Notes under the pieces: model-generated | The model's database searches: none | The model's input: the letters and a program-made list of their open reading frames with translations, nothing else | What the model was told of the DNA's origin: nothing | Program-made: the position numbers and the translations under genes | Shown: piece after piece, positions 1-35,187 of the stretch | Layout of the letters: every line of letters begins with the position of its first letter | How positions within the stretch are numbered: the first letter of the stretch is position 1 | Assembly (NCBI RefSeq): GCF_905480415.1 | Contig: NZ_CAJQQI010000160.1 | Span: 1 to 35,187 of the forward strand | DNA from: an uncultured Algibacter sp. | GTDB taxonomy: Bacteria > Bacteroidota > Bacteroidia > Flavobacteriales > Flavobacteriaceae | Length of the DNA stretch: 35,187 nucleotides | Direction: 5' to 3'

Positions 1-257
1 TGTTGATAAAAAGGGAGAAGAAGTTCAATGAATCCCGTCAAAACGCCATCTATTCTCTCGTCTTTTATAAGTTTTACTACAGCAGCTACATCAATAGCAC
101 TTACCATGCTAGCTTTATCAGAAATAATTTTAGCTGGAGCATTCTCGTCATAATCGGCAACTATTACATAAATACCTAATTCTTTTGCTTTTTGTACAAT
201 TTCACCACTTAATTTTGTTCCGCCCAGAACAAGTAATTTTTTTCCTTTTAAATTCAT
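1..257 (-). CDS. ATP-grasp family protein, N-terminal part (gene runs off the left edge)
   Basis: The frame is open from an ATG at 257 down to base 1, giving 85 residues with no stop. It begins MNLKGKKLLVLGGTKLSGEI, a Rossmann-like start with a glycine-rich turn, continues with YVIVADYDENAPAK, and then DRIDGVLTGF-like strands (here ERIDGVLTGF). This is the layout of the pre-ATP-grasp domain of PurK/CarB-like ligases, which in Bacteroidota often occur in surface polysaccharide or amino-acid-ligase loci. The catalytic ATP-grasp domain would lie outside the window, so the substrate cannot be inferred. Family call fairly sure from the N-terminus, exact function unknown. Confidence 0.6.
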   Translation of the reverse strand, partial: MNLKGKKLLVLGGTKLSGEIVQKAKELGIYVIVADYDENAPAKIISDKASMVSAIDVAAVVKLIKDERIDGVLTGFIELLLPFYQ

Positions 258-471
258 TTTTATGACCTTATTTAAATACATCAACCCCAATATTAAATCA
301 TCAGTTTTAATCAATTTATTTTGAAATTGAGCAACTAACTCTTCCTTAAACTAAATGTAGTTCTGACAGTTAAATAGAGTTGTGGATAATCCTTTAATTA
401 GATATAGTTAACACCCAAACAATAATTAAAAATAATAATAAATCATCAATTTAACAATAAAAAGCTTACAA

Positions 472-678
472 TTAATAGAGTAAAATTAAACAACCTCTTT
501 CTTTACAAAATAATGTCATTTTTTCACGAACTATATAAGTTAGCTCACACAATCTATCGATCCAAGCATGATTTAAGTCTCTTACTTTTTGTTGACTTTT
601 TTGTCTCAAATATGCTCTCGAATACTCACTAGTATACAGAAGCACACAACTAAATTTACAAAATAAAAATATACTCAA
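472..678 (-). CDS. doubtful small ORF, 68 codons
   Basis: The frame begins MSIFLFCKFSCVLLYTSEYS and has a charged middle (RQKSQQKVRDLNHAWIDRL). I do not recognise it. The hydrophobic start and cysteine content could equally be translated AT-rich non-coding DNA. There is no clear promoter box or conserved motif. It is kept only because nothing else occupies the stretch and the middle segment looks more protein-like than the ends, possibly a gene remnant. Confidence 0.15.
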   Translation of the reverse strand: MSIFLFCKFSCVLLYTSEYSRAYLRQKSQQKVRDLNHAWIDRLCELTYIVREKMTLFCKERGCLILLY

Positions 679-784
679 AATGCGTATACAAATGTATATA
701 GTTAAATAGAAGTGTAAAATAATAAGCTAATGGAGGTACTAAAAAACTCCAAAACTTAGGTTTACAGGGTTTTTTGTTTTTTAG

Positions 785-806
785 GGTGCTGATTAGAGTG
801 CTAATA
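785..806 (+). repeat. two near-direct repeats beside the tRNA-Ser remnant
   Basis: Two adjacent 11-bp units, GGTGCTGATTA and GAGTGCTAATA, share TGCT.ATTA-like bases. Short direct repeats close to a tRNA-derived core resemble the arm-type sites bound by tyrosine recombinases. This is inference; no recombinase gene is in view. Confidence 0.3.
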
Positions 807-840
807 GATTTGATTTATTAAAATAAAATTTACATTGTTA

Positions 841-866
841 GGATTAGAACCCCCTCTTTCTCCGCA
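841..866 (+). other. tRNA-Ser 3'-end fragment, candidate attachment-site scar
   Basis: The stretch ends with CCCCTCTTTCTCCGCA, which reads as the 3' half of a T-stem, the 3' half of an acceptor stem (TTTCTCC, expecting GGAGAAA at the 5' end) and discriminator G. It is preceded by TTAGAA where an intact T-loop would have TTCGAA. No 5' half, anticodon arm or variable arm is found in the 90 bases upstream, so this is not a tRNA gene. A factor-independent terminator follows directly, as it would behind a real tRNA. Copies of a tRNA 3' end are typical products of integration by tyrosine recombinases. Confidence 0.5.
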
Positions 867-871
867 TAATT

Positions 872-908
872 AAAACCCTATAATTTATTTTCAATTAGTT
901 AGGGTTTT
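872..908 (+). terminator. terminator behind the tRNA-Ser remnant
   Basis: AAAACCCTA (872-880) pairs perfectly with TAGGGTTTT (900-908) around a 19-nt loop, and T residues continue to 911. It sits 5 nt after the tRNA-like CCGCA. Confidence 0.55.
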
Positions 909-1033
909 TTTAGTTTTATTTTAGACTACATTTAGTCAACAAATTTAAAATTCAGTAATCTTTCGAATGATGTTTTGTACGTTTTTCAAACTCTTAACGA
1001 AAATTAAACTTTAGGATATTATCTATTAAACAA

Positions 1034-1069
1034 AAAGAGCTCCTACGAATCTAATCGTAGGAGCTCTTT
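1034..1069 (-). terminator. strong terminator of the 89-residue protein gene
   Basis: A perfect 15-bp stem (1034-1048 with 1055-1069; core GAGCTCCTACGA) encloses a 6-nt loop. On the minus strand the stem runs into CTCTTTTTG, so it terminates the minus-strand gene ending at 1088. The T-tract on the plus side is weak. Confidence 0.85.
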
Positions 1070-1087
1070 ATCCAAATGCAAAAAAAC

Positions 1088-1357
1088 TTAACTAGCTTTT
1101 TGCTTTTCTTTCATCTTTTCTAACAACATTAATTCATGCTGTATTTCTTCTTTTCTTTCAGCAAACTTTCTAACTCGCTCATCAATTAATTCTTGATTTT
1201 TAATACGAGCTTGACGCCTTAACTCTGCTTTATCCAATTCCTTTTGTTGAATCTTTTTCTGATTCATTTTCTCTCTTGCGACTGAAAAGTATGAAAACCC
1301 ATACATACTCAAAAACAGAAGGGCAATAATTCCTAATATGATGAAACCGTTATCCAT
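1088..1357 (-). CDS. small membrane-anchored coiled-coil protein
   Basis: The 89-residue product has one hydrophobic helix at about residues 5-26 (FIILGIIALLFLSMYGFSYF) followed by a long, strongly charged helix of Lys, Glu, Gln and Arg to the end, which should form a coiled coil exposed to the cytoplasm or periplasm. No catalytic motif is present and I do not recognise a family. The frame is convincing because of the amphipathic regularity and because a 15-bp terminator follows the stop by 19 nt. It appears to be transcribed alone. Confidence 0.65.
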   Translation of the reverse strand: MDNGFIILGIIALLFLSMYGFSYFSVAREKMNQKKIQQKELDKAELRRQARIKNQELIDERVRKFAERKEEIQHELMLLEKMKEKQKAS

Positions 1358-1570
1358 TATATAATTAATTTAAAATGCTATTAGACTATAAATACTTAAA
1401 AAGAAACCATTAAATTAAGATTTTCATAACGAAATGATAAACTTTACATCAAATTACGTAAAACTTACACGCTATTAAAAATAAAAAAGGTGAAGTACTA
1501 AAAAAAGTAGTTGAATGAGCAAAACGCCGACAAACTACAACTTTATTTCACTATAAATATGACATTTAAA

Positions 1571-1966
1571 TTACTTGGATATAGATTTTAAACTTTCTTT
1601 TTTCCAGTTTAAAAAACCACCTTCTAATTCATATACATACTTAAAACCAGCTTTTTTAAACATCGGAATACTGTTAGTACTCCGTTTTCCAGAGCGGCAA
1701 TAAATAAAAACAGGTTTCTTAGTGTTTAATAGACTAATACTATCCGTGAAATTTTCTGAAAAATAATCAATGTTCACTGCATTCTCAATACGATCTATAT
1801 GAAACTCTTTTGGCGTTCTTACATCAACCACTTGCGCACCATTGCTAATTATTGAATCTTTAAATATTTTTGGGCTTAATTTTATCGCACCTTTAACAGA
1901 ATCGGATTGACAATTGAGCATAAAAATGGTTAGCATCAAACAGAAGGAAATGTGAAATCGTTTCAT
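1571..1966 (-). CDS. rhodanese-like lipoprotein
   Basis: A single rhodanese domain (about residues 28-128) follows a lipoprotein signal peptide whose lipobox is FMLNC (Cys19), so the mature protein should be tethered to a membrane on the periplasmic side. The active-site loop is CRSGKRS with Cys90 as the persulfide-forming residue; VVDVRTPKEF is the usual Asp/Arg motif of the domain. Its length (131) is normal for single-domain rhodaneses. It lies 12 nt behind the cytosolic rhodanese gene that ends at 1979 and is probably co-transcribed with it. Sulfur donor and acceptor are unknown. Confidence 0.85.
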   Translation of the reverse strand: MKRFHISFCLMLTIFMLNCQSDSVKGAIKLSPKIFKDSIISNGAQVVDVRTPKEFHIDRIENAVNIDYFSENFTDSISLLNTKKPVFIYCRSGKRSTNSIPMFKKAGFKYVYELEGGFLNWKKESLKSISK

Positions 1967-1978
1967 ATAAAATTAAGA

Positions 1979-2293
1979 TTACAAATCAATAATATCGCCT
2001 GTCCATTGTAACATCCCGCCCTCAAGGTTATAAGCATTTTCAAAACCTAGTTGTTCCATAATTTTGCAGGCTTGACCACTTCTGTTTCCTGAGCGACAAT
2101 ACACATAATAGCTTTTACTTTTATCAAGATCTTCAATTTCATTAATAAATTCCTGACCTTTATATATATCAATATGAATGGCATTTACTATTACCCCATC
2201 TGCAACCTCAGCTTCTGTTCTTACATCCATGACTACTGCATTATCATCTTTGGCTAATTGCTCTGCCCATTCTTCCTGTGTTAAATGTTCCAT
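1979..2293 (-). CDS. cytosolic single-domain rhodanese
   Basis: The 104-residue protein is one rhodanese domain without signal peptide. The catalytic loop is CRSGNRSG with Cys66, and the conserved VMDVRTEAEV and LEGGMLQW motifs are present. It resembles GlpE/PspE-size sulfurtransferases. It is the first gene of a two-gene unit with the rhodanese lipoprotein downstream, so one enzyme would act in the cytosol and the other outside. A TATTTTTG promoter box lies 27 nt upstream of the ATG. Confidence 0.88.
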   Translation of the reverse strand: MEHLTQEEWAEQLAKDDNAVVMDVRTEAEVADGVIVNAIHIDIYKGQEFINEIEDLDKSKSYYVYCRSGNRSGQACKIMEQLGFENAYNLEGGMLQWTGDIIDL

Positions 2294-2319
2294 GTTTATT
2301 TTTAAAATATTTGTTTTTA

Positions 2320-2327
2320 CAAAAATA
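2320..2327 (-). promoter_or_regulatory. -7 promoter box of the rhodanese pair
   Basis: On the minus strand the bases read TATTTTTG, a full match to the Bacteroidota -7 consensus TAnnTTTG, 27 nt before the ATG at 2293. No clear TTTG is seen 20 nt further upstream. Confidence 0.5.
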
Positions 2328-2354
2328 ATATATCTAAAATGATAGACGAAAAAA

Positions 2355-2379
2355 AATCCGAAGTATTACACTTCGGATT
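2355..2379 (-). terminator. terminator of the thioredoxin-fold gene pair
   Basis: AATCCGAAGT (2355-2364) pairs with ACTTCGGATT (2370-2379) around a 5-nt loop. On the minus strand it is followed by a run of eight T residues, so it ends the transcript of the two thioredoxin-fold genes. Confidence 0.88.
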
Positions 2380-2399
2380 CATATTAAAATCACTAATGA

Positions 2400-3017
2400 T
2401 TACACCTTTATGGAACAACCAATAGCTTTTGTTTCCTTTTGCATAACTTCTTCGCCTTTTAACAAAGCATCAACTGCGTTTTCAACAAACTTTATTTTTA
2501 CTGCTGAAACATCTTCATGATTATCGTCAATAGCCCCAATATACTTTACAACATTACCCTTTTTAGTTTTTTCAAGTACATAAATATGAGGGGTTTTAGT
2601 AGCTCCAAATTTCGGGTACACCTTTTGTCCTTTATCTATTAAATATGGAAAAGTAAAGCCTTTCTCTTGAGCTCTTTGCTTCATGGCTTGCATATTATCT
2701 CCAGGTTTAACATCTGTATTATTTGGCATAATAGCAATTACAGGATAGCCTTGAGACCCATACTTTTCGTTTAGTGCTTGTATTCTGTCTTCATACAGGA
2801 CTGCAAAAGGGCAAGTATTGCATGTAAATGTTACTATAAATCCTTTGGCATCTTTATAATCTGCCAAAGAAACCATACTATTATCAATATTTTTTAATGA
2901 AAAATCATCGGCAAGATCACCAATTCCATATCCCTTTTGAGTCATATTGTTTAGAGCAAAAGCACTTATAAATAGCACAAGAAGTGCAGCAGAAATTATT
3001 TTAATCGCCTTTTTCAT
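2400..3017 (-). CDS. exported thioredoxin-fold protein, peroxiredoxin-like
   Basis: A signal peptide or N-terminal anchor (residues 1-22, KIISAALLVLFISAFAL) precedes an AhpC/TSA-type redoxin domain. The redox motif is CNTC (Cys66 and Cys69) in the context VTFTCNTCPFA, followed by YEDRIQALNEKYG; the cis-Pro region is ATKTPHIYVL. This belongs to the large set of bacterial redoxin-domain proteins that act in the periplasm; the partner is unknown. Its ATG overlaps the 3' end of the upstream TlpA-like gene by 17 nt, so the two are translationally linked and may act on the same substrates. Confidence 0.82.
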   Translation of the reverse strand: MKKAIKIISAALLVLFISAFALNNMTQKGYGIGDLADDFSLKNIDNSMVSLADYKDAKGFIVTFTCNTCPFAVLYEDRIQALNEKYGSQGYPVIAIMPNNTDVKPGDNMQAMKQRAQEKGFTFPYLIDKGQKVYPKFGATKTPHIYVLEKTKKGNVVKYIGAIDDNHEDVSAVKIKFVENAVDALLKGEEVMQKETKAIGCSIKV

Positions 3018-3570
3018 ATAAAATTTTATTTAAAAATTGTTTTACTTCTTTTTCTAATTCTTCATAAGTAAAAGATTGTTCGTAAAACTTACTATTATCA
3101 TTCTTAAAAATTATGGTTGCTGGTATTGATCCAGACCAACTTTTATCAACTTTCGGTATCCAAGAATTCATATCAACATCATCCAAAGCAATTACTTTTG
3201 ATGCTAACTTTTTCTCTTTTACAAACGGTTTTAGCTTTTTATCATATAAATGCGGAAAGTCTAAACTTACTAATATGACCTCAACATTTTTATTTATATA
3301 TTCAGAATTCAGCTTTTCAAAATATGGTAATTCTTTAACACAAGGGGCACACCAAGTTGCCCAAAAATTAATTACATAAACTTTATCGTCTTTCCTGTTC
3401 AAAAATGTCTCAAAACCTGCATAATCATAAACTTCAAGTTCTATATCCCCTTTCTTTATTTCGCTTTCAACGGCTTCTTCAGTGACTTCTTTAAATACCT
3501 CAGCAGTTTTGTTGTTTTTTCCGCAACTTACCATTAAAAGAATGACAATAATTAGTATGTTTAGTTTCAT
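3001..3570 (-). CDS. TlpA/ResA-like thioredoxin lipoprotein
   Basis: Starting at the ATG at 3570 the protein begins MKLNILIIVILLMVSCGKN, a lipoprotein signal with Cys16 as the lipidated residue. A thioredoxin fold follows with the active site WCAPC (Cys74 and Cys77) in INFWATWCAPCVKELP, the signature of TlpA/ResA-type thiol reductases that work outside the cytoplasm. The frame is open for 96 nt further upstream, but that extension would cover the trp promoter and would place the signal peptide inside the protein, so 3570 is preferred. The gene overlaps the following redoxin gene and is divergent from the trp operon. Confidence 0.85.
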   Translation of the reverse strand: MKLNILIIVILLMVSCGKNNKTAEVFKEVTEEAVESEIKKGDIELEVYDYAGFETFLNRKDDKVYVINFWATWCAPCVKELPYFEKLNSEYINKNVEVILVSLDFPHLYDKKLKPFVKEKKLASKVIALDDVDMNSWIPKVDKSWSGSIPATIIFKNDNSKFYEQSFTYEELEKEVKQFLNKILYEKGD

Positions 3571-3645
3571 AACTATAAAATTAATTAATAGTTCTTTGCA
3601 TTTCTTATAGTTTAACAAACTTTTATACAAATAATGTTTCAAAGT

Positions 3646-3677
3646 TTTGTGTATAACTATTTTCATTTCTATATTTG
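3646..3677 (+). promoter_or_regulatory. promoter of the trp operon
   Basis: TTTG at 3646-3649 is separated by exactly 20 nt from TATATTTG at 3670-3677, matching the Bacteroidota promoter consensus (-33 TTTG and -7 TAnnTTTG). Transcription should start near 3682, about 15 nt before the leader peptide ATG. Confidence 0.75.
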
Positions 3678-3696
3678 AACAAATTAAGAACTAAAA

Positions 3697-3744
3697 ATGA
3701 ACACATTTTTAAATAATACTTGGTGGTGGTGCTTTCGAAATTAA
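3697..3744 (+). CDS. trpL: trp leader peptide with three consecutive Trp codons
   Basis: ATG at 3697 opens a 15-codon frame reading MNTFLNNTWWWCFRN and ending in TAA at 3742-3744. The three TGG codons at 3721-3729 are adjacent, which is very unlikely by chance in DNA this AT-rich, just upstream of trpE. It lies between a consensus promoter and a factor-independent terminator at 3789-3819. By analogy with proteobacterial leader peptides, a ribosome stalled at these codons when charged tRNA-Trp is scarce would choose the antiterminator fold. No Shine-Dalgarno sequence is present, normal for this phylum. Confidence 0.85.
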   Translation: MNTFLNNTWWWCFRN

Positions 3745-3808
3745 TCTTCGTGAAGTAAAACCCTAGTATATTTAAAATTAAAATATTCAAAAGGCTTGTC
3801 ATTCACGA
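3730..3808 (+). promoter_or_regulatory. alternative RNA pairings of the trp attenuator
   Basis: Segment 3730-3737 (TGCTTTCG) can pair with 3749-3757 (CGTGAAGTA, one bulged T and two G-U pairs); this is the 1:2 hairpin and begins right after the Trp codons. Segment 3748-3754 (TCGTGAA) is perfectly complementary to 3802-3808 (TTCACGA), the loop and first stem bases of the terminator, giving a 7-bp 2:3 antiterminator. A ribosome stalled on the Trp codons would cover the 5' arm of 1:2 and free segment 2. The pairings are seen in sequence; the mechanism is inference. Confidence 0.65.
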
Positions 3809-3819
3809 CAAGCCTTTTT
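3789..3819 (+). terminator. trp attenuator terminator
   Basis: AAAAGGCTTGTC (3789-3800) pairs perfectly with GACAAGCCTTTT (3807-3818) around ATTCAC, followed by TCTTTG. It lies 45 nt after the leader-peptide stop and 43 nt before trpE, the position expected of an attenuator. Confidence 0.88.
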
Positions 3820-3861
3820 CTTTGTTCTGAAGTTATTTCAGAATAAAACAAAACTCATAAG

Positions 3862-5268
3862 ATGAAAAAATTTAGTCTTTACACACATCATAAAAAAATC
3901 TTAACAGATACTATTACACCGGTTACTGTGTATTATAAAATACGCGATAAGTACCCAAATAGTATTTTGCTAGAAAGTGGTGATTATCATAAGAGTCATA
4001 AAAATTTCTCATATATCTGCTTTAACCCAATTGCATCTATCAAAGTTGAAAATGAGATTATTTCACAAACATTTCCTGATGGCAGTGCAACATCTTTGGA
4101 AATAACAAATGATGTTAATGTAGTTGACGAAATCTACAATTTCACCAAGAAATTTGATACTAAATCTGAAGAAAATTTCAAATTCATCAATAATGGTATT
4201 TTTGGTTATACAGCTTACGATGCTGTAAGATATTTTGAAGATGTAGAAATTAGTAAAAAAGATGATTCTGTAGTTATTCCAGATATGTACTATGCGGTTT
4301 ATCAAAACATCATAGCTATCAACCATTTTAAAAATGAAGCTTATATTTTCGCACATTGTTATGAAGACACACCGAATAACATTGATGCTATTGATAAATT
4401 AATTAATGTTCAAAATTTCGCATCTTATAATTTCAATTCTAAAGGAGATATTAAATCTAATCTGACAGATGATGAGTTTAGAGAAAATGTTGAAGTAGCC
4501 AGAAAACACTGCCAAAGAGGAGATGTGTTTCAGTTGGTATTATCTAGGCGTTTTTCACAAGAATTCACAGGAGATGATTTTAATATTTACCGTGCTTTAA
4601 GAAGCATCAATCCTTCACCATATTTATTTTATTTTGATTATGGCGATTTTAAAATTTTTGGAAGTTCACCAGAAGCACAACTTATTGTAACAGATGGTTT
4701 AGCTGAAATACACCCCATTGCAGGCACTTTTAAACGTACTGGTGATGAACAACAAGATGAAATTTTAGCGGAAGAACTCAAAAAAGACGACAAAGAAAAT
4801 GCAGAACATGTCATGCTAGTTGATTTAGCTAGAAATGATTTGAGCCGTCATGGAAGTCAAGTAAACGTTGAGACCTATAGAGAAGTTCAGTTTTTCTCTC
4901 ATGTTATTCATTTAGTGAGTAAGGTTGTTGGACAGAAACACGACAAAACATCAACAATGCAAGTGGTGGCAGACACTTTTCCTGCGGGAACTTTAAGTGG
5001 TGCACCAAAACACAGAGCCATGCAACTCATTGAGAAGTATGAAAAAACAAGTCGTGGTTATTACGGCGGTGCCATAGGATTTATGGATTTTGACGGTAAC
5101 TTTAATCACGCTATTATGATTCGTACCTTTTTAAGTAAAGACTACAAATTAAATTGGCAAGCAGGCGCGGGATTGGTTTCAAAATCTGATGCAGAAAGTG
5201 AATTGCAAGAAGTATACATTAAGTTAGGAGCATTAACTAAAGCTATTAAATTAGCAGAAGATATTTAA
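3862..5268 (+). CDS. trpE: anthranilate synthase component I
   Basis: This subunit makes anthranilate from chorismate with ammonia delivered by TrpG, the first committed step of tryptophan synthesis. The 468-residue length is normal. The N-terminal domain carries ILLESGDYH; LLES is the Trp-binding motif in which the Ser is needed for feedback inhibition in enteric TrpE, so inhibition is likely. The C-terminal chorismate-binding domain shows GSSPEAQLIV, PIAGTFKRTGDEQQDE, VMLVDLARNDLS, FPAGTLSGAPKHRAM and AGAGLVSKSDAE. The first gene behind the leader peptide and attenuator, it is followed by trpG after 3 nt. Confidence 0.97.
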   Translation: MKKFSLYTHHKKILTDTITPVTVYYKIRDKYPNSILLESGDYHKSHKNFSYICFNPIASIKVENEIISQTFPDGSATSLEITNDVNVVDEIYNFTKKFDTKSEENFKFINNGIFGYTAYDAVRYFEDVEISKKDDSVVIPDMYYAVYQNIIAINHFKNEAYIFAHCYEDTPNNIDAIDKLINVQNFASYNFNSKGDIKSNLTDDEFRENVEVARKHCQRGDVFQLVLSRRFSQEFTGDDFNIYRALRSINPSPYLFYFDYGDFKIFGSSPEAQLIVTDGLAEIHPIAGTFKRTGDEQQDEILAEELKKDDKENAEHVMLVDLARNDLSRHGSQVNVETYREVQFFSHVIHLVSKVVGQKHDKTSTMQVVADTFPAGTLSGAPKHRAMQLIEKYEKTSRGYYGGAIGFMDFDGNFNHAIMIRTFLSKDYKLNWQAGAGLVSKSDAESELQEVYIKLGALTKAIKLAEDI

Positions 5269-5271
5269 AAG

Positions 5272-5838
5272 ATGAAAAAGGTATTAGTTATAGATAATTA
5301 CGACAGTTTTACTTACAATTTGGTTCATTATTTAGAAGACTTAAATTGTGATGTGACGGTTGTAAGAAATGATAAATTAGCTTTAGAAGATGTGGCTCCT
5401 TTTGATAAAATTGTATTATCTCCTGGTCCTGGAATTCCTGATGAAGCCGGATTATTAAAACCTATTATTAAAAAATACGCGTCTACAAAAAGCATTTTAG
5501 GAGTATGCTTAGGACAGCAAGCTATTGGTGAAGTTTTTGGTGGATCACTAATAAATTTAGATGAGGTTTATCATGGTGTGGCCACTAGTGTAAAGCTATG
5601 CGTGGATGATGAATATATATTTAAGAGTTTAGATAAAAACATTGAAGTAGGACGGTATCATTCATGGGTTGTCAATCCAGATTTACCTGATAGTTTAGAA
5701 GCGACCTCTTTTGATGCAAACGGACAAGTTATGTCTTTAAGGCATAAAATTTATGATGTAAGAGGCGTACAATACCATCCAGAATCGGTTTTAACGCCGG
5801 ATGGCAAAAAGATATTAGAAAATTGGGTAAATAATTAA
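5272..5838 (+). CDS. trpG: anthranilate synthase component II, glutamine amidotransferase
   Basis: A class I glutamine amidotransferase of 188 residues that hydrolyses glutamine and passes ammonia to TrpE. Visible are VIDNYDSFTYNLV, the oxyanion-loop motif LSPGPGIPDEAG, the nucleophile elbow GVCLGQQ with Cys79, and VQYHPES with His169 and Glu171 completing the triad. It is a free-standing subunit, not fused to trpE or trpD. Only 3 nt separate it from trpE, implying coupled translation. In other bacteria such a subunit can also serve folate synthesis (PabA role); whether that holds here cannot be seen. Confidence 0.96.
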   Translation: MKKVLVIDNYDSFTYNLVHYLEDLNCDVTVVRNDKLALEDVAPFDKIVLSPGPGIPDEAGLLKPIIKKYASTKSILGVCLGQQAIGEVFGGSLINLDEVYHGVATSVKLCVDDEYIFKSLDKNIEVGRYHSWVVNPDLPDSLEATSFDANGQVMSLRHKIYDVRGVQYHPESVLTPDGKKILENWVNN

Positions 5839-5871
5839 CACACAATTTCTGTTTGAAAGGACTTTAATAAT

Positions 5872-6864
5872 ATGAAAGACATACTCAATAGACTTATAAA
5901 TCACGAAACCATTTCAAGCGAAGAGGCTAAACAGGTTATTGTTAATATATCAAATGATATCTATAACCCAAGTCAGATAACATGCTTCCTATCTGTTTTC
6001 ATGATGCGAAGTATCACCTTAGAAGAATTAAAAGGCTTTAGAGATGCTCTTTTAGAACTTTGTGTATCAATAAACCTCAACGATTTTAATGCAATAGATA
6101 TAGTTGGAACTGGAGGTGATGGTAAAAATACTTTCAACATCTCTACTCTATCATCTTTTATTACGGCAGGTGCTGGAGTTAAAGTTTCCAAACATGGTAA
6201 CTATGGTGTATCATCAACTTCTGGTTCATCTAATGTTATGGAATATTTAGGTGTGAAATTTTCCAACAATGAAGATTTTTTAAGAGGATGCATAGATAAA
6301 GCTGGAATATGCATATTACACGCACCATTATTTCATCCAGCTATGAAGAACGTTGCTCCCATTCGTCGAGAGTTAGGAGTTAAAACCTTTTTCAACATGT
6401 TGGGCCCTTTGGTTAATCCTTCATTTCCAAAAAACCAAATGCTAGGAGTTTTTAGTTTAGAGCTTTTACGCCTTTATAGTTTTATATATCAAAACACGGA
6501 AACAAACTACAATATTGTTTATGCCCTAGATGGCTATGATGAAATTTCATTAACAGGAAAAGCAAAAATTGTTTCCAACCATACTGAAAAACTTTTTTCA
6601 CCAGAAGACTTGGGGATTAGTAAAATTAGACAAGACGCTATTTTTGGAGGAAATACAATTAAAGATGCTGCCAAAATATTTATGGATGTTATAAGTGGTA
6701 ACGGAACAGAAGCCCAAAACAATGTGGTTTGTGCAAATGCTGGATTGGCTATTGCAACAACAAAACAAATTTCGCATCAAGTTGGTTTCGAAATGGCTAA
6801 AGAATCTTTATTTTCAGGAAATGCAAAAGCAAGTTTAGACAAATTGATTGAGTTAAGTAGATAA
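5872..6864 (+). CDS. trpD: anthranilate phosphoribosyltransferase
   Basis: Transfers the phosphoribosyl group of PRPP to anthranilate. The 330-residue protein has the small N-terminal helical domain (to about residue 70) and the PRPP-binding glycine loop DIVGTGGDGKNTFN, followed by KHGNYGVSSTSGSSN, which holds the conserved Lys-His-Gly and Ser residues, and RRELGVKTFFNMLGPLVNP. It begins 33 nt after trpG, and its last base overlaps the A of the trpC ATG. Confidence 0.96.
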   Translation: MKDILNRLINHETISSEEAKQVIVNISNDIYNPSQITCFLSVFMMRSITLEELKGFRDALLELCVSINLNDFNAIDIVGTGGDGKNTFNISTLSSFITAGAGVKVSKHGNYGVSSTSGSSNVMEYLGVKFSNNEDFLRGCIDKAGICILHAPLFHPAMKNVAPIRRELGVKTFFNMLGPLVNPSFPKNQMLGVFSLELLRLYSFIYQNTETNYNIVYALDGYDEISLTGKAKIVSNHTEKLFSPEDLGISKIRQDAIFGGNTIKDAAKIFMDVISGNGTEAQNNVVCANAGLAIATTKQISHQVGFEMAKESLFSGNAKASLDKLIELSR

Positions 6865-7649
6865 TGAATATACTAGATAAAATAACATTAGATAAAAGAA
6901 ATGAAGTTGCACTGAGAAAGCAACTCATTCCAACATTTCAATTAGAGCAATCTGTTTTATTTGAAAGACAAACAGTTTCTCTTGCTACTAATTTACGGAA
7001 CAGTAAATCTGGTATAATTGCTGAACACAAACGTAGATCTCCATCTAAATCTGTAATTAATAATACGCTAAACGTTCAAGATGTTGCAAAGGGTTATCAA
7101 GACGCAGGTGTTTGCGGAATATCAGTTTTAACAGATGGTAAATATTTCGGAGGTTCTCTTGATGATCTACTAACTGCTAGAGCTAGTTGTAATCTACCTT
7201 TATTGCGTAAAGAATTCATTATAGATGAATACCAAGTATTAGAGGCAAAAGCTTATGGTGCTGATGTAATTTTATTAATTGCGGCTATACTAACTAGAAA
7301 TGAAATTAAACAGTTTTCAGAATTTGCAAAAAGCTTAAATTTAGATGTGCTTTTAGAGGTTCATAACGAGGAAGAATTACATAAATCTATCATGCCAAGT
7401 TTAGACATGCTTGGAGTAAATAATAGAAATTTAAAAACCTTTGATGTTAGTTTAGATGTAAGTAAAAATTTAAGCAACCTTATTCCAAATGATTTTGTAA
7501 AAATATCAGAAAGTGGTATTAGTAATATAGAAGCTATTAAAGAACTAAAGCCTTATGGCTACCAAGGTTTTTTAATTGGAGAAAACTTTATGAAAACTGA
7601 CAATCCAGGTGAAAGTGCAACCGAATTTATTAAAAGTTTAGTAGGATGA
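6864..7649 (+). CDS. trpC: indole-3-glycerol phosphate synthase
   Basis: Closes the indole ring from carboxyphenylamino-deoxyribulose phosphate. The 261-residue TIM barrel shows IIAEHKRRSPSK (beta-1 with the catalytic Lys region), ISVLTDGKYFGGSLDDL, LLRKEFIIDEYQV, GADVILLIAA, LGVNNRNLKTF and ISESGI. The usual IAEIKR reads IAEHKR here. It is free-standing (no trpF fusion as in enterics). The ATG overlaps the trpD stop. The gene is followed by an unusual 87-nt spacer containing an inverted repeat and a 14-bp palindrome before trpFB. Confidence 0.95.
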   Translation: MNILDKITLDKRNEVALRKQLIPTFQLEQSVLFERQTVSLATNLRNSKSGIIAEHKRRSPSKSVINNTLNVQDVAKGYQDAGVCGISVLTDGKYFGGSLDDLLTARASCNLPLLRKEFIIDEYQVLEAKAYGADVILLIAAILTRNEIKQFSEFAKSLNLDVLLEVHNEEELHKSIMPSLDMLGVNNRNLKTFDVSLDVSKNLSNLIPNDFVKISESGISNIEAIKELKPYGYQGFLIGENFMKTDNPGESATEFIKSLVG

Positions 7650-7650
7650 A

Positions 7651-7699
7651 ACATTCATAACTAAATTTTTATATAAATCAATAACTATTATATGAATGT
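7651..7699 (+). repeat. inverted repeat in the trpC-trpF spacer
   Basis: ACATTCATA (7651-7659) is repeated in inverted orientation as TATGAATGT (7691-7699), perfect over 9 bp and 31 nt apart. It could fold as an RNA hairpin directly behind the trpC stop. It is not a typical terminator, since no T-run follows. Confidence 0.5.
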
Positions 7700-7710
7700 C
7701 ACATGTGACA
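7697..7710. promoter_or_regulatory. 14-bp perfect palindrome, candidate operator
   Basis: TGTCACATGTGACA is its own reverse complement over all 14 bases. It lies 27 nt before the trpFB ATG and overlaps the right arm of the 9-bp inverted repeat by 3 nt. Such symmetry suits a dimeric DNA-binding regulator, for example of CRP/FNR type (TGTnA-like half sites), but no regulator gene is near and no promoter box is obvious behind it. Confidence 0.4.
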
Positions 7711-7736
7711 AATAAAAAATAATAAAAAACGAACAC

Positions 7737-9545
7737 ATGAAACTAAAAGTTTGCGGTATGAAATACCAAGATAATATTCAGGAAGTTGCAACATTGCAAC
7801 CTGACTATCTTGGGTTTATTTTTTATGAACAATCTGCGCGACACTTTGATGCACACCGTATACCAGAAATATCAAACACCATAAAAAAAACAGGTGTTTT
7901 TGTTGATGCAGATTTAGACTTTGTTATTAAAAAGATCAGCAAACATAATTTAAAAGCTGTTCAATTACATGGCAACGAAGCTCCTGAATATTGTAAGCAA
8001 CTTCGAGGAAAAAATATCGAAATTATAAAAGTGTTTTCAATTAAAAATGAATTCGATTTCAGTGTTTTAAAACTGTATGACGATATTGTTGATTACTTCC
8101 TTTTTGACACCAAAGGCAAACTCCCTGGAGGCAACGGATATGTATTTGATTGGACAATTTTAAACAATTATCCATCTACTATCCCTTTCTTTTTAAGCGG
8201 AGGAATAGGGTTGAGCCAAATTGATGATATCAATAAATTTCAGAAAAGCGAAGCTTCAAAGTATTGTTATGCTCTAGATGTGAATAGCAAATTTGAAATA
8301 GAACCTGGATTAAAAAACATAGAAGACTTAAAAAAATTTAAAAATAATCTGACTTCCAAAATAATGAATTACAACGTAAACGAAAAAGGCTATTATGGCG
8401 AATTTGGAGGGGCATTCATTCCTGAAATGCTCTATCCTAATGTAGAAGAATTGCGTCAAAATTACTTAAAAATAATGGCTGAACCTGATTTTAAAAAGGA
8501 GTTCAATCAACTACTTAAAGATTATGTGGGTCGCCCTTCTCCCCTGTATTTTGCCAAACGTCTTTCAGAAAAATACAACACCAAAATTTATTTAAAACGC
8601 GAAGATTTAAACCATACTGGCGCACATAAAATCAATAATACCATTGGTCAAATTTTAATGGCTCAACGTTTAGGTAAAACAAGAATTATAGCTGAAACTG
8701 GTGCTGGTCAACATGGGGTTGCTACAGCAACTGTTTGTGCTTTAATGGGACTTGAATGTATTGTTTATATGGGTGAAATTGATATTGCACGTCAAGCACC
8801 AAACGTTGCCAGAATGAAAATGCTAGGTGCAAGAGTAGTCCCTGCCCTATCAGGAAGTCGTACTTTAAAAGATGCCACTAATGAAGCTATTAGAGACTGG
8901 ATTAACAACCCCGTAGATACACACTATATTATTGGTTCAGCCATTGGTCCTCATCCCTATCCAGATATGGTAACTCGTTTTCAAGCTATTGTTTCAGAAG
9001 AAATAAAATGGCAACTAAAAGAACACGAAGGACGAGAAAACCCTGACTATGTTGTGGCGTGTATTGGTGGCGGTAGTAATGCTGCCGGAACTTATTACCA
9101 CTATTTACACGAACCTGATGTTGGTATTATTGCTGTAGAAGCTGCTGGTTTAGGTATTGAATCTGGCGAAAGTGCAGCAACGTCAGTTTTAGGAAAGGAA
9201 GGCATTATTCACGGATGTAAAACCCTGTTAATGCAAACTAACGACGGACAAATTACTGAACCTTACTCTATTTCGGCAGGATTAGATTACCCTGGTGTTG
9301 GCCCAATGCACGCACATTTAGCTAAAACAGGTCGCGCAGAATTCATGTCGATTACCGATAACGACGCTATGGATGCTGGTTTAGAGCTTTCAAAATTAGA
9401 AGGTATCATTCCCGCCATAGAGACGTCTCACGCCTTAGCTATTTTTAAGTATAAAACATTTAGACCTGAAGATGTTGTTGTTTTGAATTTATCTGGTCGT
9501 GGAGATAAAGATTTACAGAACTATATAGATTATTTTAAAATATAA
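7737..9545 (+). CDS. trpFB: phosphoribosylanthranilate isomerase - tryptophan synthase beta chain fusion
   Basis: One open frame of 602 codons. Residues 1 to about 209 are Trp[12 protein letters not shown] with Cys6, [35 protein letters not shown] and FLSGGIGL. From Met210 (ATG at 8364) it is a full Trp[21 protein letters not shown], the PLP lysine in TGAHKINNT (Lys298 of the fusion), GGGSNAAG for the PLP phosphate, and HALAIFKYK near the end. TrpF catalyses the Amadori rearrangement; TrpB joins indole and serine. TrpB could also be made separately from the internal ATG. At the junction (TCC AAA ATA ATG), one A fewer in the AAAA at 8358-8361 would end TrpF at a TAA overlapping this ATG, so the fusion may be recent or a sequencing artefact. 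Confidence 0.93.
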
Positions 9546-9550
9546 ATTAT

Positions 9551-9634
9551 GAGCGTTACCGCAAGGGTCGGGCTTTACGCTATATCTTTTTTGCTTTTAA
9601 AAACAAAAAAGGATGCTGCTTCAATCCCTAACGC
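9551..9634 (-). repeat. dispersed palindromic repeat, copy A (between trpFB and trpA)
   Basis: On the minus strand this 84-bp unit starts GCGTTAGGGATTGAAGC, continues with GCATCCTTTTTTG and AAAAAAGATATAGCG, and ends AAGCCCGACCCTTGCGGTAACGC. The ends (GCGTTA/TAACGC) and the centre (CTTTTTTG/CAAAAAAG) are complementary, so it can fold into one long hairpin. Related copies lie at 19590-19764 and 23258-23408. It separates trpA from trpFB by 104 nt. Confidence 0.8.
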
Positions 9635-9649
9635 AAAAAACATTTCTCA

Positions 9650-10414
9650 ATGAACAGAATTAATCAAAAATTAAAAGAAGACAAAAAGTTATTGTCTATA
9701 TACTTTACTGCAGGTTACCCTAATATTGATGATACAACTTCAATCATCCAAGACTTAGAAAAAAATGGAGTTGACATGATTGAAATAGGGTTACCCTTTA
9801 GTGATCCATTAGCCGATGGACCAACCATTCAAGATAGTTCAACAAAAGCTTTAAAAAATGGCATGACTACTGATGTACTTTTTACTCAATTAAAAGACAT
9901 TCGTAAAACCGTTAATATTCCTTTAATAATCATGGGGTATTTTAATCCTATGTTTCAATATGGAATAGAAGCATTTTGCAAAAAATGTCAAGAAATTGGT
10001 ATTGATGGTTTAATTATACCAGATTTGCCTGTTGATGTTTACCACGAAGAATATCAAGCCATTTTTGAAAAGTATGGGCTCATTAATGTGTTCTTAATTA
10101 CACCGCAAACAAGTGATGATCGCATTAGGTATATTGATTCTATTTCAAACGGATTCATTTATATGGTGAGTAGCGCAAGTACTACCGGTACACAATCAGG
10201 CTTTGGTAATGAACAAACTAGTTATTTTAAACGTATCGGTAAAATGAACTTAAACAATCCACAAATCATCGGTTTTGGCATCAGTAATAATCAAACCTTT
10301 ACTCAAGCTACACAATATGCAAAAGGCGCCATTATTGGAAGTGCTTTTGTAAAACATGTTACTAATGAAGGCATCGATACTATTGGAAAATTTGTAGATT
10401 CTATTTGTAATTAA
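9650..10414 (+). CDS. trpA: tryptophan synthase alpha chain
   Basis: Cleaves indole-3-glycerol phosphate to indole, which passes to TrpB through the tunnel of the alpha-beta complex. The 254-residue TIM barrel shows MIEIGLPFSDPLADGPTIQ with catalytic Glu45 and Asp56, IIMGYFNP, GIDGLIIPDLPVDVYHEEY, FLITPQTSDDRI, SSASTTGTQSGF and IIGFGIS. In most operons trpB and trpA nearly touch; here a palindromic repeat sits between, so translational coupling is not expected. It is the last biosynthetic gene of the operon. Confidence 0.96.
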   Translation: MNRINQKLKEDKKLLSIYFTAGYPNIDDTTSIIQDLEKNGVDMIEIGLPFSDPLADGPTIQDSSTKALKNGMTTDVLFTQLKDIRKTVNIPLIIMGYFNPMFQYGIEAFCKKCQEIGIDGLIIPDLPVDVYHEEYQAIFEKYGLINVFLITPQTSDDRIRYIDSISNGFIYMVSSASTTGTQSGFGNEQTSYFKRIGKMNLNNPQIIGFGISNNQTFTQATQYAKGAIIGSAFVKHVTNEGIDTIGKFVDSICN

Positions 10415-10419
10415 AAAGA

Positions 10420-10635
10420 TTGAAAATTTTTAAAAATTTTAAAATTGCACTATTACTCTGTCTAACATTAGGACTTGCTCCTTTTTTTCCAGAACCTCAT
10501 ATTTGGGGCAAATTGAAATGGCTATTTGGAGGCGCAAAAGGCATGCAACTAATAGATTGGTTTGATATCTTTTTACACGGCTCCCCATTTGTGTTATTAA
10601 TTTGGCTAATTGCATTAAAAATCATCAAAAAATAA
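10420..10635 (+). CDS. small membrane protein with two helices
   Basis: A 71-residue frame starting with TTG at 10420, 5 nt after the trpA stop; no ATG occurs before residue 42, so the TTG start is the reasonable choice. Two hydrophobic helices (about residues 8-24 and 53-68) flank a Trp-rich amphipathic stretch, PEPHIWGKLKWLFGGAKG. Function unknown; small flavobacterial proteins of this type occur at the end of trp operons, to my recollection. Its stop TAA shares the A with the ATG of trmL (TAATG), so the three genes are probably one transcript. Confidence 0.7.
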   Translation: MKIFKNFKIALLLCLTLGLAPFFPEPHIWGKLKWLFGGAKGMQLIDWFDIFLHGSPFVLLIWLIALKIIKK

Positions 10636-11087
10636 TGGCGCTTAATATAGTTTTAATAGAACCGGAAATACCAAATAATACAGGAAACATTGGGCGCTTA
10701 GCTTTAGCTTCAGGTTCACATTTACATCTTGTGAAACCTTTCGGTTTTAAAATTGATGACACCCGATTAAAACGAGCTGGTTTAGATTACTGGCAACATC
10801 TATCAGTGAATTACTACGAAAGTATAGATGAGTTTTTTGACGTCAATAAGGATAAAAATATGGCATTTCTTTCTAGCCATGGTTCGAAAAGTCATTGGAA
10901 TATTCCTTTTGAAGATGGTATGTTCTTAGTCTTTGGAAAAGAGTCCGTGGGCTTGCCTAAAGCTATCGTTGAAAAACACTCTGACAAACTTTTTAAAATC
11001 CCTGTATATAGTGAACATGTTAGAAGTTTAAATTTAGCAAATGCAGTAAGCATTGTCGTTTATGAGGGTTTAAAACACATGACTTAG
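10635..11087 (+). CDS. trmL: tRNA (cytidine(34)-2'-O)-methyltransferase
   Basis: A 150-residue minimal SPOUT methyltransferase that 2'-O-methylates the wobble nucleotide of certain leucine tRNAs. Motifs: EPEIPNNTGNIGRLALA at the start, FGKESVGLP, and IPVYSEHVRSLNLANAVS, which forms the trefoil-knot SAM site. A longer in-frame start exists at 10602, but the ATG at 10635 overlaps the preceding stop and matches the conserved N-terminus MALNIVLIEPEIPNNTG. It appears to be carried along at the end of the trp operon. Confidence 0.93.
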   Translation: MALNIVLIEPEIPNNTGNIGRLALASGSHLHLVKPFGFKIDDTRLKRAGLDYWQHLSVNYYESIDEFFDVNKDKNMAFLSSHGSKSHWNIPFEDGMFLVFGKESVGLPKAIVEKHSDKLFKIPVYSEHVRSLNLANAVSIVVYEGLKHMT

Positions 11088-11172
11088 GATTTTTCTTGAT
11101 GCTATCAATAAAAAGAAATAACGCAACTTACTAACAGAGAGCGTTAGTCATATCAAAATATAATAAAAAACA

Positions 11173-11217
11173 AAGAGCTGTTAAACCCTTCATATCAGTA
11201 AGAATTTAACAGCTCTT
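11173..11217 (-). terminator. terminator of the GH17 gene, possibly bidirectional
   Basis: AAGAGCTGTTAAA (11173-11185) pairs perfectly with TTTAACAGCTCTT (11205-11217) around a 19-nt loop. On the minus strand a T-rich tail (CTCTTTGTTTTTT) follows, so it mainly serves the minus-strand gene; it also lies 86 nt behind trmL and could stop the trp transcript. Confidence 0.8.
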
Positions 11218-11246
11218 AAATAATTTAACTTTATTATTTAATAAAG

Positions 11247-12131
11247 TTAATATTTTAAATTTTCATTTTTATCCCATAAACCCCAATAAGCGCCTACATC
11301 ACCTTCATCTCCAATTTTCCATGATTCGTCAAAAGAAGAAAAATAAAACATTTCAATATCATCTTCTTCAGACCAGACTTGAGAATTAATAAAATACTTT
11401 ATAGCATTTTCATACGATGGTTCCGCACCATGAAAAACCTCTCCTTCACTAGGCCAACCAGTTTCAGTTATGATAACTTTTTTTCCGTTACCTGCTCGTA
11501 CTGCTTGGTTATACATATCTTTCATATACAATAAAGAATACTCTAAACTACAACCTTCCCAATAAGGGTAACAGTTTGCTAAAATAACATCACAAGCTTC
11601 AGTAATTTTAGGACGTTGAGCAAACTCATAGTAGGCATCGACATAACCCATAGGAATATTAGGGATCGCTTCTTTAACTTGATACATAAAGGTTAACAAT
11701 TCTGCTTCCGTTAAATCACCACGATACATCACCTCGTTACCAACTGCAGCAATATCAACGAAACCTTCTTTACCTAACTTAATAAGACCTTCTATTTCAC
11801 GTTTATTAATTTCTGCATCATCACCTAACCAAGCACCGACCATAGTTTTAATTCCGTATTCTTTTGCTATAATAGGTATTAATTCATTACCATCGGTACA
11901 TGAGAAAGAACGAATCCATTTTGTATACGGCTTTATAATTTCCATACGTGTTCTTATCTGAGCTTCAGTAATTTGTTCACCAGGTTCTTGACCTTCTAAA
12001 TACGGACTAAATCCTAACCCATGCATTCCGTTATTTAAGACTTTATTGAATATCGCCTCTAATTCGTTATTTGTTTTATTAGCATGTTCTAATCCTGCTA
12101 ATGCCATAACTTTCCCTGCTCTAACTGACAT
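11247..12131 (-). CDS. glycoside hydrolase family 17 beta-1,3-glucanase-like protein
   Basis: From ATG 12131 the protein has 294 residues. The GH17 TIM-barrel hallmarks are AAVGNEVMYR, with Glu133 as acid/base, and VIITETGWPSEG, with Glu223 as nucleophile; WIRSFSCTDGNELIP and GAWLGDDAEINKREI are also family-like. GH17 enzymes hydrolyse or transfer beta-1,3-glucans. There is no signal peptide, so it should act in the cytoplasm, unlike most secreted glucanases; an 18-residue extension to a TTG at 12185 does not add one. No PUL genes (SusC/SusD) are adjacent. It could act on imported oligosaccharides or an internal glucan. Confidence 0.82.
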   Translation of the reverse strand: MSVRAGKVMALAGLEHANKTNNELEAIFNKVLNNGMHGLGFSPYLEGQEPGEQITEAQIRTRMEIIKPYTKWIRSFSCTDGNELIPIIAKEYGIKTMVGAWLGDDAEINKREIEGLIKLGKEGFVDIAAVGNEVMYRGDLTEAELLTFMYQVKEAIPNIPMGYVDAYYEFAQRPKITEACDVILANCYPYWEGCSLEYSLLYMKDMYNQAVRAGNGKKVIITETGWPSEGEVFHGAEPSYENAIKYFINSQVWSEEDDIEMFYFSSFDESWKIGDEGDVGAYWGLWDKNENLKY

Positions 12132-12198
12132 AATTTTTTGGTTTTTTTGGTTTGATTTTTGCTTAATTATTTTAAAATACACCAATGAAATAAGTGCA

Positions 12199-12206
12199 CA
12201 AATTTA
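12199..12206 (-). promoter_or_regulatory. -7 promoter box of the GH17 gene
   Basis: The minus strand reads TAAATTTG, a full TAnnTTTG match, 67 nt upstream of the ATG at 12131. No TTTG at the proper distance. Confidence 0.45.
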
Positions 12207-12522
12207 TATCTAAAAAATCAACTTAAAAGAAAAATTAAGATAAAAAACTATACAAAAACTATACAACTAAGTCAATCAAATATTAGTATTATAAATAAAA
12301 CTGAAATCAATCAAACATACCGTTATAGCGCTACTTTGAAGAAACTATTATTAGTATAGATATTTTTAGATGTATTTTGATAAAAAAAATACATATTTAC
12401 TATAACGTTTACGTTGTGGTAATGTTTGGACATTAACTATCTTTTGTATCCTCTGTTTTCCTTAAAAAGATGCTAAAGAGTACCTTATCTACGCTGCAAA
12501 TAATTTTAACAAAAGTAATCTC
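12207..12522. other. intergenic stretch without a gene
   Basis: No coding frame of note. It contains nested inverted repeats: CGTTATAG (12321-12328) with CTATAACG (12400-12407), and inside them ATGTATTTT (12370-12378) with AAAATACAT (12386-12394). No terminator T-run is evident; the nested arms may be a remnant of a palindromic element. Confidence 0.4.
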
Positions 12523-12756
12523 TTAAGATTGTCCCTTTTGACTTTCCAACATTTTTAAATACATATTCTCCACTTTGGTTCTAGCCCAAGGCATTCTTCT
12601 TAAAAATTTTAAACTTGATTTTACTGAAGGCTTATCTGTAAAACATTTAATTTTAATAGTATACCCCATATATTCCCAACCATAATGTGCTACCAAATCG
12701 TTAATGATTTGTTCTAGCTTTATGCCGTGTAACGGATTATTGGGTTGCGATTCCAT
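12523..12756 (-). CDS. VF530 family DNA-binding protein (DUF2132)
   Basis: The 77-residue protein contains the family signature NPLHGIKLEQIINDLVAHYGW, with its close variants, and ends in the basic region KSSLKFLRRMPWARTKVENMYL. The family is named after the Vibrio fischeri protein VF530, of known structure and thought to bind DNA; its biological role is not established. The full family length is present. It lies behind the helicase gene and a frame-broken small gene on the same strand. Confidence 0.88.
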   Translation of the reverse strand: MESQPNNPLHGIKLEQIINDLVAHYGWEYMGYTIKIKCFTDKPSVKSSLKFLRRMPWARTKVENMYLKMLESQKGQS

Positions 12757-12777
12757 TATAAATTTTCAACTAAACAT

Positions 12778-12968
12778 TTAATTTTTACAGCCTTCATAAA
12801 ATGGTCTAACTAATGGGTTTGAATCCACCAAGTTGCAGCTTCCATAAGTAATTATGGGGTATCATTTTTATTCTTAAAAGACGCATAAAAAAAACCAATA
12901 TTTTCACCTTTGCCAACGATTTTTTTATTGCGCACTTCTATTATTTTAGCTTTTAGAATCTTTTGCAC
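12778..12968 (-). pseudogene. frame-broken small gene between the helicase and the VF530 gene
   Basis: From a GTG at 12968 the minus strand reads VQKILKAKIIEVRNKKIVGK and on through ENIGFFYASFKNKNDTP to a stop at 12852-12854. In another frame immediately after, it continues PIITYGSCNLVDSNPLVRP and FYEGCKN to a stop at 12778-12780. Joining them at the CCCC near 12856 with one extra base gives one plausible protein of about 63 residues. Both halves look coding and abut. I do not recognise the family. It starts 5 nt after the helicase stop, so it would have been in the same operon. Either a decayed gene or an indel error. Confidence 0.45.
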
Positions 12969-12973
12969 AGATT

Positions 12974-14245
12974 CTAATTACGCCTATCATTACTTCGTTT
13001 AGGACGTCTTGAATTAGTATTCCCTTTTGAGTTTCTGTTTGAATTACCAGAATTTCTAGAGTTTCTATTTTGCCTACCTTGACCTTGTTTTATTGGCGCT
13101 GTGGATGCATTAGGATCAGGCTCAAAACCTTCTATAATTTGAACAGGAAGTTTCATTTCAATTAACTTTTCAATACCTCTTAAAAAAGAGGTTTCATCAG
13201 CACTTACTAAAGATAAGGCTTCTCCACTCGCTCCTGCCCTACCTGTCCTTCCTATTCTATGTACATAATCTTCAGGAATATTAGGCAACTCAAAATTAAT
13301 AACATGTGGTAATAATGGAATATCTAATCCACGAGCAGCAATATCTGTAGCTACTAAAACACGAACACGCCCACTTTTAAAACCAGCTAATGCTTTTGTT
13401 CTTGCTCCTTGACTTTTATTACCATGAATGGCTGCTGCAGTTATTCCTGCTTTAACCATTTTTTCACAAAGCTTGTTAGCACCGTGTTTAGTTCTTCCAA
13501 ATACCAAAACTTGTTTCCAATTACCATCAGAAATCAACTTAATAATTAAACCTGTTTTTAGGCCTTTGGCTACTCTATAAACCTTCTGCGATATAGCTTC
13601 AACCGTTGTATTCTCTGGAGTTGCTTCAACATGCACAGGATGATTTAAAATACCATGTGCTAACTTTTTAATATCTTTTGAAAACGTAGCTGAAAACATC
13701 AAATTTTGACGTTTCTCTGGCATAGATTTAATAATACGTTCAATATCTCTTAAAAAGCCCATATCAAGCATTCTATCAGCTTCATCTAAAACAAAAATTT
13801 CAACACGCTTAAGTGATAATAAACCTTGGTTTTGTAAATCTAATAAACGCCCAGGGGTAGCGACTAAAATATCAATACCTTGACGAATAGCTGCTGCTTG
13901 CGGTTTTTGGTTGACACCTCCAAATATAACGGCACTCCGTAAATTTAAAAACTCGCTATATTCTCTAACGTTGGCATAAACTTGAGCCGCCAATTCTCGT
14001 GTTGGTGTTAAAATTAAAGCACGAACTGGTCTAAATTTTTCTTTCGGATTTTCAGAAAGTATGTGTAAAAGCGGTAGTGTAAAACCTGCTGTTTTACCCG
14101 TCCCTGTTTGCGCCGAAGCTAAAACATCTTTACCGGCTAAAACTGGCGGTATTGCTTTTTGTTGAATAGGACTTGGGGTTGTATATCCTTTTTTACTAAC
14201 TGCTTTTAGCAAGGCTTCAGATAAGCCTAAAGATTGAAATGACAT
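12974..14245 (-). CDS. rhlE: DEAD-box RNA helicase, RhlE type
   Basis: ATP-dependent RNA helicase with all core motifs: Q motif [10 protein letters not shown], motif I AQTGTGKT (45-52), PTRELA, TPGR, DEAD at 154-157 within [12 protein letters not shown] at 185-187, [11 protein letters not shown] and HRIGRTGR. The last 40-50 residues are a low-complexity Asn/Arg/Gly/Ser tail ([15 protein letters not shown]) typical of RNA-binding extensions. RhlE-like enzymes act in ribosome assembly, RNA decay and cold adaptation. The leader is unusual: a TACATTTG promoter box, then GAAGGAGGT and a 24-codon ORF that overlaps the start of this gene. Confidence 0.93.
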
Positions 14246-14301
14246 ATATTGTGTTTATGAAGACCCTTAGTGGGCGTTTGAGATAACAAAACATAATGCA
14301 T
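14227..14301 (-). CDS. upstream ORF in the helicase leader, 24 codons
   Basis: ATG at 14301 (minus strand) follows GAAGGAGGT by 3 nt and opens [20 protein letters not shown], ending in TAG at 14227 inside the helicase gene in another frame. A second ATG 7 nt later opens a 25-codon frame. Whether the peptide is made is unknown; the element may instead be purely regulatory. The presence of a near-perfect Shine-Dalgarno sequence is exceptional in a window whose genes otherwise lack one. Confidence 0.35.
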
Positions 14302-14304
14302 TCT

Positions 14305-14313
14305 ACCTCCTTC
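14305..14313 (-). promoter_or_regulatory. Shine-Dalgarno-like element in the helicase leader
   Basis: The minus strand reads GAAGGAGGT, complementary to the 16S anti-SD core, 60 nt upstream of the helicase ATG. Flavobacterial ribosomes normally ignore such sites because bS21 and neighbours occlude the anti-SD (known for Flavobacterium johnsoniae), so it could sense ribosomes lacking bS21. That role is inference. Confidence 0.5.
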
Positions 14314-14325
14314 TAATTAAAGAGG

Positions 14326-14333
14326 CAAATGTA
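14326..14333 (-). promoter_or_regulatory. -7 promoter box of the helicase gene
   Basis: Minus strand TACATTTG, a full match to TAnnTTTG, placing the transcript start near 14321, about 10 nt before the GAAGGAGGT element and 75 nt before the ATG. Confidence 0.55.
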
Positions 14334-14367
14334 CATTTAATTTTTTAGCTAATTTTCAATTAATCTA

Positions 14368-15048
14368 TCAAAAAAACTCCCGATACTGCATCACTCTGTA
14401 ATCAAACGTATTGAACTTTGGATTTTCAGCTTTTAGCTGTTTGTAAAGTGGTATTCTACTAATTGAAATATTTGCTGCTCCAGATCCTGACGTTAAAGAA
14501 ACGGTTTTGATTATTCGGTTTGATGAAGCTGATTCCTGTGCTTCACGTGGAATGACGAATTGATGAATTCTAGGTATTTCATTATTTACTAACTCTAACT
14601 TTAAACTATAATCTTTTAAATGCCTTCTGAAGAAATATTCTGGTCCGTTTTTACTATTACCTCCTGTAAACAAGAGCGTATCAATATTTGGGTATTGTAC
14701 CAAATAACCAATGATATTTCGAAGTTTAATATTTTTCATGCCTAAATCTGAAGCATCAATTTTATCACGTTCTGCACTATCAACAATATCACAAACGCCT
14801 ATTTTATTTTCAATAAGAAATGCTTTTCGTTCCTCAATAGCTTCATTTGAGTTGTCGTAGCGTAAATTCAAACCATGAATTTTATCTATGAATAACCAAA
14901 GTGAGTTGTAATAACTTCCATAGCAAAAATTCACATCCTTTTCCAAAAGTTTGCCCGTGGAAAATCTTGGTGGTGGTAAGGTCCCAACAATCAATTTTGT
15001 GGTATCGTTTTTAATAAATGGTTTATACGGATGAGTATGTTTAAACAT
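14368..15048 (-). CDS. uracil-DNA glycosylase-fold protein with an internal repeat-derived insertion
   Basis: The 226-residue protein has the features of the uracil-DNA glycosylase superfamily: KLIVGTLPPPRFS near the N-terminus (active-site strand region), the NFCYGSYYNSLW segment, and DTLLFTGGNSKNG. It probably excises damaged bases, but the substrate is uncertain because the classical GQDPYH motif is absent. Around residues 165-178 it contains VIPREAQESASS, which is the translation of a short palindromic repeat (14531-14556) also found in non-coding DNA of this window; the reading frame is kept and NRIIKTVSLTSGSGAANIS resumes after it. Transcribed divergently from the THX gene. Confidence 0.75.
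   Translation of the reverse strand: MFKHTHPYKPFIKNDTTKLIVGTLPPPRFSTGKLLEKDVNFCYGSYYNSLWLFIDKIHGLNLRYDNSNEAIEERKAFLIENKIGVCDIVDSAERDKIDASDLGMKNIKLRNIIGYLVQYPNIDTLLFTGGNSKNGPEYFFRRHLKDYSLKLELVNNEIPRIHQFVIPREAQESASSNRIIKTVSLTSGSGAANISISRIPLYKQLKAENPKFNTFDYRVMQYREFF
14531..14556. repeat. short palindromic repeat inside the glycosylase gene
   Basis: Plus strand GATTCCTGTGCTTCACGTGG followed by AATGAC. It matches the pattern GATTCC-n-TTC-n-GGAATGAC of small dispersed palindromes; relatives in this window are at 16766-16785 and 19796-19816. In frame it encodes VIPREAQES on the minus strand. Confidence 0.6.
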
Positions 15049-15083
15049 CGATTTAGCTTGATTTTATACTTTAAAATCATTAT

Positions 15084-15105
15084 TTTACTTTTTACTAAAA
15101 GTAAA
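15084..15105 (+). other. hairpin in the THX leader
   Basis: TTTACTTTT (15084-15092) pairs perfectly with AAAAGTAAA (15097-15105) around TACT, ending 7 nt before the THX ATG. A hairpin this close could limit translation initiation; it may also be a DNA-level palindrome. Confidence 0.4.
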
Positions 15106-15112
15106 GTAAATT

Positions 15113-15290
15113 ATGGGAAAAGGCGATAAAAAAAACAAAACGAGGTAAAATTAATCGAGGAACTTTTGGAGCTAGAAGACCTAGAGTTATAAAAAAAGAA
15201 TTTCCATTGAAACTAAAATTGGCATTGGCAACAAGGCTGCGCCTTAATAGTATTAACCAATCTCTTTTAAAAGCGTCTCAACTTCTTTAA
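15113..15290 (+). pseudogene. 30S ribosomal protein THX gene with a frameshift in an A8 run
   Basis: ATG at 15113 begins MGKGDKK and runs into eight A residues (15128-15135). As written, the frame ends after MGKGDKKNKTR at the TAA at 15146-15148. With one A fewer it continues TKRGKINRGTFGARRPR, the clear signature of the bacterial THX protein (MGKGDKK..RGKI..G..G.RRPR), a tiny basic protein in the head of the 30S subunit. The restored frame then carries an extra VIKKEFPLKLKLALATRLRL and stops only at 15288-15290, overlapping the convergent TPR gene. THX is usually only 25-45 residues, so the tail may also be aberrant. Real mutation, transcriptional slippage at A8, or an assembly error are all possible. 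Confidence 0.7.
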
Positions 15291-15978
15291 TAGTTGTTCT
15301 ATAAATATGTTTGTTTGTTTTAGTCATATGGCTTGACTCTGTAAACACATCATTTAAAATTTCTTTAGCATCGGCCTCCTTTTTTATGCTTAGTAGAAAT
15401 TTGGCTAATATGAGGCGCTCTTCATAAAATGAATATCTTACATCAATTTGTCTTAAATTATTTTCTGCCTCCTCCATTTTACCAACACGTTTCAAGGCTA
15501 ATCCATATAAAAACTGTGTTCTGGATTTTTTATATTCTGGGTGATTATTAATTTTATCAGCATAAAAAATAACCTTATCATAATCTTCAGTTTTAAAATA
15601 GGCTTCAATGAGCTGCCTAGTGGCATAAAAGTCATTTTGAGATTGATCTTCTAAAGCTTCGATATAATGCGTTATGGCATTGTTATAATCTTTAATTTCT
15701 AAATATGCATCAGCCAGATTTATACGATTTTGATAGGACTCTGAGAATTCTAACCGCTTTTCTAAATCTCTAACTTTTTTTGTTGGATTAATAACATGTG
15801 CTATTTCGTCTGTTATTTTTTCAGCATCTTGCTTATTATAAACTTGTGTGATTAAATAAATAATGCAACCAATTGCTGGGAGGAACAGAATTAAAAACCA
15901 CCAATAGTAGGCGTTTCTATGGGTATATAAATGATATAAACAATAGATTTGTAGCGCAATAATTAAGTAATAGTACAT
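15253..15978 (-). CDS. TPR protein with N-terminal two-helix membrane anchor
   Basis: Residues 1-48 form two membrane helices (about 2-19 and 25-45) with an aromatic-rich pattern, YYWWFLILFLPAIGCIIYL, as in the PLDc_N domain found at the start of cardiolipin synthases. The rest is made of tetratricopeptide repeats, for example SYQNRINLADAYLEIKDYNN and YATRQLIEAYFKTEDYDKV. It is thus a membrane-bound scaffold; partners are unknown. It starts 10 nt after the yaaA stop on the same strand and may share its transcript. The 3' end overlaps the restored THX frame. Confidence 0.78.
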   Translation of the reverse strand: MYYYLIIALQIYCLYHLYTHRNAYYWWFLILFLPAIGCIIYLITQVYNKQDAEKITDEIAHVINPTKKVRDLEKRLEFSESYQNRINLADAYLEIKDYNNAITHYIEALEDQSQNDFYATRQLIEAYFKTEDYDKVIFYADKINNHPEYKKSRTQFLYGLALKRVGKMEEAENNLRQIDVRYSFYEERLILAKFLLSIKKEADAKEILNDVFTESSHMTKTNKHIYRTTIKEVETLLKEIG

Positions 15979-15988
15979 ATCTATAAAT

Positions 15989-16747
15989 CTATCTAATAAA
16001 AATCAATTCTTTTTCGCTGCTCATCGGTTCGCTAAAATTATAACCCTCATAATTAAAACCTTTTAAATCGTCTATGGTTTTTGCATTAGTATCAACAATA
16101 TAACGCGCCATCATACCACGAGCTGCCTTTGCAAAAAACGAAATCATTTTATATTGCCCGTTTTTAAACTCTTTAAAATTAGCAGTAATTACAGGTACTT
16201 TTAAGGCTTTAGTATCAATAGCTTTGAAATATTCATTACTAGCTAAATTTAAGAAAAGCTCATCATCTTCAAGTTCTTCATTAAGGGCATTGGTAATATC
16301 CTTTTTCCAGAATTCATATAAATTTTTATTTGCGCCAATTGGAAATTTAGTTCCCATTTCTAAACGATAGGGTTGCATTAAATCGGTTGGTTTTAATAAA
16401 CCATACAAACCTGAAAGAATACGAACTGTATTTTGGAGTACTTCTATTTTACCCTCTGGAATGGTGTAAGCATCTAGGCCTCTATACACATCGCCATTAA
16501 AGGCATACACTGCTGGTCTCGCATTATCAGTTGTAAAAGGTAATTGCCAATCTTGATTGCGCTGATGGTTTAATGCTCCTAACGCATCAGAAATACTCAT
16601 AAGTTTTGATAAACCTTTTGCCGATTTACTTTTAAGCAGTTTATTAATACGTTCTGACTTTGACAAAAAACCAGATTCGCTATATTGCGTTGTTGGCAGT
16701 GGGCTTTCAAAATTGAGTGATTTTGCTGGTGACAATACTAGTTTCAT
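15989..16747 (-). CDS. yaaA: peroxide stress protein YaaA
   Basis: A 252-residue member of the YaaA/UPF0246 family: MKLVLSPAKSLNFESPLP at the start, LGALNHQRNQDW, PAVYAFNGDVYRGLDA, LRILSGLYGLLKPTDLM-like (here VRILSGLYGLLKPTDLMQPY) and YRLEMGTKF. In E. coli YaaA is induced by OxyR and limits free iron and DNA damage during peroxide stress. Full family length. A TAAATTTG box lies 57 nt upstream of the ATG. Confidence 0.93.
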   Translation of the reverse strand: MKLVLSPAKSLNFESPLPTTQYSESGFLSKSERINKLLKSKSAKGLSKLMSISDALGALNHQRNQDWQLPFTTDNARPAVYAFNGDVYRGLDAYTIPEGKIEVLQNTVRILSGLYGLLKPTDLMQPYRLEMGTKFPIGANKNLYEFWKKDITNALNEELEDDELFLNLASNEYFKAIDTKALKVPVITANFKEFKNGQYKMISFFAKAARGMMARYIVDTNAKTIDDLKGFNYEGYNFSEPMSSEKELIFIR

Positions 16748-16765
16748 AGATGGGATAATTTTTTT

Positions 16766-16785
16766 ATTTCAGCGAAGGCGGAAAT
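16766..16785. repeat. short palindromic repeat, degenerate copy
   Basis: ATTTCAGCGAAGGCGGAAAT is an imperfect palindrome of the same type (TTC.GC / GC.GAA core) as those at 14531 and 19796. It lies in the yaaA leader. Confidence 0.4.
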
Positions 16786-16803
16786 CTCAAATTTCTTTCA
16801 TTT

Positions 16804-16811
16804 CAAATTTA
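16804..16811 (-). promoter_or_regulatory. -7 promoter box of yaaA
   Basis: Minus strand TAAATTTG, a full TAnnTTTG match, 57 nt upstream of the yaaA ATG; the transcript would include the palindrome at 16766-16785. Confidence 0.45.
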
Positions 16812-16982
16812 CAATTACTATTTTACTTTAAAAATTTAAGATTAGAATTATTTGTGATGCCGTTATAAATGGAATTGATGTTATTGATTTTATCTGAAAA
16901 ATTAACTAATTTCGTTTAACGACCTATAAAGTTCATCTGTGCAGCATTGGTTTCAATATTGAATCAGAACTTTATTTTTGCA

Positions 16983-16991
16983 TTAGCCAAC
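16983..16991 (+). repeat. left arm of an inverted repeat flanking the hydrolase gene
   Basis: TTAGCCAAC, inverted as GTTGGCTAA at 18413-18421. The two arms bracket the alpha/beta hydrolase gene tightly (20 nt before its ATG and 5 nt after its stop), as in a mobile gene cassette. Confidence 0.4.
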
Positions 16992-17010
16992 ATACATGAA
17001 AAACAAATAG

Positions 17011-18408
17011 ATGAAAAAACTAATTCTAATTATTTCTACACTCTTGTTAACTCTAACAAATTATGGGCAAGACATAACTGGACAATGGAATGGTGTTTTA
17101 AAGGTGCAAGGAATTCAGTTGAGGGTAGTGTTTAATATAAACTCTATCGATAACAACTTCGTATCGACAATGGACAGCCCTGACCAGAATGCAAAAGGAA
17201 TACCTGTTACGACTACAAGTTTTGAAAGTCCTGCATTAAAACTTACTATTTCCAACTTAGGGGTTGAATATAAAGGTGTTTTGGGTGATAATAACATTAT
17301 TGTCGGGACTTTCAAACAAGCTGGACAATCTTTTCCAATGGATCTATCTAAAGAAAAAATTAAAAAAAAGGAGCTTATTAGACCACAAGAACCCAAAAAA
17401 CCTTACTCATATTACACTGAAGAGGTTTCTTTTACAAACTCCATTGATTCAATCACACTTTCAGGAACACTAACATTACCATCGACCACAGGAAAGTTTC
17501 CTGTCGTTGTTATGATTTCAGGCAGTGGTCCTCAAAATAGAGATGAAGAATTACTAGGGCATAAACCGTTTTTAGTTGTTGCAGACCACTTAACAAAAAA
17601 AGGTATTGGAGTTTTAAGATTTGATGATAGAGGGACTGCCAAATCTACAGGTGATTTTAAATCAGCAACTTCGACAGATTTCGCTAATGATGTTCTAAGT
17701 GCAGTTACATATCTTAAAACACGCAATGATATAGATTATAAGAATATTGGATTAGTTGGGCACAGTGAAGGTGGGCTAATTGCTCCAATGGTAGCCTCTG
17801 AATCTAAAGATATAGATTTTATTGTTCTATTGGCAGGTCCTGGAATTTCGGGTTACGATATACTTTTACTACAAAATGAATTAATTTCAATAGCAAATGG
17901 AACAGATGAATCAAAATTACAAACGGAATTAGCCTTGCTTAAAGGTGGATTGGATATTATAATCAAAGGCGATGATCTAGATGAAATAAAATCAGTTTTA
18001 AGAGATTATTTTCAAAAAGAGCTAAATAAAAATGCTAAACTTCTACCGGAAGGAATTAAAAAGAATCAATTTATAGAAGGCACTGTTGACCAATTGGCAA
18101 CCTCTTGGTTTCAGTTCTTTTTGAAATATGACCCAGCCTCTAGTTTAGTTAAAGTTAAGTGTCCAGTCCTCGCCATTAATGGAGAGAAAGATTTACAAGT
18201 CCCTTCAAAAGTAAATTTAGATGCCATTGAAAAGTATTTAAAAGAAGGTAAAAACAATAATTTCGTTGTCAAAGAGCTACCTCATTTAAATCATCTTTTT
18301 CAAGAATGTTCTACAGGTTCTCCCAATGAATATGGTGAAATTGAGCAGACATTTGCACCAAAAGCATTATTAGAAATATCAAACTGGATATTAAAACAAG
18401 TAAACTAA
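17011..18408 (+). CDS. exported alpha/beta hydrolase with N-terminal beta domain
   Basis: A signal peptide (residues 1-20, ending TNYGQ) leads into an N-terminal beta-rich domain of about 100 residues (ITGQWNGVLKVQGIQLRVVF), then an alpha/beta hydrolase fold. The nucleophile elbow is GHSEGG with Ser252; the oxyanion region is SGSGPQNRDE; the acid is likely in INGEKDLQVP and the His in LPHLNHLF. It resembles serine aminopeptidase/acyl-hydrolase type enzymes of the periplasm; substrate unknown. It is a single gene, flanked by the inverted TTAGCCAAC/GTTGGCTAA pair, which hints at past mobility. Confidence 0.85.
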   Translation: MKKLILIISTLLLTLTNYGQDITGQWNGVLKVQGIQLRVVFNINSIDNNFVSTMDSPDQNAKGIPVTTTSFESPALKLTISNLGVEYKGVLGDNNIIVGTFKQAGQSFPMDLSKEKIKKKELIRPQEPKKPYSYYTEEVSFTNSIDSITLSGTLTLPSTTGKFPVVVMISGSGPQNRDEELLGHKPFLVVADHLTKKGIGVLRFDDRGTAKSTGDFKSATSTDFANDVLSAVTYLKTRNDIDYKNIGLVGHSEGGLIAPMVASESKDIDFIVLLAGPGISGYDILLLQNELISIANGTDESKLQTELALLKGGLDIIIKGDDLDEIKSVLRDYFQKELNKNAKLLPEGIKKNQFIEGTVDQLATSWFQFFLKYDPASSLVKVKCPVLAINGEKDLQVPSKVNLDAIEKYLKEGKNNNFVVKELPHLNHLFQECSTGSPNEYGEIEQTFAPKALLEISNWILKQVN

Positions 18409-18412
18409 TTAC

Positions 18413-18421
18413 GTTGGCTAA
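18413..18421 (+). repeat. right arm of an inverted repeat flanking the hydrolase gene
   Basis: GTTGGCTAA, the perfect 9-bp inverse of TTAGCCAAC at 16983-16991, preceded by AC and followed by CAA. Confidence 0.4.
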
Positions 18422-18463
18422 CAAAGAACTGAGTTGAAATCAAGTAAAGGGAAACTAACCACC

Positions 18464-18562
18464 TCACTTTAACCTTCTCATTTCCATACTTCCTTTTTTC
18501 TGTAACATGTTACCATAACTATCCTGAGTAATTTTTATCCAAGAATCTCCTAATAAACATAA
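18464..18562 (-). pseudogene. C-terminal remnant of an unidentified protein
   Basis: A 32-codon minus-strand frame without ATG reads GDSWIKITQDSYGNMLQKKG and SMEMRRLK before a stop at 18464-18466. The wording is protein-like and ends naturally, but the upstream part of any gene is missing (TAA at 18563). It lies beside the right arm of the hydrolase-flanking repeat, consistent with local rearrangement. Family not recognised. Confidence 0.3.
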
Positions 18563-18641
18563 TTACACATATAACAGATTTCTTTAAATTTGATAAAAAA
18601 AGCAGACTAGTTAACCCAACTAATTAGTTCAGATATTTTCT

Positions 18642-18697
18642 TACATTTGAAAGAAATAAACATACTAATATGTTTATTCACTTGTTGTACACAAGTG
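18642..18697 (+). promoter_or_regulatory. promoter box and double hairpin leader of the Met-rich protein gene
   Basis: TACATTTG at 18642-18649 is a full TAnnTTTG match. Directly behind are two hairpins: AATAAACATA/TATGTTTATT (18655-18664 with 18669-18678, 10 bp) and CACTTGT/ACAAGTG (18679-18685 with 18691-18697, 7 bp). The transcript should begin near 18654, so the first hairpin would sit at its 5' end. Confidence 0.5.
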
Positions 18698-18727
18698 GAA
18701 TAAAAATAAAAATTAACAAACTATAAA

Positions 18728-19462
18728 ATGAAAAGAATTATTCTAGTATTATTAGTGATAACAACATTATCAGCAACAGCGCAAGAATCTGTTTTATTAC
18801 GTCTTAATTATAACGAAGGTGATAATTATCTTCTAACGGTAGATGCAAAGCAAAATATGGGATTACAAGGTGGAATGAATATGAATATGACAATGGGGGT
18901 TATTATCACCGAAGTTGGTGCCAAAAATATTAAGACGGAATCTAAGATTACATCTGTTGTTATGGATATGATGCAAGGAGAAATGTCCATGAGTTATGAT
19001 TCTAATAAGAAAGAAGCAGAACTTGATCAGATGGGGCAAATGATGAAGTCACAATTTGATCCAATGATGAAAGCAACTATCCATACTTCTTTAGATAATT
19101 TGGGAAATATGATTGAAACTAAAATAGAACCTGCCATTCCTGGAATGGAGCAATTAACAGGTAGTGCAAGTACTATTAATTATCCCGAAGAAAAAGTTTC
19201 TGTTGGCTCTTCATGGACCTCTGAAGATGAAAATCAAGGGGTTAAAATGAGTACCACATACACTATAAGCAGTATCGCTAATGGTATTGTTTCTTTAGAT
19301 GTTTCAGGAGATGTAGCTGGCACAGGAACTGGCACTATCAAAGGAAAAACAACAGTTGATATTAGCAGTGGGGTTCCAACTAGCGCAGCTATTGAGGTTA
19401 CCATGTCTGCTCAAGGAGTAAACATGAGTATAATTACTAACACAACGATGACAAAAATCTAA
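18728..19462 (+). CDS. exported DUF6263-like, methionine-rich protein
   Basis: A signal peptide (residues 1-18, ending ATAQ) precedes a beta-rich protein of 244 residues that I assign to the DUF6263 type from its overall pattern (LRLNYNEGDNYLLTVDAKQ, NYPEEKVSVGSSW and the final KTTVDISSGVPTSA). About 22 residues (9 percent) are Met, concentrated between residues 44 and 130 in clusters such as MNMNMTMG, MDMMQGEMSMSY and MGQMMKSQFDPMMK. The function of the family is unknown. It is transcribed alone from a promoter with a structured leader. Confidence 0.72.
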   Translation: MKRIILVLLVITTLSATAQESVLLRLNYNEGDNYLLTVDAKQNMGLQGGMNMNMTMGVIITEVGAKNIKTESKITSVVMDMMQGEMSMSYDSNKKEAELDQMGQMMKSQFDPMMKATIHTSLDNLGNMIETKIEPAIPGMEQLTGSASTINYPEEKVSVGSSWTSEDENQGVKMSTTYTISSIANGIVSLDVSGDVAGTGTGTIKGKTTVDISSGVPTSAAIEVTMSAQGVNMSIITNTTMTKI

Positions 19463-19589
19463 ATTGTCAAGTTTGAAATAAAAAACCAATGTACAACTAT
19501 GTATAAAATGCATTTTATACTTAAACTTAAACAAACTTCTCCAAAAATAAAATAGCTTTTGGTTTAAAAATATAAGTTTGAAAATACCT

Positions 19590-19764
19590 GCGTTAGCGAT
19601 AGCAACGACATCCTTTTAAAAACTAAAGGAACAATAACGCTTGTTGGCACTATAATTAGACAGATAACAACGACTATAGTGCTCACTATGAGACATATGT
19701 TAAAAAGATATAGCCTTAGACTTTACTCAAGATAAACTTCAAGCCCACCCCTTTCGGTAACGTC
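19590..19764 (+). repeat. dispersed palindromic repeat, copy C (diverged)
   Basis: Starts GCGTTAGCGATAGCAACGAC and CATCCTTTT, and ends with AAGATATAGCC, AAGCCCACCCCTTTCGGTAACG. These are the same end blocks as in copies A and B, but with a longer and different middle. Lies between the Met-rich protein gene and the pseudouridine synthase gene. Confidence 0.6.
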
Positions 19765-19795
19765 CAAATAATAGGATTACTGCTATGATTTATGG

Positions 19796-19816
19796 GGTTC
19801 CTGTCTTCGCAGGGAT
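19796..19816. repeat. short palindromic repeat, third copy
   Basis: GGTTCCTGTCTTCGCAGGGA, with a CCTG...CAGG core, is close to the pattern GATTCCTGnnTTCGCAGGAATGAC. It abuts the stop codon of the pseudouridine synthase gene and could act as its RNA 3' hairpin. Confidence 0.5.
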
Positions 19817-20851
19817 TTATAACTCTTGATGCTTAGAATACGATTTCCATTTTTCAATACATTGCTGCATGTCGTCTGGGATTTCGGTATCAAACTGCAT
19901 AAATTTACCTGTTGTTGGATGCTCGAAACCCAATGTTTTAGCATGCAATGCTTGCCTAGGCAATACTTTAAAACAATTATCTACAAACTGTTTGTACTTA
20001 GTAAAGGTTGTCCCTTTTAATATCTTTTCTCCACCGTATCGTGCGTCATTAAACAGCGTGTGCCCAATGTGTTTCATGTGTACACGTATTTGATGCGTAC
20101 GACCTGTTTCTAGCTTACAAGACACCAAAGTAACATAGCCCAAACGCTCCAAAACCTTGTAATGGGTAACAGCGGGTTTGCCTTTTCCTTCATCATCGTC
20201 AAGAAACACGGTGTTTTGTAGTCGGTTTTTAGGGTGACGCCCAATATTGCCTTCTATAGTGCCTTCTTCTTCTTTCATATTCCCCCAAACAATAGCGACG
20301 TATTCGCGTTCGCTCGTTTTATTTGCAAACTGTGCAGACAAATGCGCCATGGCTATTTCAGTTTTAGCAACCACTAAAAGACCACTGGTATCTTTATCAA
20401 TTCTATGCACTAGTCCTGGACGTTCACTAGAATTATTTGGCAGATTATCAAACCTATGGATTAATGCGTTTATTAAGGTTCCTGAATAATTTCCATGACC
20501 TGGATGCACGACCATTCCTGGAGATTTATTGACAACCAAAAGATCGTCGTCTTCATAAACCACATCAATATCTATATCCTCGCCTACCAATAAATTTTCA
20601 AAAGGCGGATGAGACAATAGCACACGAATGCTATCATAAGGTTTTACTTTGTAGTTCGATTTTATAGCAACATCGTTTACAAAAATGCTTCCCTCTTTTG
20701 CTGCGGCTTGAATTTTGTTTCGTGTAGCGTTCTCAACAAAATTCATTAAATATTTATCGATACGTAAAGGCGCTTGCCCTTTGTCTACAGTAAATGCATG
20801 ATGTTCGTAAAGATTGTTTTCGTCTGGTAATATCGGTGTGTAGTCGTCCAT
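19817..20851 (-). CDS. RluD-type 23S rRNA pseudouridine synthase
   Basis: The 344-residue protein has an N-terminal S4 RNA-binding domain (about 28-85) and a RluA-family catalytic domain. The catalytic motif is HRIDKDTSGLLVVAKT with Asp152, preceded by NKSPGMVVHPGHG; KLETGRTHQIRVHMKHIGH is the second family motif. The domain order and KDTSG variant point to RluD (uridines of 23S helix 69), but RluC-like activity cannot be excluded. It follows the PASTA gene by 3 nt on the minus strand, a frequent flavobacterial pairing. Confidence 0.9.
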   Translation of the reverse strand: MDDYTPILPDENNLYEHHAFTVDKGQAPLRIDKYLMNFVENATRNKIQAAAKEGSIFVNDVAIKSNYKVKPYDSIRVLLSHPPFENLLVGEDIDIDVVYEDDDLLVVNKSPGMVVHPGHGNYSGTLINALIHRFDNLPNNSSERPGLVHRIDKDTSGLLVVAKTEIAMAHLSAQFANKTSEREYVAIVWGNMKEEEGTIEGNIGRHPKNRLQNTVFLDDDEGKGKPAVTHYKVLERLGYVTLVSCKLETGRTHQIRVHMKHIGHTLFNDARYGGEKILKGTTFTKYKQFVDNCFKVLPRQALHAKTLGFEHPTTGKFMQFDTEIPDDMQQCIEKWKSYSKHQEL

Positions 20852-20854
20852 TAT

Positions 20855-21412
20855 TTAAGGTCTCTTACCATTACCAAGAACCAAATCTATAACAGAGGTT
20901 CTGGCTAACTTATCACCTGCTTTAAGTGCTTTTCCTTTATGCGTTAATTTTAATACCATGTCTTTTCCAATATTATCGGCATAAGTGACTTTGCCTACTT
21001 TAAAACCTAGAGCTTCTAGGTTTGGTTTTACTTGTCTATATGTTTGGTCTATTAAGCCTTCAGGAATATTCATCTTTCTATAACCTGAGGGATTAAGTGT
21101 GATGTATATTTTTCTATCTTCCTTAACTTTAGAACCCGCCAAAGGTTCCTGTTCTATAACTGAAAACTTGGGATAATCTGGGTTGTAATTTGCTGAATCC
21201 TGAATTTTCATAACCAATTTATTATCTTTTAACTCTAACTCTGCAACACTTATAGATTTACCTTTAAGCTCAGGAACCGTTTCAAAATCGCCATGATTTG
21301 TCGACATATTTAACCATTTTAACATGATAAAACACAATACAATTATAGCTACAACTGCCAATAAAAGCTGTTTAAAAAAGGTTTTACTGGTTAGAAATTT
21401 TATGATACTCAT
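20855..21412 (-). CDS. PASTA domain membrane protein
   Basis: From ATG 21412 the protein has 185 residues: one membrane helix (about 14-33, LLLAVVAIIVLCFIMLKWL) and an extracytoplasmic part of two to three PASTA repeats (VPELKGKSISVAELELKDN; NIPEGLIDQTYRQVKPNLEA). PASTA modules are known from penicillin-binding proteins and Ser/Thr kinases, where they bind peptidoglycan; here no enzymatic domain is attached. It is divergent from ddl, consistent with a cell-wall role. The TTG 6 nt upstream is a less likely start. Confidence 0.88.
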   Translation of the reverse strand: MSIIKFLTSKTFFKQLLLAVVAIIVLCFIMLKWLNMSTNHGDFETVPELKGKSISVAELELKDNKLVMKIQDSANYNPDYPKFSVIEQEPLAGSKVKEDRKIYITLNPSGYRKMNIPEGLIDQTYRQVKPNLEALGFKVGKVTYADNIGKDMVLKLTHKGKALKAGDKLARTSVIDLVLGNGKRP

Positions 21413-21432
21413 GGACAAGTTTTTCTATTAGG

Positions 21433-21440
21433 CAAATATA
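21433..21440 (-). promoter_or_regulatory. -7 promoter box of the PASTA-rluD pair
   Basis: Minus strand TATATTTG, a full TAnnTTTG match, 20 nt before the ATG at 21412. Confidence 0.5.
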
Positions 21441-21570
21441 TAAAAACAGAACTGTTTTTTCTTTTGCAATATATATGATATTTTAGCTTAACTAACATTA
21501 ACTATCATAACATACGTTTTATTGTTGGTTTCAAACGAGTTTAGAGTTTAATTTAATTGATTTCGACTTT

Positions 21571-21602
21571 TTTGTGAAATTTTGAAAAGATTCCTACCTT
21601 CA
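21571..21602 (+). promoter_or_regulatory. candidate promoter of ddl-coaD
   Basis: TTTG at 21571-21574 is followed after 20 nt by TACCTTCA (21595-21602), a partial TAnnTTTG match. A transcript start near 21606 supports the ddl ATG at 21626 rather than 21608. Confidence 0.4.
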
Positions 21603-21625
21603 AGGGAATGACAAAAATAATGTTA

Positions 21626-22600
21626 ATGAAAAAAAATATTGCTATTATTATGGGTGGGTATTCTAGCGAATACAAAATCTCTTTAACAAGCGGAAATGTT
21701 GTTTATGAAACGCTTGATACTTCAAAATACACGCCTTACCGCATTCATGTTTTTAAAGGTAAATGGGTTTATGTTGATAATGAAGACATGGAATTTCCAA
21801 TCGATAAAAATGATTTCTCAATAAATATAGACGGTTACAAAGTTACTTTTGATTGTGTTTTTAACGCTATTCATGGTTCTCCTGGAGAGGATGGGTTTAT
21901 GCAAGGGTATTTTGAGTTGTTGAAAATCCCACATACTAGTTGCGATATGTACCAGGCGAGTTTAACCTTTAATAAGCGTGATTGTTTAAGTGTTTTAAAA
22001 CCTTACGGGATAAAAACTGCGGAATCGTTTTACTTAAACCTTGGTGATATCATTAATGAAGATGCTATTATTGATAAAGTAGGTTTACCTTGTTTTGTAA
22101 AAGCAAACAAAGCCGGAAGTAGTTTTGGCATAAGTAAAGTCCATAAAAAAGAAGGCTTACATAAAGCTATTGATTTAGCCTTTAAAGAGGATGACGAAAT
22201 TATAATTGAATCGTTTTTAGATGGTACTGAAGTTTCTGTTGGTGTGATAACATATAAAGGTGAAACCAAAGTTCTACCAATTACTGAAATTGTTTCTGAA
22301 AATGACTTTTTTGATTATGAAGCTAAATACCTTGGGAAATCTCAAGAGATAACACCTGCTAGAATAACTAAAGATCAAGAAAACAAAGTTATAGCCGAAG
22401 CAAAAAAGGTTTACGAAGTTTTAAAAATGAAAGGCTTTAGTAGAAGTGAATTTATTTTTAAAGATGGTGAACCGCATTTATTAGAAATGAATACTGTTCC
22501 TGGGTTAACTAGAGAGAGCATTTTACCGCAACAGGCTGCTGCTGCAAATATTTCTTTGACTGAATTGTTTGATAATGCTATTGAAGAAGCTTTGAAATAA
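21626..22600 (+). CDS. ddl: D-alanine--D-alanine ligase
   Basis: ATP-grasp enzyme that makes the D-Ala-D-Ala end of the peptidoglycan precursor. The protein begins MKKNIAIIMGGYSSEYKISL (GGxSSE motif of Ddl), then VFNAIHGSPGEDGFMQGYFE, PCFVKANKAGSSFGISKV (ATP binding), and ends with EFIFKDGEPHLLEMNTVPGLT, holding the metal-binding Glu and Asn. Six extra residues are possible from the ATG at 21608, but that start would lie almost on the predicted transcript start. coaD follows after 18 nt. Confidence 0.95.
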   Translation: MKKNIAIIMGGYSSEYKISLTSGNVVYETLDTSKYTPYRIHVFKGKWVYVDNEDMEFPIDKNDFSINIDGYKVTFDCVFNAIHGSPGEDGFMQGYFELLKIPHTSCDMYQASLTFNKRDCLSVLKPYGIKTAESFYLNLGDIINEDAIIDKVGLPCFVKANKAGSSFGISKVHKKEGLHKAIDLAFKEDDEIIIESFLDGTEVSVGVITYKGETKVLPITEIVSENDFFDYEAKYLGKSQEITPARITKDQENKVIAEAKKVYEVLKMKGFSRSEFIFKDGEPHLLEMNTVPGLTRESILPQQAAAANISLTELFDNAIEEALK

Positions 22601-22618
22601 ATATTGTAATTTTAAACC

Positions 22619-23074
22619 ATGAAACGAGCTTTATTCCCTGGGTCTTTTGACCCATTAACATTAGGACATTACGATATTATAAAGCGTGGCGTTACTTTAT
22701 TTGATGAAATTATAGTCGCCATTGGCGTAAATGCTGATAAAAAATATATGTTCTCTCTTGAAGAACGGAAAAAATTTATTGAAGATGCTTTTGCTGATGA
22801 ACCCAAAGTAAAAGTGGTTATATACAAAGGACTTACTGTTAATTTTTGTAAAGAAATTGGCGTAGAATTTATTTTACGAGGACTTAGAAATCCTGCTGAT
22901 TTTGAATTTGAAAAGGCTATTGCTCATACCAACAGAGACCTCGCTCCTATTGAAACTGTGTTTCTTTTAACCTCGGCGGGCACGTCTTACATAGCCTCTT
23001 CTATTGTGCGCGATGTGATTAGAAATAATGGAGACTATACCAAGTTGGTTCCGAATAATGTTAGGGTAAAATAA
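22619..23074 (+). CDS. coaD: phosphopantetheine adenylyltransferase
   Basis: Penultimate enzyme of coenzyme A synthesis, transferring AMP from ATP to 4'-phosphopantetheine. The 151-residue nucleotidyltransferase shows LFPGSFDPLTLGHYDII with the TxGH signature, EFILRGLRNPADFEFE, and TSAGTSYIASSIVRDV near the end. Length and motifs are complete. Second gene of the ddl-coaD unit. Confidence 0.96.
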   Translation: MKRALFPGSFDPLTLGHYDIIKRGVTLFDEIIVAIGVNADKKYMFSLEERKKFIEDAFADEPKVKVVIYKGLTVNFCKEIGVEFILRGLRNPADFEFEKAIAHTNRDLAPIETVFLLTSAGTSYIASSIVRDVIRNNGDYTKLVPNNVRVK

Positions 23075-23166
23075 TCAATTTAACCTTTGGATACGACTTG
23101 CCCAGTGATGAACTTATTAAAACCATTTTGAAAAATCGTTTGATAGCTTTAAAGACTAAGCGGTAA
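23068..23166 (+). pseudogene. possible 3' remnant of an unidentified gene behind coaD
   Basis: Overlapping the end of coaD in another frame, 32 codons without ATG read INLTFGYDLPSDELIKTILK and NRLIALKTKR before TAA at 23164-23166. The amphipathic, charged wording looks like a natural C-terminus. No upstream part exists because the coaD gene occupies it. Could be chance. Confidence 0.2.
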
Positions 23167-23257
23167 ATCAGTTGCAGTTTTCATTCTGAATATGTTAAAG
23201 TGAATGTTCTTAAATAAACTTAAAATATTATGAGTTTATAAATCTGTATTCTGGCTT

Positions 23258-23408
23258 GCGTTAGGGATTGAAGCGGCATCCTTTTTGTGCGAAAAACAAA
23301 TTTTGTCTGGAACCGTAAAACATCCTCTTATCAGAAAGTTTAATGAGATACTGAAATAAGTCCAGCACAAGAAAGATACAGCGGAAAGCCGGACCCTTGT
23401 GGTAACGC
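23258..23408 (+). repeat. dispersed palindromic repeat, copy B
   Basis: Begins GCGTTAGGGATTGAAGCGGC and ATCCTTTTTGTGC, and ends GCACAAGAAAGATACAGCGG, AAAGCCGGACCCTTGTGGTAACGC. Outer (GCGTTA/TAACGC) and inner (TTGTGC/GCACAA) segments are complementary. Compared with copy A, the centre carries about 70 extra nt. It lies in the coaD to SulP spacer, whose first 90 nt hold only a possible gene remnant. Confidence 0.8.
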
Positions 23409-23421
23409 CCAAAATATTGAA

Positions 23422-25035
23422 TTAAAACTTATACTCTGAAAGCCCTTTGGTGAATGCCTCTGGGTTTTCGGCTAAGTGATAACGAGGATCGTCGATATCT
23501 TCTACTATAACTTCTCTGAATTTCGGATTTGATTTATATAGAAGTATTTTACAATCTTCGCTTAAGTGTTTAAGCTTAATTTTCTTGCCAGCTTCTTCAT
23601 ATTTACTTACCAAATTGGAAATAGCTTCTATAGCTGAATGATCGCTTATACGTGATTCTACAAAATCGACTTCAACATATTCTGGATCGTCTTTAATATC
23701 AAATTTCTCATTAAAGGCGATAATAGAACCGAAAAATAAAGGTCCCCAAATTTCATAAACTTTAGTACCATCTTCTCGTAAACGCTTGCGCGCACGAATA
23801 CGTTTTGCATTTTCCCAAGAAAACACTAAGGCGCTAATAATTACACCTGCAATTACAGCGATAGCCAAATCGAAGATAACGGTTAACGCTGAAACCGCAA
23901 TTAGAACAATAACGTCACTTAATGGGATTTTATTAAGAATCCTGAAACTACTCCAAGCAAACGTACCGATAACTACCATAAACATAACACCTACCAGAGC
24001 GGCTATAGGCACTTGCTCTATAAGTCCCGATGCAAAAAGAATAAATATTAATAGTAACACTGCAGCTACAATACCTGAGAGCCTGCCTCTACCTCCTCCT
24101 TTTATATTTATAAGTGATTGGCCTATCATGGCGCAACCTCCCATACCTCCAAAAAATCCGGTAACAATATTGGCACCTCCTTGCGCTAAACATTCCCTGT
24201 TTGCGTTCCCTCTAGTTTCGGTTAACTCGTCGACTAAATTTAGTGTCATTAAAGATTCAATTAATCCAATGGCTGCAAGAATTAAAGCATAAGGAAATAT
24301 GAACTTCAGTGTTTGAAGATTAAAAGGAACTTTACTAAAAATATCTGCTTGAAATTGAGGTAATCCACCTTTTAAACCTTCTCCGCCTCCATCACGAATA
24401 AAAGTACCTACAGTAGCTACATCTAAATTTCCAAAAATCACAATTCCTGATACTACCAAAATAGCAATTAAAGCTTCGGGTAATTTTTTGGTAAGCTTAG
24501 GCAAACCAAACATGATCCCCATGGTAAGTCCAACTAAACCAAGCATAACCCATAGTTTATCACCTACAAACCAATCGCCATTAACATCTTTAAACATACC
24601 TAATTGTGATAAAAATATCACGATAGCTAATCCATTAACAAATCCCATCATTACTGGGTGCGGAATTAATCTAACAAATTTTCCTAATTTCAAAACACCA
24701 GCTAACATTTGTATAACCCCCATTAAAATAACGGTAGCAAATAAATAGTATAAACCTAATTGTTCGCTTGCCTCGCCCATAGCGTTTCCTTCTGCAACCA
24801 AACTTACCATAACGACTGCCAAAGCACCAGTTGCCCCACTAATCATACCTGGACGTCCACCAAAAACAGAGGTTATTAAACCAACCATAAATGCTGCATA
24901 CAACCCAACTAAAGGATCTACACCGGCCACAAATGCGAATGCTACAGCTTCTGGAACTAATGCTAAAGAAACAGTTATTCCACTTAAAATATCATTTTTG
25001 GCATTAGCTGCACGCTTTCTAATAAATTCAGTCAT
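23422..25035 (-). CDS. SulP family anion transporter with STAS domain
   Basis: A 537-residue inner-membrane transporter with about 10-14 hydrophobic segments (ITVSLALVPEAVAFAFVAG at the start is the SulP hallmark; NIVTGFFGGMGGCAMIGQSL also typical) and a C-terminal STAS domain (about 430-537). SulP proteins move sulfate, bicarbonate or other anions, often with Na+ or H+; no carbonic anhydrase or sulfate genes are adjacent to decide. The frame is open to 25083, but a promoter lies within that extension, and METs before TEFIRKRAA are not conserved-looking, so 25035 is chosen. Confidence 0.92.
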   Translation of the reverse strand: MTEFIRKRAANAKNDILSGITVSLALVPEAVAFAFVAGVDPLVGLYAAFMVGLITSVFGGRPGMISGATGALAVVMVSLVAEGNAMGEASEQLGLYYLFATVILMGVIQMLAGVLKLGKFVRLIPHPVMMGFVNGLAIVIFLSQLGMFKDVNGDWFVGDKLWVMLGLVGLTMGIMFGLPKLTKKLPEALIAILVVSGIVIFGNLDVATVGTFIRDGGGEGLKGGLPQFQADIFSKVPFNLQTLKFIFPYALILAAIGLIESLMTLNLVDELTETRGNANRECLAQGGANIVTGFFGGMGGCAMIGQSLINIKGGGRGRLSGIVAAVLLLIFILFASGLIEQVPIAALVGVMFMVVIGTFAWSSFRILNKIPLSDVIVLIAVSALTVIFDLAIAVIAGVIISALVFSWENAKRIRARKRLREDGTKVYEIWGPLFFGSIIAFNEKFDIKDDPEYVEVDFVESRISDHSAIEAISNLVSKYEEAGKKIKLKHLSEDCKILLYKSNPKFREVIVEDIDDPRYHLAENPEAFTKGLSEYKF

Positions 25036-25053
25036 AGTTGTTTTTTCAAAGCG

Positions 25054-25083
25054 CAAATTTACGCTTAATATGTTGTGGTGCAA
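25054..25083 (-). promoter_or_regulatory. promoter of the SulP gene
   Basis: On the minus strand TTG (25083-25081) is followed after 19 nt by TAAATTTG (25061-25054), a full TAnnTTTG box. Transcription would begin about 15 nt before the ATG at 25035. Confidence 0.6.
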
Positions 25084-25597
25084 GTTAGAAGTATTATAAT
25101 TTGTCTATTAGAAAAACTATAACGTTTTAGGGTCTTATCTAGATAATTCTTTTTATAACTAGGTTACAATCAATTCTTTTTCTTGAAATAATTTAATATA
25201 GCAGTTACTCTTAACATTAATATTAATTAGAGTTTCTGCAAATAGTACTGCTACACTTGTTTGAGCAATTACTGCCATAAAATTTATTGTATCAAAATGT
25301 TCAATGTTTTTTTAAGCGCCAAACGAATAGCTATAAGAATCCATTTCATTTATTATCCATAAGAACACCTTAATTCAAAATAACTTCAGCTAAATAATTC
25401 TGAAGACTATTTATAATCTAAAATGATAGTATATTGTGACTCACAGTCTTGTTTTACGAGAGTATTAAAACAATACTTCAATCTAATTAATACTTTATAC
25501 TAGCAGGCACAATTAAATCGAGTGATTTTTTAACACTTAGCTACTTAAAGGTATATTAATAAAGAAATTGTAGTTTTATAAAAATATCCAGGTATAT
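25084..25597. other. intergenic stretch without a clear gene
   Basis: About 510 nt of AT-rich DNA. The only frame of note is a 39-codon minus-strand ORF at 25159-25278 (MAVIAQTSVAVLFAETLINI...), not recognised and without promoter box; it may be a remnant. No terminator or repeat of the dispersed families is seen. Confidence 0.4.
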
Positions 25598-27334
25598 ATG
25601 AGAAAAGTATTAAGCATCCTTGTTTTAATTGTTTGCTGGAATCATTCAGCAGGTCAAACATCTAAAGATTTTGAAACTCATTTTGAAAAATCAAACGGTT
25701 TGGAAACCGCTACCTACCAGCAAACTATAAAATTTTATTATAATTTAGCTGAAGTTTATCCTGAAATTTCAATTAAAGCTATAGGTGAAACTGATTCTGG
25801 TGAGCCTTTACATCTTGTAACGTTGAATTTGGATGCTGTATTTGATTTTTCCAAAATTAAAGAACATGATAAACGAATTTTACTAATAAACAACGGCATT
25901 CATCCTGGAGAATCTGACGGTATTGATGCCACCATGATGCTTATTAGGGATATAGTTCAAGGTAAGATTGAAGCTCCTAAACAAACAGTTTTGGCAACTA
26001 TCCCTATTTACAATATTGGCGGGAGCTTAAATAGAAACTCTACAACGCGAACCAATCAAAATGGACCAAAAGAATATGGATTTAGAGGTAATGCTAGAAA
26101 TTATGATTTAAATAGAGACTTTATAAAATGTGATACTAAAAACACAAGAACTTTTGCTCGAATTTTTCATTTAGTAAAGCCTGATGTTTTTATAGACAAT
26201 CATGTAAGCAATGGTGCCGATTATCAATACACGCTCACCCATGTATTCACACAACATAATAAAATGGGTAATGACTTAGGCGATTATATCCATACCGAAA
26301 TGATGCCCACACTAAAACAAAAGCTTTTAGAAAAAAATTGGGATATTACGCCTTATGTAAACATTTTTAATCAAGTTCCAGAAGAAGGGTTTTCTCAATT
26401 TATGGATTACCCCAGATATTCAACAGGTTATGCAACTTTATTTAATTGCTTGGGTGTTATGGTAGAAACACACATGTTAAAACCTTACAAACAGCGTGTT
26501 GAGGGCACTTACGAACTCATGAAAAGTATGATTGATATTACTGAAGAACAAGGTGATAAAATATCTGAATTAAGAAACAGTGCTTTAGCTAATTTTCAAT
26601 CTAAAAAAACGTATCCATTAGATTGGATCATAGACACCACAAAAACAACAACTTTAAATTTTAAAGGATTTGAAGGTCATTTCATTGAAAGTAAAATAAC
26701 TGGTGCAAACCGCTTAAAATATGATAGAACGAAACCTTTTACAAAAAAAATTAGCTATCAAAATTATTTTAAACCAAGTTTAGAAGTTAAAATACCCGAT
26801 GCATACATAATCCCTCAAGGTTGGCACAATGTAATAGATTTATTAAAACTGAATGCTGTTAAAATGCATGTTTTAGAGCGAGATTCTACAATAACCGTTG
26901 AAAGCTATAAAATTGAAGATTATAAGACCAGAGAAATGCCTTTCGAAGGTCATTATTTGCATTACAAGGTAACTGTTTCTAAAAACAATCAGAATATTAC
27001 TTTTAAAAAAGGCGATGTTATCATTAAAACCGCTCAACCATCTTTTAGATATATTATAGAAACTTTAGAACCACAAGCACCAGATTCGTTTTTTAATTGG
27101 AATTTTTTCGATACTATTTTACAACAAAAGGAATGGGTTTCACCGTATGTTTGGGAAGATTTAGCTTTAAAAATACTTGATAAAAACCCTAAATTAAAAG
27201 TTGAATTTGAAGAGAAAAAGAAAAACGAAAAAGACTTTACAGATCAATGGTATGCTCAATTAGATTGGATACACAAACAAAGTAAGTATTATGAAAAAGC
27301 TCATTTACAATACCCTATTTATAGGCTAAATTAG
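25598..27334 (+). CDS. exported M14 family zinc carboxypeptidase-like protein
   Basis: A signal peptide (about residues 1-20, ending SAGQ) precedes an M14 peptidase domain. Zinc ligands are His102 and Glu105 in NNGIHPGESDG and probably His202 in FIDNHVSNGADYQYT; NARNYDLNRDF supplies the Asn/Arg substrate-binding residues. The 578-residue length, with a C-terminal extension of about 250 residues, is normal for the flavobacterial members. It likely trims peptides in the periplasm or outside; specificity unknown. It stands alone and is convergent with the NUDIX gene, 1 nt apart. Confidence 0.88.
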   Translation: MRKVLSILVLIVCWNHSAGQTSKDFETHFEKSNGLETATYQQTIKFYYNLAEVYPEISIKAIGETDSGEPLHLVTLNLDAVFDFSKIKEHDKRILLINNGIHPGESDGIDATMMLIRDIVQGKIEAPKQTVLATIPIYNIGGSLNRNSTTRTNQNGPKEYGFRGNARNYDLNRDFIKCDTKNTRTFARIFHLVKPDVFIDNHVSNGADYQYTLTHVFTQHNKMGNDLGDYIHTEMMPTLKQKLLEKNWDITPYVNIFNQVPEEGFSQFMDYPRYSTGYATLFNCLGVMVETHMLKPYKQRVEGTYELMKSMIDITEEQGDKISELRNSALANFQSKKTYPLDWIIDTTKTTTLNFKGFEGHFIESKITGANRLKYDRTKPFTKKISYQNYFKPSLEVKIPDAYIIPQGWHNVIDLLKLNAVKMHVLERDSTITVESYKIEDYKTREMPFEGHYLHYKVTVSKNNQNITFKKGDVIIKTAQPSFRYIIETLEPQAPDSFFNWNFFDTILQQKEWVSPYVWEDLALKILDKNPKLKVEFEEKKKNEKDFTDQWYAQLDWIHKQSKYYEKAHLQYPIYRLN

Positions 27335-27335
27335 T

Positions 27336-27917
27336 TTACACCAATAACTTAATATTAGCATAAGAATTTTCAAGTGCCTTTTCAGTTTCTTTTTTATTTA
27401 ACCAAGCTACTTTTGTTATGCCTTCATTTTGTTGAGGATGTAAATTACCGGAGTAACTGGTTTTCATTTCAAACCAATACGTGATTTTTATTTTGTACCG
27501 TCCGTTACGTTTAAATATATGATATGTAGTATCTAATAGTTTTTTAATTTCTAAGCCTTTAACACCAGTCTCTTCCTCCACTTCTCGTATTGAAGTCTCC
27601 TCAATAGTTTCTTTCCGCTCCGCTTTTCCTTTAGGTAAATCCCATTTATCATTTCTATAAATAAATAGTATTTCACCGTTGTCATTAAAAACTTTACCTC
27701 CACCAGCAATAACGTTTGGGAGTTTCTTCAAAAACTTTTTTAAAACTTTATCAGGATTTTTATGAATTAGGCGGACCTCACTTAAAGATGTATTATTAAG
27801 ACGTCTTATAACTTTTGCCATATTTACTGTGCTTAGTAAATAATTCTTAAAGTTAGTTTCTTTCTCAACTACTGAAGTTAAAATTATTGGCTTATCACCA
27901 ACAAAAACTTTATACAT
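27336..27917 (-). CDS. NUDIX hydrolase
   Basis: The 193-residue protein contains a perfect NUDIX box: Gly97, Glu103, then REVEEETGV at 111-119, within the frame LPKGKAERKE. An N-terminal segment of about 65 residues (TSVVEKETNFKNYLL, NKVLKKFLKKLPNVIAGGG-like) precedes it and is typical of flavobacterial homologues. It should hydrolyse a nucleoside diphosphate linked to X; the substrate is not evident. Divergent from pyrE. Confidence 0.9.
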   Translation of the reverse strand: MYKVFVGDKPIILTSVVEKETNFKNYLLSTVNMAKVIRRLNNTSLSEVRLIHKNPDKVLKKFLKKLPNVIAGGGKVFNDNGEILFIYRNDKWDLPKGKAERKETIEETSIREVEEETGVKGLEIKKLLDTTYHIFKRNGRYKIKITYWFEMKTSYSGNLHPQQNEGITKVAWLNKKETEKALENSYANIKLLV

Positions 27918-28038
27918 GGTTCGTTATAATTAACAATTTCAATGTCGTAAAAATATCATTTTTACTAACACCTTATACAATGTTGAAAAAAATATTTTTA
28001 TTAGTCACCAACCTTCAATATAGAATTAAATTTATGTG

Positions 28039-28046
28039 TAATTTTG
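28039..28046 (+). promoter_or_regulatory. -7 promoter box of pyrE
   Basis: TAATTTTG matches TAnnTTTG fully and ends only 4 nt before the pyrE ATG at 28051, implying a leaderless or nearly leaderless transcript. No TTTG at the standard distance. Confidence 0.45.
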
Positions 28047-28050
28047 CTAC

Positions 28051-28695
28051 ATGATTTTTAACAAAGACACCGCCAAAAAAACCGCTGAAGTTTTATTACA
28101 AATTAATGCTATAAAACTTAAACCTAACGACCCTTTTACTTGGGCTTCTGGATGGAAATCACCTATATATTGTGATAATCGAATCATACTATCATTTCCG
28201 CCCATTCGTAATTACATTCGTGAAACTATGGGAAAATATATTGAAAAGCAATATGGAAAACCCGATGTTATTGCTGGTGTTGCTACAGGTGCAATTGGTA
28301 TTGGAATGTTAGTGGCTGAATATTTAGGCTTACCTTTTATATATGTGAGACCAGACGCCAAAGGACATGGACGAAAAAACCAAATTGAAGGCTTTGTGGA
28401 AAGTGGACAAAACGTGGTGGTAGTTGAAGATTTAATAAGCACAGGAAAAAGTAGTTTAAACGCTGTTAGAGCCTTAAAAGAAGCTGGAATTAATGTAAAA
28501 GGTATGGTTGCCATTTTTACGTATGGTTTTGATATAGCTACAAAAAATTTCGAAAAAGAAAACATTTATTTAAACACCTTGAGCAACTATGAAAATTTGC
28601 TTGAACAGGCCTTAGAAACAAACTATATTTCTGAAAAAGAATTAAAAACCTTATCGGAGTGGAATACCAATCCTAGTGAATGGAACGCTAATTAA
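28051..28695 (+). CDS. pyrE: orotate phosphoribosyltransferase
   Basis: Converts orotate and PRPP to OMP in pyrimidine synthesis. The 214-residue protein shows PFTWASGWKSPIYCDNR (substrate loop), VIAGVATGAIGIG, the flexible-loop GRKNQIEGF and the PRPP motif VVVEDLISTGKSS. The last residues (SEWNTNPSEWNAN) contain a short duplication. The SRPBCC gene follows 78 nt later in the same direction. Confidence 0.96.
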   Translation: MIFNKDTAKKTAEVLLQINAIKLKPNDPFTWASGWKSPIYCDNRIILSFPPIRNYIRETMGKYIEKQYGKPDVIAGVATGAIGIGMLVAEYLGLPFIYVRPDAKGHGRKNQIEGFVESGQNVVVVEDLISTGKSSLNAVRALKEAGINVKGMVAIFTYGFDIATKNFEKENIYLNTLSNYENLLEQALETNYISEKELKTLSEWNTNPSEWNAN

Positions 28696-28773
28696 TATAT
28701 AAATTACGTTAATTAGATGTAAAGTCTTTCAGAATCAAAACTTAACGACTTTATAAAAACAAATTACAAAAAA

Positions 28774-29169
28774 ATGAATTTAGAATCCCCAACAATTAGT
28801 GTAAGTAAATCTCCAGAGGATGTATTTAATTTTTTAGCTGACATAAAGAACTTTAAATCTTTAATGCCTGAAAACATTAGTAAATTTGAAGTTTTAGACG
28901 AAGACAAATTTCTTTTCGCATTAAAAGGTATGCCAGAAATTATTCTAAAAAAGAAAGAAGTTATTCCTCCAAACAAAATTGTGTTGGGTGCTGCTGGTGG
29001 AAAATTAGATTTTTCGCTGATTGCAAATATTACTGAAGTGAATGCTACGACTAGTGAGGTAAAATTAGATTTTACAGGGGATTTCAATCCTATGATGGCC
29101 ATGATGATTAAAGGCCCAATCAGTAAATTTATTGAAACACTGGCCACAAGTATTCCTAAGTCCATCTAA
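28774..29169 (+). CDS. SRPBCC/START-like small-ligand-binding protein
   Basis: A 131-residue protein with the polyketide-cyclase/START pattern: N-terminal strand, SPEDVFNFLADIKNFKSLMP (helix-loop), then a beta-sheet and a C-terminal helix (KGPISKFIETLATSIP). Such proteins bind hydrophobic ligands in a helix-grip pocket; ligand unknown. It is next to pyrE in this lineage, to my knowledge, without a clear functional link. Its stop overlaps that of birA on the opposite strand. Confidence 0.78.
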   Translation: MNLESPTISVSKSPEDVFNFLADIKNFKSLMPENISKFEVLDEDKFLFALKGMPEIILKKKEVIPPNKIVLGAAGGKLDFSLIANITEVNATTSEVKLDFTGDFNPMMAMMIKGPISKFIETLATSIPKSI

Positions 29170-29897
29170 TACAAAAGAGTAATCTCTTTTAAATTGAATT
29201 CTTTTAAAATATTATCTTCTAATAACACTTGAAGATATCCTATATCGGAAACACTTTTTATAAAACCAGAAAACATGACGCCTTCAACATCTTTGAATGT
29301 TGAAGGTTTGTTTTTTCTAAATAGATGTGTTTCATATTCTTTTTTTAACTCGATATACTTTTTACCCTTCAGCAATAAAAAATAATCTTTCAAATTATTT
29401 ATTATAGCAATAGTTAATTCATTTAAGTCATATTCCTTTCCGGAAATCGATTTTAATGAAGATGCTTGGGGTAAATTTTCGAAGGTAATTTGGTTCACAT
29501 TGATACCAATACCAATAATAGATGCCTTAATAGCATTTTGTTTTATGACATTTTCAATCAAAACACCACATATTTTTTTATCTGCTGACAAAATGTCGTT
29601 TGGCCATTTTACACTTAATCGAGGTATTGAAAGAGCGTCTATAGTTTTTAAAAGTGATAAAGCCACTACCATACTTATATAAAAAGGTGCTTCAAACTGA
29701 AAGTCAGATAGTTCCTTGAAGACACTAAACGTGAGGTTTTTAGACGACTCTGAATTCCAAATAGTTCCCATTTGCCCTCTACCTTGTGTTTGATTTTCTG
29801 CAATTACAGCGGTGTAATCACTAACAGGTTCAGTTGTACATAGCTTTTTTAAATAGCTATTTGTAGAGTCGATGGCATTAAGTTTGATTATATGCAT
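29166..29897 (-). CDS. birA: biotin--[acetyl-CoA carboxylase] ligase
   Basis: Attaches biotin to the carrier protein of acetyl-CoA carboxylase and related enzymes. Motifs: DSTNSYLKKL at the N-terminus, AENQTQGRGQMGTIW (biotinyl-AMP loop), VKWPNDILSADKKICGVLIE, and GIGINVNQ. It lacks the N-terminal HTH of E. coli BirA, so it cannot act as a repressor (243 residues, class I). ATG at 29897 is preferred over TTG at 29903. The C-terminal domain ends in LKEFNLKEITLLY. Confidence 0.93.
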   Translation of the reverse strand: MHIIKLNAIDSTNSYLKKLCTTEPVSDYTAVIAENQTQGRGQMGTIWNSESSKNLTFSVFKELSDFQFEAPFYISMVVALSLLKTIDALSIPRLSVKWPNDILSADKKICGVLIENVIKQNAIKASIIGIGINVNQITFENLPQASSLKSISGKEYDLNELTIAIINNLKDYFLLLKGKKYIELKKEYETHLFRKNKPSTFKDVEGVMFSGFIKSVSDIGYLQVLLEDNILKEFNLKEITLLY

Positions 29898-29963
29898 ATA
29901 CAAGTTATCAAAATACTCTGAAATCTTATGATTATTTTAAAGTATAAAGAACTAAAAAAATAA

Positions 29964-29971
29964 TAACTTTG
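29964..29971 (+). promoter_or_regulatory. -7 promoter box of rsfS-ftsH
   Basis: TAACTTTG, a full TAnnTTTG match, 20 nt before the rsfS ATG; no clear -33 element. Confidence 0.55.
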
Positions 29972-29991
29972 CATAAATTTAATTATAATAA

Positions 29992-30363
29992 ATGGCGAAA
30001 CAAAAAATAAGCGCAGACCAATTAATATCAGTAATAATCAGTGGGATTGAAGATGTTAAAGGTAAGGAAATAAACATTTTAGATCTAAGAGAAATTGAAA
30101 ACACGGTTTGTGATTACTTTATTATTTGCGAAGGAACTTCAAATACGCAAGTAAACGCTATAGTCAATTCCATACAGAAAAAGGTAAGTAAAGAGCTTAA
30201 AGACAACCCCTGGCATACTGAAGGGGCAGATAATGCTGAATGGGTGTTAATTGATTACGTAGATGTTGTAGTACATGTGTTTCAAAAACATATTAGAGAA
30301 TATTATGATATTGAGAGTCTTTGGGGCGATGCAAAAACAACAGTTATAGAAACAAGTTACTAA
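29992..30363 (+). CDS. rsfS: ribosome silencing factor RsfS
   Basis: Binds uL14 on the 50S subunit and blocks subunit joining when nutrients are low. The 123-residue protein shows the family motifs KGKEINILDLRE, DYFIICEGTSNTQVNAI and EWVLIDYVDVVVHVF with FQKHIREYYDIESLWGD. Complete. ftsH follows after 9 nt, so the two are co-transcribed; this pair is common in the phylum. Confidence 0.95.
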   Translation: MAKQKISADQLISVIISGIEDVKGKEINILDLREIENTVCDYFIICEGTSNTQVNAIVNSIQKKVSKELKDNPWHTEGADNAEWVLIDYVDVVVHVFQKHIREYYDIESLWGDAKTTVIETSY

Positions 30364-30372
30364 AAAAATCAA

Positions 30373-32337
30373 ATGGCAAACGAAAAGAAAAGCATAAAAG
30401 ATAAGAAGCCTAAATTTAGTCCGTATTGGATTTATGGTATATTAATAGCCCTTTTTTTAGGGTTTCAATTATTTAATGGCGGAACCTATCAAGATGCCAA
30501 TAAAACGACTCCTTCTGACTTTTTTCAATATTTAGAATCAGGTGATGTAGAGCGAATTGATATCGTAAAAAATACACGGGTAGCAAAAATTTATTTAACA
30601 AAAGATGCTGAGGCAAAAGAGATTCATAAAAACTCGAAACCTCAAACATTTATCCCATCAGCTACAAAATTACCAAACTATAGATTTGAATTTGGTGATC
30701 TTCAAAATTTCGAAAATCAATTAAATGAAAACACAAAAGGTTTAGCTGTTAAGCCTATTATTACGTTCGACACAGAAACGAACGATTGGGGCAATTTACT
30801 AATGGGTATTCTACCTTTTATTCTTTTAATAGGAGTTTGGATATTTATTATGCGCCGTATGTCGGGAGGTGCTGGCGGAGGTGCTGGCGGACAAATTTTC
30901 AATATAGGAAAATCAAAAGCAAAACTTTTTGACCAGAATACTGAAGTAAAAACGAGTTTTAAAGATGTTGCAGGACTTGAAGGGGCAAAAGAAGAAGTTC
31001 AAGAAATTGTTGACTTCCTTAAGTTTCCAGAAAAGTACACAGCCCTTGGTGGTAAGATTCCAAAAGGCGCATTACTTGTAGGACCTCCTGGAACAGGTAA
31101 AACATTATTAGCAAAAGCCGTAGCTGGTGAAGCAAAAGTGCCATTCTTCTCATTATCAGGTTCTGATTTTGTTGAAATGTTTGTTGGTGTTGGAGCATCT
31201 CGAGTTAGAGACTTATTTAAGCAAGCTAAAGAAAAATCACCATCAATTATTTTTATTGATGAAATTGATGCTATTGGTCGTGCAAGAGGTAAAAACGCTA
31301 TGTCTGGAAGTAATGATGAACGTGAAAATACGTTAAATCAGTTATTAACTGAAATGGATGGTTTTGGAACAAACACTAATGTTATTGTAATTGCAGCAAC
31401 TAACAGAGCTGATATTTTAGATAAAGCTTTAATGCGTGCGGGACGTTTTGATCGGCAAATTTATGTCGATTTACCTGATGTTCGTGAACGTCAAGAAATT
31501 TTCGAAGTGCATTTAAGACCTCTTAAAAAAGCTAAAGATTTAGATTTAGATTTCTTATCAAAACAGACTCCAGGTTTCTCTGGTGCTGATATTGCTAACG
31601 TCTGTAATGAAGCTGCTTTAATAGCTGCTAGAAACGGTAAAAAAGCTGTTGATAAACAAGATTTTCTTGATGCCGTAGATCGAATTATTGGAGGTCTTGA
31701 GAAGAAAAATAAAATTATAACACCTAGTGAAAAACGTGCCGTTGCCTTTCATGAAGCGGGACATGCCGTGACAAGTTGGATGTTAGAATATGCTGCGCCA
31801 TTAGTTAAAGTTACTATTGTACCTCGTGGACGTTCATTAGGTGCTGCATGGTATTTACCTGAAGAACGCTTAATTGTACAACCAGAGCAAATGCTCGATG
31901 AGATGTGTGCTGCTTTAGGTGGTCGTGCAGCTGAAAAAGTAATTTTTGATAAAATTTCAACTGGTGCTTTAAGTGATTTAGAAAAAGTTACTAAACAAGC
32001 TCGTGCCATGGTTACCATATACGGTTTAAGCGATAAGATTGGAAACCTTACCTACTATGATTCTTCAGGACAAAACGAATATGGATTTTCAAAACCATAT
32101 AGTGAAAAAACTGCGGAATTAATTGATAAGGAAATTTCAGATATCATTGAAAAACAATATCAACGTGCTATTAAATTGTTAGAAGAAAATAAAGATAAGC
32201 TAACACAACTTGCAGAAGTATTGTTGGAGAAAGAGGTTATTTTTAAAGATAATCTTGAAAAAATATTTGGAAAGCGCCCTTTTGAAAAAGAGCAACCTGT
32301 AAACACAGAAGAAGATAAAAAAGACGAAGAGGAATAA
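30373..32337 (+). CDS. ftsH: ATP-dependent zinc metalloprotease FtsH
   Basis: Membrane-anchored AAA+ protease for quality control of membrane proteins and short-lived regulators. Two membrane helices (about 18-35 and 141-160) enclose the periplasmic domain. AAA domain: Walker A GPPGTGKT (237-244), Walker [12 protein letters not shown] (292 on), pore loop [12 protein letters not shown] and SRH RAGRFDR. Protease: HEAGH at 460-464 plus the downstream Asp of the zinc site. A Gly-rich linker ([13 protein letters not shown]) follows the second helix, and the tail is acidic (EEDKKDEEE). The 654-residue length is normal. Confidence 0.97.
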
Positions 32338-32370
32338 GATAGAAAACATAAAATTTGTCTAGCTTTTAGT

Positions 32371-32412
32371 AAAAATCTTAAATTAATCGCAGGGTTAATT
32401 TAAGATTTTTTA
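32371..32412 (+). terminator. terminator of rsfS-ftsH
   Basis: A perfect 16-bp stem, AAAAATCTTAAATTAA (32371-32386) with TTAATTTAAGATTTTT (32395-32410), with an 8-nt loop and a T-tail. The stem is AT-rich but long. The next promoter box begins at 32411. Confidence 0.8.
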
Positions 32413-32418
32413 TATTTG
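32411..32418 (+). promoter_or_regulatory. -7 promoter box of the LUD-cdsA-psd-ACBP operon
   Basis: TATATTTG, a full TAnnTTTG match, directly abutting the ftsH terminator and 40 nt upstream of the LUD ATG. It gives the lipid genes their own transcript. Confidence 0.55.
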
Positions 32419-32458
32419 ATATACCTCATAAATATTTCAGTTAATAGCAACACATTAA

Positions 32459-33067
32459 ATGAGTCTTTTTAGAAAAATTTTTGGTTCGAAATCTGAACGT
32501 TCTGGTGAAGAATTAAAATCTGATGACCGGGGTAAATATATGCCTGAGATAAAACTACCAATAGACGAAAGGTTTACCATAAACTTTAAGGCTAATGGCG
32601 GTAAATTTTTGTATTGTGAAAATTTAAATGAAATTTACAAAAATCTGGAACATATTCTAGAGGAAAATGGCTGGGAAGAAGAACAAGTATTATTACTTGA
32701 TTCAGAATTAGAAGATCGGTTTAAAAATTCCCATTTACTGCCAACCAGAAAAATAAGTGAATCTACTTATTTTTTAACTACCTGTGAAAATTTGATTGCT
32801 AATGATGGATCATTACTGATTTCGTCAAAGCAAATCTACGAAAAAAGACTTCCTGAGCTCCCTTTTAACTTCATCGTCTTCGCTACAACTAGTCAAATTG
32901 TTGATACTATAGGTGAAGGCTTACGGGGTATAAAATCTAAAAATAGACAAAAAATCCCAACAAATATTACCACAATAAAGCATTTTAAATCTGGAGATGA
33001 AAAAGATTTTCTAAGTTATGGTAGCAGTGCAAAAAACCTATACCTATTACTTTTAGAAGACTTATAG
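32459..33067 (+). CDS. LUD domain protein (LutC/YkgG-like)
   Basis: The 202-residue protein ends in a LUD-type fold: TYFLTTCENLIANDGSLLIS, FIVFATTSQIVDTIGEGL and SAKNLYLLLLEDL. LUD proteins include LutC of lactate utilisation, but no lutA/lutB partners are here and the N-terminal 60 residues (a basic start, MSLFRKIFGSKSERS) differ, so a lactate role is not supported. Its stop is 1 nt before the cdsA ATG, linking it tightly to phospholipid genes. Function in this setting unknown. Confidence 0.78.
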   Translation: MSLFRKIFGSKSERSGEELKSDDRGKYMPEIKLPIDERFTINFKANGGKFLYCENLNEIYKNLEHILEENGWEEEQVLLLDSELEDRFKNSHLLPTRKISESTYFLTTCENLIANDGSLLISSKQIYEKRLPELPFNFIVFATTSQIVDTIGEGLRGIKSKNRQKIPTNITTIKHFKSGDEKDFLSYGSSAKNLYLLLLEDL

Positions 33068-33068
33068 C

Positions 33069-33890
33069 ATGAGAGAAACGCTTGTACGATCACTTTCTGG
33101 TTTAATCTATGTCTCCTTATTACTTATTTGTATTCGTTTTGAACACGCCTTAATTGCTCTGTTTTTTATATTTGGACTAATTTGTATGGGTGAATTCAAA
33201 AAACTCATTCAGCTTAAGAGCCATATTCCTTATTTTATTTTTATTACACTGTATGCCGTTTTCGGGTATTGGCAAACCGTTTTAAATACGAATACAGGAT
33301 TAAATGAAGCTACCCAAATCCTCATGGTGCTCTCTATTTTTGTAGTGCTTTTTTTAATTAAAGATTTGTTTTCAAGAAAAAGCATTCCTCTCTTTAGCAC
33401 CAAACGATTTTTACTTACTACATTTTATTTATCAAGTGCGTTCGTGTTTTTAATTTTAATAACCAACTATAATGGAGACTATAATCCAAACATTTTATTA
33501 GGGGCATTTATATTAGTTTGGGTAAACGATTCATTTGCATATTTAGTTGGTAAAAATTTTGGTAAACAAAAACTTTTTGAAATTATTTCACCTAAAAAAA
33601 CGGTAGAAGGATTTCTTGGCGGACTATTTTTTTCATGCATAGCAAGTTATTTTATTGCTATATTTACTGAGACTTTAGATTTCACAAATTGGCTAATTTT
33701 AAGTATTATAATTAGTGTATTTGGTACTTTAGGGGATTTAATTGAGTCTAAATTTAAAAGACAAGCAAACGTTAAAGATAGTGGTGTAATCATGCCCGGT
33801 CATGGCGGATTATTAGATAGATTAGATAGTATTATTTTTGCTGCACCATTTATATATTTATTTTTAAGAATTTTAAATTATGTTTCATAA
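33069..33890 (+). CDS. cdsA: phosphatidate cytidylyltransferase
   Basis: Makes CDP-diacylglycerol from phosphatidic acid and CTP, the branch point of phospholipid synthesis. The 273-residue inner-membrane protein has about 7-8 hydrophobic helices and the signature near the C-terminus: SKFKRQANVKDSGVIMPGHG followed by GLLDRLDS. It overlaps psd by 11 nt. Confidence 0.96.
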   Translation: MRETLVRSLSGLIYVSLLLICIRFEHALIALFFIFGLICMGEFKKLIQLKSHIPYFIFITLYAVFGYWQTVLNTNTGLNEATQILMVLSIFVVLFLIKDLFSRKSIPLFSTKRFLLTTFYLSSAFVFLILITNYNGDYNPNILLGAFILVWVNDSFAYLVGKNFGKQKLFEIISPKKTVEGFLGGLFFSCIASYFIAIFTETLDFTNWLILSIIISVFGTLGDLIESKFKRQANVKDSGVIMPGHGGLLDRLDSIIFAAPFIYLFLRILNYVS

Positions 33891-34536
33891 AGAAGGTCAT
33901 AAAATTATAGTCATCACATTTATTAGTGTTGTTGGATGTAGTTTATTAGTTAATAGTTTTATTGATATCAATTGGTTGAGAACAATCACAATGGTAACCT
34001 TATTAGTATTCCTAATTCTAATACTGCAATTTTTTAGAAATCCAAAACGACATACAGACCTCAACGAGAAACAAGTTATTTCTCCTGTAGACGGCAAGGT
34101 TGTCGTTATTGAAGAAGTATTTGAGAAAGAGTATTTTAAAGAAAAGCGTTTGCAAGTAAGTGTATTTATGTCTCCTTTAAATGTGCATGTAACGCGTTAT
34201 CCAATTGGTGGTAAGGTTTTATATAGTAAATACCATCCAGGAAAATATCTAGTAGCATGGCACCCTAAAGCAAGTGAGGAAAATGAGCGCACTACTGTTG
34301 TGGTTGAAAATAAAACATATGGTAAAGTTTTACACAGACAAATTGCTGGTGCTTTAGCTAAACGTATTGTAAACTATGCAAAAGTTAATGATAAACCTAC
34401 TCAAGGTGATGAATCTGGATTTATAAAATTTGGATCTAGAGTGGACTTGTACTTGCCTTTAGACACCAAAATTAAAGTCAAATTAAATCAAAAAGTTAGC
34501 GGTGGTGAAAGTGTAATTGCGGAAATTAATGAGTGA
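33880..34536 (+). CDS. psd: phosphatidylserine decarboxylase proenzyme
   Basis: Converts phosphatidylserine to phosphatidylethanolamine. The short (218-residue) form has one or two N-terminal membrane helices (about 8-50), SPVDGKV with Asp71, NVHVTRYP with His103, and the self-cleavage site IKFGSRVDLYLP (between Gly185 and Ser186), from which the pyruvoyl group of the alpha chain arises. The start lies inside cdsA, and the stop lies inside the ACBP gene, indicating coupled translation. Confidence 0.95.
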   Translation: MFHKEGHKIIVITFISVVGCSLLVNSFIDINWLRTITMVTLLVFLILILQFFRNPKRHTDLNEKQVISPVDGKVVVIEEVFEKEYFKEKRLQVSVFMSPLNVHVTRYPIGGKVLYSKYHPGKYLVAWHPKASEENERTTVVVENKTYGKVLHRQIAGALAKRIVNYAKVNDKPTQGDESGFIKFGSRVDLYLPLDTKIKVKLNQKVSGGESVIAEINE

Positions 34537-34795
34537 TAACGAATTAAACACAGAATTTGAAGAAGCTGTTGCTAGAGTAAATGCTCATAGTGAACCATTT
34601 CCTGCTGACACCCTTTTAAAACTCTATGCTTACTACAAAAAAGCTACTAATAATTACGAAAGACCCAGTAGTAAAAAGCCCATAATTAATGCTTTTAAAA
34701 CCAATGCCCTATTCCAGGCTAAAGATCTTTCAGAAAATCAAGCAAAACAAGCCTATATTGATCTAGTGACTAATTATTTTTTGTACCGAAAGTAA
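34529..34795 (+). CDS. acyl-CoA-binding protein
   Basis: An 88-residue protein of the ACBP fold: FEEAVARVNAHSEPFPADTL, LLKLYAYYKKATNN with the conserved Tyr and Lys that hold the acyl-CoA, and QAKDLSENQAKQAYIDLVTN for helix 4. The eukaryotic KWDAW is replaced by INAFKTNALF. It should buffer or deliver acyl-CoA for lipid metabolism, which fits its position after cdsA and psd. ATG at 34529 overlaps the psd stop by 8 nt; the TTG at 34517 is unnecessary. Confidence 0.88.
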   Translation: MSDNELNTEFEEAVARVNAHSEPFPADTLLKLYAYYKKATNNYERPSSKKPIINAFKTNALFQAKDLSENQAKQAYIDLVTNYFLYRK

Positions 34796-34925
34796 TTCTT
34801 AAAATTTTCTAACTTCTGTTGAGCACTTGATTTACTAGAAATTTTCAACCCACCTCGTTTAGCGCTTTATAAAAAACATTAAATCGCCTTTTTATCAAAT
34901 AACCATTAAAAGAATCATCAAAAAA

Positions 34926-35187
34926 CTACCTCAAACTAGCTAAACTAGCCTTTAAAGTCTCCATTTTAGCCAAAGCATCTGCTTCTTTTTTCTTTTCGCT
35001 AGTAACTACTTGTTGTGGTGCTCCAGCAACAAAGCGCTCATTAGAAAGTTTCTTTTGTACCGATTTTAAAAAGCCTTGGGTATAGTTTAACTCTTCGGTT
35101 AGTTTTTTAATTTCAGCATCAACATCTATAGCTCCAACCATAGGAATAAAATACTCATTAGATTTCACTCTAAAGGTTAAAGCGCCT
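34926..35187 (-). CDS. valS: valine--tRNA ligase, C-terminal end (gene runs off the right edge)
   Basis: The last 86 or so residues, from GALTFRVKSNEYFIPMVGAI onward, are the end of ValS. Typical is the C-terminal coiled-coil arm: DAEIKKLTEELNYTQGFLKS, KLSNERFVAGAP and EKKKEADALAKMETLKASLA. This arm contacts tRNA-Val. The catalytic HIGH and KMSKS domains lie outside the window. The apparent start at 35168 is an internal GTG; the frame is open to the edge. Confidence 0.9.
   Translation of the reverse strand, partial: GALTFRVKSNEYFIPMVGAIDVDAEIKKLTEELNYTQGFLKSVQKKLSNERFVAGAPQQVVTSEKKKEADALAKMETLKASLASLR

Follow-up and report, generated by a model that had tools for sequence, protein, structure and literature searches.

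What kind of regulatory leader stands ahead of the tryptophan operon in an uncultured Algibacter sp., and does it operate as the trp attenuators of Proteobacteria do? We analyzed the 35,187-nt stretch that forms positions 1 to 35,187 of contig NZ_CAJQQI010000160.1 (the window) and compared its leader with those of related genomes. An initial annotation, made from the sequence of the window, had proposed ribosome-mediated attenuation at this place. This is the best reading of the leader, since the ORF, its Trp codons, the terminator and the antiterminator are conserved, and the element, a member of the Bacteroid-trp family, very probably attenuates transcription of the trp operon in a ribosome-dependent manner. 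The leader comprises the following elements.

3646-3677 (+), promoter: TTTG at 3646-3649, a 20-nt spacer and the -7 element TATATTTG at 3670-3677, located by pattern search
3677-3800 (+), match to Rfam family RF01692 (Bacteroid-trp), 61 bits against a cut-off of 49, covering model positions 1-131 (full length)
3697-3744 (+), ORF of a 15-residue leader peptide, MNTFLNNTWWWCFRN, with ATG at 3697 and TAA at 3742-3744
3712-3772 (+), 1:2 hairpin, found by folding (-16.0 kcal/mol for 3712-3776), with weak covariation
3721-3729 (+), three consecutive TGG (Trp) codons, the proposed stall site
3748-3754 (+), region 2, TCGTGAA, the 5' strand of the antiterminator, found by pairing search and covariation
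3789-3818 (+), intrinsic terminator with a 12-bp stem, a 6-nt loop and a T-rich tail, found by folding, terminator search and covariation
3802-3808 (+), region 3, TTCACGA, the 3' strand of the antiterminator, made up of five loop bases and two bases of the terminator 3' arm

The name of RF01692 is Bacteroidete tryptophan peptide leader RNA, and the window element scores over the family cut-off, lies upstream of trp genes and contains a short ORF with three consecutive Trp codons (WWW). Bacteroid-trp was listed as a cis-regulatory motif of Bacteroidetes by Weinberg et al. (2010, PMC2864571), and a paper on the elastase of F. psychrophilum places the element before the trp operon and draws a comparison with the leader of E. 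coli (PMC6414381). Whether the arrangement had been described for this lineage, a point on which the initial annotation was undecided, is thereby settled: the family is catalogued, the attenuator reading is in print for F. psychrophilum, and the window attenuator, judged by its sequence, is not new but belongs to Bacteroid-trp. A transcriptome study of the same species finds strong indications that amino-acid operons are preceded by leader-peptide attenuators (PMC9723704); the words trp and tryptophan are absent from its main text.

Matches to RF01692 were found in all ten genomes sampled from the genus, among them that of the window, in 141 of 199 genomes of the family and in 30 of 296 genomes of the phylum, 28 of these 30 belonging to the window's family; the family and phylum searches used stricter filters, by which weak matches are lost. 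Of these 199 family genomes, 183 yielded a match for trpD, and RF01692 is present in 139 of the 183 genomes with trpD vs. 2 of the 16 without it. This leaves 44 family genomes that possess trpD and have no Rfam match. We fetched 20 of their trp loci, of which 18 could be checked (no trpE was detected in one, and one contig ended inside trpE). Each of the 18 carries a short ORF containing two or three Trp codons in a row and, ahead of trpE, a terminator hairpin (for L181 and L184 the leader, and for L193 the terminator, was identified by eye), thus the RF01692 model under-counts the members of the family. The main comparative set consists of 148 loci, ten from the genus (window included) and 138 from the 139 other family genomes with a match; genome G090, where the match sits at the edge of a contig (C26:1-121), was left out for that reason. 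The alignment (A1) holds 147 of these loci, as L097 was dropped due to a misparsed terminator.

The leader directly precedes the genes trpE-G-D-C-FB-A, which were assigned as follows.

3862-5268 (+), trpE; best match TIGR00564 (trpE_most), 426.7 bits, under the curated cut-off of 517.7
5272-5838 (+), trpG; TIGR00566 over cut-off
5872-6864 (+), trpD; TIGR01245 over cut-off
6864-7649 (+), trpC; NF001377 over cut-off
7737-9545 (+), trpF-trpB fusion; full-length match to PRK13803.1, 780.8 bits, under the cut-off of 819, with the trpB part over the cut-off of TIGR00263
9650-10414 (+), trpA; TIGR00262 over cut-off

The gap between trpFB and trpA contains a Flavo-1 RNA (RF01705) on the opposite strand (9562-9639, -), and a second match of 41.4 bits, below the cut-off, lies at 23249-23399 (+). 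The window's genome has 31 Flavo-1 matches at E <= 0.001, 18 of them over the cut-off, so Flavo-1 looks like an interspersed multi-copy element; in F. psychrophilum, Flavo-1 hits are reported to occur indistinctly in sense and antisense (PMC9723704).

Analysis of the region upstream of the leader ORF indicates that the predicted promoter is of the Bacteroidota type. A sigma-70 promoter for the trp leader was rejected, as no sigma-70-like site was found. The Bacteroidota pattern taken alone occurs in the window at chance level (3 found vs. 3.03 expected); the weight of the call comes from the relatives, since by a raw count, unadjusted for chance, 145 of 148 loci have TAnnTTTG in the 60 nt that precede the leader ORF. 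The consensus promoter of the initial annotation is thereby retained, in its Bacteroidota form. Transcription in Bacteroidetes starts 4-5 nt after the -7 element (PMC6847099), and this spacing places the predicted transcription start of the window at 3682-3683 and its predicted 5' UTR at about 14-15 nt. On the opposite strand, a divergent thioredoxin-like ORF (3001-3666, -) would run into the trp promoter if translated from its listed ATG at 3666; it more likely starts at the in-frame ATG at 3570, behind which a signal-peptide-like stretch follows.

Translation of the leader appears to follow the habits of the phylum. The start codon is ATG in 143 of 148 loci, and motifs of four or five bases resembling a Shine-Dalgarno sequence precede the ORF in four of the 148. 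The absence of such a sequence before the window's leader ORF, from which it had been concluded that coupling of translation to transcription must depend on other cues, is confirmed; however, it poses no special puzzle, because absence of the Shine-Dalgarno sequence is described as the rule across Bacteroidetes (PMC6847099). An A at position -3, which the same source gives as favourable for initiation in Bacteroidetes, precedes the start codon in 83 of 148 loci, the window among them. In 28 of 145 loci (for example, L014, L015 and L046) the start codon itself lies 4-5 nt past the -7 element, thus the leader-peptide mRNA may be leaderless there. Leaderless transcripts account for 5.5% of the mRNAs examined in F. 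psychrophilum (PMC9723704).

The 15-residue peptide and its three TGG codons are read directly in the sequence, as first annotated. An ORF with at least two consecutive Trp codons is present in 148 of 148 loci, the parser having required these two codons, and WWW in 144 of 148 loci, window counted in; the latter figure is partly built in, because the loci were picked by RF01692, whose model covers the peptide. The 18 checkable Rfam-negative loci all have tandem Trp codons as well, and in both sets the relatives keep the Trp codons, as the initial annotation had anticipated.

The terminator stem pairs 3789-3800 with 3807-3818, with the sequence AAAAGGCTTGTC-ATTCAC-GACAAGCCTTTT and an energy of -17.4 kcal/mol. 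The 12-bp stem and the T-rich tail described earlier were both recovered, but the stem ends at 3818 and not at 3819. The terminator search returned two terminator-like sites, which are the same hairpin on either strand, against a shuffle mean of 0.0. Elsewhere in the window, a terminator-like inverted repeat of 14 pairs was observed at 1034-1069 (-). Among the 147 aligned loci, 99.9% of the cells of the terminator stem are paired, and changes on both sides of a pair occur in 7 of 10 pairs (31 cells), a level reached by none of 500 shuffles, while the count of further pair types was reached in 55 of 500. All shuffle tests of this kind overstate significance, because the loci are related to each other. 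Compensatory changes in these sequences strongly support the predicted terminator. A terminator of this strength could also act constitutively and yield a short RNA without any control by translation, the Trp-rich ORF being incidental. Given the tandem Trp codons in 148 of 148 loci selected by RF01692 and in 18 of 18 selected by trpD, together with the linkage of RF01692 to trp genes, we consider a constitutive terminator hardly credible, and ribosome-mediated attenuation remains the preferred reading.

The leader transcript as a whole is predicted to be strongly structured. Folding of 3682-3830, a check put forward with the initial annotation, gave -41.2 kcal/mol, far more stable than shuffled sequences (z = -5.58, with 0 of 200 shuffles as stable). 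The inner helix of the 1:2 hairpin pairs 3730-3739 with 3747-3757, and the outer helix begins at 3712, with bases of the Trp codons paired to 3761-3764; the hairpin therefore takes in the Trp codons and does not start just behind them, as had been stated. In 142 of 148 loci the minimum-energy fold pairs region 2 with upstream sequence; when the flanks were shuffled (one locus in three, 50 loci with 10 folds each), 227 of 500 folds did so. When the window's own structure was applied to all 147 aligned loci, 71.1% of the 1:2 cells were paired; changes on both sides were found in 9 pairs vs. 8.8 in shuffles and in 56 cells vs. 38.2, and slid versions of the pairing equal or exceed the count of pairs and do as well by the count of cells. 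The predicted 1:2 pairing is thus supported by energy and weakly by covariation.

The pairing that would oppose the terminator joins TCGTGAA of region 2 to its exact complement TTCACGA. All seven pairs are Watson-Crick, in agreement with the perfect 7-bp antiterminator of the initial annotation, and the duplex energy is -8.8 kcal/mol. In the window the length of this pairing is modestly above chance (80 of 5000 shuffles, or 1.6%, reach it), so the weight for the antiterminator rests with the relatives. Region 2 forms a duplex of at least 6 bp with the terminator loop, G-U pairs allowed, in 142 of 148 loci vs. 13.5% of shuffles. Of the antiterminator cells in the aligned loci, 93.9% are paired, and changes on both sides occur in 4 of 7 pairs (10 cells; 0 of 500 shuffles reach this). 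The covariation score is reached by 9 of 500 shuffles, with slides of +1 and +3 scoring nearly equally, and the outermost pair is unpaired in 44 of 136 cells. Compensatory changes, by these measures, moderately support the antiterminator; of the three pairings for which they had been sought, the terminator and the antiterminator show them, whereas the evidence for 1:2 is weak.

Several divergent loci retain the pairing with other letters. It is rewired as CGCAAT/ATTGCG in L110 and as GTAAAC/GTTTAC in L147, and in two Rfam-negative loci, L179 and L187, the terminator and region 2 are wholly different yet still pair; in L179 the pairing GGATTCAG/CTGAATCC involves the loop, three bases of the terminator 5' arm and one base of the 3' arm. 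Region 2 pairs with the terminator loop, in some cases with G-U pairs, in 17 of the 18 Rfam-negative loci (12 identified by script; L178, L181, L184, L193 and L194 by eye), the partner also taking 3-4 bases of the 5' arm in L179, L187 and L191, and L192 shows no clear pairing between region 2 and the loop. A swap test with 20 variant rows gave no clear support: region 2 prefers its own loop in eight rows and the consensus loop in eight, with four equal, and the mean scores are 6.25 for own, 6.35 for consensus and 5.78 for swapped loops.

We further examined which part of the terminator is the partner of region 2 by offering the whole terminator as target and seeking region 2 at 8-34 nt after the last Trp codon. 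The best partner uses at most two bases of the terminator 5' arm in 138 of 147 rows, and it includes 2-3 bases of the 3' arm in 120 of 147, the remainder being loop; a search limited to the loop and three bases on either side gave 141 of 147 rows with at most one 5'-arm base, a count that we set aside. These data bear on the possibility that the leader is an ordinary attenuator whose true antiterminator uses the 5' arm, as in E. coli, with the loop pairing incidental. In nine of the 147 rows the best partner is indeed mainly the 5' arm (7-8 bases), and L173, from another family of the same order, has a Trp leader whose antiterminator pairs 10 bp with the 5' arm. However, the other 138 rows scarcely use that arm, and the loop pairing is kept despite the changed letters of L110, L147 and L179, thus we regard a 5'-arm antiterminator as very improbable. 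In L173 the antiterminator sits inside the peptide ORF, possibly a transition between the two designs. L154, from another order of the class, has a leader before a trpB-like ORF in which a loop pairing with a bulge was read by eye; the scripted search gave a different, weaker pairing as its best. On this comparison, the loop-directed geometry looks typical of the window's family, Flavobacteriaceae.

The position of region 2 is also conserved. Its distance from the last Trp codon is 16-19 nt in 145 of 148 loci, while that of the stop codon varies from 6 to 30 nt, and the ORF extends past the start of region 2 in 108 loci and ends short of it in 40. A nearly fixed distance to the Trp codons combined with a moving stop is what one would expect if ribosome stalling has to keep region 2 free. 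This layout speaks against another interpretation of the loop pairing, namely that, instead of causing antitermination, it stabilizes the terminator or forms a pseudoknot recognised by some other factor. Judged from geometry, a hairpin loop can pair with a distant strand while its stem stays intact, and the pairing does spare the 5' arm in most rows; but region 2 would then be free just when Trp is scarce, so that regulation would run backwards, and its nearly fixed distance from the Trp codons fits an antiterminator better. We therefore find a stabilizing or pseudoknot role very improbable and retain the antiterminator function.

Equilibrium folding of growing transcripts is consistent with a ribosome-controlled switch. 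With region 1 covered, the antiterminator has a probability of 0.95-0.97 at 3' ends 3808-3812, and the terminator is ahead from 3' end 3814; with region 2 covered the terminator forms, and so it does with no ribosome, when region 2 is held in the 1:2 hairpin. The sequence itself shows the ORF with its Trp codons, the possible pairings and how far these are conserved; stalling, timing, termination and read-through would proceed as follows. When charged tRNA-Trp is ample, the ribosome would reach the stop codon at 3742 and cover region 2, so that the hairpin at 3789-3818 forms and transcription stops; in the absence of translation, the 1:2 hairpin would sequester region 2 and the terminator would form too. 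When Trp is scarce, the ribosome would stall on the TGG codons and block region 1, leaving region 2 free. Freed region 2 would then capture the emerging terminator loop (3802-3808) before the 3' arm is complete, and the polymerase would enter trpE. The occupancy assumed here, with region 2 free of a stalled ribosome and covered by a ribosome at the stop codon, is based on the size of the ribosome footprint.

Even when a ribosome is stalled, equilibrium folding favours the terminator from 3814 on, so antitermination would need kinetics. The kinetic control suggested in the initial annotation thus fits the energies, but it is not peculiar to the window's leader: such timing is described for trp attenuation in E. 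coli too (PMC1183508), and a dependence on timing is therefore no special feature.

We propose, with confidence evenly balanced between acceptance and rejection, that the leaders of the window's family represent a distinct design: the freed strand captures the apical loop of the terminator together with the top of its 3' arm, leaving the 5' arm untouched in most members, antitermination must be won kinetically by blocking terminator nucleation, and some relatives read the leader peptide from a leaderless mRNA. We recognised neither a description of a loop-directed antiterminator nor an experimental test of the trp leader in the main texts of the open-licence literature, and with this scope the negative is weak evidence. 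The attenuator as such is ordinary and already catalogued. The comparative set adds the missing half of the Rfam model, that is, the terminator and the antiterminator, as well as members that the model missed. It also exposes a testable variant geometry, one where a loop-directed pairing of 7 bp has to prevail over a terminator of 12 bp, and it places classical attenuation, which relies on the ribosome being closely coupled to the polymerase, in a phylum whose translation starts without the Shine-Dalgarno sequence.

The window leader was compared with the known systems closest to it. RF01692 as described by Weinberg et al. likewise has a leader with Trp codons before trp genes in Bacteroidota, and it differs in that base pairs in the Rfam model are confined to the 1:2 region and the model ends inside the terminator 5' arm. 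The attenuators of F. psychrophilum (PMC9723704) are similar in that leader-peptide attenuation is proposed, in Flavobacterium, upstream of amino-acid biosynthesis operons. With E. coli trpL (NC_000913.3) the window shares a terminator ahead of trpE and a short leader ORF in which Trp codons stand in tandem, and it has the full set of elements of an E. coli-type attenuator: regulatory codons within a leader ORF, and 1:2, antiterminator and terminator pairings as alternatives to each other. The arrangement is therefore that of proteobacterial trp attenuation with regard to its elements, as had been claimed, but not with regard to the target of the antiterminator. The promoter type differs, and the window leader has no Shine-Dalgarno sequence. 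In trpL the longest contiguous partner is the 5' arm of the terminator (5 bp, CGGGC/GCCCG, found with a slightly different search window), whereas in the window region 2 pairs with the loop and the upper end of the 3' arm and not with the 5' arm. By these sequence features, the window leader is predicted to work like the E. coli attenuator, although it is not built exactly like one.
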